Assembly: GCF_000737325.1 (NCBI RefSeq)
Contig: NZ_CP011125.1
Location: 7,440,001-7,504,000, forward strand
Source: Sandaracinus amylolyticus
GTDB lineage: Bacteria; Myxococcota_A; Polyangia; Polyangiales; Sandaracinaceae
Direction of reading: 5' to 3'
Length of the DNA stretch: 64,000 bases
Shown: positions 1 to 64,000 of the stretch, in pieces
Numbering within the stretch: the stretch's first letter is position 1
Layout: each line of letters starts with the position of its first letter
The notes under the pieces: model-generated
Told to the model about the DNA's origin: nothing
Database searches by the model: none
The model's input: the letters and a program-made list of their open reading frames with translations, nothing else
Translations under genes and position numbers: made by a program

Positions 1-1
1 G

Positions 2-301
2 ACGTGTGGCGCGTGCTGCCGCACCGGGCACGACGGGCGCATCCTCGTGCCCGCCGAGGACATCGTGCGCTGGCGGCGAAGCGGTCGCGACGACGTCGCG
101 GAGCAGCTCCAGCCGGGGCACTTCGGCGAGATGGCGTTCGCGACGGACGACCACGGCGCGTGCGTGCACCTCGGCACGCCCGGCGCGCCGAACGCGTGCG
201 CGATCTACGAGATCCGCGGGACCACGTGTCGCGAGTTCGAGCGCGGCAGCTGGCAGTGCCTCGAGTTCCGACGCGATCACGGGATCGATCCGCGCGCTTG
301 A
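2..301 (+). CDS. YkgJ-family cysteine cluster protein, 3' part only
   Basis: The window opens inside this gene; 99 residues remain and the true start is upstream. The first visible residues contain a CxxCC cluster (CGACCRTG), followed later by CVHL, CAIYEIRG, CREFERGS and QCLEF. This spacing of cysteines with the IYExRGxxCRxFExGSxxC block is the signature of the YkgJ/UPF0153 zinc- or iron-chelating family, small cytoplasmic proteins of unclear role. The GTG at position 47 is in frame but would remove the first cysteine cluster, so it is not the real start. The stop is followed by about 300 bp without a gene. Confidence 0.75.
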   Translation, partial: TCGACCRTGHDGRILVPAEDIVRWRRSGRDDVAEQLQPGHFGEMAFATDDHGACVHLGTPGAPNACAIYEIRGTTCREFERGSWQCLEFRRDHGIDPRA

Positions 302-601
302 CCGCTCCGGGTCGCACCGTCAGAGTGCGCCTCCGATGTCCCGCACGAGCCACATCCGCTTCGCGATGCGCCGTGCGAGCGACCTCTTCCCGAGCGCATG
401 GCGTCCCGTCGCCGGCGGAGCCGTCGCTGACGGAATCGTCGCGAAGGACCCGTACGTCGCGGCCCGCGTGCCCGGGATCGATCGAGCCTCCCCCTAGAGC
501 GCTCCACGATCCGAGAGAAGCACGAAGGCCGCGGCTCCGAGAGGACCCGCGGCCTTCTGCGTTTTCAGCCCTTCCCTTCTCGTTTTCTCCGGAGATTCGT
601 C
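302..601. other. intergenic spacer with one strong hairpin
   Basis: No credible coding sequence is seen on either strand; the short ORFs here are GC-driven and lack family resemblance. The only structure recognised is the hairpin at 524-557. The last 20 bases hold the Shine-Dalgarno sequence (GGAG at 591-594) of the downstream MATE gene. Confidence 0.5.
524..565 (+). terminator. Rho-independent-like terminator
   Basis: A perfect 11-bp stem (GAAGGCCGCGG, 524-534, pairing with 547-557) with a 12-nt loop is followed by TGCGTTTT. The short T run lies on the plus strand, so it would end transcripts coming from the YkgJ-type gene. The GAAGGCC...GGCCTTC stem type recurs at 9015-9049. Confidence 0.6.
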
Positions 602-1990
602 ATGTCCAATCGTCATCGCCAGCTGCCCTGGAGAGAGAGACCCATGCTCGAGCTCGCACGGCTGTCGTGGCCGATCGCGATCTCGATGCTCTCGTTCGGT
701 GTGATGACGCTGGTCGACACGCTCTTCGTCGGCCGGCTCGGTCCTTCGGCGCTCGCGGGCGTCGGGCTCGCAGGGACCGCGACGTTCGCGCTGCTGTGCT
801 TCCCGATGGGCCTGCTGCGCGGCGTGAAAGTGCTCGTGTCGCAGTCGGTCGGCGCCGATCGACGCAGCGAGCTGGGCGCGCACCTCGGCGCCGGGCTCGC
901 GCTCGCGATCGCGCTCGGGATCGCGACGCTCGTGCTCGGACAAGGGCTCGCGCAGCTCTTGCCGCACCTCGCCGCGTCGACCGCCGCGGGCGAGAACGCG
1001 CGCACGTACCTCGCGATCCGCGTGCTCGGCGCGCCGTTCGTGCTCGCGTTCGTCGCGCTGCGCGAGTTCCGCTACGGCGACGGCGACACGCGCTCGCCGA
1101 TGGTCGCCGCGCTGGTCGGCAACGCCGCGAACATCGCGCTCAACTGGCTCATGGTGATCCAGCTGGGCTGGGGCGTGCGGGGCAGCGCGTGGGCCACGGT
1201 GATCGGTCACGGCGTCGAGCTCGGGGTCGTGATCGCGGCGCAGTCGCGCGACGGCTTCCCCATCTCGATCACGCGCGCACGTCACGCGCTCGCGCTGTGG
1301 CGCATCGGCGTGCCGACCGGGCTGCAGTTCCTGCTCGAGATGGGCAGCTTCGCGCTGCTGACGACGATCGTGTCGCTGCTCGGCGAGGTGCAGATGGCCG
1401 CGCACCAGATCGCGCTGCAGGTGATCCACTTCTCGTTCCTTCCGACGATCGCGCTCGGGGAAGCGGGCTCGGTGCTCGCCGGGCAAGCCGTCGGGGCGAA
1501 CGAGGACGGGCTCGTGAAGCGCATCGCGCACGTCGGGCTCGTCGGCGCGGCGCTCTACACCGGCGCGTGCACGCTGATCTTCACGCTGCTCGGGGTGCCG
1601 ATCATCGCGTGCTTCACCGACGACGTCGCGCTCGCGACGACCGCGCTCGGTCTGCTGCGCGTCGCTGCGTTCTTCCAGATCGCAGACGGCGCGGTGGTGG
1701 TCGCGCGCGGCGTGCTGCGCGGCGCGGGCGACGTGCGCGTGCCCGCGATGCTCGGCATCTGCACCGCGTGGCTCTGCACGCCGCCGCTCGCGTGGTTCCT
1801 CGGGCGCGAGCTCGGGCTCGGCGCGTTCGGCGGGTGGATCGGGCTCTGCACCGAGATCCTCGTGCTCGCGGTGCTCTGCTGGATCCGCGTGGAGAGCGGC
1901 GCGTGGAAGCCCCTGGCGGTCGAGTCGCGCGCGCGGCTCGAGCGCGAGGCGAAGGACGCGCCGTCGAGCGAGCCTGCGCTCGCGGCGTGA
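602..1990 (+). CDS. MATE family efflux transporter
   Basis: This is a 462-residue integral inner-membrane protein with about twelve hydrophobic segments and no large soluble domain, the usual length and shape of MATE (multidrug and toxic compound extrusion) antiporters, which export cationic compounds using Na+ or H+ gradients. The N-terminal half contains LARLSWPIAISMLSFGVM and VDTLFVGRLGPSALAGVG, the typical first helices of the family. A GGAG at 591-594 supports the ATG at 602; a second ATG at 644, after a purine-rich GGAGAGAGAG, would give a protein starting MLELARLSWP and is also possible. The gene abuts a convergent lipoprotein gene with only 5 bp between stops. Substrate cannot be told from sequence. 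Confidence 0.9.
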   Translation: MSNRHRQLPWRERPMLELARLSWPIAISMLSFGVMTLVDTLFVGRLGPSALAGVGLAGTATFALLCFPMGLLRGVKVLVSQSVGADRRSELGAHLGAGLALAIALGIATLVLGQGLAQLLPHLAASTAAGENARTYLAIRVLGAPFVLAFVALREFRYGDGDTRSPMVAALVGNAANIALNWLMVIQLGWGVRGSAWATVIGHGVELGVVIAAQSRDGFPISITRARHALALWRIGVPTGLQFLLEMGSFALLTTIVSLLGEVQMAAHQIALQVIHFSFLPTIALGEAGSVLAGQAVGANEDGLVKRIAHVGLVGAALYTGACTLIFTLLGVPIIACFTDDVALATTALGLLRVAAFFQIADGAVVVARGVLRGAGDVRVPAMLGICTAWLCTPPLAWFLGRELGLGAFGGWIGLCTEILVLAVLCWIRVESGAWKPLAVESRARLEREAKDAPSSEPALAA

Positions 1991-1995
1991 ATCGA

Positions 1996-2937
1996 TCAGT
2001 CCGCCGATCCGGCTCTCGGGCAGCGCACCGTGAGCCAGATCGGCGGGTGATCGCCCTCGGAGATCGTGTAGTAGCCGTCGCCGCGCGCGGTGAACGCGAT
2101 CGCCTCGCCCTGCGGCTCGTCCGCGTGCGGAACGAGGAGCGCGGGGCGCGCGAGCGCGTCGGCCCAGCCTTCGTCGTCGTCGCGGCGCCACCACGAGACG
2201 TCTCGATAGGTGCGCACGATCAGCTCGCGTCCATCGGGCGACACGTCGGTGGCGGTGATCATGCTCGCGAGGTCGATCGTCGCGAGGAGCTCGAGCATGC
2301 GCACCTCGCCGCCCGCGAACGGCGCGCGCGCGACGAACACGTCGGACGCGCCGGCGTCCTCCTTGGCGAGCACGAGGAGATCGCCGCTCGCGGGGTCGAT
2401 CGCGATCGCCTCCGCGTCGCGCGGACGATCGGGATAACGCAGCACGATCGTGTCGAACGCGAGCGGGCGCGCCGCTTCCTGCGCCTCCTGGCTCGGCAGG
2501 GGCTCGGGCTCGTCGACGCGCAGCACGACGACCGAGTCGCGCGCCGGGATGCGCCCGTTGCGCGCGCCGTTGTCGCCGACGTCGCCGATCCACAAGCGAT
2601 CGGGCGCGTCGTCGATGACCTCGATCGCGACGTCTTCCCAGTCGCGGGCCGACGCGCCCTCGAGCACCCACTCGCCGCGCGACGCGCCGCCCGCCGCGTC
2701 GATCGCGAAGAGGCGCGGCCCGTCCCCCGAGTCGTTGTGGGCCCACAGCACGCCCGGGTGCGCCCGGCTCGCGACGATGCCCGACACCTCGTCGAGCGCC
2801 GCGTTCTGGACGTGCCCGGTCTCGTGCGGTGGGCCGTAGATCCCGCATTCCGCGGGTGATTCGACCGGTGCCTCGTGCGCCACGCCGGCCCCGCAGCCGG
2901 AGGCCGCGAGCGCGAGCGTGAGGATCCCGACGCGCAT
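1996..2937 (-). CDS. secreted lipoprotein, probable beta-propeller-like
   Basis: The 313-residue protein begins with a lipoprotein signal (MRVGILTLALAASGCGAG, lipobox LAASGC) and is expected at the cell envelope. The body contains blocks such as VSGIVASRAHPGVLWAHNDS, DWEDVAIEV, LWIGDVGDN, and DAEAIAIDPASGDLLVLAKE. These resemble repeated blades of phytase-esterase-like or SdiA-regulated-type beta-propellers, in which Asp/Glu-rich loops bind metal; the exact reaction is unknown. I chose the ATG at 2937 because it gives a clean lipobox; a longer in-frame ORF adds nine residues without support. A TATTCT hexamer lies 8 nt before this ATG, so the mRNA may be leaderless. Confidence 0.65.
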   Translation of the reverse strand: MRVGILTLALAASGCGAGVAHEAPVESPAECGIYGPPHETGHVQNAALDEVSGIVASRAHPGVLWAHNDSGDGPRLFAIDAAGGASRGEWVLEGASARDWEDVAIEVIDDAPDRLWIGDVGDNGARNGRIPARDSVVVLRVDEPEPLPSQEAQEAARPLAFDTIVLRYPDRPRDAEAIAIDPASGDLLVLAKEDAGASDVFVARAPFAGGEVRMLELLATIDLASMITATDVSPDGRELIVRTYRDVSWWRRDDDEGWADALARPALLVPHADEPQGEAIAFTARGDGYYTISEGDHPPIWLTVRCPRAGSAD

Positions 2938-2945
2938 CGAGGCGC

Positions 2946-2951
2946 AGAATA
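2946..2951 (-). promoter_or_regulatory. -10-like hexamer TATTCT, leaderless type
   Basis: Read on the minus strand this is TATTCT, ending 8 nt before the ATG of the lipoprotein gene at 2937. Transcription would begin about at the start codon. No -35 match is obvious. Confidence 0.4.
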
Positions 2952-2974
2952 CCGCGGCGACCACGACGCGCTGC

Positions 2975-2980
2975 TAGACT
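2975..2980 (+). promoter_or_regulatory. -10-like hexamer TAGACT
   Basis: TAGACT stands 28 nt before the ATG at 3009, leaving room for a short leader with a purine-rich AAGGGG near 2998. It is divergent from the hexamer at 2946-2951, making a compact two-way promoter region. Confidence 0.4.
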
Positions 2981-3008
2981 CCGGCGCTTCTCTTCCAAGG
3001 GGTCGGGG

Positions 3009-4751
3009 ATGCTTCGCTCACTCGGTCGTTCGTGGGGCGCGATCGTGATGCTGCCGCTGCTCGCGGCGTGCGGTAGCAAGACGACGGTGTGGACGCCGCA
3101 GGACGGCCCGCGCGTCGACGCGGGCACGTTCGACGCGAGCATCGTCCAGGACGCAGGCACCGACGGCGGCGGCGGCATCGTCGTGGACTGCGGGCGCAGC
3201 GAGCAGTTCACGACCGCGCGCCGCGCGATCACGCTCGAGGCGACCGCGACGAGCGACGTGATGATCGAGGCGCAGGGCTGGTCGCTCGTCAGCGCGCCCC
3301 CTGGCGCGTCCGCGACGAACGATCCGATGACGGGGCTCACGACGACGCTCACGCCCGACGTGCTCGGTGAGTTCGTGATGCGGTTCGCCGCGCGCGACGC
3401 GCTCGGTCGCAGCGCGACGTGCGAGGTGCGCGTGCAGGCGATCGTCGGTCCGCCGGTCGCGATCTGCCCCGAGGACGAGCTCGTGACCGCGCCGTCGGTG
3501 CCGCTGCTGATCGAGGGCGACGCGTTCGACGACGAGATGGTCGTCGAGGTGACGTGGTCGCAAGTCTCGGGCCCCGGGCCCGCGCTCCTGACGCCCGTCG
3601 CCGACGGCAGCCGCGCGATGGTCGAGTTCGAGGCCGACGTCGCGGGCGTGTACCGGCTCGCGCTCGAGGTGCGCGACGCCGACGGCGAGACCGATCGCTG
3701 CGAGATCGACGTGCGCGTGACCGCCCCGCCGATCGTCGACTGCGATCCCGCGACCGTGATGGCGCCGACGCGCCGCCCGGTGACGGTGCGCGCAAGCGCG
3801 ACCGACGAGCGCATGGTGGTGAGCACGACGTGGGAGCTGATCGCGCGCCCCGACGCGAGCAGCGCGACGATCTCGCCGACGACGGGCCTCTCGACGACGA
3901 TGACGCCCGATCGTCGGGGCGAGTACGAGCTGCGCTTCACCGCGACCGACGACGACGGGCTCTCCGCGAGCTGCGTGGTGACCGTGATCGGCACGCCCAC
4001 GCCGCCGAGCGTGATGTGCCCCGCAGTGGTCGAGACCGTGCCGCTCACGCCGACCGAGATCGTCGGGAGCGCGGTCGACGACGGGACGATCCGCGCGTGG
4101 GCGTGGAGCGTCGAAGCGGTGCCGCCCGGCTCGCGTCCCGCCGCGCCCGCCCCCGCGAACGCGGCGCGCACGGTGTTCACGCCGGACCTCGCGGGCGAGT
4201 ACTCGCTGCGCCTGCGCGTGACCGACGACGACGGGCAGACCGCCGAGTGCACCACGCTGGTGCGCGCGGTGAGCGGCGACGGCCTGCGCGTCGAGATGTT
4301 CTGGGACAGCAACGGCACCGACATGGACACGCACGTGCTGCAGCCCGGCGCGCGCGCGTGGTTCGACGGGACCGGCGACTGCTTCTACTCGAACTGCACG
4401 GGCATGCGGCTCATGTGGGGCGGCCCGGGCACCGACGACGATCCGCGCCTCGACATCGACGACACGAACGGGTTCGGGCCCGAGAACATCAACATCAGGC
4501 GGCCGGTGCCCGGCGTGTACCGCGTCGGCGTGCACGCGTTCAGCGGCTCGGGGCGCGTGACGGTGCGCATCTACTGCGCGGACTCGACCACGACGCCGCG
4601 CATGACGTTCGGCCCGGTGCTGATCGATCGCAATCGTTTGTGGCGCGTCGCCGACGTCGACGTGCGCGCGGCGGGATGCACGATCACGGACCTCGCGAGC
4701 GGCGGACGCCCGAACATCATCACGCGCGAGCAGGCGATGAGCGGTCCGTAG
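3009..4751 (+). CDS. cell-surface lipoprotein with PKD/Ig-like repeats and a YfaP-like C-terminus
   Basis: The 580-residue protein starts with a lipoprotein signal ending at LLAACGS. It then has four repeated beta-sandwich modules of about 90 residues; each starts with a cysteine segment (VDCGRSE, AICPEDE, VDCDPAT, VMCPAVV), has a W-containing middle strand and ends with a strand like GEYELRFTATDDDGLSASC, the look of PKD/Ig-like domains. The C-terminal part (from about residue 420) has LRVEMFWDSNGTDMDTHVLQ, PRLDIDDTNGFGPENI and PGVYRVGVHAF, which match the DUF2135/YfaP-like domain of secreted bacterial proteins. No catalytic motif is visible; a binding or structural surface role is inferred. 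Confidence 0.75.
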   Translation: MLRSLGRSWGAIVMLPLLAACGSKTTVWTPQDGPRVDAGTFDASIVQDAGTDGGGGIVVDCGRSEQFTTARRAITLEATATSDVMIEAQGWSLVSAPPGASATNDPMTGLTTTLTPDVLGEFVMRFAARDALGRSATCEVRVQAIVGPPVAICPEDELVTAPSVPLLIEGDAFDDEMVVEVTWSQVSGPGPALLTPVADGSRAMVEFEADVAGVYRLALEVRDADGETDRCEIDVRVTAPPIVDCDPATVMAPTRRPVTVRASATDERMVVSTTWELIARPDASSATISPTTGLSTTMTPDRRGEYELRFTATDDDGLSASCVVTVIGTPTPPSVMCPAVVETVPLTPTEIVGSAVDDGTIRAWAWSVEAVPPGSRPAAPAPANAARTVFTPDLAGEYSLRLRVTDDDGQTAECTTLVRAVSGDGLRVEMFWDSNGTDMDTHVLQPGARAWFDGTGDCFYSNCTGMRLMWGGPGTDDDPRLDIDDTNGFGPENINIRRPVPGVYRVGVHAFSGSGRVTVRIYCADSTTTPRMTFGPVLIDRNRLWRVADVDVRAAGCTITDLASGGRPNIITREQAMSGP

Positions 4752-4816
4752 CGCGGGGGCCTGGGAAGTCGGGCAGGCGGACCGATCGTTTCCGCGACGT
4801 GCTCGCGCCGGCCATC

Positions 4817-4822
4817 TACAAT
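4817..4822 (+). promoter_or_regulatory. -10-like hexamer TACAAT, leaderless type
   Basis: TACAAT ends 6 nt before the GTG at 4829 and no Shine-Dalgarno sequence precedes that GTG. If used, transcription starts at or next to the start codon. Confidence 0.45.
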
Positions 4823-4828
4823 TCGCGC

Positions 4829-7800
4829 GTGTCGTCGTTCCACAGGCCCTCGCTGATCGCCGCTGCGCTCGCCCTCGGCAGCGCAGCGTGCGGTGGCGGC
4901 GAGACCACCCGGCCCGATGGGCCCGGAGAGGCCACCGCGGCCGCCGCGCCGAGCGGTGGCAACCCCGCGTGCCCCGCGAGCGCCGATGCGCCTGCCGCGC
5001 TGCCGCGCGTGAACGACGACGAGCGCACGCTCGAGTACTGGCTCGCGCGCCACGCGGAGCTCGGCGATCTCGACGCGCCGCTGCTCGATGCGTCGGAGAT
5101 CGAGGCGCAGAACGCTGCGGTCGCGAGCGGCGGCGAGGATCTCCCGTTCGCGCGGCGATCGCTCGCGGCGGCACCCTCGCGCGCGCTGATCGAGGGCGAG
5201 GTGCGCGAGCGGCTCGCGTTCATGCGCGAGCGCCTCGCGAGCGGCAGCTACGTCGATCCATCGGGCGCGCGCGTGGACGCGACGACGCTCGCGCGCTTCG
5301 ACGCGCCCGCGTCGATCGACGTGCAGCCCGATCTGCGCGTCGCGGTCGAGCGCATCGCGCTGCGGTGTGGGCCGCAGGTCGCGCCGCTCTACTCGTCGCC
5401 CCCCGACGTCGCGTTCGATCGCAACGCGTGCAGCACGATCGAGCGGCAGGATCCCGTGCAGGTGCTCTCGCGCTGGCCCGGCGGGATGCTCCTCGTGCGC
5501 ACGCGCTACGCGCTCGGATGGATCGCGCAGGACGCGCCGCTCTCGCCGTCCGTGCCCTCGACCGACGTCGCGCTGTGGACCGAGGGCGCGCGCGCGAGAG
5601 CGCGCGGCGGCATGACGCTGCGCGGCGAGAACGGCGACGCGATCGAGATCGATCCCGACGTGATCCTGCCGATCGATCCCGGCGACGCGCTGCGGGTGCG
5701 CTTCGCGACCCTTGCAGGAATGCAACGCAGCGTAGCGTTTTCGCAAGGGTCGATCGATCCGGTGCAGCGACCGCTCACGCGCCGCGCGTTCCTGACCGAA
5801 GCGTTCCGACACCTCGGGCGACCGTACGGATGGGGTGGGCGCGAGAACGGCGTGGACTGCTCGGAGCTCGTGATGGACGTGCTCGGCACGTTCGGCATCG
5901 AGATGCCGCGCCACAGCGCGCGCCAGGCGGAGGCGGGATCGTTCTCGATCACCATTCCGCCCGAGACGAGCGAGGCCGATCGACTGCGCCTGCTCGACGC
6001 CGCCGCGCGCCGCGGGATCGTGCTGCTGCACTTCCCGGGTCACACGATGATCTGGCTCGGTCGCACCACGAGCGGCGAGCCGCGCATCCTCCACTCGTTC
6101 GCGGAGTACCTCGAGCCGTGCAGCGGCGGCGGCGAGACGCTGCGGCGCGTGCATCGCGTGTCGATCACGGATCTCGAGCTCGGGCGCGGCACGTCGAGGC
6201 GCGCGTTCATCGAGCGGCTCGAGCGCATCGTGGTGCTCGGTCCGGGGCCTGGGCCGGAGCTCTCGGGCGTCGCGACGCTGCGGCCGGCGCGGCCCGTCGA
6301 GCCTCCGACCGACGGTGCGTGCAGCGACTCGGTGCACACGCGGATCTTCCAGAGCCCGGCGATGCCGCACTCGGGCGCGCCGCTGCGCTTCGTGATCACG
6401 AGCGGCGAGGATCTCGGCGCGGTCGATTTCGCGCTGCGCGATCCCAGCGGGCGCGTGGTGCGTCCCGAGAACGTGCATCGCCTCGGAGGCCCTCCGTGGA
6501 CGTGGTGGGTCGAGATCCCGCAGCCCGAGGCCGGACGATGGACGATCGCGATCGGCGACGGCTCGCGCATCGCGGCGTGTGATCGCGTGACGGTCGCGCG
6601 CAACGCGCGTGATGCGTCGCAGGCGGTGCCGCTCCCGGTGGGCGCGGAGCGACGCGCGATGCGTCACGACGAGGCGATCTGGATCCCGCGATGGACGTGG
6701 GAGGCGGACACCGAGAACCTCTACGCCGCGTTCGTCGAGCAGCTCTTCGCGTACCCCGACGACGATCGCACCTGGCGCTCGCTCACCGAGCTCTTGCGCG
6801 ACCGCGAGCACAACCTGCTCTTCGATCACCTCGGGCTCGGCGAGGAAGCGCGCATCGAGCTGCAGCCCGACTGCGCCGATCTGCCGTACTTCCTGCGGGC
6901 GTACTTCGCGTGGAAGCTGCGACTCCCGTTCGCGTTCCGGCGCTGCAGCCGCGGACGCGCCGGTCAGCCTCCGAGCTGCGGCGAGCCCGTGACCACGCTG
7001 ATGCCACATCCGGGCGGCGACGACGTCGACGCGTTCCGCTTCTTCGTCGAGCGCAACCTGCGACCGGGCGTGCACTCGGCGAGCGGTCGCACCGCGCCGC
7101 TCGACGACGCGACCGATCTCTATCCGGTGCCGCTCACGCGCGAGGCGCTGCTGCCGGGCACCGTGTTCGCCGATCCGTACGGACACCTGCTCGTGATCGC
7201 GGCGTGGCGCCCGCAGGGCGCGAGCGGCGCGGGCGTGCTCGTCGGCGCGGACGCGCAGCCCGATGGCGTGATCGGACGCCGCACGTTCTGGCGCGGCACG
7301 TTCCTCTTCACGCCAGAGACGAACGACGTCGGCGCGGGGTTCAAGGCGTGGCGCCCCGTCGTGTACGACCGTCGCGCGAACACGTGGGCGACGCTGACGA
7401 ACGAGGAGCTGCGCGCACGCCGCGGCACCGCGCGCGACGCGGGCCCGACGCCGTGGAGCGATCAGCAGTACACCGGGAGCGCCGACGAGTTCTACGGGCG
7501 CATGGAGGCGATCATCAATCCGCGCGCGCTCGATCCCGACGCGATGCAGCTCGCGCTGATCGACGCGCTCGAGGAGTCGGTGCGCCGTCGCGTGGTGAGC
7601 GTCGAGGTGCTCGAGGAGTGGCGGCAGACGCACCCGAGCACGATCATCCCGATGCCCGAGGGCACCGACATCTTCCTCACCGAAGGGCCCTGGGAGGACT
7701 TCAGCACTCCGTCGCGCGACATGCGCCTGCTCGTCGCGATCGACACGGTCGTGGGGTTCCCCGATGCGCTCCGACGCGATCCTTCGCGGTGGGGGCTGCG

Positions 7801-8110
7801 CGAGGGCGCGGAGCTCGACGCCGCGGTCGAGAGCGCGCGAGCGCGCATGCGCAGCGAGCTGGAGCGACGCAGCTTCTCGTACACCCGCAGCGACGGCGCG
7901 ACGCAGACGCTCACGCTCGCGGAGCTCGTCGCGCGTGAGGACGGCATCGAGGTCGCGTGGAACCCGAACGACTGCGCGGAGCTGCGCTGGGGCGCGCCCG
8001 AGGGCTCGCCCGAGATGGCGAGCTGTCGCCGCCACGCACCGGCCGATCAGCGCGCGCGGATGCGCGTGATGCGCGCGTGGTTCGCGAACCGCCAGCGCCC
8101 CACGCGCTGA
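4829..8110 (+). CDS. lipoprotein with SH3-like, NlpC/P60 and a second peptidase-like domain
   Basis: The 1093-residue protein starts at a GTG chosen because it gives a lipoprotein signal (LIAAALALGSAACGGG) and lies 6 nt after a TACAAT box. A long open frame upstream is only a shadow of the preceding gene. Residues about 170-260 form an SH3-like segment (ALRCGPQVAPLYSS, LVRTRYALGWIAQD). Residues about 310-420 are an NlpC/P60 cell-wall peptidase domain: YGWGGRENGVDCSELVMDVL with Cys344 and HFPGHTMIWLG with His405. Residues about 640-830 hold a second unit with DCADLPYFLRAYFAWKLRLP (Cys682) and DPYGHLLVIAAW (His786), the order expected of another papain-like fold. It probably cleaves peptidoglycan peptides in the periplasm or in prey; the second domain's activity is inference. 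Confidence 0.8.
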   Translation: MSSFHRPSLIAAALALGSAACGGGETTRPDGPGEATAAAAPSGGNPACPASADAPAALPRVNDDERTLEYWLARHAELGDLDAPLLDASEIEAQNAAVASGGEDLPFARRSLAAAPSRALIEGEVRERLAFMRERLASGSYVDPSGARVDATTLARFDAPASIDVQPDLRVAVERIALRCGPQVAPLYSSPPDVAFDRNACSTIERQDPVQVLSRWPGGMLLVRTRYALGWIAQDAPLSPSVPSTDVALWTEGARARARGGMTLRGENGDAIEIDPDVILPIDPGDALRVRFATLAGMQRSVAFSQGSIDPVQRPLTRRAFLTEAFRHLGRPYGWGGRENGVDCSELVMDVLGTFGIEMPRHSARQAEAGSFSITIPPETSEADRLRLLDAAARRGIVLLHFPGHTMIWLGRTTSGEPRILHSFAEYLEPCSGGGETLRRVHRVSITDLELGRGTSRRAFIERLERIVVLGPGPGPELSGVATLRPARPVEPPTDGACSDSVHTRIFQSPAMPHSGAPLRFVITSGEDLGAVDFALRDPSGRVVRPENVHRLGGPPWTWWVEIPQPEAGRWTIAIGDGSRIAACDRVTVARNARDASQAVPLPVGAERRAMRHDEAIWIPRWTWEADTENLYAAFVEQLFAYPDDDRTWRSLTELLRDREHNLLFDHLGLGEEARIELQPDCADLPYFLRAYFAWKLRLPFAFRRCSRGRAGQPPSCGEPVTTLMPHPGGDDVDAFRFFVERNLRPGVHSASGRTAPLDDATDLYPVPLTREALLPGTVFADPYGHLLVIAAWRPQGASGAGVLVGADAQPDGVIGRRTFWRGTFLFTPETNDVGAGFKAWRPVVYDRRANTWATLTNEELRARRGTARDAGPTPWSDQQYTGSADEFYGRMEAIINPRALDPDAMQLALIDALEESVRRRVVSVEVLEEWRQTHPSTIIPMPEGTDIFLTEGPWEDFSTPSRDMRLLVAIDTVVGFPDALRRDPSRWGLREGAELDAAVESARARMRSELERRSFSYTRSDGATQTLTLAELVAREDGIEVAWNPNDCAELRWGAPEGSPEMASCRRHAPADQRARMRVMRAWFANRQRPTR

Positions 8111-8114
8111 ATGC

Positions 8115-8120
8115 TAGGGT
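8115..8120 (+). promoter_or_regulatory. -10-like hexamer TAGGGT, leaderless type
   Basis: TAGGGT followed by CG ends 9 nt before the ATG of the exonuclease gene at 8130. It sits in the 19-bp gap after the upstream stop codon, so the nuclease gene may have its own start site. Confidence 0.35.
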
Positions 8121-8129
8121 CGGTGCGCC

Positions 8130-9005
8130 ATGCGCATCGCGACCTGGAACGTGAACTCGCTGAACGCGCGGCTCGAGAAGGTCGAGTGGTGGCTCGATCG
8201 CGCGAAGCCCGACGTGCTCTTGATGCAAGAGACGAAGCTGAGCGACGACGCGGTGCCGCACGACGCGTTCCGCGCGCGCGGCTACGAGCTCGCGCATCAC
8301 GGTGAAGGACGCTGGAACGGCGTCGCGATCGCGAGCCGCGTGGGGATCGAGGACGTGCTCACGAACTTCGGCGAGCCGCTGCGTCCTGCGAAGACGAGCG
8401 ACGCGGGCGACGACGAGCCGCTCGCGGAGGCGCGCATGATCGCGGCGACGTGCGGCGGCGTGCGCGTCGTCTCGCTGTACGCGCCGAACGGTCGCTCGCT
8501 CGGTTCGCCGTTCTACGAAGCGAAGCTCGTGTGGCTCGCACGGCTCGAGCGATGGCTGCGCGAGCGCAACGATCCGAGCGCGCCGCTCGTGGTCGCGGGC
8601 GACTACAACGTCGCGCCCGACGACGCCGACGTGTGGGATCCCGCGGCGTGCCACGGCGGGACGCACGTCTCGGCACCGGAGCGCGACGCGATCGCGAGGC
8701 TGTGCGCGTGGGGCCTCGAGGACGCGTACCGCGCGAAGCACCCGGAGCGCGGTCGCTACTCGTGGTGGGACTACCGCGCGGGCATGTTCCACAAGAACTT
8801 CGGGATGCGCATCGACCTCGTGCTCGCGAGCGCGCCGGCGATGGCGCGGCTCGTCGCGAGCGAGATCGATCGCGAGGCGCGCAAGGGCAAGCCCACGCCC
8901 TCCGATCACGCGCCGGTCTTCGTCGATCTCGACACGCCGGGCGAGGCGATCGACGCGGGCTGGGAAGGCGCGGAGAAGCGCGTCGCCGCGCGCCTCAAGC
9001 GCTGA
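8130..9005 (+). CDS. xth: exodeoxyribonuclease III
   Basis: The 291-residue protein matches the ExoIII/AP endonuclease family, cytoplasmic enzymes that cut DNA at abasic sites and degrade 3' ends during base-excision repair. Visible motifs are MRIATWNVNSLNAR (Asn7), LLMQETKL (Glu34), NGVAIASR, LVVAGDYNVAPDD (catalytic Asp and Asn), YSWWDYRAG, RIDLVLAS and the terminal PSDHAPVFVDL with the catalytic Asp-His. Length and motif order are normal for the short bacterial Xth type. It follows the large lipoprotein gene by 19 bp, but a TAGGGT hexamer in the gap suggests separate transcription. A strong hairpin at 9015-9049 closes the unit. Confidence 0.95.
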   Translation: MRIATWNVNSLNARLEKVEWWLDRAKPDVLLMQETKLSDDAVPHDAFRARGYELAHHGEGRWNGVAIASRVGIEDVLTNFGEPLRPAKTSDAGDDEPLAEARMIAATCGGVRVVSLYAPNGRSLGSPFYEAKLVWLARLERWLRERNDPSAPLVVAGDYNVAPDDADVWDPAACHGGTHVSAPERDAIARLCAWGLEDAYRAKHPERGRYSWWDYRAGMFHKNFGMRIDLVLASAPAMARLVASEIDREARKGKPTPSDHAPVFVDLDTPGEAIDAGWEGAEKRVAARLKR

Positions 9006-9014
9006 CGGAACGAA

Positions 9015-9049
9015 GAAGGCCTCGGTCCCGCGCGAGGACCGAGGCCTTC
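9015..9049. terminator. bidirectional hairpin between convergent genes
   Basis: A perfect 14-bp stem (GAAGGCCTCGGTCC at 9015-9028 with its complement at 9036-9049) and a 7-nt loop lie between the exonuclease gene and the convergent cytochrome gene. There is no T tract on either side, so it may work as a weak terminator or a 3'-end stabiliser for both mRNAs. Confidence 0.6.
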
Positions 9050-9069
9050 GTGTGCGATCGCGATTTCGA

Positions 9070-11016
9070 TCAGAGCGTGCGCATGAACGCGACCATGTCG
9101 GCGATCTGCGCCTCGCTCAGATCGCTCGTGCGCCCGTGGCGATCACCACCGCCGCACGCCTCGTCGAAGCGGCCGGTCAGGGTGAGCGCACAGCCCGAGT
9201 GCATCACCGGCGTCCGGTACTGCACGCCGACGAGCGAGGGCACCTGGAACGCGCCGCCGGTGCCGACGTCGACGGTCGCGTTGTTCGTGAGCAGCGCGCC
9301 CGAGTGGCAGGTCCCGCACTGCGCGGCGCCGTAGAAGAGCTCGCGACCGCGCTCGACCGCCGCTACGTCGGTCGGCGTCGAGTTCACCGGGCGCGGCAGC
9401 TCGTCGAGCCAGTGACCGAGCGCGTCGACCTGCACGGTGCGCAGCGCGGGGCCCTGCATGCGGCCCGTGAAGACCTCGTGCGTGAGGTGGTTCAGGTCCG
9501 TCATGTCGCCGTCCCAGTGGAACGGCTCGGTGCCGCGGAGGTCACCGTGCATCGCCGGGGTGCGGCGCGCGCCGATGTTGCCGAACGTCCAGATGCGGCC
9601 GTCCTCCTGGCCCTCGGGGTGGCACGACGCGCACGCGATGTGGCCGCCCGAGTTCGCGTGGAACACCGCGTGACCGGTGTCGTAGGTCGACGCGCCGCCG
9701 AGCGCGATGCGCTGGGTGCGCCCTTCGGTCGGCGAGATGAGCGCGAGCTGCGCGCCGCTGCCGTCGATCGCGTCGCGCGAGAGCACGACGAGCGTTCCGT
9801 CGTCCGTCCACGCCGCCGCCGTCGCGTTCGGGACGGGCTCGGTCAGGATCTCGGGGAACACGCACTGACCGGGCGCCGTGAACTCGAGGTTCACGCGGTT
9901 GTAGATGAAGACCGACTCGCCCGACTCGTTGCCCGCGGCGACGACGGCGACGTACTCGGCGCCGCTCGCGAGGCGCGGCGACATCGCGATGTCGACGGGG
10001 AGCGTCGCCCGCGCGAGGTCCGGGCCCTGCGTGACGTTGCCGGTCTCGGGATCGAAGAAGCTCACGCTCGAGTGCACGATGCTCGACTCGCAGCGACCAC
10101 CGCCGCCGTAGCCGCCCGGCTCGGGCTGCACTTCCTGGCCGCTCGCGCGCTGGTGGACCATCGCGATGTCGTCGGGCGCGGCGGAGCCGTCAGGCGCGGT
10201 CTGCGCGGGCGCGCTGATCGTGCGCCACGCGACCGCGGGATCGAAGCGTCCCTCGCCGGCCGTGCCGGGCACGGGATCCATGAAGCCCGGCTCGACGAAG
10301 CCGCCGCCCAGCGCGCTCGAAGCCCAGGGGCGAAGCGGCGAGCCGACGAGCGCGCCCGCGTCGTCCACCTCGAGCAGCTCCGCCGCGCGGAAGCGCGAGA
10401 CGAAGACGCGATCGCCGTGCACCACGACGTCGCGCAGATCCTGATCGAGCTGCACGGTCCGAATTGCTGCGCCGCCCTCGGGCGGGAGCGTCACGAGCTC
10501 ACCGCCGCGACACGCGACGTGGATCTGGTCGTTCACGCCGTCGTACGCGAGGCCGCGCGGCATCGCGCAGACCGCGCGGCGCGTGCCCTCGTCGACGCGC
10601 TCGGGATCGAACGAGTAGATCTCGCCGGTGCCGCGGAGCACCACGTGGACGCGACCTTCCGCGTCCTCGGCGATGCGCGAGGGCTCGGCGCCCGGCGGGA
10701 GGTGCTCCGTCTGACCGAGGATCTGACGCGCGGTGAGGTCGACGACGAGGATGCGATCACGATCGGGATCCGCGACGACCGCGATGCGCGCGCTGCGGAG
10801 GACGTGCAGCGTGCCGCCGCTGATCGGCGGAGGCGTGTCGGCGAGCAACTGGGGCGCGCGACTCTCGACGCGAGGGTCCATGAAGAGCGAGCTGATCGCC
10901 GGCCCGCCGTCGACGGGATCCGGGAACGGCGTCGGATCGCCATCCGGTCCTGGGCCAGGGCAGCCCGCCAGCAGTGTCGCCAAACCGCCCGCCGTCCACC
11001 AACCGAGCTTTCGCAT
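9070..11016 (-). CDS. di-haem cytochrome lipoprotein (beta-propeller plus MauG/CCP-like region)
   Basis: This 648-residue protein begins with a lipoprotein signal (GGLATLLAGCPGPG). Residues about 50-440 look like a YncE-type beta-propeller (VVADPDRDRILVVDLTARQI, FVSRFRAAELLEVDD). The C-terminal part carries two c-type haem motifs, CASCH at Cys462 and CGTCH at Cys567, with RRTPAMHGDLRGTEPFHWDG and a final IADMVAFMRTL, as in di-haem cytochrome c peroxidase/MauG-like proteins. It likely works in electron transfer or oxidative chemistry in the periplasm; the substrate is unknown. A clear GGAGGA stands about 8 nt before the ATG at 11016. The 222-bp region upstream is shared with the divergent CoA-binding gene and contains a 6-bp stem (11062-11080). 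Confidence 0.85.
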   Translation of the reverse strand: MRKLGWWTAGGLATLLAGCPGPGPDGDPTPFPDPVDGGPAISSLFMDPRVESRAPQLLADTPPPISGGTLHVLRSARIAVVADPDRDRILVVDLTARQILGQTEHLPPGAEPSRIAEDAEGRVHVVLRGTGEIYSFDPERVDEGTRRAVCAMPRGLAYDGVNDQIHVACRGGELVTLPPEGGAAIRTVQLDQDLRDVVVHGDRVFVSRFRAAELLEVDDAGALVGSPLRPWASSALGGGFVEPGFMDPVPGTAGEGRFDPAVAWRTISAPAQTAPDGSAAPDDIAMVHQRASGQEVQPEPGGYGGGGRCESSIVHSSVSFFDPETGNVTQGPDLARATLPVDIAMSPRLASGAEYVAVVAAGNESGESVFIYNRVNLEFTAPGQCVFPEILTEPVPNATAAAWTDDGTLVVLSRDAIDGSGAQLALISPTEGRTQRIALGGASTYDTGHAVFHANSGGHIACASCHPEGQEDGRIWTFGNIGARRTPAMHGDLRGTEPFHWDGDMTDLNHLTHEVFTGRMQGPALRTVQVDALGHWLDELPRPVNSTPTDVAAVERGRELFYGAAQCGTCHSGALLTNNATVDVGTGGAFQVPSLVGVQYRTPVMHSGCALTLTGRFDEACGGGDRHGRTSDLSEAQIADMVAFMRTL

Positions 11017-11238
11017 GACTCGACTCCTCCGCTGCGGCGCCCCCCGAGGGTCGCGTGTCGCGCCGACGTGGAGAGTCGGCACGTGATCGTCGCGTTTCCA
11101 GAGTGCACGAGAGATGCCGTTCGCGAAATACCCCTCTCTGCGTGCAATTCGAGATGGAGTGGCCGGCGGCGCGTGAACCCGTCGAGCCAACTCCGCTCGA
11201 CGCTGTGCAACGTTGTGCCCGGGGACCAGAGTGGGGAC

Positions 11239-11691
11239 ATGCACGACGACTGGCGAGCGAACCTGGTCGAGTCCCCCGAGGAGGTCCGCGCGATCGCGCG
11301 CGCCGCGAAGCGCGTGGCGGTGCTGGGCATCAAGACGGAGAAGCAGTCGGGACAGCCTGCGTTCTACGTCGCCGCGGCGCTCCAGCGCGCGGGCGTCGAG
11401 ATCCTGCCGGTGCCGGTGTACTACCCCGAGGTGACCGAGATCCTGGGCGCTCGCGTGGCGCGCAGGGTCGCCGACGTGCCCGGTCCGATCGACATCGTCG
11501 ACGTCTTCCGGCGCAGCGAGGACGTGCCCGCGCACCTCGACGACCTGCTCGCGGCGAAGCCGAAGTGCGTGTGGCTCCAGAGCGGGATCCGGAACGATCA
11601 GGTCGCGGAGACGCTCGCGCGTGCGGGCATTCGCGTCGTGCAGGACCGATGTCTGATGGTGGAGCACCGCATCGCCCTGGCGGGCGGATGA
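11239..11691 (+). CDS. CoA-binding domain protein (YccU/YneT-like)
   Basis: The 150-residue protein has KRVAVLGIKTEKQSGQPAFY near the N-terminus, then EILPVPVYYPEVTEILG and a C-terminal VWLQSGIRNDQVAETLARAG followed by VVQDRCLMVEHR. This is the single Rossmann-fold CoA-binding domain of the YccU family, which is related to the N-terminal part of succinyl-CoA synthetase alpha and binds CoA in the cytoplasm. No catalytic role is established for the family. The ATG at 11239 follows a GTGGGGAC stretch; an in-frame GTG further upstream is possible. The gene is divergent from the cytochrome gene and followed 57 bp later by a TPR gene. Confidence 0.85.
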   Translation: MHDDWRANLVESPEEVRAIARAAKRVAVLGIKTEKQSGQPAFYVAAALQRAGVEILPVPVYYPEVTEILGARVARRVADVPGPIDIVDVFRRSEDVPAHLDDLLAAKPKCVWLQSGIRNDQVAETLARAGIRVVQDRCLMVEHRIALAGG

Positions 11692-11748
11692 TCGCGAGCC
11701 GCGGGCGCTGGTAAGCTCGGCGTCATCCGCGCGACGACTCGCTGCAAC

Positions 11749-12525
11749 GTGGCGCCTCTCGCGATGATCGCGCTCGCCTGCGCGATCGCGGCGGCGCCCG
11801 TGCACGCGCAGCCACTCGCCGCCGACGAGGCGCGCGCGAGAGAGCTCTTCCGGCGCGGCGTGGACGCGGCCGACGCGGGACGCTGGGAGGACGCGCGCGC
11901 GCTCTTCGAGGAGACGTACGCGCTGCTCCCGCGACCGCAGGTGCTGCTCAACCTCGCGGGCGCGCGCGCGCAGACCGGGCGACTCGTCGCCGCGGTGGAC
12001 GCCTACGCGCGCGTCGAGTCGGCCGAGGGAGGCGCGAGCGCAGCGCTGCGCGAGGCGGCGCGTGATGCGCGCGCGATGCTCGAGCCCCGCGTGCCGCGGC
12101 TCGTCGTCGACTTCCACGGCACGCTGCTCGAGGGCGACGTCGTGGCGCTCGACGAGGGCGCGCTGCCGAGCGCCGACGATCGCGGCGAGCTGCGCATCGA
12201 TCCGGGGCGTCACGCGGTGATCGTCACGCGCGGCGGGCTCGAGGTGCTGCGCGAGGACTTCCGGCTCTACGAGGGCGAGCGGCTGCGCCTCGATCTGCGC
12301 GTCAGCGAGGACGCGCACCGAGCTCCGGAGCCGGCGCGGGAGTTGCCGCCGCTGCAGATCCCGACGCGGCGCGAGGAGCCGTGGTTCGAGTCGCCGATCT
12401 TCTGGACGGTCGTCGGGATCGTCGCGGCAGGCGCGGTCGGGATCGGCGTCGCGGTCGCGGTCGGGCGCGAGGACGAGGATCCCTTCGTAGGCAACCTCGA
12501 GCCCGGCACGATCCGCGTTCGCTAG
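11749..12525 (+). CDS. secreted TPR protein with C-terminal membrane segment
   Basis: The 258-residue protein has an N-terminal signal (ALACAIAAAPVHAQP), a TPR-like region at residues about 25-95 (ARELFRRGVDAADAGRWEDA, PQVLLNLAGARAQTGRLVAA), then a PEGA-like beta domain (GELRIDPGRHAVIV). Near the C-terminus is a hydrophobic helix (FWTVVGIVAAGAVGIGVAVA) and an acidic tail. This layout is common in myxobacterial envelope proteins encoded near Ser/Thr kinases, and the convergent neighbour is such a kinase (7 bp between stops). The GTG at 11749 is the track start; an ATG at 11764 would keep the signal. A TAAGCT hexamer at 11712 might be the promoter. Function is unknown. Confidence 0.65.
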   Translation: MAPLAMIALACAIAAAPVHAQPLAADEARARELFRRGVDAADAGRWEDARALFEETYALLPRPQVLLNLAGARAQTGRLVAAVDAYARVESAEGGASAALREAARDARAMLEPRVPRLVVDFHGTLLEGDVVALDEGALPSADDRGELRIDPGRHAVIVTRGGLEVLREDFRLYEGERLRLDLRVSEDAHRAPEPARELPPLQIPTRREEPWFESPIFWTVVGIVAAGAVGIGVAVAVGREDEDPFVGNLEPGTIRVR

Positions 12526-12532
12526 CGCGCGA

Positions 12533-14392
12533 TCACTGCAGGTCGCGCGCGATCGGGACGCCGCCGACGATGCTCGTCTCGCGCGCAGGCGCGGGCTCGG
12601 CGGGCGGCGGCGTGATCGCCTCCTCGCGCGGGCGCGGCGGCGCGATCGTCGTCGCGGTGCGCGGGCGCGCGACGCCGGGGCGCGGCGTGACGACGGGACG
12701 CTGCGGCGCCGGATCGCTCGGCGTGACCGCGACGGGCGTAGGCTCCGGAGCCGCGAGCGCTGCGGGCGCTGCGACGGGCAGCGTCGTGATCGTGGGCGCG
12801 GGCGTGGTCGGGACGGCCGTCGCCGCATCGCGCTCGCAGCTCGGCGCCCAGAGCGCGAGCGCGACGCCGATCGCCATCGACGCGCCGAGCGCGACGCCGT
12901 AGCCGACGAGGCTGCGATCCTGCGGGCGCGGCTCGGTCGTGATCGGGTCCGGCGAGCGGAACGGATCGTTCGCGGGATCGATCGTCGGGCGCGCCACGAC
13001 GGCCGCGGGCGTGACCAGCGGTGGCGGCAGCGGCGACTTGATCACCGGCGCCTCGTCGGAGACGTCGGTCGGGCTGTCGTCGTCGTCGTCCTCGGGCGCC
13101 GTCGTGACCTGCGGCGCGACGATCGGGCGGCGCGACGGATCGGGCGTCGCGACCGGGATCGCGGTGCGCGGCGCGAGCGCCTCGGCGGGCGGACGCTGCG
13201 CGCGCTCGGTGGGCGCGGCCTCGCCGCTGTCCTCGGCGTCGTCGCCGATCGCGCGGCCGTCCTCGGGCGACTCGTCCTCGTACTGCAGCTCGCCCGAGTG
13301 CAGCGTGTACGCGTCGACGACACCGGGCGCCGCGGCGACCGCGGGCTCGTCGAGCGGCTGCTCCGCGCTCTTCTCGCGCTCCTGCTTCTCGAGGCCGACC
13401 ACGCGCTGCTGCTCCGCGCGCAGCACGCGAGAGACGTCCTGCGGCAGCTCGTGTCGCTCCTGATCGAGCGCGTCGCCGACGACGTTCACGAGAAGGTCCG
13501 CGAGGTGCGCGCTGTCGATGCCCGCGGCGCGCGGCAGCGCGCGCACCAGCTGGCGCCGCAGCTCTTTCGCGTTCGCGAAGCGCTCGTCCGGGCTCGTCGA
13601 GAGCGCGCGCATCACCACCGCGTCGAGCTCGGCGGGGATCTCCGTCGCGTAGCGGCTCGGCGGCACCACGCGCGGCTTGCGCACCTGCATCAGGATCTCG
13701 AACTCGGTGCGGCCCGAGAAGAGACGCCGCATCGTGAGCAGCTCCCAGAGCACGATGCCGAGCGCGTACAGATCGGTGCGGCGATCGACCCTGCCCGTCG
13801 TCGCTTGCTCGGGCGCCATGTAGCGCACCTTGCCCTTGAGCGACTTCGTGTTGGTCTCGCCGCGATCGAGCTTCGCCTTCGCGATGCCGAAGTCGATCAG
13901 CTTCACGTGCCCGCGGTGCGAGAGCAGGATGTTCTGCGGGCTCACGTCGCGGTGCACGATGTTGAGCAGCTGTCCGTCGTCGCCCGTCGTCTCGTGCGCG
14001 GCGTGCAGGCCCTCGGCGACGCGCGCGCAGATCGCGACCGCGACGAGCGGCGAGAGGCGCCGCTTCGAGCGACCGAGCGAGCGCATCAGCTGCGCGAGCG
14101 AGCAGCCGTGCACGTACTCCATCACGAGGTAGTAAGTGCCCTCGCTCTCGCCGAGCTCCTCGACGTGCACCACGTTCGGGTGCTCGATGCGCGCGGTGAG
14201 CTTCGCCTCGTCGACGAACATCCGGATGAGCCCGGAGTCCTCGGACAGGCGTGGGTGCACCACCTTGATCGCGACCAGGCGCGCGAAGCCCGCAGCCCCG
14301 GTACGGCGCGCGAGATAGAGCGACGCCATTCCGCCCGTCCGGAGGTGGGCGAGGATCGTGTAGCTCCCGATGACGTCGCCGACCTGGAACAC
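12533..14392 (-). CDS. Ser/Thr protein kinase with C-terminal membrane anchor
   Basis: The protein is 619 residues from the GTG at 14392. Residues about 1-280 form a Hanks-type kinase: GGMASLYLA loop, VAIKVVHP with Lys43, the HRD motif at 147-149 followed by VSPQN, DFG at 167-169, and RYMAPEQ. All catalytic residues are present. A charged and Asp/Pro-rich linker follows, then a membrane helix near residues 494-516 (GYGVALGASMAIGVALALW) and a Pro/Thr/Ala-rich tail of about 100 residues that would lie outside the cytoplasm. It therefore looks like a membrane signalling kinase, but the outer part has no recognisable sensor domain. The start is uncertain: the in-frame ORF runs far upstream without coding character, and no Shine-Dalgarno is seen. 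The region before it holds an unusual palindromic element. Confidence 0.9.
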   Translation of the reverse strand: MFQVGDVIGSYTILAHLRTGGMASLYLARRTGAAGFARLVAIKVVHPRLSEDSGLIRMFVDEAKLTARIEHPNVVHVEELGESEGTYYLVMEYVHGCSLAQLMRSLGRSKRRLSPLVAVAICARVAEGLHAAHETTGDDGQLLNIVHRDVSPQNILLSHRGHVKLIDFGIAKAKLDRGETNTKSLKGKVRYMAPEQATTGRVDRRTDLYALGIVLWELLTMRRLFSGRTEFEILMQVRKPRVVPPSRYATEIPAELDAVVMRALSTSPDERFANAKELRRQLVRALPRAAGIDSAHLADLLVNVVGDALDQERHELPQDVSRVLRAEQQRVVGLEKQEREKSAEQPLDEPAVAAAPGVVDAYTLHSGELQYEDESPEDGRAIGDDAEDSGEAAPTERAQRPPAEALAPRTAIPVATPDPSRRPIVAPQVTTAPEDDDDDSPTDVSDEAPVIKSPLPPPLVTPAAVVARPTIDPANDPFRSPDPITTEPRPQDRSLVGYGVALGASMAIGVALALWAPSCERDAATAVPTTPAPTITTLPVAAPAALAAPEPTPVAVTPSDPAPQRPVVTPRPGVARPRTATTIAPPRPREEAITPPPAEPAPARETSIVGGVPIARDLQ

Positions 14393-14452
14393 GACGGTTG
14401 TCGCTGCGGTGGAAAAGGCTACGGGAGATCCCGGCGCGGGATCAATCGGTGG

Positions 14453-14590
14453 TCGGGAGAGCAGGAGCGGGGCTGCATTTCTCGGGAGAGCAGGAGAGGA
14501 AGGAACACCACGCCGGAGCGCTGCTACGGAATCCGTAGCGCTACGAATTGCGTAGCGATCGCTTCCTTCTCTCCTCGCGTTCCTGCTCTC
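14453..14590. repeat. palindromic element with direct repeats and inverted arms
   Basis: In the 200-bp gap between the kinase and the next gene, TCGGGAGAGCAGGAG occurs twice (14453-14467 and 14482-14496, period 29 bp). The second copy runs into an arm (about 14486-14505) whose imperfect complement lies at 14562-14590, including GAGAGCAGGA against TCCTGCTCTC. Between the arms sit two 17-bp palindromes (14523-14556). The whole could fold into one hairpin of about 105 nt. It resembles a small non-autonomous inverted-repeat element or a structured 3' end; no transposase is present. Confidence 0.5.
14523..14556. repeat. two tandem 17-bp palindromes, GCTACG-N5-CGTAGC
   Basis: Two units follow each other with no gap: 14523-14539 and 14540-14556. 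Each has perfect arms GCTACG and CGTAGC around five bases (GAATC, then AATTG). The junction itself is also palindromic. This could be a two-site operator for a dimeric regulator or a pair of small RNA hairpins. Confidence 0.6.
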
Positions 14591-14592
14591 TC

Positions 14593-15219
14593 CTAGATGG
14601 CTGCGCGGTACGGGACGCCGTTCCACGAGGCCGCCGCGAGGCGCGCGACGTTCGCCGCGCAGCGCTGCACCTCCGGGTCGTCGGCGCTGCCGTCGGGCGG
14701 GACCTGCATCCACGTGCGGAGCCCGCGCAGGTAGTCGTGCCCGATCGCGTCGAACGACGGATAGCGATGCTGCAGCTCCTGCGCGATCGGTCGCGCGCGG
14801 TTCCAGCATCCGCCGGGATCGAGGTAGCCCGCCGCGCGCGCGGCGAGGACCATGCGCAGCGCGCGCACCAGGTTCCACGCGTCGCGCTGCTGCGCCGCGA
14901 GCTCGGAGAGACGGTGATCGAGCAGCACCGCGCTCGAGACGCCCCACGAGCCGACGAGCATGTTCTGCCCGGCGTGCGCGCTCTCGTTCATCCACGACGC
15001 GCCGCCGTCGCACACGCCGCACGCCATCGTCGTCCACGCGTGCAGCGGCTCGGGATGCGTCGGCGGCGCGATGCCCTTTCCCGACGCGAATTGCGCTTCT
15101 TCGTGCTTCTCGAGGCGCGACTGGATCACCTGCCACACCACCACGCCCACGATCGTCACGACGAACGCGAACGCGGCGATGCAGAACCCCCACCACGGAA
15201 CCGACGCCAGCGCTTCCAT
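14593..15219 (-). CDS. membrane-anchored protein, DUF1266-like
   Basis: The 208-residue protein has one N-terminal membrane helix (FCIAAFAFVVTIVGVVVWQV) with the rest expected in the cytoplasm. The soluble part contains SWGVSSAVLLDHRLSELAA, RDAWNLVRALRMVLAARAAG and QELQHRYPSFDAIGHDYLRG, a pattern reminiscent of DUF1266 proteins, where a Trp-rich helical domain is repeated around W...VRAL and YxSxxxxxxDYLRG. The resemblance is by eye and moderate. Function is unknown. The next gene on the same strand (15253-15699) lies 33 bp upstream, so the two may be co-transcribed. Confidence 0.55.
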   Translation of the reverse strand: MEALASVPWWGFCIAAFAFVVTIVGVVVWQVIQSRLEKHEEAQFASGKGIAPPTHPEPLHAWTTMACGVCDGGASWMNESAHAGQNMLVGSWGVSSAVLLDHRLSELAAQQRDAWNLVRALRMVLAARAAGYLDPGGCWNRARPIAQELQHRYPSFDAIGHDYLRGLRTWMQVPPDGSADDPEVQRCAANVARLAAASWNGVPYRAAI

Positions 15220-15252
15220 GCGCCAGAGTGGGCGCGCGGTGGTGGCCGCGCG

Positions 15253-15699
15253 TCAAGCGCGCTCGGCGCGTTCCTTCAGCGCGCGCGCGACACCGTCGAA
15301 GCCGCGCTGGATGTCGCTGCGATAGAGCCACATCACGAGCGGTACGAGGAGGCCCTCGAACGCGTCCGCCGTGTAGTAGCGCGTGCGGCCGCCCGGCAGC
15401 GGCTCGAGGCGCTGCACCCGGTTCGCGTGGAGCACGAACGGCGTGAGCATCGTCGTGCCCCAGCCGAGCTCGTGCTTGCTCGCATCGTTCGCGGTGCACA
15501 CCTCGCGCTGCACCAGGCGCTTCTTGCCGGGTGTCATCGCGACGTGCAGCACCACGGGCTCGCCGACGCGCAGGCTCGCGTCGATGCGTGGCGTGAACGG
15601 GTTCCACTCCGCGTAGCTCGCCAGGTCGACGAGGATCGACCACACGCGCTCGGGCGGGGCGTCGATCTCGGAGCTCGCTTCGATGATCGCTGTGGGCAC
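15253..15699 (-). CDS. SRPBCC-family protein
   Basis: The 148-residue protein has IEASSEIDAPPERVWSILVD at the start and SYAEWNPFTPRIDASLRVGE soon after, then RVQRLEPLPGGRTRYYTADA and a C-terminal helix (VARALKERAERA). This is the START/Bet v1-like SRPBCC fold, a hydrophobic-ligand cavity protein found in cytoplasmic binding proteins and polyketide-type enzymes. The subgroup with EWNPF resembles the polyketide cyclase/dehydrase-like proteins; the ligand is unknown. It starts with a GTG at 15699, 7 nt after a minus-strand TACGTT hexamer, so the transcript may be leaderless. It is divergent from the penicillin-acylase gene with only 37 bp between starts. Confidence 0.8.
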   Translation of the reverse strand: MPTAIIEASSEIDAPPERVWSILVDLASYAEWNPFTPRIDASLRVGEPVVLHVAMTPGKKRLVQREVCTANDASKHELGWGTTMLTPFVLHANRVQRLEPLPGGRTRYYTADAFEGLLVPLVMWLYRSDIQRGFDGVARALKERAERA

Positions 15700-15706
15700 G
15701 GCGCGG

Positions 15707-15712
15707 AACGTA
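15707..15712 (-). promoter_or_regulatory. -10-like hexamer TACGTT, leaderless type
   Basis: On the minus strand TACGTT ends 7 nt before the GTG start of the SRPBCC gene. It faces the plus-strand hexamer at 15725-15730 with only 12 bp between them. Confidence 0.35.
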
Positions 15713-15724
15713 ACGGATCTCGTT

Positions 15725-15730
15725 TACTCT
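15725..15730 (+). promoter_or_regulatory. -10-like hexamer TACTCT, leaderless type
   Basis: TACTCT followed by CG ends 6 nt before the ATG at 15737. No Shine-Dalgarno is present. The two divergent promoters of this spacer must overlap. Confidence 0.4.
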
Positions 15731-15736
15731 CGCCGC

Positions 15737-18700
15737 ATGCGTCGTGTCGCTCTGTGCGTCTCGTTGTTCGCGTCGTTCGTCGTCGGATGCTCGTGTGACG
15801 ACGATCCACCGGCGACCGACGCGGGGAGCGACGCCGGGCCGCAGACGATCCTGCACTCCGTGCCCGAGACGGAGCGCTTCACGATCCCGTGCCTCTCCGA
15901 GGAAGCACAGATCGTCCGCACCGAGCTGAACGTGCCGCACATCTACGCGGCGTCGCGCGAGGACGCGTTCTGCGCGCTCGGGTTCGTGATGGCGCGCGAT
16001 CGCTTCTTCCAGATGGACCTCACGCGGCGCTTGTCGCAGGGGCGCCTCTCCGAGCTGCTCGGCGATGCGGCGCTCGCGACGGACATCGAGGAGCGCATGA
16101 AGGGCGGCGCGTTCGTCACCGGGATGCAGACGGACGCGCTCACCGACGACGAGGCGCGCGAGGTCGACGCGTTCGCTGCGGGCATCAACGCGTACGTCGC
16201 GGCGGCGAGCAACGGCGATCTGCCGCTGCCCTCCGAGGTGCGGCTCGGCGCGGCGCTGCTCGGCGCGGGCACGCGGCCGTGGTCGCTGCTGCACGAGTGG
16301 GATCGGCGCGACGTGATCGCGTGCGGCGTGACGGTGCTCTACTCGACGAGCTTCGAGACCGGCGACGTCGGGCGCGATCGCGATCACGCGCAGGTCGACA
16401 CGCTGTTCGAGGGCATGCCCGATCGCGCGCTGCGCCTCGCAGGCGTGCGGCAGGACGTGATGGAGCGCTACGCGCCGCCGCGCGACACGTCGTCGGCGTC
16501 GGGCTGGGGGCTCGAGACGGCGAGCGAGAGCGCGCGGGTGACGCGACGTCGTGGTCGCGGGCGTCACCACGCGAGCGTCGAGACCGCGGTGATGGATCGA
16601 CTGACCGAGCACCTCGAGCGCATCGTCGCGCGGATGCCGCGCACGCCCGGCGAGGGCTACGGCTCGAACGTGTGGGCGGTCGCGGGCAGCTCGACGCCCG
16701 ATGGTCGCGCGCTGCTCGCGGGTGACGGGCACCTGCAGCTCAGCGTGCCCGCGCTCTTCTGGCAGGTCGGGATCGACACGGCGTTCCTCTCGGAAGGCGC
16801 CGACGACACGCGCCTGCTCGGCGCGACGATCCCGGGCCTGCCGACGATCGGCGTGGGCACGAACGGTCGCGTCGCGTGGAGCCAGACCGCGTACTTCGCG
16901 GACGTGACGGACTGGTACCGCGAGGAGATCGTGCTCGGCGACGACGGCTCGCCGCGCGGCTCGCGCTTCCAGGGCGAGGAGCGCGCGCTGGTGCGCGTCG
17001 ACGAGGAGTACGTGATCGCCGACGTGCCCGCGCTCGACAGCGAGGGGCGCACCGAGTCGATCGCACGCTTCACGACGTTCGACGGACGCTGGATCACGTC
17101 GATCGAAGGTGACGCGGTCGAGGACGGAGCGGAGCGCCCCGCGAGCGCGGTGAACATGATGGGCGAGTGGATCGTGCCCGGCGACGTCGACGGCGACGGC
17201 GTGGTGAGCGCGATCAGCTTCGACTACGGGCCCTTCGACGGCGGCGTGCTGCTGCGCGCGTTCCGGCTCTTCGGGCTCGCCGAGAACGTCGAGGACTATC
17301 GCCAGGCGATGCGCCACTTCATCGGGTACGGCGGCTCGATGATGGCGTCGGACACCACGGGCGACGTGCTCTACAGCGCGTACCACGCGGTGCCGTGTCG
17401 CTCGTACCTGCCGCGCGACGGCGCGACGAACCGGTGGATCGCGGGCGCCGATCCGCGGCGGCTGATCGACGGCACGCAGTACGGTGGTTGGTCGATCCCG
17501 CTCACCGCGGACGGTCGCGTCGACGAGACCGCGGCGGCGACCGACGCCGACGGCTGCGCGGTGCCGTTCGACGAGTGGCCGCAGGCGCTCTCGCCCGCGC
17601 GCGGCTACGTGCAGCACGCGAACAACGATCCCGGCGCGATCGCGACCGACGGCGATCTCTTCGACGATCCGCACTACATCGGCGGGCCGTGGATCGAGGG
17701 CTATCGCGCGGCGCGCATCGCGCAGCGCCTGGAAGAGGCGATCGCGGCGGAGCGCGCGACGATCGCCGAGATGCAGGACATCCAGGGCGATCATCACTCG
17801 AACCTCGGTGAGGAGTGGGTGCCGCTCTTCCTCGATGAGCTGGAGCGCGCGCGCACGCTCGCGGCGGGCACGCCGGCGGAGGGCACGAGCGACGCGCGCA
17901 TCGCGGCGATGTGGCGCGCGGAGCAGGCGGCGTTCGAAGACGTCGAAGGGCGCCTGCGCGCGTGGCGCGACGCGGACTATCCGACTCCGTCGGGCGTCGC
18001 GACGTTCTACTCGGAGCCCGCGGCGGAGGATCGCGCGCACGCGATCGCGACGACGATCTTCGGCACGTGGTTCCCGCGCTTCGTGCGCGGCACGCTCGAC
18101 GACGAGGGCATCCCCGGCGGGCTCTCGCCCGCGGTGACGGGCGACACGTACCGCATGCAGACGATGCTGCTGCTCGTGCGCGGTCGCGGTCCGGGCAACC
18201 CCGAGTCGCTCGGGAGCTACGAGCCGGCGCGCGAGGAGTCGGTGTTCTTCGACGACGTCGCGACCACCGAGATCGAGACGAGCCACGAGATCGTGGTCCG
18301 CGCGCTGCGCGACGCGCTCGTGTTCCTGCGCAGCGAGCCGAGCGCGCCGGGCGAAGGCGGGTTCGGCTCGGACGATCCCGACGACTGGATCTGGGGCCTG
18401 CGCCACGGCGTGCGCTTCGAGTCGCTGCTCGCCGACTTTCTCGGTGACGATCCGATGTTCTCGATCTTCGTCGACAACTTCTCGATCACGCCGGAGCGCA
18501 TCGAGCTCGCGGAGGGGATCGGCGAGGGCGATCCGCGCGCGGGGCTCACGTTCTTCCCGCGGCCGGGCGATCAGTTCGACGTCGACGCAGCGAACCCGGG
18601 TCTCTCGGGCGAGCGCTTCACGCACGGGAGCGGACCGGTGTTCCGCATGGTGATCGCGCTCGGCGGCGAGCAAGGCGTCGAGGGCTGGAACGTGATCCCG

Positions 18701-18847
18701 GGAGGCCAGTCCGGGATCACGCAGAGCGAGCACTTCGACGATCAGGTGCAGCTCTGGCTCGGCAACGAGACGATCCCGATGCGCTGGGACGTGGAGGACG
18801 TGGTCGAGGGCGGCATCGGCCGCGAGGTGCTCGTGCCGATGCAGTGA
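15737..18847 (+). CDS. penicillin acylase family lipoprotein
   Basis: The 1036-residue protein starts with a lipoprotein signal (SLFASFVVGCSCDDD); the ATG at 15737 is preferred over an earlier in-frame start because of that signal and a TACTCT box 6 nt before it. It matches the N-terminal-nucleophile amidohydrolases: VPHIYAASREDAFCALGFV and RDRFFQMDLTRRLSQGRLSE (alpha part), the autocleavage site GYGSNVWAVAGSSTPDG with Ser310 as nucleophile, DGHLQLSVPALFWQVGI, and HANNDPGAIATDG in the beta part. Family members hydrolyse amide side chains of penicillins, cyclic lipopeptides or acyl-homoserine lactones. As a lipoprotein it acts at the envelope. It is longer than typical enzymes (700-850 residues). 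Substrate is unknown. Confidence 0.88.
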   Translation: MRRVALCVSLFASFVVGCSCDDDPPATDAGSDAGPQTILHSVPETERFTIPCLSEEAQIVRTELNVPHIYAASREDAFCALGFVMARDRFFQMDLTRRLSQGRLSELLGDAALATDIEERMKGGAFVTGMQTDALTDDEAREVDAFAAGINAYVAAASNGDLPLPSEVRLGAALLGAGTRPWSLLHEWDRRDVIACGVTVLYSTSFETGDVGRDRDHAQVDTLFEGMPDRALRLAGVRQDVMERYAPPRDTSSASGWGLETASESARVTRRRGRGRHHASVETAVMDRLTEHLERIVARMPRTPGEGYGSNVWAVAGSSTPDGRALLAGDGHLQLSVPALFWQVGIDTAFLSEGADDTRLLGATIPGLPTIGVGTNGRVAWSQTAYFADVTDWYREEIVLGDDGSPRGSRFQGEERALVRVDEEYVIADVPALDSEGRTESIARFTTFDGRWITSIEGDAVEDGAERPASAVNMMGEWIVPGDVDGDGVVSAISFDYGPFDGGVLLRAFRLFGLAENVEDYRQAMRHFIGYGGSMMASDTTGDVLYSAYHAVPCRSYLPRDGATNRWIAGADPRRLIDGTQYGGWSIPLTADGRVDETAAATDADGCAVPFDEWPQALSPARGYVQHANNDPGAIATDGDLFDDPHYIGGPWIEGYRAARIAQRLEEAIAAERATIAEMQDIQGDHHSNLGEEWVPLFLDELERARTLAAGTPAEGTSDARIAAMWRAEQAAFEDVEGRLRAWRDADYPTPSGVATFYSEPAAEDRAHAIATTIFGTWFPRFVRGTLDDEGIPGGLSPAVTGDTYRMQTMLLLVRGRGPGNPESLGSYEPAREESVFFDDVATTEIETSHEIVVRALRDALVFLRSEPSAPGEGGFGSDDPDDWIWGLRHGVRFESLLADFLGDDPMFSIFVDNFSITPERIELAEGIGEGDPRAGLTFFPRPGDQFDVDAANPGLSGERFTHGSGPVFRMVIALGGEQGVEGWNVIPGGQSGITQSEHFDDQVQLWLGNETIPMRWDVEDVVEGGIGREVLVPMQ

Positions 18848-18944
18848 CGAGGGCAGGAGCAGCGAGGGCCATCGGATCGAGGCGCGCTCTTCGGTTCGGG
18901 GCGGTGCGCTTGCGAGAACGCAACGCGGGGCTATCGCTCGGCTC

Positions 18945-19580
18945 GTGCTGGGGGAATGGCTCGCGGGATCGTCGATCGATCGATTCCGCGCGGAGCAGCT
19001 CGGGCGCGCGCCGTTCGCGTCGCCGGGCACTGCGCGCGAGGCGATCGCGCGCTTCGACTGGGACACGCTCGACCGCGTGCTGCGCGCGCCCGATCTCGAC
19101 GCGCTCGTCGTGCGCCGCGGGCGCGCCGAGGACGTGGCGCTGCCGCGCGATCTCGCGACGCTGCGCGCGCTCTTCGCGCGCGAGCTCGGCGTCGTGGTGC
19201 GACGCGCCGAGCGACACGACCACGCGCTCGCGGCGATGGCGCACGACCTCGCGCGCGACGTGCCCGGCGAGGCGCACGTGCAGCTCTTCGTGACGCCCGG
19301 ACGCTCGCACGGCTTCGGCTGGCACTACGACGCCGAAGAGGTCTTCATCGCGCAGACCGCAGGCTCGAAGACCTACTACTTCCGACGCAACACGATCGAT
19401 CCCGATCCCACGCCCGGTGCGCAGCCGGACTTCGCGCGCGTGCGCGAAGAGACGACGCCGCTGATGAGCTGCACGCTCGTCGCGGGCGACTGGCTGTATC
19501 TGCCGCGCGGCTGGTGGCACGTCGCCAAGGCGATCGAGGACTCGTTGTCGATCTCGATCGGCATCACGCCGCCGCGCTGA
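18945..19580 (+). CDS. JmjC/cupin-like Fe(II) oxygenase
   Basis: The 211-residue protein has VQLFVTPGRSHGFGWHYDAE, giving the HxD part of an Fe(II)/2-oxoglutarate site, then EVFIAQTAGSKTYYFRRNTI and LVAGDWLYLPRGWWHVAKAI, which supplies the distal His. This order is the Cupin_4/JmjC type found in ribosomal-protein hydroxylases (RoxA/YcfD-like) and other small bacterial hydroxylases. The usual C-terminal dimerisation and winged-helix parts of YcfD are missing, so the target may not be ribosomal. The GTG at 18945 is a plausible start but without a clear Shine-Dalgarno. It lies 97 bp after the acylase gene and 39 bp before an antiporter gene. Confidence 0.75.
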   Translation: MLGEWLAGSSIDRFRAEQLGRAPFASPGTAREAIARFDWDTLDRVLRAPDLDALVVRRGRAEDVALPRDLATLRALFARELGVVVRRAERHDHALAAMAHDLARDVPGEAHVQLFVTPGRSHGFGWHYDAEEVFIAQTAGSKTYYFRRNTIDPDPTPGAQPDFARVREETTPLMSCTLVAGDWLYLPRGWWHVAKAIEDSLSISIGITPPR

Positions 19581-19619
19581 GCCGCACCGATTGGCCCGGC
19601 ACGTGCTCCTCTCGCCGGG

Positions 19620-21002
19620 TTGTCGCTCGACTTCACCGCGGCGCTCGCGATCGGCGGCGCCCTCTTCGTCCTCGTCGCGCTCGGCGCTGCCGCACTGCGC
19701 GATCGGCCGGTGACCGTCGCGATCTTCTATCTCGCGCTCGGTGTGGCGCTCGGTCCGTTCGGGGTCGGTGCGATGGCGCCACGCATCGACGATCCGTGGC
19801 TCCTGCGCCTCACCGAGGTCGCCGTGCTCGGATCGCTCTTCGCGAGCGGGCTCAAGGTGCGCGCGCCCTGGCGCTCGCCGGGCCTGCGCGCCGCCGTGCT
19901 GCTCGCGGGGCCCGGGCTCGCGATCACCGCGGCGCTCGTCGCGATCGGCGCACACCTCGCGCTCGGGATGGCGTGGGACGCGGCGCTGCTGCTCGGCGCG
20001 GTGATGGCGCCGACCGATCCCGTGCTCGCGAGCGAGGTCGCGCTGCGCTCGCCGCGCGACGAGAACGCGCTGCGCGCCGCGCTCACGGTCGAGGCGGGCC
20101 TCAACGACGGCACCGCGTTCCCGCTGGTCGCGCTCGGCGTCCTCGCGGTGACGAGCGCCGCACCGCTCGACGCGACGACGCTGGCGACGTGGGCGCTCGA
20201 TCGCGTGCTCTGGGCCGTGCCCGCAGGGCTCGTGATCGGCGCGGCGATCGGATGGACGACCGGGCGCGTCGCGTTCGTCGCGCGAGCGCGCGCCGGCCGC
20301 ACCGAGGGCATCGACGAGCTGCTCGCGGTCGGCGTGGTCGCGCTCTCGTACGTCGCCGCGGAGGCAGTGCACGCGTGGGGCTTCCTCGCGGTGTTCGCGA
20401 GCGGCGTCGCGCTGCGTCGCGCCGAGCTGCGCGTCGTCGCGAGCGCCGGCCTGCCCGACGAGCGCGTCTCGCCGCGGCTCGAGCTCGACGAGCGCGCGCC
20501 CGCCGACGCGCTGATGCAGCCCGAGGTGAGCGACGAAGCGCGCCGGCACCCCACGGTTGCAGCCGCAACCGTGCTCCACGACACGAGCCGCCTCGCGGGC
20601 ACGCTCGAGCGCGTCGGCGAGATCGCCGTCGTGGTGTGCGCGGGCGCGATGCTCGCGCGCTCGTTCGATCCGGCCGGCCTCGCGCTCGCGGCCGTGCTCT
20701 TCCTCGTCGCACGGCCCGCCGGCGTGCTCGTGACGCTCGCGCGGAGCCCGTTCGCCGCGCGCGAAAAAGCGGTCGCGGGGTGGCTCGGGATCCGCGGCGC
20801 GGGGACGCTCTACTACCTCGCGTGGGCCGCGAACGAAGGCGCGCTCGGAGGGAGCGCGGCGCACGTCGCGGACCTCGCGATCACCTGCGTCGCGACGAGC
20901 ATCGTGCTGCACGGCGTGACCGCGACACCGCTCGTGCGCCGGATCGATCGCGCGCACGCGACCACCGCGGACGCGGGCCTCGCCGAGCCGGTCACCACCT
21001 AG
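19620..21002 (+). CDS. cation:proton antiporter (CPA1/NhaP type)
   Basis: The 460-residue inner-membrane protein has about twelve hydrophobic segments. It carries the ion-site motifs of the Na+(K+)/H+ antiporters: GAVMAPTDPVLASEV and VEAGLNDGTAFPLVALG, followed by conserved helices such as VVALSYVAAEAVHAWGFLAV and WLGIRGAGTLYYLAWAANEG. It probably exchanges protons for Na+ or K+ for pH and salt homeostasis. A hydrophilic stretch of about 60 residues around residues 275-325 (with LELDERAPADAL) is longer than in many relatives. The start is a TTG at 19620, the least certain part of the call. A GC hairpin follows the stop. Confidence 0.88.
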   Translation: MSLDFTAALAIGGALFVLVALGAAALRDRPVTVAIFYLALGVALGPFGVGAMAPRIDDPWLLRLTEVAVLGSLFASGLKVRAPWRSPGLRAAVLLAGPGLAITAALVAIGAHLALGMAWDAALLLGAVMAPTDPVLASEVALRSPRDENALRAALTVEAGLNDGTAFPLVALGVLAVTSAAPLDATTLATWALDRVLWAVPAGLVIGAAIGWTTGRVAFVARARAGRTEGIDELLAVGVVALSYVAAEAVHAWGFLAVFASGVALRRAELRVVASAGLPDERVSPRLELDERAPADALMQPEVSDEARRHPTVAAATVLHDTSRLAGTLERVGEIAVVVCAGAMLARSFDPAGLALAAVLFLVARPAGVLVTLARSPFAAREKAVAGWLGIRGAGTLYYLAWAANEGALGGSAAHVADLAITCVATSIVLHGVTATPLVRRIDRAHATTADAGLAEPVTT

Positions 21003-21009
21003 GTCGGGC

Positions 21010-21026
21010 GGGGGCCGCGAGCCCCC
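21010..21026 (+). terminator. short GC hairpin after the antiporter gene
   Basis: GGGGGC (21010-21015) and GCCCCC (21021-21026) form a 6-bp stem with a 5-nt loop, 7 nt after the stop codon. There is no T run, so termination is only likely, not sure. Confidence 0.4.
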
Positions 21027-21126
21027 ACGAGGGGCCGGCAACACCCTGCCAGCGGCGCGAAGATCCCAGAAATTCTGTGTAATTCACCGCTGCGTTCGCG
21101 TGGCACGCGCACTGCTCGACGGGGCC

Positions 21127-21162
21127 CGACGTTCCGCTCGCGGGGTGCGCCGAGCGGCGTCG
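21127..21162 (+). promoter_or_regulatory. stem-loop in the leader of the DUF1592 gene
   Basis: CGACG (21127-21131), a TT bulge and CCGCTCG (21134-21140) pair with CGAGCGGCGTCG (21151-21162) around a 10-nt loop, a 12-bp stem. It ends 48 nt before the ATG at 21211. It may be an RNA control element or part of a terminator of the previous unit. Confidence 0.35.
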
Positions 21163-21210
21163 GAGGACACGCATGAGCCGTTCACGAGGGCTCGAGGTAC
21201 CGACCTCGCC

Positions 21211-22875
21211 ATGAAAGCCAGAGCCACGCTCGCGGTGCTCGCGCTCGCGGCCGGGCTCGGCGGAGGCTGCACCGGCACGCTCGCCGACAACCCGAGCGGT
21301 CCGCTCGGCGGCCCACGCGGTCCGGGCCCATCGAGCTGCGACGATCTCCCCGAGACCAGCCGCATCCCGCGCCTGACGCACGACCAGTACGACAACTCGG
21401 TCGCCGATCTGCTCCAGGCGCCCGACCTCGCGCCCTCCGAGATGCTGCCGCCCGACACGACGGGCCCGATCGATGCGCGTCTGTGGGACGGCTATCGCGT
21501 CGCCGCGGAGACGGTCGCGACCGAGATCGCGGCGCGCTCCGGCGCGCTGACCGCGCTGCTGCCGTGCACGCCGAGCGGCGACGGCGCGGCGTGCGCGCAC
21601 GACTTCGTCGTCGCGTTCGGTCGTCGCGCGTTCCGCCGTCCGCTCTCGAGCGAAGAGATCGCGCGCTTCGACGGGCTCTTCGCGATGCGCGCCGATCTCA
21701 CCGAGACCGGCACGTTCGAAGAGGGCGTGCAGCTCCTCGTCGAGGCGTTCCTGCAGTCGCCGAGCTTCCTGCTGCGCGCGGAGCGCAGCACCGATCGCGA
21801 CGGCGCGCGCATCCCGCTCGAAGATCACGACGTCGCGTCGCGCCTCTCGTACATGCTCTGGAACAGCATGCCCGACGACGCGCTGCTCGATGCGGCGGAC
21901 GCGGGTCGGCTCTCGACCACCGAGGACATCCGCGCGCAGGCCGAGCGCATGTTGATGGATCCGCGCGCGCGCCGGATGGTCGAGTCGTTCCATCGGCGCT
22001 GGCTCGGCATCGAGGGCAGCGACGCCGCGCGGTGGAGCGAGATCGTGCGTGATCCCGCGCGCTATCCGGGGTTCCGCGAGGACATGGTGCCGCTCTTCCG
22101 CGACGAGACGCTGCGCTTCGTCGAGCACGTCGTCTTCGAGCGCGAGGGCGGATTCGGCACGCTGATCACCGAGCCCACCGCGTTCGTGAACGCCGATCTC
22201 GCGCCGCTCTATGGGCTCGATCCTGCGGGCTACGGCGCGGAGCTCGAGCCGGCCACGCTCGATGCGACGCAGCGCGCGGGCATCTTCACGCGCCTCGGGT
22301 TCCTCGCGTCGCACGCGATGTACGACCGCACGTCGCCGATCCTGCGCGGCGCGTACCTGCAGGAAGAAGTGCTCTGTCTCGAGCTCGGCTCGCCGCCGCC
22401 CGGCGCGGAGATGACGCCACTGCCCGCGCCGAGCCCCGACCTCGTGACGACGCGAGAGCGCGTGACGCAACAGACCTCCTCCGAGGCATGCGCGAGCTGT
22501 CATCACCAGTTCATCAATCCGGTCGGGTTCGCGTTCGAGCACTTCGACGCGCTGGGCGCCTATCGCGAGCTCGACAACGGCGAAGCGGTCGACTCGACCG
22601 GGACTGCGATGCTCGGCGGGCGCGAAGAAACGTCGTTCGCGGGCGCGACGGATCTCTCGACGGCGATCGCGAATTCGCCCACGGCGCAGCGCTGCTATGC
22701 GCGCCACTGGGTCGAGTACGCGTATGCGCGCCAGGTCGCGAGCGACCGCTGCACCATCGAGCAGCTCGGGACGCGCCTCGGCGAAGACGGATATTCGATC
22801 CTCGATCTGCTCGTGGACCTCACGCAGACCGACGCGTTCCGCCATCGCGCGGTCGGTACGGAGACGACGCCGTGA
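21211..22875 (+). CDS. DUF1592-family cytochrome-like lipoprotein
   Basis: The 554-residue protein begins with a lipoprotein signal (LALAAGLGGGCTGTLADN). The order of blocks matches the DUF1587/1595/1592/1588/1585 series of planctomycete and myxobacterial proteins: RIPRLTHDQYDNSVADLLQ, FGRRAFRRPLSSEEIARFDG, VEAFLQSPSFLLRAERS, GIFTRLGFLASHAMYDRTSP, and CASCHHQFINPVGFAFEHFD with one CxxCH haem motif at Cys427, then CYARHWVEYAYAR. These proteins are exported, probably haem-binding, and nearly always paired with a DUF1552 protein, as here. The role is unproven. The stop codon overlaps the GTG of the next gene by 4 bp, so the two are translationally coupled. Confidence 0.88.
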   Translation: MKARATLAVLALAAGLGGGCTGTLADNPSGPLGGPRGPGPSSCDDLPETSRIPRLTHDQYDNSVADLLQAPDLAPSEMLPPDTTGPIDARLWDGYRVAAETVATEIAARSGALTALLPCTPSGDGAACAHDFVVAFGRRAFRRPLSSEEIARFDGLFAMRADLTETGTFEEGVQLLVEAFLQSPSFLLRAERSTDRDGARIPLEDHDVASRLSYMLWNSMPDDALLDAADAGRLSTTEDIRAQAERMLMDPRARRMVESFHRRWLGIEGSDAARWSEIVRDPARYPGFREDMVPLFRDETLRFVEHVVFEREGGFGTLITEPTAFVNADLAPLYGLDPAGYGAELEPATLDATQRAGIFTRLGFLASHAMYDRTSPILRGAYLQEEVLCLELGSPPPGAEMTPLPAPSPDLVTTRERVTQQTSSEACASCHHQFINPVGFAFEHFDALGAYRELDNGEAVDSTGTAMLGGREETSFAGATDLSTAIANSPTAQRCYARHWVEYAYARQVASDRCTIEQLGTRLGEDGYSILDLLVDLTQTDAFRHRAVGTETTP

Positions 22876-24278
22876 AGCGACGCACCTTCCTCCGCGGCCT
22901 CGGCGGCGCTGCCGTGGCGCTGCCCATCCTCAGCTCGGTGCCGAGCCTGTTCGCGCAGCCGAGCGAGCCGATCAAGCGGCTCGTGATCTTCTTCCAGCCG
23001 AACGGCGTGAACATGAGCGACTTCTTCCCCGCGAACGATCGCGGGGCGCTCACGGATGCGTCGTTCGTCGGGCGTGGCGTCGAGCCGCTCGCGGCGTTCC
23101 GCTCGAAGCTGCTCGTGCCGCGCGGCATCCACATGTCTCCGCGCGGGTTCGGGCTCGACGGAATCGCAGGGTGCGATCACCGCAAGGGCATGAGCTGCAA
23201 GCTCACCGCGGTCGGGCTGAGCGACGACTCGCGCAATTACGCGCTCGGTCACTCGGTCGATTTCGAAGCGGCGCGGCGCATCAATCCGGGCGGCGTCGAT
23301 CCGCTCGTGCTCCACGTGGGACGGCGCGTCGATCCCGCGGACGGCGGTGCGACGGACTTCGTCTCCTATTCGGCGGCGAATACGCCGTATGCAGGGGAGA
23401 ACAACCCCTGGAACGTCTATCGATCGCTGATGGGGATCATCCCCGGTGGCGAGGCCGAGGATCGCATCGTGCGGCGGCGTCAGAGCGTCGCGGATCTCGT
23501 GCGCGAGGATCTGCAGACGCTGCGCCGGATGCCGATGTCGAGCGACGATCGGATGAAGATCGACGCGTGGCTCGCGCTGGTGCGCGACACCGAGACGTCG
23601 ATGCCGGGGCTCTGCGATGCGGGCACGCCGGGCGCGCTCGGGATCACCGGTGTCGATCGCTACGACGGGATGAGCGACGACCAGGTGGGCAGTGACGGAG
23701 AGTTCCGCGAGGCTGGGCGCATGTTGATGCGCCTGTCGGTGCTCTCGATGGTCTGTGATCAGAACCGCGTGTCGACGATCCAGTGGTCGCGCGGATCGGG
23801 CGGCCCGACGTTCCGGTGGGACGGGATCACGCACGACTTCACGCACCACCAGCTCTCGCACCGCACCGGGCGCGACGACGCGGCGGGCGCGGATCTGCCG
23901 GGCATCGAGCGGATGATCGGCGACATCGATCGCTGGTACGCGTCGCGCTTCGCGGAGCTGCTCGGCTGGATGGATCAGTTCGCGGAGGGCGAGGGCACCG
24001 TGCTCGATCACAGCGCGGTGATGTGGATCAACGAGCTCTCGGACGGAAAGGCGCACCACTTCAACAACCTGCCGATCGTGATCGCGGGCTCGGCGGGCGG
24101 ATATCTGAAGCAGGGCGAGGTCGTCGACTGCTCGCGCAGCGGTGACTACGGCGCGATCGAGGGGGCGCCGCACAACGCGCTGCTGACGACGCTCCTGAAC
24201 GCCGTGGGGGCCGCGAGCGAGGGATTCGGAGATACGTCTCGGGGGCGGACCGGCGAGTACTCGCAGATCAAGGCATGA
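22872..24278 (+). CDS. DUF1552-family exported protein
   Basis: The 468-residue protein starts at a GTG overlapping the previous stop (GTGA). The N-terminus, VKRRTFLRGLGGAAVALPIL, is a twin-arginine signal, so it is likely exported folded by Tat. The body has RLVIFFQPNGVNMSDFFPAN, GCDHRKGMSCKLTAVGLSDD, VDFEAARRINPG, FSYSAANTPY-like segment, NPWNVYRSLMGIIPG and MWINELSDGKAHHFNNLPIV. This is the DUF1552 family, related to the DUF1501/alkaline-phosphatase-like Tat substrates and always seen with DUF1592 partners. Enzyme activity is unknown. The pair forms an operon with its own leader hairpin; a REP-like double hairpin lies after the stop. Confidence 0.88.
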   Translation: MKRRTFLRGLGGAAVALPILSSVPSLFAQPSEPIKRLVIFFQPNGVNMSDFFPANDRGALTDASFVGRGVEPLAAFRSKLLVPRGIHMSPRGFGLDGIAGCDHRKGMSCKLTAVGLSDDSRNYALGHSVDFEAARRINPGGVDPLVLHVGRRVDPADGGATDFVSYSAANTPYAGENNPWNVYRSLMGIIPGGEAEDRIVRRRQSVADLVREDLQTLRRMPMSSDDRMKIDAWLALVRDTETSMPGLCDAGTPGALGITGVDRYDGMSDDQVGSDGEFREAGRMLMRLSVLSMVCDQNRVSTIQWSRGSGGPTFRWDGITHDFTHHQLSHRTGRDDAAGADLPGIERMIGDIDRWYASRFAELLGWMDQFAEGEGTVLDHSAVMWINELSDGKAHHFNNLPIVIAGSAGGYLKQGEVVDCSRSGDYGAIEGAPHNALLTTLLNAVGAASEGFGDTSRGRTGEYSQIKA

Positions 24279-24346
24279 CGCGCTTCGGTGCACGGCTTCG
24301 GCACGCATGGGGATCTCGCGCTGGTGAGGCTGGGGAAGGCGCGAAC

Positions 24347-24411
24347 GACCGAGGCGCGCTTCGCGCCTTCTCGGTCCTTCCCGCGGTCGGCAGCGCGCGC
24401 CGAAGGCGCGC
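24347..24411. repeat. two adjacent hairpins (REP-like) between operons
   Basis: The first hairpin (24347-24376) pairs GACCGAGGCGCG with CGCGCC plus TCGGTC, with a 3-nt bulge and a 3-nt loop. The second (24395-24411) is a perfect GCGCGCC-GAA-GGCGCGC. They lie after the DUF1552 gene and before the NADAR gene and could end transcription or be a repetitive extragenic palindrome. Confidence 0.45.
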
Positions 24412-24449
24412 GACTGGAGCCGATTTGGATGTGCGGCACATTCGTGCGG

Positions 24450-24896
24450 ATGACGAACGTGATTCGGTTCTACAGCGTCACGGACGCGTACGGAGCATTC
24501 TCGAACTTCGCGCCATTTCCGATCGTCGTGCGTGGTGAGCGTTGGGCGACGAGCGAGCACTACTTTCAGGCGCAGAAGTTCGTCGACGCAAAGGACCGCG
24601 ATGCCGTGCGCCGGGCCAAGACGCCGATGATTGCGGCGCGACTCGGACGTGATCGGAGCCGCAAGCTGCGGCGTGATTGGGAATCGGTGAAGGTCTCGAT
24701 CATGCGGGACGCCGTCGAGGCGAAGTTCTCGCAGCACGACGAGCTGCGCGCGCTCCTCCTCGCGACCGGCGATGCGAAGCTGGTCGAGCACACCGAGAAT
24801 GACGACTACTGGGGCGACGGCGGCGACGGGAGCGGGAAGAACATGCTCGGCCGCGTCCTGATGGACGTCCGCGCCAAGCTCGCCGGCGGACCGTGA
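24450..24896 (+). CDS. NADAR domain protein (YbiA-like)
   Basis: The 148-residue protein has VIRFYSVTDAYGAFSNFAPF, ERWATSEHYFQAQKFVD, IMRDAVEAKFSQHDELRALL and a C-terminal NDDYWGDGGDGSGKNMLGRV. These are the hallmarks of the NADAR superfamily: the catalytic Glu in SEHYFQAQKF and the YWGDG...GKNMLG loop. Known members either split early riboflavin intermediates (YbiA/RibX type) or remove ADP-ribose from guanine as the antitoxin of DarT1. No darT-like gene is visible here. I chose the ATG at 24450 because it starts exactly at the family N-terminus; an upstream ORF extension is low-quality. Codon use is less GC-biased than in neighbours. It overlaps the next gene by 4 bp (GTGA). Confidence 0.88.
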   Translation: MTNVIRFYSVTDAYGAFSNFAPFPIVVRGERWATSEHYFQAQKFVDAKDRDAVRRAKTPMIAARLGRDRSRKLRRDWESVKVSIMRDAVEAKFSQHDELRALLLATGDAKLVEHTENDDYWGDGGDGSGKNMLGRVLMDVRAKLAGGP

Positions 24897-25504
24897 CGGG
24901 CAGCGAGTTTCCGCTACCGGACGTCGATTGGTCCCGCCTACGTCACAACTACGGCGAGGCGACGGACGTCCCTGCGCTGTTGGAGCGACTCGTCTCTGAC
25001 GGAGATCCGGACTTCGAGATCGCCCAGTATTTCTGCCATCAAGGGCACGTCGGAACGGCCACGCGAGAGATCGTGCCGTTTCTGCTCGCGGTCGTGCGGA
25101 GCGGTGCTCCGTCGACGGTCTCCGTACTCCAACTGCTCGAGGCGATCCTCCACGCGGAAGGAGGCCCACTCGAAGCGGCGAATGCCCTCGCGAACGTACG
25201 ACTACGCCGGCCCGGAACGGGCGAATGGGTCGACTTCACGCGTCCCGATGCGGCCGAGCTCGACATCGAGCGTCGCTGGGTCCGCGAGATGAAGCGCGCA
25301 ATTCTGAGCGAGTCTCTTCTGTTCGCGTCATGTCTCGCCGACACGAGCCCCGACGTCCGGGCAGCAGCGCTGGGTGTGCTGGCAGCGGGATTCGCCGGAT
25401 TGCTGCAGGAGATGCCGACGCTCGAGCCGGAGATCCGGCAGGCGCCGATCGACGCTGCGGCGCGCATGAAGCTCGAACGGATCCTGGCTGCCGGCACTGG
25501 CTGA
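24893..25504 (+). CDS. HEAT-repeat-like protein coupled to NADAR
   Basis: The 203-residue cytoplasmic protein starts at a GTG that overlaps the NADAR stop. It begins VDWSRLRHNYGEATDVPALL and has FCHQGHVGTATREIVPFLLA, the start of a family of short helical HEAT-like proteins (W..L.HxYGxAxDVP ... HQG.V..AT...VPFL) frequent in myxobacteria and actinobacteria. Later helices include SVLQLLEAILHAEG and AALGVLAAGFAGLLQE. The role is unknown; such proteins sit beside toxins or enzymes and may be binding partners. GC content and codon choice are lower than in surrounding genes, as for the NADAR gene, so the two probably arrived together. Confidence 0.65.
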   Translation: MTGSEFPLPDVDWSRLRHNYGEATDVPALLERLVSDGDPDFEIAQYFCHQGHVGTATREIVPFLLAVVRSGAPSTVSVLQLLEAILHAEGGPLEAANALANVRLRRPGTGEWVDFTRPDAAELDIERRWVREMKRAILSESLLFASCLADTSPDVRAAALGVLAAGFAGLLQEMPTLEPEIRQAPIDAAARMKLERILAAGTG

Positions 25505-25528
25505 GCGCAGAGAACAGCGCCGCTGACG

Positions 25529-25534
25529 TAGACT
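25529..25534 (+). promoter_or_regulatory. -10-like hexamer TAGACT, leaderless type
   Basis: TAGACT followed by CG ends 8 nt before the ATG at 25543. It lies in a 38-bp gap after the HEAT-like gene, giving the YjbR-type gene its own start site. Confidence 0.45.
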
Positions 25535-25542
25535 CGCCGCGC

Positions 25543-26142
25543 ATGCATCCGACGACCGAGCCGCCGGCGCACATCAAGGCGCACGAAGAGACGATTCGCG
25601 CGAAGGCCCTCGCCTATCCCAGCACACACGAGGATCGGCCCTGGGATCACGCGGCGTTCAAGGTGAAGAACAAGACGTTCTGCTTCCTCGTCGCCGACGC
25701 GACCGGGCTCTCGCTGAGCGTGAAGCTGCCCGAGTCGAACAACGTCGCGCTGATGCTCCCGTTCGCGCAGCCGACCGGGTACGGGCTCGGAAAGAGCGGA
25801 TGGGTGAGCGCGAAGTTCGGTGTCGACGACGACGTGCCGATTCCGATGATCCTCGACTGGCTCGACGAGAGCTATCGCGCGGTCGCGCCCAAGACGCTGG
25901 TGAAGGCGCTCGCGAACGGGGCCGTCGCGACGGCGCCCGCGAAGTCGACTCCGACGCTCCCGACGAAGACGACCGCGAAGAAGGCGCCCGCGAAGAAGCC
26001 GACCGGAAAGGCACCGAGCGCTCCGAGGACGACTCCGGCCGGCGAGGCCTCGGCGAAGAAGGCGCCGACGAAGAAGACCGCTGCGAAGAAGACCGTGACG
26101 AAGACCACGCCCGCGAAGAAGACGGGCGCGAAGAAGCGCTGA
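25543..26142 (+). CDS. YjbR/MmcQ-family protein with histone H1-like tail
   Basis: The 199-residue protein has a YjbR/MmcQ DNA-binding-like domain at residues about 10-120: LAYPSTHEDRPWDHAAFKVK, TFCFLVADATGLSLSVKLP, and SGWVSAKFGVDDDVPIPMIL. From about residue 130 to the end comes a Lys/Ala/Pro/Thr tail (TAKKAPAKKPTGK, KKAPTKKTAAKK, TPAKKTGAKKR) like the C-terminus of histone H1 and bacterial HU/H1 hybrids. It probably binds DNA non-specifically. The tail has an unusual base composition (AAG-rich). The ATG at 25543 follows a TAGACT box by 8 nt. The long upstream open frame is a shadow of the HEAT-like gene. Confidence 0.78.
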   Translation: MHPTTEPPAHIKAHEETIRAKALAYPSTHEDRPWDHAAFKVKNKTFCFLVADATGLSLSVKLPESNNVALMLPFAQPTGYGLGKSGWVSAKFGVDDDVPIPMILDWLDESYRAVAPKTLVKALANGAVATAPAKSTPTLPTKTTAKKAPAKKPTGKAPSAPRTTPAGEASAKKAPTKKTAAKKTVTKTTPAKKTGAKKR

Positions 26143-26210
26143 TCCGAGCACGTCGACGACTCCTCACTCGACTGTCACGCAGCGCGACGGCTGTGCCCGC
26201 AACCGTTCGC

Positions 26211-26216
26211 TACCGT
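26211..26216 (+). promoter_or_regulatory. -10-like hexamer TACCGT, leaderless type
   Basis: TACCGT followed by CG ends 10 nt before the ATG at 26227; no Shine-Dalgarno sequence is visible between them. Confidence 0.35.
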
Positions 26217-26226
26217 CGCGCGCGCC

Positions 26227-27258
26227 ATGCCCACCGCGCTTCACTTCGCCCTTTCCGTGGCTTCTCTCCTGCTCGTCGCCTGCGGCTCCGCCGACGCGCG
26301 CACCGAGCCCGACGCCGCGACGCCCGCCACCGACTCGGGCCCGCAGCGGCCGCCGGATCCGCTCCGCATGCGCATCGAGCTCCCGCCGCTCGACTGCTCG
26401 CGCGAGAACTGCTTCCAGGTCGTGCTGCTCTCCGATCCCCACGTGATCGACGAGTGGTACACCGGACCGGAGAACGGCGAGCTCGACACCGCGTCGATCC
26501 TCGCCGCGAACGAGCGCCTCGTCGGCGCGCGCGATCGCATCCACGCGCTCGACATGCCCATCGCGCGCGCGTTCGTCCTCGGCGACGTGATCCACGAGTA
26601 CAACTCGCTCGATCCGATGTTCTATTACGAGCCCTCGAACCTCACTGCGCACGACATCGTCGCGGACGTGCTCGAGACGTTCGAGATGCCGGTGCACCTC
26701 GCGCTCGGCAATCACGACTATTTCGTGCCGGAGATGCCGCGCGAATTCGTGCACGAGCTCTTCCGCGACAAGCTCGGTCTCGAGCGCACGTATTACTCGG
26801 TCGATCACCGCGGATTCCGATTCATCGTGCTCGACAGTCAGCTCGGCGACACGTGGGACGCGGCGAGCGCGCGGTTCGATACGCACTACGGCAGCTTCGG
26901 CGAGGCACAGCTCCGCTGGCTCGACGAGCAGCTCGCCGAAGGACTGCCGAGCTTCGTGATGTTCCACCACCACCCGCTCGTCCTCGCCGAGGGCGAGCTC
27001 GACGACGCGGACTTCGCCGACATCCACGCGGTGCTGGGGCGCCACGAGAACGTCCTCGTCGCGCTCTCCGGGCACCTGCACCGATGGTTCAACCACCAGC
27101 GCCGATATGGCAGCTGGCACGTGACGCTCGGCTCGACGCGCTACGACGAGGACGCGTTCTGGGTCATCCGCTGCGACACCGAGTCGGGCGAATTCGATCT
27201 GCTCAATCCGGACACGGCGGTCTGGGGCAGTGTCGATTCGCTCCCCTACCCGCGCTGA
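26227..27258 (+). CDS. metallophosphoesterase lipoprotein
   Basis: The 343-residue protein has a lipoprotein signal (LSVASLLLVACGSAD) and then the calcineurin-like phosphoesterase motifs in order: VVLLSDPHVIDEW (D-x-H), LGDVIHEYN (GD-x-x-H), LALGNHDYF (GNHD), FVMFHHHPLVLAE and ALSGHLHRWFNH (GH-x-H). All metal ligands of the two-metal site are present, so an active phosphomonoesterase or phosphodiesterase at the envelope is likely. The substrate is unknown. It stops 4 bp before the stop of the convergent response-regulator gene. Confidence 0.88.
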   Translation: MPTALHFALSVASLLLVACGSADARTEPDAATPATDSGPQRPPDPLRMRIELPPLDCSRENCFQVVLLSDPHVIDEWYTGPENGELDTASILAANERLVGARDRIHALDMPIARAFVLGDVIHEYNSLDPMFYYEPSNLTAHDIVADVLETFEMPVHLALGNHDYFVPEMPREFVHELFRDKLGLERTYYSVDHRGFRFIVLDSQLGDTWDAASARFDTHYGSFGEAQLRWLDEQLAEGLPSFVMFHHHPLVLAEGELDDADFADIHAVLGRHENVLVALSGHLHRWFNHQRRYGSWHVTLGSTRYDEDAFWVIRCDTESGEFDLLNPDTAVWGSVDSLPYPR

Positions 27259-27262
27259 TCGA

Positions 27263-28617
<1,355 letters not shown>

Positions 28618-28621
<4 letters not shown>

Positions 28622-29910
28622 GCGGCCCTCGCGTGCGCGGCGCCGTCGGGCAGCACGATCTCGGCGAGCGTGCCCTCGCCACGCTGGCTGTGCAGCGCGA
28701 GCGTGCCTCCGTGCTGCTCGATCGCGGCGCGCGCGATCACCACGCCGAGCCCGGTGCCATCGCTGCGCGTCGTGAAGTACGGCGTGCCCACGCGCGCCAG
28801 CACCTCGGGCGCGATCCCCTCGCCACGATCGCGCACGCGCACGTGCGTCGACCCCGGCACGCGCGCGAGCTCGACGGTGACACGCCCGCCCGACGACGAT
28901 GCCTCGATCGCGTTGTCGACCAGGTTGATCAGCGCCTCCTTGAGGCGCGCGGGATCCACCTTCGCGCGGAGGCGATCGCCGATCCGCTCGAGCGTCACGG
29001 CGCGCGCGCGCGCTCGTCCTTCGAGGAGCGTGATGACGTCGTCCGCGAGCGCGGCGAGATCGACGTCGACCGGACGCATCTCGTCGAGCGGGCGCGAGAA
29101 CGCGAGGTACTCGCGCATCGTCTTCTCCATGCGGCCGACCTCGCTCGCCATCACCGAGAGGCGCTCGCGCGTCTTGTCGTCGTGCGAGCCCTGCAGCAGC
29201 AGCTGCGCGAGCCCCGCGATCGCCGCGAGCGGGTTCTTGAGCTCGTGCGCGACCTTCGCGCCCATCGTCTCGAGGCCGCGGGCGCGCGACTCGTGCTGCT
29301 CGAGCACCTCTTCGCGCATCCGCGCCGCGGTCACCGCCGCGCGCGCGTAGACCTCGGTGAGCGTCACGAGGTTCACGACCGTCACCCAGACCGCGAACAC
29401 GACCGACGTCCCGATCCCGATCGACACCCAGGGCTTCGGCATGATCGGGCCGGTCACCCACTCGGGCAGCAAGAGCAGCACGAACAAGAGCAGCACGAGC
29501 TCGCCGAGCAGCATCCACGTGGGCGGGCGCCGGCCGAACGCCGCGGCGGGGATCACCGCCGGCGTGAGCAGCGCCGGCAGGATCGGGCTCGCGTAGCCAC
29601 CGGTGAACGCGCAGCCGATCGCCATCAGGAGCATCGCGATCATCGTGCCGTAGGCGATGTGATGCTCGGTGCAGCGCGATGCGCGGATGTGCCGCCGCTC
29701 GACGAAGTCCACGGTGAACGTCAGCGCGTACAGCCCGAGCAGCGCGAAGAAGCGCGGCCCCGTGTACCCCGCCAGCAGCATGATGACGACCACCATGCCG
29801 CGCTGGATCGACATCACGAGCGGCTTGCGCTCGATCCATCGCGTCCCGAACTCGATGAGCAGCGCATCGCGCGCCTCGGCATAACGACGTTCGAGGGTCT
29901 CCGCGTCCAT
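28618..29910 (-). CDS. membrane sensor histidine kinase
   Basis: The protein is 430 residues from the ATG at 29910. The N-terminal half has about six membrane helices (MVVVIMLLAGY, ALLGLYALTFTVDF, MIAMLLMAIGCAFTGGY, LVLLLFVLLLLPEW, VVFAVWVTVVNLVTL) and no large periplasmic loop. Then come HisKA with His222 in AKVAHELKNPLAAIAGLAQL and HATPase_c with LINLVDNAIEA, RVRDRGEGIAP and TTRSDGTGLGVVIARA. It should phosphorylate the response regulator encoded next. A longer version from the ATG at 29976 is possible, but its extra 22 codons use CGA, CTT and CTA, rare in this genome, and a TAGCGT box lies 11 nt before 29910, so I prefer the shorter one. Confidence 0.9.
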
Positions 29911-29921
29911 CGGCTCGAGGA

Positions 29922-29927
29922 ACGCTA
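29922..29927 (-). promoter_or_regulatory. -10-like hexamer TAGCGT, leaderless type
   Basis: On the minus strand TAGCGT ends 11 nt before the ATG at 29910 of the sensor kinase, supporting that start. Confidence 0.3.
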
Positions 29928-30005
29928 GCGAAAGTCGCGCCGTGTTTCGAGCCGCGCGCGAGATTCGCTTCTCCATTGGAAATCGTCGGAACGCCGCGCG
30001 CGCAG

Positions 30006-30045
30006 CGCTGTACGGACCTCCGACACGTCGGCGCGCCGTACAGCG
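30006..30045. promoter_or_regulatory. nested inverted repeats in divergent promoter region
   Basis: The outer repeat is a perfect 10-bp pair, CGCTGTACGG (30006-30015) and CCGTACAGCG (30036-30045). Inside it is CCGAC-AC-GTCGG (30020-30031). The region separates the sensor-kinase gene from the efflux operon and is a good operator candidate for either; it could also be a hairpin in the RNA. Confidence 0.5.
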
Positions 30046-30102
30046 ACATCGCGGAGAAGCGCGGCAATTCACGCGGCACGAGGGCTGCTCTCGGGGCGCG
30101 GC

Positions 30103-31545
30103 ATGTCCCCAACCATTCGCTCCGTCTCGCTGCTCGCGCTCGGCGCGGTGCTCGCGACGACCACCACCGCGCATGCGCAGGACGACGACGCGCTCGCGGC
30201 CGAGCTCGCGGTGCCCGGCGGGCTGCGCGCCCAGGACGTCGTGCGCGCCGTCGTCGAGAGCAGCTTCGATCGTCGCGCGCGTCTCGCGGAGATCGAGGCC
30301 GCGCGCGCCGACGTCGATCGCGCGACGCTCGCGCTCGTTCCGCGCGTCGGTCTGAGCGCGAGCTACATGCGCCTCTCGGAGATCGAGGCGCCGACGCTCG
30401 GCTTCGTCGCGGCGCCGGTCGATCAGACGCAGGGCGGCGTGATCGAGCCGGGCTCGCCGCTCGTGAGCGTCCCGATCTCGTTCCCGGTGCTGCTCGATCA
30501 GACGCAGGTGCGCGCGCAGCTCGTCGTGCCGGTGAGCGACTACTTCTTGCGCGTGCTGCCGGGTCGCGACGCGGCCGAGCACGTGGTGCACGCGGGCGAG
30601 GCGACGCTCGAGGCGACCGAGGCGCGCCTCGCGCTCGAGGCCGAGCAGCTCTACTGGGGCTGGGCGCGCGCGCGGCTCTCGTTGGTCGTCGCGCGCACGG
30701 GGCTCTCCAGCGCCGAGGCGCATCGCGACGACGCCCAGCGTGTGTTCGACGCCGGCCTCGCGACCGGCGCCGACGTGTCGCGCGCCGAGGCCCAGGTCGC
30801 GGCGATGCGAGAGCTCGTCGACACCACCGAGCACCTGCGCGACGCGCTCGCCGATCGGCTGCGCACCGTGATGCACGTGAGCACGATCCCCGACGCGATC
30901 GGCGACACGTTGCCCGACGCTCCCGCGCTCCATGCTTCGCGGCGATCAGTCCACGAGCCAGGAGACACGGCGATCGACGATGCCGTCGCAGGCGCGCTCG
31001 AGCGTCGCGCCGAGCTCCGCGCGATCGGCGCGCAGGTCGAGGCGCTCGAGGCGCAGCGCATCGTGCAGGACGCGGCGCTGGTCCCGCGGCTCGACGTGAT
31101 CGGCGAGGTGCTCCTCGCGAACCCCAACCCGCGCTTCGTGCCCGCGCAGGAGCGCTTCGAGACGACGTGGGCGGTCGGCGCGCAGGTGAGCTGGCAGCTC
31201 GCGGACGCGCTCTCCGCCGATCCGTCGCGTCGCGCGCTCGAGTCGCGCATCGCTGCAGCGCGGGCCTCGCGCGAATCGATCGAAGAAGGTGTGCGCGCGG
31301 AGATCGTCGACGCCGATCGCCAGCGCCGCGACGCGGTGAGCGCGATGACGTCGCGCCACGCCCAGGTGGACGCCGCCGAGCGCGCGCTGCGCCAGGCGTC
31401 CGAGGTGTTCCGCGCGGGGCGCGGCACCGGACTTCCCGTGATCGACGCGCAGACGCTGCTCGTGCGCGCGCGTCTCGAGCTCTTGAACGCCCGGATCGAT
31501 CTCGCGGTGGCCGACGCACGCTGGCGCCGCGCGATCGAGGAGTGA
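30103..31545 (+). CDS. TolC-family outer-membrane efflux protein
   Basis: The 480-residue protein has a Sec signal (LLALGAVLATTTTAHAQ) and two repeats typical of TolC/OprM channels: a first half with VDRATLALVPRVGLSASYMR and helical AEQLYWGWARARLSLVVAR, and a second half with AQRIVQDAALVPRLDVIGEV and VGAQVSWQLADALSADPSRR, then LRQASEVFRAGRGTGLPVID. It forms the outer-membrane duct of a tripartite exporter. It is the first gene of an operon with the adaptor (7-bp gap) and the RND pump. The start codon has only a weak purine-rich region before it. Confidence 0.9.
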   Translation: MSPTIRSVSLLALGAVLATTTTAHAQDDDALAAELAVPGGLRAQDVVRAVVESSFDRRARLAEIEAARADVDRATLALVPRVGLSASYMRLSEIEAPTLGFVAAPVDQTQGGVIEPGSPLVSVPISFPVLLDQTQVRAQLVVPVSDYFLRVLPGRDAAEHVVHAGEATLEATEARLALEAEQLYWGWARARLSLVVARTGLSSAEAHRDDAQRVFDAGLATGADVSRAEAQVAAMRELVDTTEHLRDALADRLRTVMHVSTIPDAIGDTLPDAPALHASRRSVHEPGDTAIDDAVAGALERRAELRAIGAQVEALEAQRIVQDAALVPRLDVIGEVLLANPNPRFVPAQERFETTWAVGAQVSWQLADALSADPSRRALESRIAAARASRESIEEGVRAEIVDADRQRRDAVSAMTSRHAQVDAAERALRQASEVFRAGRGTGLPVIDAQTLLVRARLELLNARIDLAVADARWRRAIEE

Positions 31546-31552
31546 GGACACG

Positions 31553-32605
31553 ATGAAGACCCGTTCGACGATCGTCACGCTCTCGCTGATCGCGCTCGCG
31601 CTGTCGGGCTGCAGCACGTCGGAGCCCGCGGCCGCGCAGGCCTCCGAGCCCGCGGCTGCGATCCCGGTGCGCCTCGCGCCGATCGATCGCACGCCCGCAC
31701 GGGAGCCGCTCGAGCTGCCCGGCCTCGTGATGCCACGCGACACGTTCGATCTGGGGTTCCCGGGCGGCGGCGTGATCCTCGACGTGCTCGTCGACGCCGG
31801 CGACGAGGTGCAGCGCGGTCAGGTGCTCGCGCGCCTCGACGCGACGGCGGCACGCGCGACGGTGATGCAGGCGCGCGAGAGCCTCGCGCGCGCCGAGCGT
31901 GATCTCGGTCGCGCGCGCACGCTGAGCGAGAGCGGCTCGTTGCCCTCGGCGACCTTCGAGGACGCGCAGACCGGCGCCGAGGTCGCGCGCGCGAACGTCG
32001 CGGCCGCCGGGTTCGCGCTGCGGTACTCGACGCTGCGCGCGCCCGACGACGGCTGGGTCGACGCGCGCCTCGCCGATGCGCGCGAGGTGATCGGCCCCGG
32101 GCAGCCGGTGCTGCGGATCGCGAGCCGCGCGCGCGGGTGGGTGCTGCGCGTCGCGGTGCCCGATCGATCGGTGGCGCGCCTCCACGAGGGCGACGCGGCG
32201 ACGATCACGCTCGACGCGATGCCCGAGCGCACGCTCGACGCGCGCATCGTGGAGATCGCGCGGCTGCCGTCGATCGGCAGCGGCACCTACGACGTCGAGA
32301 TCGCGTTCGACGCGCCCGCGGAGCTCACGATGCGCACCGGCCTCGTCGGGCGCGTGTCGATCCCGATCGGCGAGACCTTCGGCGCGAGCGTGCCGGTCTC
32401 GGCGCTCGTCGACGGTCGCGACCACGACGCCGCGGTGCTCGTCGTCGACGGCGGTCGCGCGCGGCGCGTCCCGGTGCGCGTCGCGTTCCTGCGCGGCGAT
32501 CACGCGGTGCTCGCGAGCGCGCTCGACGACGTCGACGCGGTGATCGGCGTCGGCGCCGATCGCCTCGACCCCGGCGCGCACGTCGAGCCGATCACGGAGG
32601 AGTGA
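31553..32605 (+). CDS. RND efflux periplasmic adaptor lipoprotein
   Basis: The 350-residue protein starts with a lipoprotein signal (LSLIALALSGCSTSEPA), followed by the membrane-fusion-protein layout: a first lipoyl half (VMPRDTFDLGFPGGGVILDV), a helical hairpin (ARESLARAERDLGRARTLSE), a second lipoyl half (FALRYSTLRAPDDGWVDARL) and beta-barrel segments (LRVAVPDRSVARLHEGDAAT). It bridges the inner-membrane pump and the TolC channel. It lies 7 bp after the channel gene and 5 bp before the pump gene, so one mRNA is expected. Confidence 0.92.
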   Translation: MKTRSTIVTLSLIALALSGCSTSEPAAAQASEPAAAIPVRLAPIDRTPAREPLELPGLVMPRDTFDLGFPGGGVILDVLVDAGDEVQRGQVLARLDATAARATVMQARESLARAERDLGRARTLSESGSLPSATFEDAQTGAEVARANVAAAGFALRYSTLRAPDDGWVDARLADAREVIGPGQPVLRIASRARGWVLRVAVPDRSVARLHEGDAATITLDAMPERTLDARIVEIARLPSIGSGTYDVEIAFDAPAELTMRTGLVGRVSIPIGETFGASVPVSALVDGRDHDAAVLVVDGGRARRVPVRVAFLRGDHAVLASALDDVDAVIGVGADRLDPGAHVEPITEE

Positions 32606-32610
32606 GCGCC

Positions 32611-35600
32611 ATGCCGAACATCTCGGAATTCGCCGTCAAACGCTGGCAGTTCACGCTCGTCGTCTTCGGGATGCTGCTCGCGCTCGGCGTCTCGTCGCTC
32701 GTCGCGATCCCGAAGAGCGAGGACCCGACCTTCCCGCTGCCGGTCTTCGTGGTCGTCGCGGTGCTGCCCGGCGCATCGCCGCTCGACCTCGAGCAGCTCG
32801 TCGTCGATCCGATCGAGGAGCGCGTGCAGGCGCTCGACGATCTCGATCGCGTCGAGACCACGATCCGCGACGGGCTCGCGGTGATTCGCGTGGAGTACGA
32901 GGCGGGCGTCGACGTGCCGCGCAAGGAGGACGAGCTGCGCCGCGAGCTCGACACGCTGCGCCCGACCCTGCCGTCCGAGCTGGTGCGCCTCGACCTCGAG
33001 ACCGCGAACGCGGCGAACGTGAACATCGTGCAGGTCGGGCTCGTGTCCGATGACGTGAGCTACGCCGACCTCGATCGGCTCGCGCGCGCGCTCGAGGATC
33101 GTCTCGAGGCGGTGCCCGGTGTGGGCGAGGCGACGATCGCGGGGCTCCCCGCGCAGGAGCTGCGCATCGAGCTCGACCTCGGGCGCATGCGCGCGCTCGG
33201 GATCTCGCCCGCCGAGATTCTCGGCGCGGTGAGCGCGGAGAGCCGCACGATCCCCGCGGGCAGCGTCGAGGCGGGGGCGCGCCGGTTCACCGTGCAGACG
33301 CGCGGCGACTACGAGAGCGTGGACGCGGTGCGCGACACCGTCGTTCGCGCGAGCGCGGGGCGCATGGTGCGGGTGCGCGACGTCGCGAACGTCACGTTCG
33401 GCGACGCGGAGGCCGTGCACCTCGTGCGCGTGAACGGCCGTCGCGCCGTCACGGTCGCGGTGAACCAGCGCGAGGGGCAGAACATCTTCACGGTGCGCAA
33501 CGGCATCGAGGAGGCGCTCGCCGCGTTCGAGCCCACGCTGCCCGAGGGCGTCACGCTCGCGCGCACCTTCGACCAGTCGCACAACGTCGAGCATCGACTG
33601 TCCGGGTTCGCGCGCGACTTCGTGCTCGCGATCCTGCTCGTGCTCGTGACGCTGCTGCCGCTCGGCGTGCGCGCGTCGGTCGTCGTGATGATCTCGATCC
33701 CGCTCTCGATCGCGGTCGGGCTCACGATGCTCTTCGGCGCGGGCTACGGCATCAACCAGCTCTCGATCGTCGGGTTCGTGATCGCGCTGGGTCTGCTGGT
33801 CGACGACTCGGTTGTCGTCGTCGAGAACATCGCGCGCTTCCTGCGCCTCGGGCACACGCCGCGCGAGGCCGCGATCCTCGCGACCAAGCAGATCACGCTC
33901 TCGGTGCTCGGCTGCACCGCGACGCTGATCCTCGCGTTCGTGCCGCTGCTCGCGCTGCCGGGCACGGCGGGCGAGTTCATCCGCAGCCTGCCGCTCGCGG
34001 TGGTCCTCACCGTCGCCGCGTCGCTGCTCGTCTCGCTCACCGTCGTGCCGTTCCTCGCGAGCCGCGTGCTGAAGCCCGAGGAAGAGCACGGCAACGTCGT
34101 GTTCCGCGGGATGATGCGCGTGATCGAGGGCAGCTATCGCCCGGTGCTCTCCGTCGCGCTGCGCTGGCCGAAGCTCACGCTCGTCGCGGCGGTCGCGCTC
34201 TTCGTCGGGAGCATCGCGCTGGTGCCGCGCATCGGGTTCTCGCTCTTCCCGAAGGCGGGCACCGCGCAGTTCCTGGTGCGCGTCGAGACCGAGGAGGGCG
34301 CGAGCCTCGCCGAGACCGATCGCGCGACGCGCTTCGTCGAGCGCGTGCTCGCGTCGCACGACGAGATCGCGTGGCAGGTCGCGAACGTCGGCAAGGGCAA
34401 CCCGCTCGTCTACTACAACGTGCCCGTCCAGAACGAGCGCGCGAACGTCGGCGAGGTCTTCGCGTCGCTCGCGCACTTCGATCCCGATCACTCGCCCGCG
34501 CTGCTCGATCGACTGCGCGAAGAGCTCGGGTCGTATCCCGGCGCGCGCATCCGCCTGCTCGAGTTCGAGAACGGACCGCCGCTCGAGGCGCCGATCGCGA
34601 TGCGCCTCATGGGCGACGACGTGGAGTCGCTCGCCGACGCCGCGGCGCGCATCGAGACCGTGCTCGCCGCGACGCCCGGCACGCGAGACGTGGTGAACCC
34701 GGCGCGCGAGCGTCGGACCGATCTGCGCGTGCGCGTCGACGAGACGCGCGCCGCGGCGCTGGGCGTGGTCGCCGCCGAGATCGATCGCGCGGTGCGCCTC
34801 GCGATCGGCGGTGTGCCCGCGGGGCGCTTCCGACACCCCGGCGACGACGACGCGCGCGACATCCGCGTGATGCTCGCGCGCGACGAGGCGCCCGATCTCG
34901 CGCTCGGCGCGTCGCGCCCGACGCTCGCGACGCTCGCGCAGGTCTTCGTCCCGACGCGCGACGGCGGCGCGGTCCCGCTCTCCGCGATCGCGACGATCGA
35001 GCTCGAGCCCTCGCCCACCACGATCCGTCACTACGACGGCATCCGCAGCGCGACGGTCACCGCGTTCACGCGCACCGGTGAGAACACCGATCGCGTGACG
35101 CGCGACGTGCTCTCGCGGCTGAGCGGCGTGCCTCTGCCCTCGGGCGTGCGGCTCGTCGTCGCGGGCGAGGTCGAGAGCCGCGCGCGCAGCTTCGGCGGGC
35201 TCGGCACCGCGATCATCGTCGCGGCGTTCGGCATCCTCGCGGTGCTCGTGCTCGAGTTCCGCACGTTCCGCGGCACGCTGATCGTCGCGTCGGTGATCCC
35301 GCTCGGCGTGATCGGCGGCCTCGTCGCGCTGCTGGTCACCGGGAACACGCTCTCGTTCACCGCGATGATCGGGTTCGTCGCGCTGATGGGCATCGAGGTG
35401 AAGAACTCGATCCTCCTCGTCGACTTCACGAACCAGCTGCGCGAGGAAGGCGCGTCGCTCGACGACGCGATCCAGCGCGCCGGCGAGACGCGCTTCGTGC
35501 CGATCCTGCTCACGACGCTCACCGCGATCGGCGGTCTCGTCCCGCTCGCGCTCGAGCGCTCGCCGCTGTACTCGCCGCTCGCGTGGGTCATCCTCGGCGG

Positions 35601-35739
35601 CCTCGTGAGCTCGACGCTGCTCGCGCGCATCGTGACGCCGGTGATGTACAAGCTGCTGCCGCCGACGATCGGCGAGGACGAGGAGAGCGTCCTCGCGCCG
35701 ATCGCCGCGATCGAGCCGGAGCCGATCGCCGCGGAGTGA
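32611..35739 (+). CDS. RND efflux transporter permease
   Basis: The 1042-residue inner-membrane pump has the usual twelve helices and two large periplasmic loops. Recognisable parts are the start (ISEFAVKRWQFTLVVFGMLL), the pore-domain segment PGASPLDLEQLVVDPIEERV, the TM4 motif LLVDDSVVVVENIARFLRLG with the paired Asp residues needed for proton transfer, and the late segment LVALMGIEVKNSILLVDFTN-like region (seen as FVALMGIEVKNSILL). Length and motifs fit the proton-driven drug/organic solute pumps; the ATG at 32611 follows GGAGG in the adaptor's last codons. The C-terminus abuts a convergent VOC gene with no gap. Substrate cannot be told. Confidence 0.93.
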   Translation: MPNISEFAVKRWQFTLVVFGMLLALGVSSLVAIPKSEDPTFPLPVFVVVAVLPGASPLDLEQLVVDPIEERVQALDDLDRVETTIRDGLAVIRVEYEAGVDVPRKEDELRRELDTLRPTLPSELVRLDLETANAANVNIVQVGLVSDDVSYADLDRLARALEDRLEAVPGVGEATIAGLPAQELRIELDLGRMRALGISPAEILGAVSAESRTIPAGSVEAGARRFTVQTRGDYESVDAVRDTVVRASAGRMVRVRDVANVTFGDAEAVHLVRVNGRRAVTVAVNQREGQNIFTVRNGIEEALAAFEPTLPEGVTLARTFDQSHNVEHRLSGFARDFVLAILLVLVTLLPLGVRASVVVMISIPLSIAVGLTMLFGAGYGINQLSIVGFVIALGLLVDDSVVVVENIARFLRLGHTPREAAILATKQITLSVLGCTATLILAFVPLLALPGTAGEFIRSLPLAVVLTVAASLLVSLTVVPFLASRVLKPEEEHGNVVFRGMMRVIEGSYRPVLSVALRWPKLTLVAAVALFVGSIALVPRIGFSLFPKAGTAQFLVRVETEEGASLAETDRATRFVERVLASHDEIAWQVANVGKGNPLVYYNVPVQNERANVGEVFASLAHFDPDHSPALLDRLREELGSYPGARIRLLEFENGPPLEAPIAMRLMGDDVESLADAAARIETVLAATPGTRDVVNPARERRTDLRVRVDETRAAALGVVAAEIDRAVRLAIGGVPAGRFRHPGDDDARDIRVMLARDEAPDLALGASRPTLATLAQVFVPTRDGGAVPLSAIATIELEPSPTTIRHYDGIRSATVTAFTRTGENTDRVTRDVLSRLSGVPLPSGVRLVVAGEVESRARSFGGLGTAIIVAAFGILAVLVLEFRTFRGTLIVASVIPLGVIGGLVALLVTGNTLSFTAMIGFVALMGIEVKNSILLVDFTNQLREEGASLDDAIQRAGETRFVPILLTTLTAIGGLVPLALERSPLYSPLAWVILGGLVSSTLLARIVTPVMYKLLPPTIGEDEESVLAPIAAIEPEPIAAE

Positions 35740-36390
35740 TCAGCCGCGCTCGACGAGCCCGAACGCTGCGCCCTGCGGATCGTCGCACGACGCGATGCGC
35801 TCGCCGCTCGGGCGCACGAAGGGACCGACGACCTTGCCGCCGCGCTCGCGCACCGTCGCGAGCGCGGCGTCGAGATCGGCGACCGCGAAGTAGAACAGCC
35901 AGTGCGGGTGCACCTGCGGCAGGCGCACCGACTGCACGATCCCGCCGACGCTCGCGCCGTCCCACGCGAACGTGCGATACGGGCCGACGCCCTCGAGCTC
36001 GATCGTGCCGGTGTCGCGCCAGCCGCCGCGCACGCCGTAGAGCGCCCACGCGCGATCGCGATCGCTCGTGTGGAGCTCGTGCCACACGACGCTCGCAGCC
36101 GGAGGCGCGATGCCGAGCGCGAGCGCGACCACGCTCCCGAACGGATCGCGCAGGATCGCGCGCTCTCGCGTGATCGGTCCGAGCGCTTGCCAGCCGCGCT
36201 CCGCGACCTCGGCCTCGACGTCAGCCACCGCGAGGTGCCCGAGCCAGTGCGCGGGCGCGCCCGCGGCGGCGGCGCGCTCGGGCAACGTGGAGAACGCGAG
36301 ATCGTCGCGCGCACCGATCACGTCGGCGTAGAACGCGCGCGCGGCCTCGACGTCTCGCGTGCGGAGCTCGTAGCGAACGAAGCGAATCAT
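35740..36390 (-). CDS. VOC-family protein, two glyoxalase-like domains
   Basis: The 216-residue protein has two tandem betaalphabetabetabeta modules: residues 1-110 with FVRYELRTRDVEAARAFYAD and HLAVADVEAEVAERGWQALG, and residues about 110-216 with VVWHELHTSDRDRAWALYGV and FYFAVADLDAALATVRERGG, ending SCDDPQGAAFGLVERG. This is the two-module VOC (glyoxalase/bleomycin-resistance/dioxygenase) type, cytoplasmic, with possible metal ligands in WHELHTSD. No specific reaction can be assigned. The ATG at 36390 starts exactly at the family N-terminus; the longer ORF upstream is a shadow. Its stop follows directly the stop of the RND gene. Confidence 0.85.
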   Translation of the reverse strand: MIRFVRYELRTRDVEAARAFYADVIGARDDLAFSTLPERAAAAGAPAHWLGHLAVADVEAEVAERGWQALGPITRERAILRDPFGSVVALALGIAPPAASVVWHELHTSDRDRAWALYGVRGGWRDTGTIELEGVGPYRTFAWDGASVGGIVQSVRLPQVHPHWLFYFAVADLDAALATVRERGGKVVGPFVRPSGERIASCDDPQGAAFGLVERG

Positions 36391-36403
36391 CGAGCAGCAT
36401 CTA

Positions 36404-37084
36404 TCACGGCGCGACGCGGATCGAGCGCTCGGGCGTGGGCGACCACATCGGAGACTCGGTGCGCACCACGAACCCGCTCCCCGTGCCGAGCACGAGCGGG
36501 CCCGGCTCGTAGCGATCGAGCGGCTCGGGAACCGCGTCGAAGCTGCACTCGAGCACGGCGTGGGCGCGCGGCGTCGCACCGTCTCGCGGCGCGCTCGGGA
36601 GCACGTCGACCCGCGTCATCGCGCAGTGCAACGTCGCGCGCACCGCCGTCGAGGTCGCAGCCGGCAGCGGCAGCGTTCCCCAGCCCTGCCACGTCGCGCT
36701 CGCGCGCTCGCCGCCGGTCAGCGCGACGTCGAGCCCGCTCGGCGTGCGCGTCGCAGTGCCTCGCAGCACCACGCGCACGTGCTCGGTCGTGCGCGTCGTC
36801 TCGCCACCTTCCTGGATGTAGCGGCCCGGTGAGGGCCCGAACGTGTCGTGGGTGTGATGGTCGATCGTGAGCGTCGCGACACCACGCGCGTCGACGTCGA
36901 GCGCGAGCTCGGCGCGCTGTGAGGTCGAGGCGTACGACTGCGAGCATCCGTGCGCGCGCGAGCCCTCGAGCACGCCGCGCAGCGCGAGCGCGCCGGAGAG
37001 CGACGTCACCTCGGGCGCGACCGACTGCGCGACGGCAGGTGCGGCGATGACGGCGAGCAGGACCGACACGAGGGCGCGGCGCAT
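36404..37084 (-). CDS. secreted protein of unknown function
   Basis: The 226-residue protein has a Sec signal (VSVLLAVIAAPAVAQ) and then a soluble part rich in beta-strand-like stretches (AELALDVDARGVATLTIDHH, TTEHVRVVLRGTATR), with three cysteines. No family is recognised. The gene ends 13 bp after the start of the VOC gene on the same strand, so the two may be co-transcribed. A TATCCT hexamer lies 5 nt before the ATG, pointing to a leaderless transcript. Confidence 0.55.
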   Translation of the reverse strand: MRRALVSVLLAVIAAPAVAQSVAPEVTSLSGALALRGVLEGSRAHGCSQSYASTSQRAELALDVDARGVATLTIDHHTHDTFGPSPGRYIQEGGETTRTTEHVRVVLRGTATRTPSGLDVALTGGERASATWQGWGTLPLPAATSTAVRATLHCAMTRVDVLPSAPRDGATPRAHAVLECSFDAVPEPLDRYEPGPLVLGTGSGFVVRTESPMWSPTPERSIRVAP

Positions 37085-37089
37085 GGCCC

Positions 37090-37095
37090 AGGATA
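37090..37095 (-). promoter_or_regulatory. -10-like hexamer TATCCT, leaderless type
   Basis: On the minus strand TATCCT ends 5 nt before the ATG at 37084, the closest such spacing in the window. Confidence 0.35.
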
Positions 37096-37136
37096 CGCCC
37101 GCACCGCGCGAATCCTTGGCTGCTGCCGGAAACGCT

Positions 37137-37152
37137 CACGGAGCGCTCCGTG
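37137..37152. promoter_or_regulatory. perfect 16-bp palindrome, operator candidate
   Basis: CACGGAGCGCTCCGTG is a perfect palindrome with no spacer, in the 165-bp divergent gap between the secreted-protein gene and the DUF1552 gene. It lies about 100 bp before the DUF1552 start. Confidence 0.4.
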
Positions 37153-37249
37153 CGCCGCGCCGGAGCCCTCGATTTTCCTCGGGTTTTCTGCACATCGGAG
37201 TGACCCGAACACCCGCCGGGCGCACCACGACACGCGTGGAGGTGCGTCG

Positions 37250-38536
37250 ATGTCCCGGATCGCCCGTCGCGCGTTTGCGAAGCACGTCGGCCTCGCAGCG
37301 CTGCTGTCACCGTTCCTCGCGTCGCTGGGCGACCGAAGCGCATCGGCGCAGGTGACGGGGCGCGCGAAGTATCTGTGCCTGTTCGTGACGCCGGGGACGA
37401 GCTCGCGAGACTGGACCCCTGCCGCGGGCTCGAGCGAGACGCGGATCGCGTTCACGCCGATGAACGAGCCGCTCTCGGTCATCAAGGACAGCCTGGTGAT
37501 CGTCGAGGGGCTCGACAGCTTCGGCACCGCGGGCACCCACGGCTCGCCGGGCGGGCTCTGCGCGAAAGGTTATTCGGACTTCGGTCACGTCTCGATCGAG
37601 CAGTTCGTCAGTGATCGGCTCGCGGAGTCGGGTGAGCGCACGGCGATTCCCAATCTGATCCTCGGCGGTCATCCGGGACAGATGCGCTCGACGTTCTTCC
37701 GGAGCGGCATGGCGCTCGCGCCGATCGCGTCGCCGGTCGCAGCGTTCGACACGATCTTCGCGGGCGCGACGACACCGCCCGCGACGATGCCCTCGGATCT
37801 GCTGCGCCGCCGTCGTAGCGTGCTCGACGTCGTGCGCGGCGAGCTCGGCGCGCTCTCGGGGCAGCTCGGCGCGTCCGAGCGATATCGGCTCGAGCTCCAC
37901 CTCGACTCGATCCGTCAGCTCGAGGAGCGCCTCGCTGCGAGCGAGATGGAGCCCGGCGGCGGTGGATGTCGCGCGCCCGCGAGCCCCGTCGACGGCTCCG
38001 AGATCCTCCTCCAGAACGCGGCGTGCCTCGACCTCGCGATCGACGCGATGGCGTGCGACCTCACGCGCGTCGTCGCCGTCGAGTTCGGCAACAACAACGG
38101 CACTCAGATCGCCATCCCGGAGATCGGCAATGGCGACTGGCACAGTGGCTTCATCCACAGCGGGCTGATTCCCGAGCTCACTCGTGTCGAGCGCTGGCTC
38201 GCGCAGCGTTTCGCAGGCGCGGTGACTCGCGCGAAGTCGCTCGCTGCGCCGGACGGTCGAGGGACGCTGTTCGATCAGACGCTCTTCGTCTGGGCGCGCG
38301 ACATGGGCGATGCGCCGAGCCACACCGGCAACGACATGCGCTTCGTGTTCGCGGGCGGCGCCGGAGGCGCGCTGCGCACGTCGCCCGAGGGTCGCTACGT
38401 CGCGGGCCGCGGAGAGGCGCACCAGCGCGCGCTCCTGAGCTGCGCGACGGCGATGGGCATCTCGAACCTCGACGGGTTCGGCCGGACGAACTTCGGCGGT
38501 GACAGCCGACTCCCGCTCGCCGGAATCGGAGCATGA
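37250..38536 (+). CDS. DUF1552-family exported protein (second locus)
   Basis: The 428-residue protein starts MSRIARRAFAKHVGLAALLS, a twin-arginine-like signal, after a GGAGGTGC ribosome site at 37238. The body has YLCLFVTPGTSSRDWTPAAG, LVIVEGLDSFGTAGTHGSPG, RRRRSVLDVVRGELGALSGQ, ILLQNAACLDLAIDAMACDL and VEFGNNNGTQIAIPE. These match DUF1552 proteins but the sequence is clearly divergent from the copy at 22872, so it is an older paralogue rather than a recent duplicate. Its stop overlaps the ATG of the DUF1592 partner (ATGA), the reverse gene order of the first locus. Role unknown; export by Tat is inferred. Confidence 0.85.
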   Translation: MSRIARRAFAKHVGLAALLSPFLASLGDRSASAQVTGRAKYLCLFVTPGTSSRDWTPAAGSSETRIAFTPMNEPLSVIKDSLVIVEGLDSFGTAGTHGSPGGLCAKGYSDFGHVSIEQFVSDRLAESGERTAIPNLILGGHPGQMRSTFFRSGMALAPIASPVAAFDTIFAGATTPPATMPSDLLRRRRSVLDVVRGELGALSGQLGASERYRLELHLDSIRQLEERLAASEMEPGGGGCRAPASPVDGSEILLQNAACLDLAIDAMACDLTRVVAVEFGNNNGTQIAIPEIGNGDWHSGFIHSGLIPELTRVERWLAQRFAGAVTRAKSLAAPDGRGTLFDQTLFVWARDMGDAPSHTGNDMRFVFAGGAGGALRTSPEGRYVAGRGEAHQRALLSCATAMGISNLDGFGRTNFGGDSRLPLAGIGA

Positions 38537-40173
38537 AGATGACTCGCACCGTTCTCGCGCTCTCGATCGCGATGGCCGCCTCGGGCTGTCTCGGCGTGCT
38601 CGGAGAGCCTGTCGGAGGCGGGCCGGGGCCCACGCCCGAGCCCGGCGCGGATGGAGGGCTGGAGCCCGGATCCGACGCGGGCCCGCGGCCCGGCCCGGAG
38701 CCCGAGCCGACGACGTGCGGCGACGACGTCGGCCCGCGCATGGTGCGCCGCCTCACCGCGCGGCAATACCAGCGCAGCCTCGAGGCGATCTTCGAGTCGC
38801 CCGACGTTCCGACTGCCGACGTGCTCTCCGATCCCGTCGTGCACGGCTTCCGCGTCGACGCGACGCAGGCGGTGATCCGCGACCTCGGCGCGCAGCAGGT
38901 GATGACGCACGCGGAGCGCGTGGCAGCGTGGGCCGTCGCGAACCGACTCAGCGTGATCACGACGTGTCAGACGACCGACGCGGCCTGTCGTGATCGTTTC
39001 ATCCGAGATCTCGGAGCACGCGTGTTCCGAGAGCCGCTCTCCGACACGCAGCGCTCCGCATATGCCGCGCTCTTCGATGCGGAGACGACGTTTCCGGCAG
39101 CCGCCGAGCTCGTGATCGCGGCGATGCTGCAGTCCCCGTATTTCCTGTATCGACGCGAGATCGGAGCGCCGGCGACCGCCGGTCGACATCGGCTGACGCA
39201 GCACGAGCTCGCGAGTGAGCTCGCTTATCTGCTCACCGACGCACCGCCCGACGCGACGCTCCGCGCCGCGGCCGACGCGGGCCAGCTCGCGACACCCGAC
39301 GACCTCGCGCGCGAGCTCGAGCGCGTCCTGGCGACGCCGGAGGCCGCGGACACGATGGGTGAGTTCGTCATGGGATGGCTGGAGATCGCCGACCTCCCGA
39401 CGCGCGCGAAGGACGACGCCGTCTTCGTGCTCACGCCCGAGCTCCGCGCTTCGATGCTTGGCGAGACGCGCGAGCTCTTCCTCCAGGTACTGCGCGAGGG
39501 CGGGACGCTCCGCGATCTCTTGACGGCCGAGCACACGTTCGCCGACGCGCCGCTGCGCGCGCACTACGGGATCGCCGAGGGCGGAAGCGGCGGATTCCAG
39601 CGCGTCACGCTCCCCGCGGTCCGCGCGCCGGGCGTGCTCGGGCACGCCAGCGTCCTCACGCGTCATGCGCTCGCCGCGACGTCGTCGCCGGTCGCGCGCG
39701 GTCATCTCGTGCGCGAGCGCTTCCTCTGCGAGGACCTGCCGGCGCCGCCTCCGGGTGTGCCCACCGACGCGGTGCGCACGCCGGGGACGACCACGACGCG
39801 GCAGCGCTACATCGAGCACTCCGCGAACGAGACGTGCGCGGCGTGCCATCGCCTGATGGATCCGATCGGGTTCAGCCTCGAGAACTACGACGCGTTCGGG
39901 CGCTATCGCGCCGACGAAAGAGGCTTGCCGATCGACGTGACGGGCGTGGTGCACGGCGCGCCGGGCGGTGACGTTCCGCTCGACGGCGCGGAGAGCCTGA
40001 TCGACTGGCTCGCGGAGAGCAGCCAGGCGCGCGCGTGCTTCACGCACTACCTCTCGTACTACTCGTACGGCATCGAGGGCTGCGACGACGTGGTGGTCGA
40101 CGAGTCGACGCCGCTGCGCGACGTGCTCGCGGCGATCGTGCGCGCCGATCACTTCCGCGAGCGCACGGACTGA
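38533..40173 (+). CDS. DUF1592-family cytochrome-like lipoprotein (second locus)
   Basis: The 546-residue protein has a lipoprotein signal (LSIAMAASGCLGVLGE) and a Pro/Gly/Glu-rich linker, then the DUF1587/1595/1592/1588/1585 series: MVRRLTARQYQRSLEAIFES, FIRDLGARVFREPLSDTQRS, ELVIAAMLQSPYFLYRREIG, LGHASVLTRHALAATSSPVA, and CAACHRLMDPIGFSLENYDA with one CxxCH haem motif at Cys435. It is translationally coupled to the DUF1552 gene and ends 3 bp before the convergent regulator gene. Like the first locus it probably forms an exported redox or surface complex; function not established. Confidence 0.87.
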   Translation: MKMTRTVLALSIAMAASGCLGVLGEPVGGGPGPTPEPGADGGLEPGSDAGPRPGPEPEPTTCGDDVGPRMVRRLTARQYQRSLEAIFESPDVPTADVLSDPVVHGFRVDATQAVIRDLGAQQVMTHAERVAAWAVANRLSVITTCQTTDAACRDRFIRDLGARVFREPLSDTQRSAYAALFDAETTFPAAAELVIAAMLQSPYFLYRREIGAPATAGRHRLTQHELASELAYLLTDAPPDATLRAAADAGQLATPDDLARELERVLATPEAADTMGEFVMGWLEIADLPTRAKDDAVFVLTPELRASMLGETRELFLQVLREGGTLRDLLTAEHTFADAPLRAHYGIAEGGSGGFQRVTLPAVRAPGVLGHASVLTRHALAATSSPVARGHLVRERFLCEDLPAPPPGVPTDAVRTPGTTTTRQRYIEHSANETCAACHRLMDPIGFSLENYDAFGRYRADERGLPIDVTGVVHGAPGGDVPLDGAESLIDWLAESSQARACFTHYLSYYSYGIEGCDDVVVDESTPLRDVLAAIVRADHFRERTD

Positions 40174-40176
40174 CGC

Positions 40177-42984
40177 TCACACCGGCTCGGCGCGTCGGAT
40201 CCGGTCCCGCAGCGCCATGCTCTCGCGCTCCGGGGACGCGCCGAGCTGATCCGCGAGCACCGCGACCAAGCGCTCGTACTGCTGGAGCGCGCGGTCGCGC
40301 TCGCCGGCGCGCGCATGGCAGCGCATGAGACGGCGATGCGCGTCCTCGCGGAGCGCGTCGGCACGGACGAGGCGCTCGAGCAGCTGCGCAGCGCCCGCGA
40401 CGTCGTCGCCCTCGATGCGGAGGTCGGCCGCGGCGGAGAGCACGTCGTGGTGCATGCGGCGCAGTCTCGTGTGGAGCTCGAGCGACCAGTCGCCCATCTC
40501 CTCGCCCTCGAGGAAGTCACCACGATAGAGCGCCAGCGCCGCGTCGAGCCGAGCGCTCGACCTCGGCGCTCGGAGCGCGGCCGCGGCCTCGGCCTCGAAG
40601 CGCGTCGCGTCGAACCACGCGTCGAGGTCCGGATGGATCCGGTAGCGCTCGCCTTCGAGGACCACGACGTCCGCGCGCCCGATCACCTTGCGCAGTCGAT
40701 GCAGGACGACGTGGAAGCTGTTCTTGATCTGCGCCGGCGACGAGTCCGGCCAGAACACGAGACCAATCTGATCGCGGGTGCGACCGGCCGGGTGGCAGAG
40801 GAGATGGACGAGCAGCTCCTTCGCCTTGGCGGAGGTCCTCGCGTCGCCGTCGAGGCGCGTCGCGCCGCACTCGATCTCGAGCGGTCCGAGCGCGCGCACG
40901 ACGAGCTGGGGCGCGCGAGCGCGCGGCTCCACCGGCGCGTGCACGCTCACCGCGGGTGCCTGCGCGAGCGCGCGGTCGAGCGCCGCGTCGACCGTGAGCT
41001 GCTTGCCCTCGGCCCACCGCGTCGCGAAGTGCGCCGGTAGGACCGCGACGCGGAGCGTCTCGATGCGCGGCGCGAGGTGCGCGCGATCGGGTGGGAGCAT
41101 GCTCGCGCCGATCCGCTCGCGGATCGCCTCACCTGCACCGAGCATCGCGAGCGCCTCGTCGTACGCGCCGCGCTCGCAGGCGACGGCGCCGAGCATCTCG
41201 AGCCCGCGCGCGAGGAAAAGGTGCTGCGGGTCGTGCCGCAGCGCGGCGAGGGACTCGCGGAACAACGCCGCGGCGCGCTCGAGATCGCCGCGCCGCAGCA
41301 GCGACGAGCCGAGCATCTGCAGCGCGATCCCGAGCTCGCGCGGCAGACCGAAGCGTCGCGCCGCGGCGACGCCGTGCTCCATCGCGTCGAGGGCGCGATC
41401 GAGCGCGCCCTGTGTCGTGTAGAGCGTGCCGAGCAGGAGCCAGGCGAGGCGCAGCCCGTAGAGATCGTCGTTCGCGCGGAACCACTCGAGCGCGTCGCGG
41501 ATCGGCGCCTCGCCCTCCGCATCGCCCTCCGAGACGAGCACCAGGCCGAGGTAGTTGCGCGCATACGCGAGCAGCCGCGCGTCGCCTCGTGCATCGGCGA
41601 TCGCGACGGCCTCGGAGAGCCACGCACGCGCGCGCTCCGCATCGCTCTGCAGCGACGCGATCACGCCCGCGGCGAACAGCGCCGACGCTCGCTCGCGCGT
41701 CGGCGCTGCAGCGTCCGGCAATGCGAGCGCCGCCTCCGAGCAGCGCCGTCCCTCGGACCACAACCCCGTCGAGAACCAGAACCAGCACAGCCGTCCGGCG
41801 AGCGAGAGGCACAGCGCGGGATCGGCGTCCCGGCTCCACGCGAGCGCCTGGCGGACGTTGTCGAGCTCGCGCTGGAGCCCCTCGAGCCACACCGGCCGCG
41901 CGCGCGTCACGAGGTGCGGCTCGGCGGCCGCGACACGCTGCGCGAAGTGCTCGGCGTGACGCCGTGCAAGCGCCGCCGTCTCTCCGCGCGCGTCGAGGCG
42001 CTCGGCAGCGTACTGCCGCACCGTCTCGAGCAGGACGTAGCGCGCCGCGCCGTGCTCCTCGCGCATCGCGACGAGCGACCGATCGATCAATTGCCCGAGC
42101 ACGTCGAGCAGCGCCGGCGCGTCGTCCGCCTCCGCGCACACGGCCTCCGCCGCGTCCAGCGTGAAGCCGCCGCGGAACACCGAGAGTCGATCGAGCAGCT
42201 GCTGCTCCTCGGCGGACAGCAGCGCATAGCTCCAGTCGATCGTCGCCCGCAGCGTCTTGTGCCGCGGGATCGCGTTGCGCGCGCGCGACGTGAGCAAGCG
42301 GAAGCTGTCGTCGAGCCGCGCGAGGATCTGATCGGGCGCCAGCAGCTTCACGCGCGCGGCCGCGAGCTCGATCGCGAGCGGAAGGCCGTCGAGGCGGCGA
42401 CAGATCTCGGTGATCGTCTCGGCGTTGCCCGGCCCGATCGCGAACGCGGGCACGACGTCCCGCGCGCGCTCGACGAAGAGCCGCGTCGCGTCGGCAGGCG
42501 CGAGCGACGGCACCATCCACGCGCGCTCGCCCGCGATGCCGAGCGGCTCGCGGCTCGTCGCGAGCACCGAGAGCTGCTCGCAGCCGCGCAGCAGTGTGTC
42601 GACGAGCTGCGCCGCGGCGTCGACCACGTGCTCGCAGTTGTCGAGCACCAGGAGCATCGGACGATCGCGCCAGCGCTCCACGAGCGCGCGCGTCGCCGAG
42701 CCGCTCTGCGCGTCGCGCACGCCGAGCTGCTCCGCGACGCCTTGCGCGATCAGCGCGGGATCCGAGAGACCCGCGAGCTCGGCCCACGCGATCGTCCGCG
42801 CGTCCTCGCGCGCGAGCTGCGCCGCGGCCTCGATCGCGAGGCGCGTCTTCCCGCTGCCGCCGGCGCCGGTCAGCGTGACGAGGCGCGTCTCCGCGAGCAG
42901 TCGCCGCACCTCGGCGACCTCGGGCGCGCGGCCCACGAAACCGCTGAGCTGGACCGGCAAGCTCGGCGCGAACGGCTGGGTCAT
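40177..42984 (-). CDS. BTAD-domain transcriptional regulator with N-terminal ATPase and TPRs
   Basis: The 935-residue protein starts with an NB-ARC/MalT-like ATPase: LSGFVGRAPEVAEVRRLL, Walker A at residues 40-47 (GAGGSGKT), LLVLDNCEHV (Walker B) and SVLATSREPLGIAGERAW. A helical arm and about eight TPR-like repeats follow (ALFAAGVIASLQSDAERARA, GIALQMLGSSLLRRGDLERA). Residues about 687-765 form an OmpR-like winged helix (VVRALGPLEIECGATRLDGD, HVVLHRLRKVIG), and about 770-930 a bacterial transcriptional activation domain (ALALYRGDFLEGEE, RADALREDAHRRLMRCHARA, LADQLGASPERE). In AfsR/SARP proteins the winged helix and BTAD come first; here they are last. It is probably an ATP-controlled DNA-binding regulator; targets are unknown. 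Confidence 0.88.
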   Translation of the reverse strand: MTQPFAPSLPVQLSGFVGRAPEVAEVRRLLAETRLVTLTGAGGSGKTRLAIEAAAQLAREDARTIAWAELAGLSDPALIAQGVAEQLGVRDAQSGSATRALVERWRDRPMLLVLDNCEHVVDAAAQLVDTLLRGCEQLSVLATSREPLGIAGERAWMVPSLAPADATRLFVERARDVVPAFAIGPGNAETITEICRRLDGLPLAIELAAARVKLLAPDQILARLDDSFRLLTSRARNAIPRHKTLRATIDWSYALLSAEEQQLLDRLSVFRGGFTLDAAEAVCAEADDAPALLDVLGQLIDRSLVAMREEHGAARYVLLETVRQYAAERLDARGETAALARRHAEHFAQRVAAAEPHLVTRARPVWLEGLQRELDNVRQALAWSRDADPALCLSLAGRLCWFWFSTGLWSEGRRCSEAALALPDAAAPTRERASALFAAGVIASLQSDAERARAWLSEAVAIADARGDARLLAYARNYLGLVLVSEGDAEGEAPIRDALEWFRANDDLYGLRLAWLLLGTLYTTQGALDRALDAMEHGVAAARRFGLPRELGIALQMLGSSLLRRGDLERAAALFRESLAALRHDPQHLFLARGLEMLGAVACERGAYDEALAMLGAGEAIRERIGASMLPPDRAHLAPRIETLRVAVLPAHFATRWAEGKQLTVDAALDRALAQAPAVSVHAPVEPRARAPQLVVRALGPLEIECGATRLDGDARTSAKAKELLVHLLCHPAGRTRDQIGLVFWPDSSPAQIKNSFHVVLHRLRKVIGRADVVVLEGERYRIHPDLDAWFDATRFEAEAAAALRAPRSSARLDAALALYRGDFLEGEEMGDWSLELHTRLRRMHHDVLSAAADLRIEGDDVAGAAQLLERLVRADALREDAHRRLMRCHARAGERDRALQQYERLVAVLADQLGASPERESMALRDRIRRAEPV

Positions 42985-42996
42985 GCGCGACGCGCG

Positions 42997-43002
42997 AGGG
43001 TA
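42997..43002 (-). promoter_or_regulatory. -10-like hexamer TACCCT
   Basis: On the minus strand TACCCT followed by CG ends 12 nt before the ATG at 42984. It lies in the 28-bp gap after the upstream hydrolase-like gene. Confidence 0.3.
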
Positions 43003-43012
43003 CCACCCGCGC

Positions 43013-43474
43013 TCAGCGCGCGCCTCGGCTCAGGAAGCTCACGATCTGCGCTTCCGCCGACGCGGCGTCGCGCGTGGGATCGACGCGCACGCAGAGCATG
43101 CCCGGGTCCTCGCCGTCGTGCGCCGCGCGCGCGAGCACCACGATCGCGCCGACGCGATCGGGCTCCTGCGTCGAGAGCGCGAGGCTCGCGACGACGAACG
43201 GCTCGTCGGCGACGATCGCCGGACGGATCAAGCCGAGGCCCTCGATGAGATCGCGCAGCCAGCTCGCGATCTCGACGCCTGGGGGCAGCGTCGGCGCGAT
43301 GACCCGGAAGCCCGCGGCGAGACGCTCGAAGAGCCGCGCGCCGAGCGCGTCCGCGGTCGCGTCGGTGAACAAGAGCAGGACCGGCGAGCCTCGACCGGCA
43401 CGCTGGTAGCGAGTCTCGGTCGTGCCCGTCTGGAGCACGGGCGGGCCATCGGGGAACGAGGGGCGATCCGTCAT
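43013..43474 (-). CDS. alpha/beta-hydrolase-like protein lacking the nucleophile motif
   Basis: The 153-residue protein has LQTGTTETRYQRAGRGSPVL, LFERLAAGFRVIAPTLPPGV, LRDLIEGLGLIRPAIVADEP and a strand-turn VGAIVVLARAA. The order follows the first half of the alpha/beta-hydrolase fold. Where active enzymes have a nucleophile elbow such as GHSWGG, this protein has VADEPFVV, with no Ser/Cys/Asp in a GxSxG context, and the C-terminal half with the catalytic His is missing. It is therefore probably non-catalytic, perhaps ligand-binding. I chose the ATG at 43474 because of a CGGAGGC just before it; the long upstream extension is a shadow. Confidence 0.55.
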   Translation of the reverse strand: MTDRPSFPDGPPVLQTGTTETRYQRAGRGSPVLLLFTDATADALGARLFERLAAGFRVIAPTLPPGVEIASWLRDLIEGLGLIRPAIVADEPFVVASLALSTQEPDRVGAIVVLARAAHDGEDPGMLCVRVDPTRDAASAEAQIVSFLSRGAR

Positions 43475-43495
43475 GCCTCCGGGCTCTAGCGAGCG

Positions 43496-43519
43496 GCGAT
43501 TACTGCACCGATTAATCGC
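43496..43519. promoter_or_regulatory. inverted repeat GCGATTA-N10-TAATCGC, operator candidate
   Basis: GCGATTA (43496-43502) and TAATCGC (43513-43519) flank 10 bp; the right arm is also part of a perfect palindrome CGATTAATCG (43509-43518). A further similar half-site GCCGATAAC follows nearby. It is AT-rich for this genome and lies in the divergent spacer between the hydrolase-like gene and the Cys-rich lipoprotein gene. Confidence 0.5.
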
Positions 43520-43613
43520 GCACCGGTAAGCGAGCCGATAACCCGGCCTCGGCAGAGTGGCGTCGTGGGTGACGGCGAGAGCGCCGCGCCCCGAACGACT
43601 TGGAGGCTCTGCG

Positions 43614-44576
43614 ATGCGCTCGGACGCGATGTGTCTTCTCTCGATCCTGATCGTCTGCGGTTGTGGTGGCGGCGGAGGCGGCGGCACCGGCGGCGGCGGT
43701 GATGGCGGCGCGGGAGACGGCGGCGTCGAGGAGCTCACGATCGCCGAGTACGGCGATCAGCTCGCGGCCGCGACGTGCGCGCAGGCCGTCGGCTGCTGCG
43801 CGCCGATCGAGCTCCACTACCAGTTCGCGCTCGCCGACGCGCCGGTGACCGATCGGGCGAGCTGCGAGGCGTACCTCGGCAACTTCCTCGACCTCGAGGC
43901 GCTGGTGCGCCCGTCGATCGAGCGTGGCCGCTCGACGTGGGACGGCGCGCGCGCCGCGGAGTGCGTCGCGATGCTCGAGGCGCTCTCGTGCGACGAGTAC
44001 AGCGCACGGCTCCGGCTGATGGGCGACGCGCCGCTCGGCTGCAATCCGATCACCGGGCTCGTCGCGGAAGGCGGCGCGTGCGGCGCGCCGTGGGAGTGCG
44101 CGAGCGGCTATTGCGCCGGTGTCTCGTCGGGCGTCGAAGGCACGTGCGCGGCGCTGCCGGGCGTCGACGAAGAATGTCCGACGGGCCAGTGCGCCGAGGG
44201 CCTGCGCTGCGATCTCGGCAACAACACCTGCGTGCAGCCGAAGGCCGACGGCGCGGAGTGCACGAGCGACGACGAGTGCGCGTCGAACGGATGCTCGGCG
44301 GTGCAGGGCACGCCCGGCGTGTGCAACGAGCCTTCGGTCTGCGACGGCGATCTCGCCGACGACGAGAACGAGGTCTACGGCACCTGCTCGATGCACGATC
44401 CGCGTGGGCCGGACCTCGCGATCGACTGCCGTCTCGGCACGTCGGGCATCTGGGAGTGCGACTGCAACGCGGACGGCGTCGAGACGTCGTGCTCGCCCGG
44501 CGCGTGGGACGAGGTCGGCGAAGGGAGCGTGTGCGAGGGCTGGGGCTGCTGCGGGTTCTCGGCGCGCGCGCGCTGA
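43614..44576 (+). CDS. cysteine-rich surface lipoprotein
   Basis: The 320-residue protein starts at an ATG after TGGAGG. The signal ends at ILIVCGCGGG, a likely lipobox, followed by a Gly-rich linker. The N-terminal domain (residues about 40-140) has CAQAVGCCAPIE, DRASCEAYLGNFLDLE and ECVAMLEALSCDEYSARLRL, a small helical Cys domain common in myxobacterial lipoproteins. The second half contains repeated Dickkopf-like blocks: EGGACGAPWECASGYCAG, CAEGLRCDLGNNTCVQPKAD, AECTSDDECASNGC. About 30 cysteines imply many disulfides and an extracytoplasmic site. Function is unknown; similar proteins are abundant in Polyangiales. Confidence 0.7.
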   Translation: MRSDAMCLLSILIVCGCGGGGGGGTGGGGDGGAGDGGVEELTIAEYGDQLAAATCAQAVGCCAPIELHYQFALADAPVTDRASCEAYLGNFLDLEALVRPSIERGRSTWDGARAAECVAMLEALSCDEYSARLRLMGDAPLGCNPITGLVAEGGACGAPWECASGYCAGVSSGVEGTCAALPGVDEECPTGQCAEGLRCDLGNNTCVQPKADGAECTSDDECASNGCSAVQGTPGVCNEPSVCDGDLADDENEVYGTCSMHDPRGPDLAIDCRLGTSGIWECDCNADGVETSCSPGAWDEVGEGSVCEGWGCCGFSARAR

Positions 44577-44592
44577 GCGCGACATGATCGGC

Positions 44593-44624
44593 GGCTCGGC
44601 TTCGCGCCCCCGCGCAGCCGAGCC
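44593..44624. terminator. hairpin between convergent genes
   Basis: A perfect 9-bp stem, GGCTCGGCT (44593-44601) with AGCCGAGCC (44616-44624), lies in the 56-bp gap between the Cys-rich lipoprotein gene and the next minus-strand gene. TT follows on the plus side. It can serve both transcripts. Confidence 0.5.
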
Positions 44625-44632
44625 TTCGACGA

Positions 44633-45124
44633 TCACGCCGCGTCGGGCCCGCCCTGCTCCTGCTCCGGATCGTCGGTCGCCAGCGCCGCCCGCGCGCGCG
44701 CCGTCGCGATCTCCGCCGACGTCAGCGCGGCATTGCGCGCGGCGCCGCCCGCGATCGCGCGCAGCACGACCGGCGCGGTGCGCGAGCTCAAGCGCGTCGA
44801 CGCCAGCCGCGACGTGCGCGCCATGCGGCGCCCGCCGATGCTCGGCTCCGGCTCGGGGTCCGTGCTCCGATCGCGCAACGCGCGACACCGAGCCTGGGCC
44901 TCGAGCAACGCGCCCTTGTCGTCGGCGAGCCGCGTGCGGAGCACTTCGAGCTCGCGGTCCAACCGATCGAGCTCCGCGTGGAGATCGTCGGCATCGGAAT
45001 CGTTCGGAGGGATGGTCACGGCGGCGTTGCTCAGCAACCGGAGTGCCTGCCGGATCTCCGTGAGATCCTGCGTGGTAGCACCCCGCCCCACGTTGCATTC
45101 ACGCCACGATTCCCGAGCACGCAC
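44633..45124 (-). CDS. coiled-coil protein of unknown function
   Basis: The 163-residue frame contains a heptad-like helix in the middle (LHAELDRLDRELEVLRTRLA, DDKGALLEAQARCRALRD) between an N-terminal TEIRQALRLLSNAAVTIPPN and an Arg/Ala-rich C-terminus. No family is recognised. The start is uncertain: the frame opens at a GTG at 45124, and another GTG at 45091 is possible. It is followed by a clear hairpin at 44593-44624, which supports a transcribed gene. Confidence 0.4.
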   Translation of the reverse strand: MRARESWRECNVGRGATTQDLTEIRQALRLLSNAAVTIPPNDSDADDLHAELDRLDRELEVLRTRLADDKGALLEAQARCRALRDRSTDPEPEPSIGGRRMARTSRLASTRLSSRTAPVVLRAIAGGAARNAALTSAEIATARARAALATDDPEQEQGGPDAA

Positions 45125-45154
45125 GGCGTGCGCGCCACGGTCCGCGCACGTAGG

Positions 45155-46234
45155 TCACGTGGAGAGCGTGTCGATTCGCCTCGATGCGATGACCTGGACG
45201 GCGGCGCGTGACAGCCCGCGCACACCTTCGATGAGAAGTGCGTAACGCGGGTCCTGCGTAAGCCCCTTCACGTACCGCGCATAGAGTTGCTGACCGACGA
45301 CCGCGAGCTTCATCAGCGCGAACGTGAAGTAGAACGGAAGGTTCGTGACCTCGCGCCCGCTCTTCTGCTGGTAGCGCTCGACGATCTCCATGCGCGTCAG
45401 GTTGCCCGGCAGGTTCGTCGGGCCGAAGCGCATCGCCTGCATCATCGGGGGGTCGGTCGCGTCGATCCAGTAGCCGAGCGTGCAGCCGAGATCCATGAGC
45501 GGATCGCCGAGGGTCGCCATCTCCCAGTCGAGCACCGCGACGATCCGCGAGAGGTCCGGCGCGTACACGACGTTGTCGTACTTGAAGTCGTTGTGGATCA
45601 GCGTCGCGCCGCTCTCGGGCGGCATGTTCGCCGCGAGCCACTTCACGACCTCGTCGAACTCCGGGATGTCGTCGGTCTTCGCCTTCTCGTAGCGCTCGGC
45701 CCAGCCGCGCACCTGGCGCTCGATGTAGCCCTGCGGCTTGCCGAGATCGGACAGGCCCGCGGCTGCGAGGTCGACGCCGTGGATCTCGACGAGCGTGTCG
45801 ACGAGCGACTCGCTGAGGTGCCGCATGCGGGGCTCGCCGAGCTCGAGCCCGGGCGGCGTCTTCGCGCGGAGGATCACGCCCTCGACGCGCTCCATCACGT
45901 AGAACGGCGCGCCGAGCACGGAGTCGTCCTCGCAGAACGCGATCGTGCGCGGCACCTTCGGCCACACCGCGTGGAGCTTCGAGAGGATGCGATGCTCGCG
46001 CCCCATGTCGTGCGCCGACGCGATCTTCACGCCGACCGGCGGACGCCGCAGCACGATCTCGCGATCGCCCGCGCGCAGGAGATACGTGAGGTTCGAGTAG
46101 CCGCGCGGGAACTGCAGCACCTCGATCTCGCCGCGCACGCCCTGCCCCTCGAGCCAGCTGCGCAGTCGTTCGAGATCCAGCTCCGCGCCCTTGCGAACGC
46201 TCTCGGCGCGATCGATCGAATCGTTGGAGCTCAT
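45155..46234 (-). CDS. ACAD10/11-type phosphotransferase (LvaA-like)
   Basis: The 359-residue protein belongs to the aminoglycoside-phosphotransferase/choline-kinase fold: RGYSNLTYLLRAGDREIVLR (ATP loop), DMGREHRILSKLHAVWPKVP, FYVMERVEGV, then the catalytic loop TLIHNDFKYDNVVYAP (HxDxxxxN) and AVLDWEMATLGDPLMDLGCT (metal-binding Asp). The WEMATLGDP and DLGCTLGYW forms are typical of the ACAD10/11 kinase domain and of LvaA, which phosphorylates 4-hydroxyacyl-CoA. It follows an acyl-CoA dehydrogenase gene by 4 bp, the partner expected from those systems. It probably acts in the cytoplasm on hydroxyacyl-CoA; the chain length is unknown. Confidence 0.85.
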   Translation of the reverse strand: MSSNDSIDRAESVRKGAELDLERLRSWLEGQGVRGEIEVLQFPRGYSNLTYLLRAGDREIVLRRPPVGVKIASAHDMGREHRILSKLHAVWPKVPRTIAFCEDDSVLGAPFYVMERVEGVILRAKTPPGLELGEPRMRHLSESLVDTLVEIHGVDLAAAGLSDLGKPQGYIERQVRGWAERYEKAKTDDIPEFDEVVKWLAANMPPESGATLIHNDFKYDNVVYAPDLSRIVAVLDWEMATLGDPLMDLGCTLGYWIDATDPPMMQAMRFGPTNLPGNLTRMEIVERYQQKSGREVTNLPFYFTFALMKLAVVGQQLYARYVKGLTQDPRYALLIEGVRGLSRAAVQVIASRRIDTLST

Positions 46235-46238
46235 ACGA

Positions 46239-47447
46239 TCAGTCCTTCCTCGCCGTCATGCCGTGGGCCTGGAGGATCCGCTTCGCCACCGACGCTTTGT
46301 GGACCTCGTCGGGGCCGTCGTAGATGCGCGCGGCGCGCTCGTGGCGGTACCAGTACGCGAGCGGCGTGTCGTCGGTCATGCCGAGCGCGCCGTGGACCTG
46401 GATCGCGCGGTCGAGCACCTGCTGCAGCACGCTCGCGACGTGGAACTTGATCATCGAGACGTAGTCGCGCGCGCCGTGCGCGCCCACGCGATCGATGCGC
46501 TCCGCGCAGTCGATCACCATGAGACGCGCCGCGTGGATCTCGGCGCGGCTCTCCGCGATCCACAGCTGGATCTGCTGCTGCGTGCCGAGCGGCTTGCCCG
46601 GCGAGAGCTCGCGCGTCGCCGCGCGCGTCACCATCAGCTCGAACGCGCGCTCGCAGATGCCGATCCACCGCATGCAGTGGTGGATGCGGCCCGGGCCGAG
46701 GCGCTCCTGCGCGAGCGCGAACCCCGCGCCCTGCGGGCCGAGCATGTTCGTCGCGGGCACGCGCACGTTCTCGAGGCGGATCTCGGAGTGCGACGGATGA
46801 TCGGCGCCGGGCTCGCCCATCACGCTGATGTTGCGGACGATGCGGAACCCCGGCGTGTCGGTCGGCACGATGATCTGCGACGCGCGCCCGTGCAGCGGCG
46901 CCTCGGGATCGGTCACCGCCATGACGATGCAGAACGACGCGCCGTCCGCGCCGGTCGTGAACCACTTGTGCCCGTCGATGACGAGCTGATCGCCCTCGCG
47001 CCGCGCGCGCGTGCTCATCCACACCGGGTTCGATCCCGCGTGCTCGGGCTCGGTCATGCCGAAGCACGATCGGATCTCGCCGCGCGTGAGCGGCTCGAGG
47101 AACTGCTTCTTCTGCGCGTCGGTGCCGTGCGCGATCAGCAGCTCCATGTTGCCGACGTCGGGCGCCTGGCAGTTGAGCACCCAATGCGCGAGCAGGCCGC
47201 GACCGAGCACCTCGCTGACGTGCGCGTACTCGAGCAGCGTCAGGCCGAGCCCGCCGTGCTCTTGCGGGAGGAAGGGCGCCCAGAGGCCGCGCTTCTTCGC
47301 CTCGTCGCGCTTGCCGCGCAGCGTCGGCAGCATCGCGACCCAGCCCTTGCTCAGCAGGTCGGGCTCGAGCGGGATCAGCTCGTCGTCGACGAACGCGCGT
47401 GTGCGCGCGACGACGTCCAACGCGCGTTCGGAAGGCGGCATCGGCAT
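46239..47447 (-). CDS. acyl-CoA dehydrogenase, ACAD11-like
   Basis: The 402-residue FAD enzyme has the full three-domain layout: N-terminal helices (VAMLPTLRGKRDEAKKRGLW), the beta domain (SCFGMTEPEHAGSNPVWMST, VIDGHKWFTTGADGASFCIV) and the C-terminal helices (LGPGRIHHCMRWIGICERAF, LQQVLDRAIQVHGALGMTDD, ARIYDGPDEVHKASVAKRIL). EPEHAGSNP and RIHHCMRW fit the ACAD10/11 group rather than short-chain enzymes. With the kinase-like protein next door it may convert a phosphorylated hydroxyacyl-CoA to an enoyl-CoA for beta-oxidation. It is first in the operon; a TATGCT box lies 8 nt before its ATG. Confidence 0.9.
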   Translation of the reverse strand: MPMPPSERALDVVARTRAFVDDELIPLEPDLLSKGWVAMLPTLRGKRDEAKKRGLWAPFLPQEHGGLGLTLLEYAHVSEVLGRGLLAHWVLNCQAPDVGNMELLIAHGTDAQKKQFLEPLTRGEIRSCFGMTEPEHAGSNPVWMSTRARREGDQLVIDGHKWFTTGADGASFCIVMAVTDPEAPLHGRASQIIVPTDTPGFRIVRNISVMGEPGADHPSHSEIRLENVRVPATNMLGPQGAGFALAQERLGPGRIHHCMRWIGICERAFELMVTRAATRELSPGKPLGTQQQIQLWIAESRAEIHAARLMVIDCAERIDRVGAHGARDYVSMIKFHVASVLQQVLDRAIQVHGALGMTDDTPLAYWYRHERAARIYDGPDEVHKASVAKRILQAHGMTARKD

Positions 47448-47455
47448 GGGGCGGG

Positions 47456-47461
47456 AGCATA
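47456..47461 (-). promoter_or_regulatory. -10-like hexamer TATGCT, leaderless type
   Basis: On the minus strand TATGCT ends 8 nt before the ATG at 47447 and would drive the dehydrogenase-phosphotransferase operon. Confidence 0.4.
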
Positions 47462-47487
47462 CCCGCCCGCGCGCCGCGAATGGACGA

Positions 47488-48771
47488 TCAGCGAACGCCG
47501 AGGAGCCGCGCGTTGAGCGCGCCGTTGCCGTAGAGCTGCCAGTTGCGACCGACGTCGTGCGTCTCGAGCCTGCGCTGCACGCGCACGTCGTAGCGGCCGA
47601 GCTTGCAGAACCCGTCGTTGAACCAGCCGTCGCCGCTGCCGGTGCCGTCGACGAGCTCGGGGTACGCCGCGCCGGTCGTGCTGCGCTCCCAGAGCACGTC
47701 GAGCATCAGGGTGACCATCGCGCCCATGTCGTCGTCGGTCCACTCACTGCCGTCGTCGTGTGCCTCGACGAGGTAGGCGAGGACGTTGTTGCCGTGGGCG
47801 ACGTCCTGCGCGGGGCTCTCCTCGCCCCATCGATCGCTCCAGTTGTACGCTCCGGGCGCGCGCGGGTGGGAGCGCAGCTGTCCCCGCAGCGACGACGTCG
47901 AGTTGGGCAGATCACGATCGATCGCGGCGACGACCGCGCGATACCGCGCGCGCTCCGTCGCATCGTCGGTGAGCGCGGCGAGCTCGAGCGCGATGTACGC
48001 CCAGTGCGACGCCATGTGAGTGCGATTTCGATAGACGTGCGAGTTGGCGCCGCGCGCCATCCACTTCTCGAAGATGTGCTCGCGCGTGAACGCGAGGATG
48101 CGGTCGTAGCGCACGCGGTACTCGGTGCTCGCGAACACCGACGGATCGTCGCGCATCGCGCGCAGCATCCGCGCGACGTAGCGGAACAGGTAGCTCTCGA
48201 AGAGCGGGTACTCGCCGCCCATGATCGTGCTGTCTCGCGGGTGGTCCCACGCGGGCCAGCCCAGGAACTCGTCGCGGAACTGACTCATGGGGAGCGACGA
48301 CGACTCGCGCGCATCCTCGATCACGTTCTCGACGTGCTCGAGCACGCGATCGAGATAGCGACGCTCTCCGGTGGCGCGGAACATCGCGGTGAGCCCGTCG
48401 ATCGAGTACGCGAGGTCGTAGTACCGCCAGCCGTTGCCCGAGGTGCTGAGCTGCAGGGCGGCCGCGTGATCGCGCTCGGCGACCCCGTCGAAGAGCGCTT
48501 GCCACTCCGCGACGGTGCGCAGCCCCGAGACGTCGGCGTCAGGGCGGGGCGGCCCCGCGTCCACCGGACCGGGATCGCCGTCGATCGGGGTCGTCGCGTC
48601 CGCGATCGTCGCGTCTGCGATCGCCGCATCGAGCGCGTCGGGTCCCGCATCGCTCCGGGCCGCGTCGACCTCGGGCGAGCCGGCATCCGAGCCACCCGCT
48701 GCGTTCTCGGCGCATCCCGCGAGGACCAGGGCGATCGCGCACGAGCGCGCGAAGGACATGCGAGCGAGCAT
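47488..48771 (-). CDS. lipoprotein with alpha/alpha-toroid-like domain
   Basis: The 427-residue protein starts at an ATG preceded by GGAGGTGC. A lipoprotein signal (CAIALVLAGCAENAAG) is followed by a long Asp/Ala/Pro-rich linker (about residues 22-85). The main domain has repeated helix pairs with aromatic residues: WRYYDLAYSIDGLTAMFRAT, LDRVLEHVENVIEDARE, YLFRYVARMLRAMRDD, SHWAYIALELAALTDDATER and GNNVLAYLVEAHDDG. This is the look of six-hairpin (alpha/alpha) barrels found in glycoside hydrolases and polysaccharide lyases. No catalytic residues can be named, so a sugar-active role is only suggested. Confidence 0.6.
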   Translation of the reverse strand: MLARMSFARSCAIALVLAGCAENAAGGSDAGSPEVDAARSDAGPDALDAAIADATIADATTPIDGDPGPVDAGPPRPDADVSGLRTVAEWQALFDGVAERDHAAALQLSTSGNGWRYYDLAYSIDGLTAMFRATGERRYLDRVLEHVENVIEDARESSSLPMSQFRDEFLGWPAWDHPRDSTIMGGEYPLFESYLFRYVARMLRAMRDDPSVFASTEYRVRYDRILAFTREHIFEKWMARGANSHVYRNRTHMASHWAYIALELAALTDDATERARYRAVVAAIDRDLPNSTSSLRGQLRSHPRAPGAYNWSDRWGEESPAQDVAHGNNVLAYLVEAHDDGSEWTDDDMGAMVTLMLDVLWERSTTGAAYPELVDGTGSGDGWFNDGFCKLGRYDVRVQRRLETHDVGRNWQLYGNGALNARLLGVR

Positions 48772-48860
48772 TTGCACCTCCGTCCACGTCGGACGCGTGG
48801 TCGAGGATGCACGAGCTACGGCGCGATCACGAGGGAGGCCGTTACCGACGCTGCGCGCGA

Positions 48861-50012
48861 TCACTCGGGCACGCAGACGTGCCGCGCAGCGTCGCACGTC
48901 GCGTCGAGCGCGCAGTCGTGGGAGCCCAGTCCGCAGTCCTCGACGCACTCGCCGCGCAGCGCGTCGCAGTGCGGGCGAGCGCCGCCGCACTCTTCATCGC
49001 GGGTGCATGCGCGCGCGTCGGGCGCGCACTCGACGACGATCTCGCTGTCGCGGACCGGCTGATGGCCTCGCGCGAAGCGCAGCTCTCGCAGCTCGCGCTC
49101 GTAGTACCAGCCCGACGCAGCGTCCTGTCGAACGCTGCAGACGTCGGGCTCGTCGGTCGCGACACGACCGAGGTGCGAGAGCGACGCGCACGAGCGAGCG
49201 GGCGGCAGGTGCTCGACCAAGCGACACGCGACGTGTCCGTTCGCGTCGACGGCGAGCGCGGGCATCCACGCGTATTGGTACTCGAGCGTGTCCGCGAGCA
49301 GCCCGAGGCGGCACGCGCCCGAGGGCTCCGCGCAACTTGCATCGATCCACGACCGCGAGCGCTCGTCGATCTCGTCGCGCGCCGCCGCCCATCTCGGGGC
49401 GGTGGACGCGTCGACGCCGACGACGCCCAGCTCGCCCGGGCGACGCATGCGGGACGCGAGCTCACCAGCGAGGATGCGCGAAGCGTCATCGCGCTCGGTG
49501 ATCACGAGCATCCCGATCGGCGCGGCATCGGGCTGTCCGAGCACGTGCGCGAGCACGTCGAGCGCCTCCGGCCCGTCACACGCGCTGCGCGCCTCGCGCA
49601 ACAAGCAGCGAGCACTCTCGAGCAGCGCGTCGTCATCACGATCGGGCGACCAATACGTGCGCGAGAGCACTGGCTGCTCGCCCGACGCGCCGCACCGCTC
49701 GACGCCCTCGAGCGCACCGCCGCACCACGCGCCGGCGCCGACGAACCGCACGCGCAGCGTGTCGGTGCGCGGCCTCGCGTCTCCGTCGTCACGCTCGCCG
49801 AGCACGTACTCGAGGTTCTCGAGCACGACGCGCTCGCCGAGCTCCCTCGCGCGAGATCCGGGTGACGCATCGAGCACGACCACCACGTCGACGAGGTCGG
49901 GCCCGCCCACGACGCTGCGATGCGCCTCCCACCACTCGTCGGGCGCCTCGGGTGGACCGCCGCACGACACCAGGAGCGCGCACCCGAGGAGCCACGTCCT
50001 TCGCCACGTCAT
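48861..50012 (-). CDS. cysteine-containing lipoprotein, VWA-like N-terminus
   Basis: The 383-residue protein has a lipoprotein signal (LLGCALLVSCGGPPEA). The first part, PDLVDVVVVLDASPGSRARE with IGMLVITERDDAS further on, resembles the central strand and MIDAS start of von Willebrand A domains, but the DxSxS motif is only partly kept (DASPG). The C-terminus has a Cys-rich block (CTRDEECGGARPHCDALRGE, CGLGSHDCALDATCDAARHV). It is probably extracellular and structural or adhesive. The ATG at 50012 is chosen for the lipobox; the frame extends 16 codons further upstream without support. Confidence 0.55.
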   Translation of the reverse strand: MTWRRTWLLGCALLVSCGGPPEAPDEWWEAHRSVVGGPDLVDVVVVLDASPGSRARELGERVVLENLEYVLGERDDGDARPRTDTLRVRFVGAGAWCGGALEGVERCGASGEQPVLSRTYWSPDRDDDALLESARCLLREARSACDGPEALDVLAHVLGQPDAAPIGMLVITERDDASRILAGELASRMRRPGELGVVGVDASTAPRWAAARDEIDERSRSWIDASCAEPSGACRLGLLADTLEYQYAWMPALAVDANGHVACRLVEHLPPARSCASLSHLGRVATDEPDVCSVRQDAASGWYYERELRELRFARGHQPVRDSEIVVECAPDARACTRDEECGGARPHCDALRGECVEDCGLGSHDCALDATCDAARHVCVPE

Positions 50013-50083
50013 CGGCGCGAACGAGAGCAACGAGCGCTCCACGGCGTCTCTCGTGCGCAACTCGACGTTCGCGAGCTCGTCGG

Positions 50084-50100
50084 CGCCAACCGCGTTGGCG
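50084..50100 (-). terminator. small hairpin after the phosphatase gene
   Basis: CGCCAAC (50084-50090), a 3-nt loop and GTTGGCG (50094-50100) make a perfect 7-bp stem, 6 nt after the stop codon of the minus-strand phosphatase gene. No T run follows. Confidence 0.4.
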
Positions 50101-50106
50101 GCGCGA

Positions 50107-50856
50107 TCACACCATCGTGATCAGATCGTCGCGATCGAGGTGCGAGACGCCGTTGAACGAGAGCAGCGTCGCGCCGCGCTCGCCCACGTGGATCTCGTGC
50201 ACGCTCGCGTTGCGCACCGACCAGCACAGATCGAGCGTGCGCTCGATGCCGCCCGGCGCGTGATCGAGCCCCAGCACCTCGCCGATCGCCGCGCCGATCG
50301 CGCCGCCGCTCGTGAACGCGATCACCGTTCCGTTGCGCGTCGCCGCGTCCTCGAGGACGCGCCGCACGCGCGTGCGGAACGCGAGCCACGGCTCGACCGC
50401 CTCGTGACCGACCTCGCCGCGCGCCCACGCGATCATCAGCGCCTTGAACATGCGCAGCCAGTGCTTGGTCGGATCGCTCTTCGCCGAGAACGCCGCGCGC
50501 GCGAGCTCGCCGATGTCGTCGGGGCGCGACACCAGCTCCGCGCCGACGTGGTGCACCAGCTGGATGCCGTGGTGCTCGTCGAGGCCCTCCGCCGCTTCCG
50601 GCTCGGGCCACGTCGCGCCTGCGTCGCGCGCGGTCGAGAGCGCCTCTTCGTACGTCTCGCGATGACGCACTCGCGGACCGACGAGCACGTGCGCGGGATC
50701 GCGGGCCCACCGCGCAAGCCACGGACCGAGCCGTCGCGCCTGCTCGCGCCCGAGCTCCGAGAGGCGGTCGTAGTCGCCCGCCATCGTGCTGCCCGAGCGC
50801 AGCGAGCCCGCCGACGCCTGACCGTGCCGGATCAGCACCAAGCGCGCATGCGCCAT
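50107..50856 (-). CDS. histidine phosphatase family protein
   Basis: The 249-residue protein begins with ARLVLIRHGQASAG, the RHG motif whose His is the phosphate acceptor. It also has LSELGREQARRLGPWLA and VLVGPRVRHRETYEEAL with the second Arg, the normal pattern of the phosphoglycerate-mutase-like branch. The late catalytic His position reads AFTSGGAIGAAIG, with Ser in place of the common SHGG His, a variant known in some members. Substrate is unknown, probably a small phosphate ester in the cytoplasm. Its ATG overlaps the stop of the upstream gene as TGATG, so it is translationally coupled to it. Confidence 0.85.
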   Translation of the reverse strand: MAHARLVLIRHGQASAGSLRSGSTMAGDYDRLSELGREQARRLGPWLARWARDPAHVLVGPRVRHRETYEEALSTARDAGATWPEPEAAEGLDEHHGIQLVHHVGAELVSRPDDIGELARAAFSAKSDPTKHWLRMFKALMIAWARGEVGHEAVEPWLAFRTRVRRVLEDAATRNGTVIAFTSGGAIGAAIGEVLGLDHAPGGIERTLDLCWSVRNASVHEIHVGERGATLLSFNGVSHLDRDDLITMV

Positions 50857-51527
50857 CACTGCACCTGTCCCGTCATGAACGCCCGCGCGGTGCCGATCAG
50901 CATGTCGCCGAGGTCGACGAGCACGAAGCTCCAGTACGCGTACGCGAGCGCGAACAGCGCGGCGACCTGCAGCGCGCGCCCGACGAGCAGCATGCCGCCG
51001 AGGGGCAGCACCTTGAGCTCGTTCACGCGCAGGCCGTTCTTCGTCGGCGCGACGCGCGCGACGACCTCGCTGCCGATCTGCGCGTGCGACGTCGCCGCGC
51101 CGAGGAGCTTCGCCGCGAGCGTCACCGGGAGCACCCTGCCCTCGTGCACGAGCTCGGGCATCCCGCTCGCGCCGAGCTGCAGCTTCGCGCGCAGCCATCC
51201 CTCGCGGCGCGACGCGGAGATCGCGTCGAGCGTCGTGAGCTCGGGGAGCTGCGGCGTCGCGCGCGGGATCGGCACCAGCGGCAGGACGAACCCGAAGCCG
51301 CGACGGCCGCCGGCGCCGATCATGCCGACCGCGTAGATCACTCCGCCCGAGAGCATGCCGACCGAGACCATGCCGAACGCGAGCATCCCGACCGCGACGA
51401 CGCCGCGCGCGACCTGGCCGATCGCGATCACGCCCGTCGCCATCTGACCGATCGCGATCACGCCGGTCGCGATCTGGCCGATCGCGATGAACCCTTCCGC
51501 TTCCTGACCGATCGCGAAGAACCGCAT
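50856..51527 (-). CDS. membrane protein with N-terminal decapeptide repeats
   Basis: The 223-residue protein starts MRFFAIGQEAEGFIAIGQIA and continues with about seven ten-residue repeats of the type GVIAIGQxAT, changing to GVVAVGMLAF and GMVSVGMLSG. They cover residues about 4-70. After a loop, a soluble part (LTTLDAISASRREGWLRAKL, VNELKVLPLGGMLLVGRAL) and a C-terminal hydrophobic helix (LFALAYAYWSFVLVDLGD) follow. The repeat part is hydrophobic and may form membrane hairpins or a beta-solenoid. No function is known. The ATG at 51527 is supported by the repeat pattern beginning right after it; a TACGCT hexamer lies 10 nt upstream. Confidence 0.65.
   Translation of the reverse strand: MRFFAIGQEAEGFIAIGQIATGVIAIGQMATGVIAIGQVARGVVAVGMLAFGMVSVGMLSGGVIYAVGMIGAGGRRGFGFVLPLVPIPRATPQLPELTTLDAISASRREGWLRAKLQLGASGMPELVHEGRVLPVTLAAKLLGAATSHAQIGSEVVARVAPTKNGLRVNELKVLPLGGMLLVGRALQVAALFALAYAYWSFVLVDLGDMLIGTARAFMTGQVQ
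51331..51520 (-). repeat. 30-bp tandem repeats encoding the decapeptides
   Basis: At DNA level the units are exactly 30 bp. The best copies start at 51421, 51451 and 51481 (ATCGCGATCACGCC type), with weaker copies at 51331, 51361, 51391 and 51511. The similarity at the DNA level suggests recent expansion by slippage or unequal exchange. Confidence 0.7.
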
Positions 51528-51537
51528 GCGCGACGCG

Positions 51538-51543
51538 AGCGTA
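51538..51543 (-). promoter_or_regulatory. -10-like hexamer TACGCT
   Basis: On the minus strand TACGCT followed by CG ends 10 nt before the ATG at 51527. Confidence 0.3.
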
Positions 51544-51569
51544 CAACGCGCATCGCGCCGCACGCACGG

Positions 51570-51575
51570 TACAAT
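51570..51575 (+). promoter_or_regulatory. -10-like hexamer TACAAT, leaderless type
   Basis: TACAAT followed by CG ends 8 nt before the ATG at 51584. A related GTACAA sits at 51541, so the spacer has two similar sites. Confidence 0.45.
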
Positions 51576-51583
51576 CGCGCGCG

Positions 51584-52921
51584 ATGCAGCAGATCCCGGG
51601 CACGGTGGCGTGCGCTCGTTGTGGGAAGGCGTTGCCCTCGCTCGCGACGTTCTGCGATGGATGCGGCGCGCGTGTCGCGCCCGCCGCGGCGCTGCCCTCG
51701 ATGGCGGCTGCACCGGCGATCGCTGCGGTCGCGATGCCCACCGCGCGCGCGGGCTTCGTCGCGGCCGGGCGCGGCATGCCGATCTGCCACTCGTGCGGAG
51801 CGATCGCACCGACGAAGCGCTCGTCTTGCGGCACCTGCGGCGCGGCGATCGGGACGTCGCTCGAGGCCGTCCCGCCGCGCGCCGACGGAGCGTACTGGGT
51901 GCAGGTCCGCACCGAGCTCACGTGCCGGCAGTGCGGTCGTCGCTCACCGCTCGACGCGCTCGATCTCGATGGCACCGTGCAGTGCGGGCACTGCGGCGCG
52001 GCACAGGCCTTCGACGTCGACGCGTGGTCCGAGGGGCTCGCGCACGCGCACGGGGTCGGCGATCTCGCCGCGCCCTCGATGCGCGGTCGCGACGTCGCGC
52101 TCCCGGGCGGAAATCCGTTCGCCGACATCGGCGACGACAGCGCGCACGCGACGCTCGAGACGAGCGGCATGTCGATCGAGAACGGCGTGATGAAGACGCG
52201 CAACCTCGCGCTCACCGCGACGCCGGGACAGCCGCTCTGCACGGCGTGTGGCTGCCCGCTCGACGTCGAGGTCCGCGTCGACGAGGCGACCACGCGCTGC
52301 GTGGGATGCGGCGATCGCGCGCAGTATCGGTTCCCGGTGCGCGCGAAGAACATGGCGGCCGGGCTCGTCGCGGCGATCGGCGACGATCTGCGCATCGATC
52401 GACCCGACGCGCGCCTCGACGCGACGAGCGCGGGCATGGTGGTCGCGGTGCGCTGTCCGAGCTGCGGCGCGGGGCTCGAGGTGCCCGAGGGCGCGCACGC
52501 CGCGCGCTGTACGTATTGTGGCACTCAGTGCCGAATTCCGAGCCGCACCCTGCTCGCGCTGAAGAAGAGCCCGGGCGCGGCGGCGCCGTGGTGGATGCTG
52601 TTCCGCGGCGGGTCGGCGCTGCGCGAGCGCCTCGCGCACGGCGGGACCTCCGTCGACGCCGACGAGCTCGGGGGCGACGACGAGGACGAGGTCGAGGAGC
52701 CTCGGCCGCGCAAGAAGCGCAAGGCGCGCAAGCACACGATGCTGCCGATGGTCGACGTGGCGCGCACGCCCGCCGAGGAGGCGGTCTCGTGGGCGCTGCA
52801 GATCGTGGTGCCGCTCTCGGTGCTCGTGCTCGTCGGCATCACGCTCTTCGGGAACGTCGTGCTGGGGTGGGCGCAGGGCCGGACGTCGAAGGAGCTCCCG
52901 GCGATCACGGCGCCGTACTGA
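51584..52921 (+). CDS. multi-zinc-ribbon membrane protein
   Basis: The 445-residue protein has five pairs of CxxC knuckles, each able to form one zinc ribbon: CARC/CDGC (residues about 10-28), CHSC/CGTC (68-84), CRQC/CGHC (112-132), CTAC/CVGC (222-245) and CPSC/CTYC (290-310). The third, CRQCGRRSPLDALDLDGTVQ, and fifth, RCPSCGAGLEVPEG, look like the ribbons of double-zinc-ribbon proteins. A charged stretch (RPRKKRKARKHTM) precedes one C-terminal membrane helix (LQIVVPLSVLVLVGITLF). It may be a membrane-bound scaffold or sensor. The start follows a TACAAT box by 8 nt. Function is unknown. Confidence 0.7.
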   Translation: MQQIPGTVACARCGKALPSLATFCDGCGARVAPAAALPSMAAAPAIAAVAMPTARAGFVAAGRGMPICHSCGAIAPTKRSSCGTCGAAIGTSLEAVPPRADGAYWVQVRTELTCRQCGRRSPLDALDLDGTVQCGHCGAAQAFDVDAWSEGLAHAHGVGDLAAPSMRGRDVALPGGNPFADIGDDSAHATLETSGMSIENGVMKTRNLALTATPGQPLCTACGCPLDVEVRVDEATTRCVGCGDRAQYRFPVRAKNMAAGLVAAIGDDLRIDRPDARLDATSAGMVVAVRCPSCGAGLEVPEGAHAARCTYCGTQCRIPSRTLLALKKSPGAAAPWWMLFRGGSALRERLAHGGTSVDADELGGDDEDEVEEPRPRKKRKARKHTMLPMVDVARTPAEEAVSWALQIVVPLSVLVLVGITLFGNVVLGWAQGRTSKELPAITAPY

Positions 52922-54310
52922 TCAGCCTTCCTCGCGACGCTCTTCGGCGCGCTCGCGCGCTTCTTCGCGACGCTCCTCCGCGCGCTGCTGCGCTTCCTCG
53001 CGACGCTCGCGCGCTTCCTCGCGACGCTCCTCCGCGCGCTCCTGCGCTTCTTCGCGACGTTCCTGCGCCTGCTGCTGCGCCTCATCGCGACGCTCGCGCG
53101 CTTCTTCGCGACGCTGCTCGCGCTCCTCGCGACGCTGCGCGCGCGCCTCTTCCGCGGTCGTCCAGTCGCCCGGGTTCGCGAGGCCGTGCTGGATCGCCTC
53201 GACGAACGCGTTGCGCAGCACCGAGCCCACGACGGCCCACGGGTCGACCTCGGGCGACTCGAACGTGCCCGACACCGGCACCTCGATCGCGAGGCGATCC
53301 TCGCCCTGGTTCTCGAAGACCTCGGCGACGAGCTGCATGATCGCATCGCCCAGCACGTCGAAGAAGTCGCCCTCCTCGCCGAGCTCGAACAGCGAGAGCC
53401 CTTCGGCCATCGGCTTCACGTACCCGCGGAAGCGCCCTTCGCGCGCGTGGATCTCGGAGTACAGGAACGTCGTCCCGCCCTCGGCGTCGACGCCCGCGTA
53501 CGCGCGCAGCATCGGGTTCAGCTCGCGCGCGGGCAGATCGCGCAGGCGCAGATCGAGATCGAACGTCGGCTGCTCCTGCCACGGATCGAGCCGCACGTCG
53601 GTGACGAGCGATCCGCTGCGCTGCACGCGCGACTCGAGGTGCACGTGCGCCGGGAGATCCTCGCCCTCGCGGCGCACGTTGCTGAGACCGCGGGCGAGCA
53701 CCTGCATGCGATCCGCGCGCAGATCGACCCGCGGGCTCGCGCCGTAGTCGCGGTAGTGGACCTCGCCGTCGCGCACGACGAAGCGGTTGATCGTGAGCGG
53801 GACGAGATCGTCGACGGTCGCGCGCCAGTCGTTCTCCTCGCCGGTCTGCTCCTGCACGCCGCCGCCCTGCACGATGAAGTTCAGGACGGGACGCACGACG
53901 ACGATCTCGGCGACGACCTTGCCGTCGAGCAGCGCCTCCCACTCGACCGAGATGTCGATCTCGGGCGTCGTGAAGAACGGCTCGGGCTGCTCGCCGCCGG
54001 TCTTCACGATGCGCAGGCCCTCGATGCGATACGCGCCGCGCCAGAGCGCCATGTCGACGTCGTCGATGTGGCCGTAGTAGCCCTCGAGCCGCGCGAGCCG
54101 CTCGTTGAGCACGTGCTCCACGACGTACGGCAGCGCGATGCGCGCCGCGATCAGCAGCACGATCAGCGCGAGGATGACCTTGCCGGTGCGCGTCGCGAGC
54201 CGCGCCCCGAACCGCCCGGCGCGGCGCAGCCGCGGGTGGCCTGGAGCACCCCGTCGCTCGGTGCGGCCCGCCTCGAAGTGCAGCTCCGGGTTCGACGTGT
54301 CGGCCTGCAT
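52922..54310 (-). CDS. DUF748/AsmA-like protein with Arg/Glu coiled-coil tail
   Basis: The 462-residue protein has one membrane helix near residues 43-65 (VILALIVLLIAARIALPYVV) and then the AsmA-like repeat-beta body: VDMALWRGAYRIEGLRIVKT, FFTTPEIDISVEWEALLDGK, INRFVVRDGEVHYRDYGASP, and QPTFDLDLRLRDLPARELNP, which fit DUF748 domains of envelope lipid-transport-type proteins. The last about 75 residues are almost only R, E, A and Q (RREEARERREEAQQRAEE type), a strongly charged helix. I prefer the ATG at 54310 to a GTG at 54340; neither has a Shine-Dalgarno sequence. It may take part in outer-membrane biogenesis. Its stop touches the stop of the zinc-ribbon gene. Confidence 0.78.
   Translation of the reverse strand: MQADTSNPELHFEAGRTERRGAPGHPRLRRAGRFGARLATRTGKVILALIVLLIAARIALPYVVEHVLNERLARLEGYYGHIDDVDMALWRGAYRIEGLRIVKTGGEQPEPFFTTPEIDISVEWEALLDGKVVAEIVVVRPVLNFIVQGGGVQEQTGEENDWRATVDDLVPLTINRFVVRDGEVHYRDYGASPRVDLRADRMQVLARGLSNVRREGEDLPAHVHLESRVQRSGSLVTDVRLDPWQEQPTFDLDLRLRDLPARELNPMLRAYAGVDAEGGTTFLYSEIHAREGRFRGYVKPMAEGLSLFELGEEGDFFDVLGDAIMQLVAEVFENQGEDRLAIEVPVSGTFESPEVDPWAVVGSVLRNAFVEAIQHGLANPGDWTTAEEARAQRREEREQRREEARERRDEAQQQAQERREEAQERAEERREEARERREEAQQRAEERREEARERAEERREEG
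52925..53140 (-). repeat. low-complexity repeat encoding the R/E-rich tail
   Basis: About 215 bp made of variants of CGCGACGCTCCTCCGCGCG and similar units (plus strand) encode the charged C-terminal helix of the DUF748 protein. One strand is strongly purine-rich. Copy number may vary between strains. Confidence 0.65.
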
Positions 54311-54418
54311 GCGGGAGGCCCAGAGCAGCGTCGATGCCACGCCATGAAACGGGGACTTTCCGCAGAGCGCGAGGGAGCTTCGCGAGGCAACGCGCCCCGC
54401 GCGCGATCGTGCGCCACG

Positions 54419-57052
54419 TCAGGGCAGGACGCCGATCAACACGGCGCCTTCGCCGATCGACACCGCGCCGAGCGACATCGGCGCGCCCAGGTGCGCCGCG
54501 ATCCACGCCGTGCCGGTGTCGTCGATCGCGACGTCCGCCGCGTGATCCTCACCGACGCCGCCGAGCCCGCGCGCCGCGAGGAGGCGCCCGTCATCGCTCG
54601 CGAAGCGCGCGACGAGCACGTCGGAGGCGCCCACGCTGGTGAGCGACGTGCCTGCGAGGTCAATCGTGCCCGTGAAGTCGGCGGTGATCGCGATCTCGCT
54701 CGCGGACGCTGCGAGGCCGAGGCGGAGCGGCAGCGCGATCGGCGGCGCGGCGCTCTCGAGGATCGCGTCCACGTCGCGCGCGAGGTCCCAGGGACGCGCG
54801 TCGATCGCGCGCGCCCAGCTCGGCGCACCGGTGTCGGCGCGGAGGGCCGCGAGGAAGAGCGCGCCCGGGCGCGGCGCGGTGATCGTCTGGTCGCCGATGG
54901 TGATCGAGCCCGAGAAGCGTCCCGCGACGATCACTGCGCCGAGGTGCTCGACGACGCGCAGCGCCTCGTCCTCCGACGCGCCCCCGATCGCGACGCGCCA
55001 CACGTAACTGCCGTCGCCCCGCATGCGCGCGACGAACGCATCGCTCGCGCCGTGCGAGACGAGGCCGTCCCAGCTGCCGCGGAACGAGCCCGCGATCACG
55101 ACGTCGTCCGCGACGCCCACGATGGTGTGCACCGCGTCGTCGGATGGGCCACCGACGGTGACGAGACGCGGCTCCGGCCCGGTGAATGCGACGTAGCCGT
55201 CGGTGCCCCCGCGCGCCGTGACGTGCGCGACGCACTCGGCGCTCCCCGAGCAAGGCGGAGAGATCGCGCCCGAGAACGTCCCCGCGATGACCCCGCCGCG
55301 CGCGGCGCTCGCGACGGCTTCACCGACCACCGTGACGCCGATCAGACGCCAGTCGTCCGCGGGGGTCCTCGCGGTCACGACGCGGTACGCCGCGGTGGCG
55401 CGGGTGGACACCAGCCACGGCGGCGAGAGCCCGGGCTGTGTCGCGTCGAGGAGGAGCTGGGTGGCGCCGCCCCCCGCGATGATCGCGGCGCCGCCGCTGC
55501 GCCCCTGCGGGTCGAAGCACCACGAGACGCCACCGTACGCGTCGAGCTCCACGACGTATCCGAGCGTCGTCGCGCAGACGCCCTGACGTGCCGCGGCGAG
55601 CGCGAGCGGCACGTTGCGATCGCTCTCCACGGTGTAGGGATTGTCGAGCCGCACCACGCCGGCGATGCCCGGAGCGCGCGGGCACCACTCGTACGCCATC
55701 TCACGGCAGACGGCGGAGCCCCCACGGGGACGCAGATCGATCACCGCATCGATGCAGTCGCCGCCGTCCCGCGTGACGCACGAGGTGGAGGCGACGCACA
55801 CGCCGTCGACGCAGCCCTGATCGATCGGGCACGCGAGGTCGCAGCCACCGCAGTGATCCGCGTCGAACGACACGTCCGCGCAGCGCCCGCCGGACACGTC
55901 GCAGTCGACGCACCCGCATCGCGAGTCCTCGCAGCGCGAGCCGGCCGGGCAGACGACACCGCACCCGCCGCAGTTCGCGGGATCGGACCGCGTGGGCGTG
56001 CACACCCCGTCGCAGTAGGCGCCCGAGCAGATGCACGCGCCGCGGCTGCACGATTCGTCGGCCGCGCATGCGTGGCCACACTCGCCGCAATTCCTCGCGT
56101 CGGACAGGAGCCGGGTGCAGATGCCGTCGCACAGCGTCGCGTCGGCGCGCGGCACGCACGCGCCCTCGACGCACTCCTCGCACCACTGACACGACACGCC
56201 GCATGCGCCGCAGTGCTCGCGGTTGCTCCGCGGATCGACGCAGAGCCCGCGGCACGTGAGGAAGTCGTCCGGGCAGATGCACTCGCCGTCGATGCACTGG
56301 GTCCCGTCGTCGCACGACACGCGGCACACGCCGCAGCTGCGCGGCGTCGTGCCGATCGTGTTGCACGCGTTCTGCTCGGCGCAGAGCTCGAGCCCGATCG
56401 GGCACGCGCACGCGCCCTGGTCGCACACGCCGCCCGAGGCGCACGACACGCCGCACGTGCCGCAGTGCTCCACGTCCGTGCGGTTGTCGACGCAGGCCCC
56501 CTCGCAGATCGCGGTGCCCTCGGGGCACACGCACGCGCCGTTCACGCACTGTCCGAGCCCGCACGAGCTCTCGTCGACGTCTCCGTCGCAGTCCTCGTCG
56601 CGCCCGTCGCACTGCTCGTCGGCGTAGATCGACACGTGCGCGTCGGCGTCGTCGCAGTCGCCACCGCCGCACTCGGGCTGGAGGTCACCGTCGCCGTCGC
56701 GATCCCCGAGGTAGCGCACGGTGCAGGAGCCGAGCTCACAGCGCTCGTCCGCGGTGCACGCGTCGTCGTCGGCGCAGTCGAGATCGCTCGTGCACGCGAC
56801 GCTGCTCGCGCACCCGCCGTGGTCGGGCACGCACGCGCTCCCGGGACAGAACCCGGGCGGGCGACCGTGGTAGCAGCGCAGGCCCGCGCAGTCGTCCGAG
56901 GTGCACTCGATCCCGTCGTCGCAATCGCCGAGGTCGAAGCACTCTGGTGGGTCGATGCGCACGCCGGTATCGCGGATCCGGAAGCCCTCGGCCTCGCAGC
57001 CGACCACCCACGCGGCCAGCGCGACGAGCACGAGCGAGAGCGGCCTCCGCAT
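54419..57052 (-). CDS. composite lipoprotein: MopE-type motif, Cys repeats and SBBP-like propeller
   Basis: The 877-residue protein starts with a lipoprotein signal (LVALAAWVVGCEAEGF). Residues about 30-160 are Cys/Asp-rich and include GDRDGDGDLQPECGGGDCDD and EQCDGRDEDCDGDVDESSCG, the putative metal-binding motif of the MopE family. Residues about 160-440 contain seven eight-cysteine units (CEGACVDNRTDVEHCGTCGV and others) of the kind expanded in the protein at 59386. The C-terminal half has repeats such as VTVGGPSDDAVHTIVGVADD and VAIGGASEDEALRVVEHLGA with VVIAGSFRGS, as in SBBP beta-propellers. It is probably a large cell-surface protein. The start is divergent, 26 bp from the TonB receptor gene. 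Confidence 0.8.
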   Translation of the reverse strand: MRRPLSLVLVALAAWVVGCEAEGFRIRDTGVRIDPPECFDLGDCDDGIECTSDDCAGLRCYHGRPPGFCPGSACVPDHGGCASSVACTSDLDCADDDACTADERCELGSCTVRYLGDRDGDGDLQPECGGGDCDDADAHVSIYADEQCDGRDEDCDGDVDESSCGLGQCVNGACVCPEGTAICEGACVDNRTDVEHCGTCGVSCASGGVCDQGACACPIGLELCAEQNACNTIGTTPRSCGVCRVSCDDGTQCIDGECICPDDFLTCRGLCVDPRSNREHCGACGVSCQWCEECVEGACVPRADATLCDGICTRLLSDARNCGECGHACAADESCSRGACICSGAYCDGVCTPTRSDPANCGGCGVVCPAGSRCEDSRCGCVDCDVSGGRCADVSFDADHCGGCDLACPIDQGCVDGVCVASTSCVTRDGGDCIDAVIDLRPRGGSAVCREMAYEWCPRAPGIAGVVRLDNPYTVESDRNVPLALAAARQGVCATTLGYVVELDAYGGVSWCFDPQGRSGGAAIIAGGGATQLLLDATQPGLSPPWLVSTRATAAYRVVTARTPADDWRLIGVTVVGEAVASAARGGVIAGTFSGAISPPCSGSAECVAHVTARGGTDGYVAFTGPEPRLVTVGGPSDDAVHTIVGVADDVVIAGSFRGSWDGLVSHGASDAFVARMRGDGSYVWRVAIGGASEDEALRVVEHLGAVIVAGRFSGSITIGDQTITAPRPGALFLAALRADTGAPSWARAIDARPWDLARDVDAILESAAPPIALPLRLGLAASASEIAITADFTGTIDLAGTSLTSVGASDVLVARFASDDGRLLAARGLGGVGEDHAADVAIDDTGTAWIAAHLGAPMSLGAVSIGEGAVLIGVLP

Positions 57053-57059
57053 CGACGCG

Positions 57060-57065
57060 ATGATA
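57060..57065 (-). promoter_or_regulatory. -10-like hexamer TATCAT, leaderless type
   Basis: On the minus strand TATCAT ends 7 nt before the ATG at 57052. It overlaps by 2 bp the plus-strand hexamer at 57064-57069. Confidence 0.45.
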
Positions 57066-57069
57066 GCCT
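57064..57069 (+). promoter_or_regulatory. -10-like hexamer TAGCCT, leaderless type
   Basis: TAGCCT followed by CG ends 9 nt before the ATG at 57079. The two start codons are only 26 bp apart, so the two polymerases cannot bind at the same time. Confidence 0.45.
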
Positions 57070-57078
57070 CGGCGCCGG

Positions 57079-59331
57079 ATGTCCGGCAGGAGCGCGCTCG
57101 CGATCGTGGTGCTCGCGTCGATCGCCGCGACCGCTCCCGCGCACGCCCAGTCGGTGCAGCCACCCGCGGTGATCGCGCTCGCGCCCGTCGAGCTCGACGC
57201 GCCGCGCGTCGCCGAGGTCGGCGCCTCGATCGACGTGCGGGTGATCGTCGATCGCGACGGACGCGCGAGCCTCGATCAGGACGTGATGGAGCCCGAGCTC
57301 CGCGCCGCGGTGGAGGACGCGCTCGCGCGATCACGCCTCGCGCCCGCGATGCGCGGCGGCACCGCGGTGATCGCGCGCGCGAGGGTGCGGCTCGACGTGC
57401 GCGCCCGCGAGGTCGCGCCGGTGGAGCCGCCCGAGATCACGCCACCTTCGATCGAGCCTTCGTTCCGCGCGCTCGCCCGCGCGACGCCCGAGCCCACGAG
57501 CGCGACGATCCTCGAGGCCGAGGAGGTGCGCGATCTCCCCGGTCTACAAGGCGACCCATTCCGCGTGGTCGAGACGCTCCCAGGCGTCGTCCCACTGCTG
57601 AGCGGGTTGCCGTTCCTCTACGTGCGCGGCGCGCCGCCCGCGGGGACGATCACGCTCTGGGACGACATCCCGGTGCCCTCGCTCTTCCACGTCGCGGCGG
57701 GGCCCTCGACGATCCACGCGGCGCGCCTCGGCGAGATGCGCCTCTGGCCCGGCGTCGCGCCGGCGCGCTACGGGCGCCACGTCGGCGGCGTGGTGCTCGG
57801 CGCCGCGGCCCCGATCGAGCCGCACCTCGGCGGCGAGGTCGAGCTGCGCCTGCTCGACGTGAACGGGATGATCACGGTCCCGATCGATCGCCGCCACGTG
57901 GTGCAGGCGTCGGGTCGCTACGGCTACCCGGGGTTGATCGTCGGCGCCGCGTTCCCCGGCGTCGAGCTCGACTACTGGGACTACCAGCTGACGGCCGATC
58001 TCGACGACGGTCACGGCGGCCACACGCGCCTCGTCGCGATCGGCGCGTACGACCGACTGCGCCAGGACCTGGCGGACATCGAGACGCTCGGAGAGCAGTC
58101 CGACGTCCTCCTGCACTTCCATCGCGTCGAGGCGCGACACGTGCGCGCGCTCGGCGGAGGCGCGGAGTTCGGCGCGGCGCTGCGGCTCGGATACGACCAG
58201 TCGCAGCTCGGCGAGGCGGTCGGCGCCGAGGTGTGGAGCGCGAGCCCGCGCCTCTGGAGCGCCTTCTCGCTCGGCTTCGCGCGGCTGCGCATCGGCGCGG
58301 ATCTCGTCGCGAGCGGAGGTCGCATCGACTCGGGCCGCAGCGAGGATCCCGCGATCGCCGGCGCGCTGATCGCCGAGGGCGCCTACGCCGGGGCGCGCAC
58401 CCGCACCGCGGCCGGCGCGTACGCCGAGGCGCTCCTGCCGATCCCCGGCGTGCTGCGGCTCGAGCTCGGCGCGCGCGTCGACACGTGGGTCACGGCGCGC
58501 GAGGTCCAGGCCGCGCCGTCGCCGCGCGCAAGGCTCGTGGTGCACGCCTGGGAGGGCGTCGACGTGCACGCCGCGGTGGGCCTCGCGCACCAGCCCGCGG
58601 TGCTCTTCCTGCCGCTTCCCGGCTTCGCCGAGCTCGCAGTCGATCGCGGCCTCCAGCGCGCGCTCCAGAGCGACTGGGGCGTCTCGCTCACGCTGCCGCT
58701 CGGGATCTCGCTCGAGGCGCAGGGCTTCTTCCACTACTTCGATCAGGTGCTGCTGCCCGACCTCTACGTGCAGGATCGCGAGATCTGCGTGGAGTCGTGG
58801 TGCACGCAGGTCCAGATCGATCCGAGGGCGCGCGCCCGGGTGCTCGGCCTCGAGGTGCTCGCGCGGCGCGAGGGTCGCGACGTGAGCGCATGGATCAGCT
58901 ACACGCTCAGCGAAGCGACGGCGCGCGCCCACGAAGGGTTCGAGTTCGTTCCCGGCTTCGACGTGCGCCACGTCATCCAGGCGATGGGCCGCGCGCGCAT
59001 CTGGGAGGGCCTCGAGATCGCGCTCCGCGTGCTCGTGCGCTCGGGTCGCGTGGTGGGTCGCTACTTCATCGAGCCCACGGGCCTGACGGCGCTGCGCTAC
59101 GAGCAGCGACTGCCGTGGTTCTTCCGAGGCGACGCCGAGATCGCGTACGCGTGGGACGCGGGCTGGGGGCGGCTCCGCGTGTCGCTCGGCTGGACGAACG
59201 TGACGCTCTCGGAGGAGCCGATCGCGCTCGAGTGCAACTACGACTCGAACGGTCGCCCCGAGGCGCCCTGCGCCGTGCAGAGCGCGCCCGCGATCTTCCT
59301 GCCGAGCCTCGGGATCCGAGCGCAGCTCTGA
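57079..59331 (+). CDS. TonB-dependent receptor with N-terminal TonB-C-like domain
   Basis: The 750-residue protein has a Sec signal (VVLASIAATAPAHAQSVQ). Residues about 45-115 (VDVRVIVDRDGRASL-like strand, ALARSRLAPAMRGG) resemble the C-terminal domain of TonB. A plug domain follows: ILEAEEVRDLPGLQGDPFRV, ETLPGVVPLLSGLPFLYVRG, EMRLWPGVAPARYGRHVGGV. The remainder is a beta-barrel with alternating strands (VEARHVRALGGGAEFGAALR, SAWISYTLSEATARAHE) and ends FLPSLGIRAQL. It is an outer-membrane receptor; the barrel suggests import but the substrate is unknown. The N-terminal TonB-like part is an unusual but known myxobacterial layout. It is divergent from the composite lipoprotein gene. Confidence 0.82.
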   Translation: MSGRSALAIVVLASIAATAPAHAQSVQPPAVIALAPVELDAPRVAEVGASIDVRVIVDRDGRASLDQDVMEPELRAAVEDALARSRLAPAMRGGTAVIARARVRLDVRAREVAPVEPPEITPPSIEPSFRALARATPEPTSATILEAEEVRDLPGLQGDPFRVVETLPGVVPLLSGLPFLYVRGAPPAGTITLWDDIPVPSLFHVAAGPSTIHAARLGEMRLWPGVAPARYGRHVGGVVLGAAAPIEPHLGGEVELRLLDVNGMITVPIDRRHVVQASGRYGYPGLIVGAAFPGVELDYWDYQLTADLDDGHGGHTRLVAIGAYDRLRQDLADIETLGEQSDVLLHFHRVEARHVRALGGGAEFGAALRLGYDQSQLGEAVGAEVWSASPRLWSAFSLGFARLRIGADLVASGGRIDSGRSEDPAIAGALIAEGAYAGARTRTAAGAYAEALLPIPGVLRLELGARVDTWVTAREVQAAPSPRARLVVHAWEGVDVHAAVGLAHQPAVLFLPLPGFAELAVDRGLQRALQSDWGVSLTLPLGISLEAQGFFHYFDQVLLPDLYVQDREICVESWCTQVQIDPRARARVLGLEVLARREGRDVSAWISYTLSEATARAHEGFEFVPGFDVRHVIQAMGRARIWEGLEIALRVLVRSGRVVGRYFIEPTGLTALRYEQRLPWFFRGDAEIAYAWDAGWGRLRVSLGWTNVTLSEEPIALECNYDSNGRPEAPCAVQSAPAIFLPSLGIRAQL

Positions 59332-59373
59332 TTCGCGCGAGAGGAGAACGTGACAGCGACACGCGACCGCGCG

Positions 59374-59379
59374 TAGTCT
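59374..59379 (+). promoter_or_regulatory. -10 hexamer TAGTCT with -35-like GTGACA
   Basis: TAGTCT followed by CG ends 6 nt before the ATG at 59386. A GTGACA at 59350-59355, 18 bp upstream, matches TTGACA in five of six bases, the best -35 seen for this promoter type in the window. Confidence 0.5.
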
Positions 59380-59385
59380 CGATCG

Positions 59386-62300
59386 ATGCTCCGCAGTCGG
59401 CTTTCTGGGGCGCTTCTCTTCGTCCTCCTGTCCGCCGTCCTCACGGCGTGCTCCGGGCAACCCCTCGTGGGCGGTCCAGGCGACGAGATGGACGCGTCGA
59501 TCCTCTCGTGCGCGCCCTCGGAAGCGCGCTGCGGCGACGACTGCGTCGACACCACCGCGGACCCGCGGCACTGCGGCGGATGCGGCAACGCGTGTCAGGT
59601 CGGGTCCATCTGCGTCGCCGGCGCGTGCGAGCTCTCGTGCCCGACCGGACAGCTCGAGTGCAGCGGCCGCTGCGTCGATCCACGCACCGACCTCGCGCAC
59701 TGCGGAGCCTGCGACGCGGCGTGTGATCCCGGCCTCGTCTGCGCCGACGGCGCGTGCAGCCTGACCTGCGGCACCGGCCTCGCGCGCTGCGCCGCGCCCG
59801 ACGGCACCGAGCGCTGCGCCGATCTCCAGACCGATCGCGCGCACTGCGGCGCGTGCGGCACCGCGTGCGGCGCCGGCGAGATCTGCGAGGCCGGCGCGTG
59901 CGTGATCGCGTGCCCCGCGGGCCAGGTCGAGTGCGACGGTGCGTGCGTCGATCTCGCGCTGAACCGCTTCCACTGCGGCGCGTGCGGCACCGCGTGCGAC
60001 CCGGGCACGGTCTGCACCGGAGGCGCGTGCGCGACGACGTGCGGCGCCGGGCTCGAGAACTGCGACGGCGTGTGTCGCGACCTCGCGACCGACCGCGCGA
60101 ACTGCGGCGGCTGCGGCGTGACGTGCGGCGCGGGCGAGGTCTGCTCCGCGGGCACCTGCGAGACGACCTGCGGCGCCGGGACCACCGAGTGCAGCGGCGT
60201 GTGCCGCGACCTCGCGACCGACCGCGCGAATTGCGGCGGCTGCGGCATGGCGTGCGCCGCCGGCGAGGTGTGCTCCGCGGGCAGCTGCGAGACGACGTGC
60301 GGCGCCGGCACCACCGACTGCGACGGAGTCTGCCGCGACGTCCAGACCGATCCCACGAGCTGCGGAACCTGCGGCAACGTCTGCCCGGCGGGCACGGTGT
60401 GCAGCGCGGGCGCGTGCGAGGTGAGCTGCGGCGGTGGCCTCACGGACTGCGGCGGCGTCTGCCGCGACCTCGCGACCGATCGCGCGAGCTGCGGCGCGTG
60501 CGGCGTGACCTGCGCCGCCGGCGAGATCTGCAGCGGCGGCACCTGCGCGACGAGCTGCGGCGCGGGCACCACCGAGTGCCTCGGCGTCTGCCGCGACCTC
60601 GACACCGATCGCGCGAATTGCGGCGGGTGCGGCGTCACCTGCGCGGCCGGCGAGGTCTGCTCCGCGGGCACCTGCGAGACGAGCTGCGGCGCGGGCCTCA
60701 CCGACTGCGGCGACGTCTGCCGCGACCTCGCGACCGATCGCCTCCACTGCGGCGGCTGCGGCGTCGCCTGCGCGCCGGGCGAGATCTGCAGCGGCGGCAC
60801 CTGCGCGACGTCGTGCGGCGCCGGTCTCAGCGACTGCAGCGGCGTCTGCCGCGATCTCCAGAGCGATCGCACGAGCTGCGGCGCGTGCGGCAATGCGTGC
60901 GACGCCGGCGAGGTCTGCTCGGCGGGCATGTGCACGCTCAGCTGCGGCGGCGGCACGACCGACTGCGGCGGGATCTGCCGCGACCTGCAGAGCAACGCGC
61001 TGCACTGCGGCGCGTGCGCGAGCCCGTGCGTCGCCGGGACGTCGTGCGTCGCGGGCACGTGCGAGACGAGCTGCGGCGCCGGCCTCGACAACTGCGGCGG
61101 CGTCTGCCGCGATCTGCAGACCGATCGCCTGAACTGCGGCGCGTGCGGGAACGACTGCGCCTCGGGCGAGATCTGCGACGGCGGCACCTGCGTCGTGAGC
61201 TGCGGCACCGGGCTCGCCGAGTGCGGCGGCGTCTGCCGCGACCTCGCGACCGATCGCGCGAACTGCGGCGGCTGCGGCATCGCGTGCGCGGCGGGCGAGG
61301 TCTGCAGCGGCGGCACGTGCGAGACCAGCTGCGGCGGCGGGCTCACCGACTGCGGCGGCGTGTGTCGCGATCTCACCACCGACCGCGCGAGCTGCGGCGC
61401 GTGCGGCAACGCGTGCGACGCGGGCGAGGTCTGCTCGGGCAGCGCGTGCGTCGTGACGTGCGGCGCGGGCCAGACGAACTGCGGCGGCACCTGCCGCGAT
61501 CTGACGACCGATCGCTTCCACTGCGGCGCGTGCGGCGACGCGTGCGCGGCCGGCGAGGTCTGCTCGTCGGGCGCGTGCGAGGTCAGCTGCGGCGGCGGCC
61601 TCACCGAGTGCAGCGGCGTGTGCCGCGACCTCGCGACCGATCGCGCGAGCTGCGGCGCCTGCGGCAACGCGTGCGCGGCCGGCGAGGTCTGCTCGTCGGG
61701 CGTGTGCACCGTCAGCTGCGGCGCGGGCCTGACCGAGTGCAGCGGCGTGTGCCGCGACCTCACGACCGATCGCGCGCACTGCGGGACCTGCGGCGACACC
61801 TGCGACGCGGGCGAGGTGTGCTCGGGCGGCGCGTGCGTCGTCAGCTGCGGCGTCGGCCTCGACGAGTGCGGCGGCACGTGCCGCGACCTCGCGACCGATC
61901 GCTTGAACTGCGGAGCGTGCGGCACCGCGTGCGATCCCGGCGAGGTCTGCTCGGGCGGCGCGTGCACCGTCAGCTGCGGTGGCGGCCTCGACAACTGCAG
62001 CGGTGTCTGTCGCGACCTCGCGAGCGATCGGCTCCACTGCGGCGGCTGCGGCGTCGCGTGTGATCCCGGCGAGGTCTGCTCGTCGGGCGTGTGCACCGTC
62101 AGCTGCGGCGCCGGCCTCGACGAATGCGCGGGCACGTGCCGCGACCTCGACACCGATCGCCTGAACTGCGGCGCGTGCGGGAGCGCGTGCGACCCCGGCG
62201 AGGTCTGCTCGGGCGGCACCTGCGTCGTGACGTGCGGTGCGGGCACGACCGACTGCGGCGGCAGCTGCCGCGACCTGACGACCGATCGCCTCCACTGCGG

Positions 62301-63582
62301 CGCGTGCGACGACCCCTGCGCGCCCGGCGAGGTCTGCACCGCGAGCGCCTGCACCGTGAGCTGCGGCGGCGGCCTCGCGAACTGCAGCGGCGTCTGCCGC
62401 GACCTCCAGACCGATCGCGTGCACTGCGGCGGGTGCGGCGTGACCTGCGATCCCGGCGAGGTCTGCATGGCCGGCACGTGCACGCTGAGCTGCCCCGCGG
62501 GACAGGTCGGGTGCGGCGGCACGTGCCGCGATCTCACGAGCGATCGCCTGCACTGCGGCGGATGCGGCATCGCGTGTCCGGCGGGCCAGATCTGCGCGGG
62601 CAGCGCGTGTGTCGTCGACTGCGGGGTCGGCCAGACGAGCTGCTCCGGCGTGTGCCGCGATCTGCAGACCGATCGCATGAACTGCGGGATGTGCGGCCGC
62701 GCGTGCCCCGCGGGCCAGGTCTGCGACGGCGCGGCGTGTCGCGTGAGCTGCGGCGTCGGGCTCACGGAGTGCTCGGGCAGCTGCCGCGACGTCGTGACCG
62801 ATCGCCTGAACTGCGGGATGTGCGGCCGCGTCTGCGGCGCGGGCCAGGTCTGCGACGGCGGCTCGTGCACGCTGAGCTGCCCCGCGGGACAGCTCAACTG
62901 CTCGGGCGTCTGCCGCGATCTCTCGAGCGACGCCGCGAACTGCGGCGCCTGCGGGCGCACCTGCGCCGCGGGCACCGTGTGCTCCGCCGGCACCTGCAGC
63001 CCCTCGTGCGGCGCCGGCCTGTCGCCGTGCGGCGGCGTGTGCCGCGACCTCTCGAGCGATCGGCTCAGCTGCGGCGCGTGCGGCCGGGCGTGTGGGCCGG
63101 GACAGATCTGCAGCGCCGGGACGTGCAGCCTCTCGTGCCCGCCGGGCGAGGTCGCGTGCGGCGGCACGTGCGAGGACGGGACGTCGAACACCTGCGAGGC
63201 GCCGATCGACCTCGGCACCATCGCGATCGGCTCGTCGGTCTCGACGCCGACGCTCTCGCTCCCCGCCGACGCCCAGAGCGAGTGGTTCCTCGTGCGGTTC
63301 CCGCACAACCCCGACGTCCGCCAGCGCGGCAGCGGCGCACCGACGATCACGTTCGGCGTGAACGACGGCGGCGTCTTCCGCTTCGAGGTCCGCACGGCGT
63401 GCGGCGGCGGGCCCACGTGCGGGCTCCCGCTCACCCAGTGGGCCTTCCGCGACACGTGCTCGTCGGCGAACCTCGACTGCTCCACGCGCAACGTCGCGTG
63501 GCCGACCGCGGTGTGGATCCGCGTGAGCCGCGTCTCGCCCGGCACCGACTGCCGCACCTATCGCCTCACGGTGTCGCGATGA
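59386..63582 (+). CDS. giant cysteine-repeat surface protein (28 eight-Cys repeats)
   Basis: The 1398-residue protein has a lipoprotein-type signal (LFVLLSAVLTACSGQP). Residues about 42-1265 consist of 28 complete repeats of 43 residues plus a partial one. Each has eight cysteines in the order C-x3-C-x6-C-x3-C-x9-C-x2-C-x3-C-x5-C, for example CSGVCRDLATDRANCGGCGM followed by ACAAGEVCSAG. The first four repeats differ (CVDTTADPRHC, CVDPRTDLAHC); the later ones are very alike. The last about 135 residues form a beta domain (APIDLGTIAIGSS, WFLVRFPHNPDVRQ, VWIRVSRVSPGTDCRTYRLT). It is likely a long disulfide-braced fibre or stalk on the surface, possibly binding metal or matrix. Its stop overlaps the next ATG (ATGA). 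Confidence 0.8.
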   Translation: MLRSRLSGALLFVLLSAVLTACSGQPLVGGPGDEMDASILSCAPSEARCGDDCVDTTADPRHCGGCGNACQVGSICVAGACELSCPTGQLECSGRCVDPRTDLAHCGACDAACDPGLVCADGACSLTCGTGLARCAAPDGTERCADLQTDRAHCGACGTACGAGEICEAGACVIACPAGQVECDGACVDLALNRFHCGACGTACDPGTVCTGGACATTCGAGLENCDGVCRDLATDRANCGGCGVTCGAGEVCSAGTCETTCGAGTTECSGVCRDLATDRANCGGCGMACAAGEVCSAGSCETTCGAGTTDCDGVCRDVQTDPTSCGTCGNVCPAGTVCSAGACEVSCGGGLTDCGGVCRDLATDRASCGACGVTCAAGEICSGGTCATSCGAGTTECLGVCRDLDTDRANCGGCGVTCAAGEVCSAGTCETSCGAGLTDCGDVCRDLATDRLHCGGCGVACAPGEICSGGTCATSCGAGLSDCSGVCRDLQSDRTSCGACGNACDAGEVCSAGMCTLSCGGGTTDCGGICRDLQSNALHCGACASPCVAGTSCVAGTCETSCGAGLDNCGGVCRDLQTDRLNCGACGNDCASGEICDGGTCVVSCGTGLAECGGVCRDLATDRANCGGCGIACAAGEVCSGGTCETSCGGGLTDCGGVCRDLTTDRASCGACGNACDAGEVCSGSACVVTCGAGQTNCGGTCRDLTTDRFHCGACGDACAAGEVCSSGACEVSCGGGLTECSGVCRDLATDRASCGACGNACAAGEVCSSGVCTVSCGAGLTECSGVCRDLTTDRAHCGTCGDTCDAGEVCSGGACVVSCGVGLDECGGTCRDLATDRLNCGACGTACDPGEVCSGGACTVSCGGGLDNCSGVCRDLASDRLHCGGCGVACDPGEVCSSGVCTVSCGAGLDECAGTCRDLDTDRLNCGACGSACDPGEVCSGGTCVVTCGAGTTDCGGSCRDLTTDRLHCGACDDPCAPGEVCTASACTVSCGGGLANCSGVCRDLQTDRVHCGGCGVTCDPGEVCMAGTCTLSCPAGQVGCGGTCRDLTSDRLHCGGCGIACPAGQICAGSACVVDCGVGQTSCSGVCRDLQTDRMNCGMCGRACPAGQVCDGAACRVSCGVGLTECSGSCRDVVTDRLNCGMCGRVCGAGQVCDGGSCTLSCPAGQLNCSGVCRDLSSDAANCGACGRTCAAGTVCSAGTCSPSCGAGLSPCGGVCRDLSSDRLSCGACGRACGPGQICSAGTCSLSCPPGEVACGGTCEDGTSNTCEAPIDLGTIAIGSSVSTPTLSLPADAQSEWFLVRFPHNPDVRQRGSGAPTITFGVNDGGVFRFEVRTACGGGPTCGLPLTQWAFRDTCSSANLDCSTRNVAWPTAVWIRVSRVSPGTDCRTYRLTVSR
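59509..63200 (+). repeat. 129-bp tandem repeats encoding eight-Cys units
   Basis: Twenty-eight full units and one partial unit of about 129 bp (43 codons) stand head to tail. Central copies are highly alike at the DNA level (CTGCGGCGC, GTCTGCCGCGACCT and GAGGTCTGC recur in nearly every unit), which favours copy-number change by recombination. It is coding DNA, not a CRISPR array: there are no unique spacers. Confidence 0.85.
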
Positions 63583-64000
63583 GCACGCGCTCCCTCCTGC
63601 TCGCGAGCGCGCTGCTCGCCTCGATCGCGTCGCGCGCGCACGCCGACGACGTCACGCCCACGCTGCAGCTCGAGGGCGGGGCGCAGGTGATGCTCACCGA
63701 CTCGTACCGCGATCGCTTCGACTGGGGCGGGCTCGGCTTCGCGCGCGCGGGCATCGAGCTGATCGGCCCGCTCGCGCTGCAGCTCGGCGTCGGCACCGCG
63801 TGGTTCCCGGTGCCGGAGCAGGATCCCGGCAACCTCTACGCGTTCGAGCTCGGCGCGCGCGGCTTCTTCGTGATCGATCGCGTCGCCGGCGGTCCGTTCG
63901 TCGACGCGAACGTCGGCGTCGGCATCACCGGCGATCTGGTGCGGCTGGTGTTCGACGTCGGCCTCGGGTGGGAGCTGCTCCCGCTCGAGTGGCTCGGAGT
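63579..64000 (+). CDS. outer-membrane beta-barrel protein, 5' part
   Basis: The gene starts with an ATG overlapping the stop of the cysteine-repeat gene and runs off the end of the window (140 codons seen). It has a Sec signal (SLLLASALLASIASRAHA) and then amphipathic beta-strands (PTLQLEGGAQVMLTDSYRDR, FARAGIELIGPLALQLGVGT, LYAFELGARGFFVID, LVRLVFDVGLGWELLP). This fits an 8- to 10-stranded outer-membrane barrel, perhaps with an OmpA-like C-terminus beyond the window. Translational coupling suggests that it works with the cysteine-repeat protein, for instance as its anchor; that is inference. Confidence 0.65.
   Translation, partial: MSTRSLLLASALLASIASRAHADDVTPTLQLEGGAQVMLTDSYRDRFDWGGLGFARAGIELIGPLALQLGVGTAWFPVPEQDPGNLYAFELGARGFFVIDRVAGGPFVDANVGVGITGDLVRLVFDVGLGWELLPLEWLG

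Follow-up and report, generated by a model that had tools for sequence, protein, structure and literature searches.

What is a giant bacterial protein of eight-cysteine repeats for, and why is its gene joined to that of an outer-membrane barrel? These questions are raised by the 3' end of the 64,000-nucleotide stretch of DNA analysed here (the window), for which the initial annotation proposed a long disulfide-braced fibre that is either anchored by the barrel or exported through it. The reading preferred here, which is given about even chances, is of a lipid-anchored disulfide stalk with a faster-changing C-terminal head, the base of which is held by a wall-bound OmpA-family partner in a layout resembling TraA/TraB (TraAB). 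It builds on the observed repeats, their conserved cysteines, the gene overlap, the conservation of the pair and the domain make-up of the partner. The features of the locus are as follows; G000 denotes the window's own genome (with L009 as its locus), G002 a genome of the same genus, G007 one of the same family and G053 one of another family.

57079-59331, + strand: TonB-dependent-receptor-like gene, 54 bases upstream of the repeat gene
59386-63582, + strand: gene of the giant cysteine-repeat protein, probably a lipoprotein; 1398 aa, 28 repeats, 234 cysteines, ATG start
59386-59451, + strand: predicted signal peptide with lipobox LTA-C22 (from sequence, by motif scan), followed by SGQPLVGG; similar in the orthologues
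59509-63126, + strand: 28 tandem eight-cysteine repeats (residues 42-1247)
63136-63192, + strand: degenerate half repeat (residues 1251-1269)
63193-63579, + strand: C-terminal domain of 129 aa, a PPC/collagen-binding-domain-like β-sandwich in a low-confidence model, with the highest dN/dS of the gene
63579-63582, + strand: ATGA stop/start overlap (ATG 63579-63581, TGA 63580-63582)
63579-64000, + strand: OmpA-family partner, first 140 aa (whole protein 390 aa); the gene continues to L009:10752

The repeat protein and its OmpA-family partner

Each of the 28 full repeats contains eight cysteines with the spacing C6C3C9C2C3C5C4C, which is exact in 27; the period is 43 residues, and once 48 due to a five-residue insert in repeat 3. 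Residue shuffling of the protein did not yield even one such repeat in 500 attempts. The full repeats hold 224 of the 234 cysteines, the others being the lipobox cysteine and those of the half repeat and the C-terminal domain, which confirms the repeat number, length and cysteine count first noted for this DNA, the single longer period aside. The protein belongs to the MXAN_6577-like cysteine-rich family of NCBIfam (NF041328, 974.4 bits over 12 stretches against a curated cut-off of 100) and also to Pfam Stig1 (PF04885, 415.4 bits over 28 stretches against a gathering cut-off of 24.1); the latter, taken from a plant stigma peptide, is a name only for this bacterial protein. The repeat is the same as that of other MXAN_6577-like proteins and is thus an already known family, but one known as a database entry; the open-licence literature searched yielded no paper on this family or on Stig1 in myxobacteria. 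Repeats of the NF041328 type are abundant in the order, with matches in 55 of the 56 genomes searched. The window protein differs from its relatives in being coupled to an OmpA gene and in having the longest array among the repeat genes examined in its own genome, the others having 1-14 repeats.

The N-terminus of the protein, MLRSRLSGALLFVLLSAVLTAC, contains a lipobox ending at C22 according to a motif scan. The G002 orthologue carries the variant FAAC, which is absent from the output of the scan, and the N-termini of the three orthologues are visibly similar to that of the G000 protein; based on the LTAC at its start, the repeat protein is probably a lipoprotein. Another protein with these repeats (L015:5276-7150, − strand) ends in a cysteine, a hydrophobic stretch and an arginine tail that by eye are MYXO-CTERM-like, so anchoring in this family may be of two kinds.

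The C-terminal domain has no match in Pfam; searched by sequence, the whole protein has no match among solved structures at E≤0.01, and a profile of the C-terminal domain retrieved a single match at chance level. The six final repeats were modelled together with the C-terminal domain (mean pLDDT 50.0); the model gives every repeat two small hairpins, and its C-terminal domain aligns with 1nqd over 101 residues (VIA-align Z 9.5, rmsd 2.5), an alignment made on a low-confidence model; Foldseek returned no match to the C-terminal model at E≤0.001. A PPC-type, collagen-binding-like β-sandwich is considered a lead and not proof. The domain was matched in 14 of 56 genomes (the own genome and relatives from the order), and a scan of genome contigs gave one locus, L194, which is the same locus as that of G053. 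It also caps a cysteine-rich protein with quite different repeats (L107:7692-11960) and matches twice within one 3259-residue frame (L114), which suggests a mobile module. Neither this domain nor the lipobox, nor the repeat's place in a named family rich in paralogues, had been part of the initial annotation.

The gene that follows encodes a protein of 390 aa belonging to the OmpA family, with the OmpA domain (PF00691) at residues 284-373 (60.9 bits against 27.2) and weak TSP3 repeats ahead of it. In the model of the G053 partner (mean pLDDT 47.7) the barrel part has eight main strands of at least four residues and one of three; the best solved matches of this model in Foldseek are the eight-strand barrels NspA, OmpX, Ail and OmpA. 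The partner is a compact OmpA-family protein, composed of a barrel of predicted eight-strand size, a TSP3-like linker and a peptidoglycan-binding domain. The ATGA overlap first noted between the two genes is real.

Selection along the array and placement of the proposed stalk

The orthologues contain 28 (G000), 28 (G002), 30 (G007) and 23 (G053) repeats, and for 25 of the 28 repeats of G000 the most similar G002 repeat is the one in the corresponding position. Equal numbers in register in two species of the genus argue against a phase-variable repeat number and against the labile copy number expected initially, the counts of 23 and 30 being confined to more distant relatives. The companion claim that the DNA repeats are alike enough to recombine is weak, as their mean mutual identity is 69% (maximum 89%) and no exact 50-base stretch is shared; identical 50-base stretches, and a later repeat duplication, are present in the G007 orthologue.

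All 224 repeat cysteines are kept from G000 to G002, compared with 827 of the 982 other repeat residues. For this one species pair, from which all dN/dS values derive, the ratio in the repeats is 0.23 (bootstrap 0.19-0.28) and in the C-terminal domain 0.89 (0.54-1.58), which indicates a rigidly held stalk with a faster-changing far end; one stretch elsewhere in the repeat gene has an equally high dN (0.205). The OmpA partner gives 0.25 overall and 0.13 in its peptidoglycan-binding part, the upstream TonB-receptor-like gene 0.13, and the downstream gene with EGF-like domains is also high at 0.66.

In the preferred reading, the signal peptide would be cut at C22 and a lipid attached there would hold the N-terminus in the outer membrane; the 28 modules, presumably disulfide-bonded, would form a long stalk that displays the putative β-sandwich at its far, C-terminal end, probably at the cell surface. 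The translationally coupled OmpA-family protein would be a dedicated partner in contact with the base of the stalk, which it would tie to the cell wall as TraB does for TraA. The likely function of such an assembly is contact between cells or between cell and surface, i.e., adhesion.

The main rival is a periplasmic arrangement, in which the lipoprotein would be held at the periplasmic side of the outer membrane and its disulfide array would act as a tether or spacer beside the cell-wall domain of OmpA, stiffening the envelope. A lipobox does not by itself show surface export, disulfides form in the periplasm too, and the C-terminal domain of OmpA proteins is periplasmic. In E. coli, RcsF is not known to be operonic with ompA. 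PMC7553776 describes RcsF as a lipoprotein that binds this periplasmic part of OmpA and not the barrel, and to that extent RcsF-OmpA resembles the window pair in joining an outer-membrane lipoprotein (predicted for the window) to an OmpA partner; unlike the window's repeat protein, RcsF is small and a stress sensor. Twenty-eight modules would, however, be long for a periplasm, and a faster-changing far end with a β-sandwich related to binding domains fits an exposed tip better; the periplasmic arrangement is considered unlikely, if still a serious competitor.

The gene pair among relatives

An OmpA gene lies directly 3' of the repeat gene, with an ATGA overlap, in all four orthologous loci (G000, G002, G007 and G053), which span two families; a lack of linkage to the barrel gene in relatives, the outcome that was to speak against a connection, is therefore not what was found. 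Twenty loci with matches to the C-terminal domain were examined for neighbours beyond the own genome, those of G002, G007 and G053 being the closest; in the other 17 no OmpA homologue adjoins the match, and in L107 one lies about 5 kb away on the other strand. The upstream TonB-receptor-like gene accompanies the pair in G002 but is kept in neither G007 nor G053, and was rejected as part of a conserved unit. In three loci of a further family, f5, a 22-repeat protein that is without the C-terminal domain overlaps an OmpA gene by GTGA (L159), ATGA (L161) and GTGA (L162). Among the pairs inspected for it, the four-base overlap occurs in 7/7 loci of two OmpA clades; L179 and L183 do not have it.

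With the barrel as query, 96 of 183 genomes of the order gave matches, and 35 of the 37 loci with OmpA homologues ranked 5-41 were examined (two were left out). In 11 of these a same-strand gene with at least two repeats lies no more than 2 kb away, and in one (L168) such a gene is on the other strand; five additional repeat genes, spread over four of the 35, are more distant. The remaining 24 loci are without a same-strand repeat gene within 2 kb, a count that includes the seven of the 35 for which a short contig or the end of a contig might hide a neighbour; L169, with a cysteine-rich neighbour of one repeat only, was not counted as paired. The four partners of the window type form one clade (100/99) in a tree built from 41 OmpA proteins, where more than one clade contains paired genes and either gene order is represented; on the starred branches the "upstream" label and the "downstream" label must each change at least three times, a pattern compatible with gains or losses that happened repeatedly. 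Of the 41 rows, five were selected by hand or taken from beyond the ranking; L154, L170, L172 and L173 appear in the tree, and L169 does not.

The number of OmpA genes within 2 kb of a same-strand repeat gene is 2 of 21 in G000 and 2 of 23 in G002, where random placement expects 0.13 and 0.17 (P 0.007 and 0.012); these genomes, complete or nearly so, share the same two pairs and are not independent. The second of these neighbour pairs, with the OmpA gene first, is at L154:4461-7102 in the own genome and is also found in G002. Within the own genome 25 of 27 repeat-gene loci have no OmpA neighbour; together with the 24 ranked OmpA loci without a repeat gene, this indicates that the repeat can do without an OmpA partner.

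OmpA relatives that have no repeat gene beside them are what would be seen if the pairing were an inherited neighbourhood with no joint function. This explanation is regarded as rather improbable, due to the consistency of the four-base overlap within its two clades, the occurrence of pairs across several OmpA clades with either gene first, and the absence from G007 and G053 of the upstream receptor gene, which did not follow the pair.

Comparison with TraA/TraB and the remaining readings

TraAB, the outer-membrane-exchange pair of Myxococcus xanthus, is the nearest described system; the window pair shares its layout, with other parts and reversed polarity. According to PMC12045341, TraA consists of a recognition head, a cysteine-rich stalk and a lipid-type anchor, whereas TraB, with which it forms 1:1 complexes, combines a barrel with TSP3 repeats and an OmpA domain; the traA and traB genes have a four-base overlap (PMC3325183). 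The window pair shares the cysteine-rich repeat stalk with a β-rich head (the latter from a low-confidence model), the four-base overlap with an OmpA-domain gene, and the partner's order of barrel, TSP3 and OmpA domain. Unlike TraA, the window protein has repeats of NF041328 and not TIGR04201, a predicted anchor at the N-terminus with the head at the C-terminus, and a far longer stalk.

Membership in TraAB was rejected. The repeat protein has no PA14-like domain of the TraA kind (Pfam at E≤1 gives Stig1 alone) and neither TIGR04201 repeats nor MYXO-CTERM (TIGR03901; NCBIfam at E≤1 gives NF041328 alone). Against the TraB model NF033763, with a cut-off of 700 bits, the window partner scores 63.2 and only over profile positions 315-497, the C-terminal part; the cut-off was reached in none of six genomes. 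Distant TraB-like proteins that match the TraB model in its two halves, but score below the cut-off, do occur, for instance at G000:C1:868137-869816 within a 2548-residue open frame. Among the open-licence papers listed for cysteine-rich repeats, OmpA and operons in myxobacteria, most deal with TraA/TraB, and no title or opening of an abstract concerns the present pairing.

Recurrent coupling to OmpA-domain barrel genes provides the MXAN_6577-like family with a role that can be tested, namely that of stalks anchored to the wall. It also suggests that the layout of TraA/TraB is one case of a wider design. A bolder proposal, which is speculative and would be somewhat surprising if correct, is that myxobacteria without canonical TraB have an independent second class of contact receptors resembling TraAB; very long disulfide stalks, anchored by lipid and each paired with an OmpA protein of its own that binds peptidoglycan, would recur across several families of the order, and their fast-changing heads would mediate recognition between cells or of prey.

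The earlier alternative, in which the protein would leave the cell by barrel-assisted export as a subunit of a fibre or sheath, draws on the size of the protein, its repeats and the adjacent barrel gene. The part of that proposal which stands is a long protein of disulfide type genetically tied to a barrel; export through the barrel was rejected on barrel size. To our knowledge, eight-strand barrels of OmpA type have no export pore and are not known as exporters. With eight main strands and eight-strand barrels as the best matches for the partner model, and a lipobox that argues for attachment to the cell, a released fibre is very unlikely. Metal or thiol storage, for which the 234 cysteines might speak and which had been listed among possible functions as metal binding, was rejected on composition and is scarcely credible, since the protein has no CC or CxC pairs, no lysine, 13 histidines in its mature part, a pI of 4.27, a fixed pattern of eight cysteines per repeat and a signal peptide.

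The neighbourhood of the pair as a whole is rich in cysteine modules of extracellular type; it was surveyed with a simple GC-based gene caller, which took the wrong frame over the repeat gene in L009 and served for the overview of neighbours only. The divergent gene at window positions 54419-57100 (− strand) encodes a second cysteine-rich lipoprotein with five to six of the same repeats and a weak match to an SBBP-type β-propeller, and a similar gene adjoins the pair in G002. Just 3' of the OmpA gene, L009:10927-12747 encodes a lipoprotein-like product with three EGF-like domains that is kept in G002, and the product of L009:16151-17941 (− strand) has 55 cysteines and, by eye, a papain-like look.
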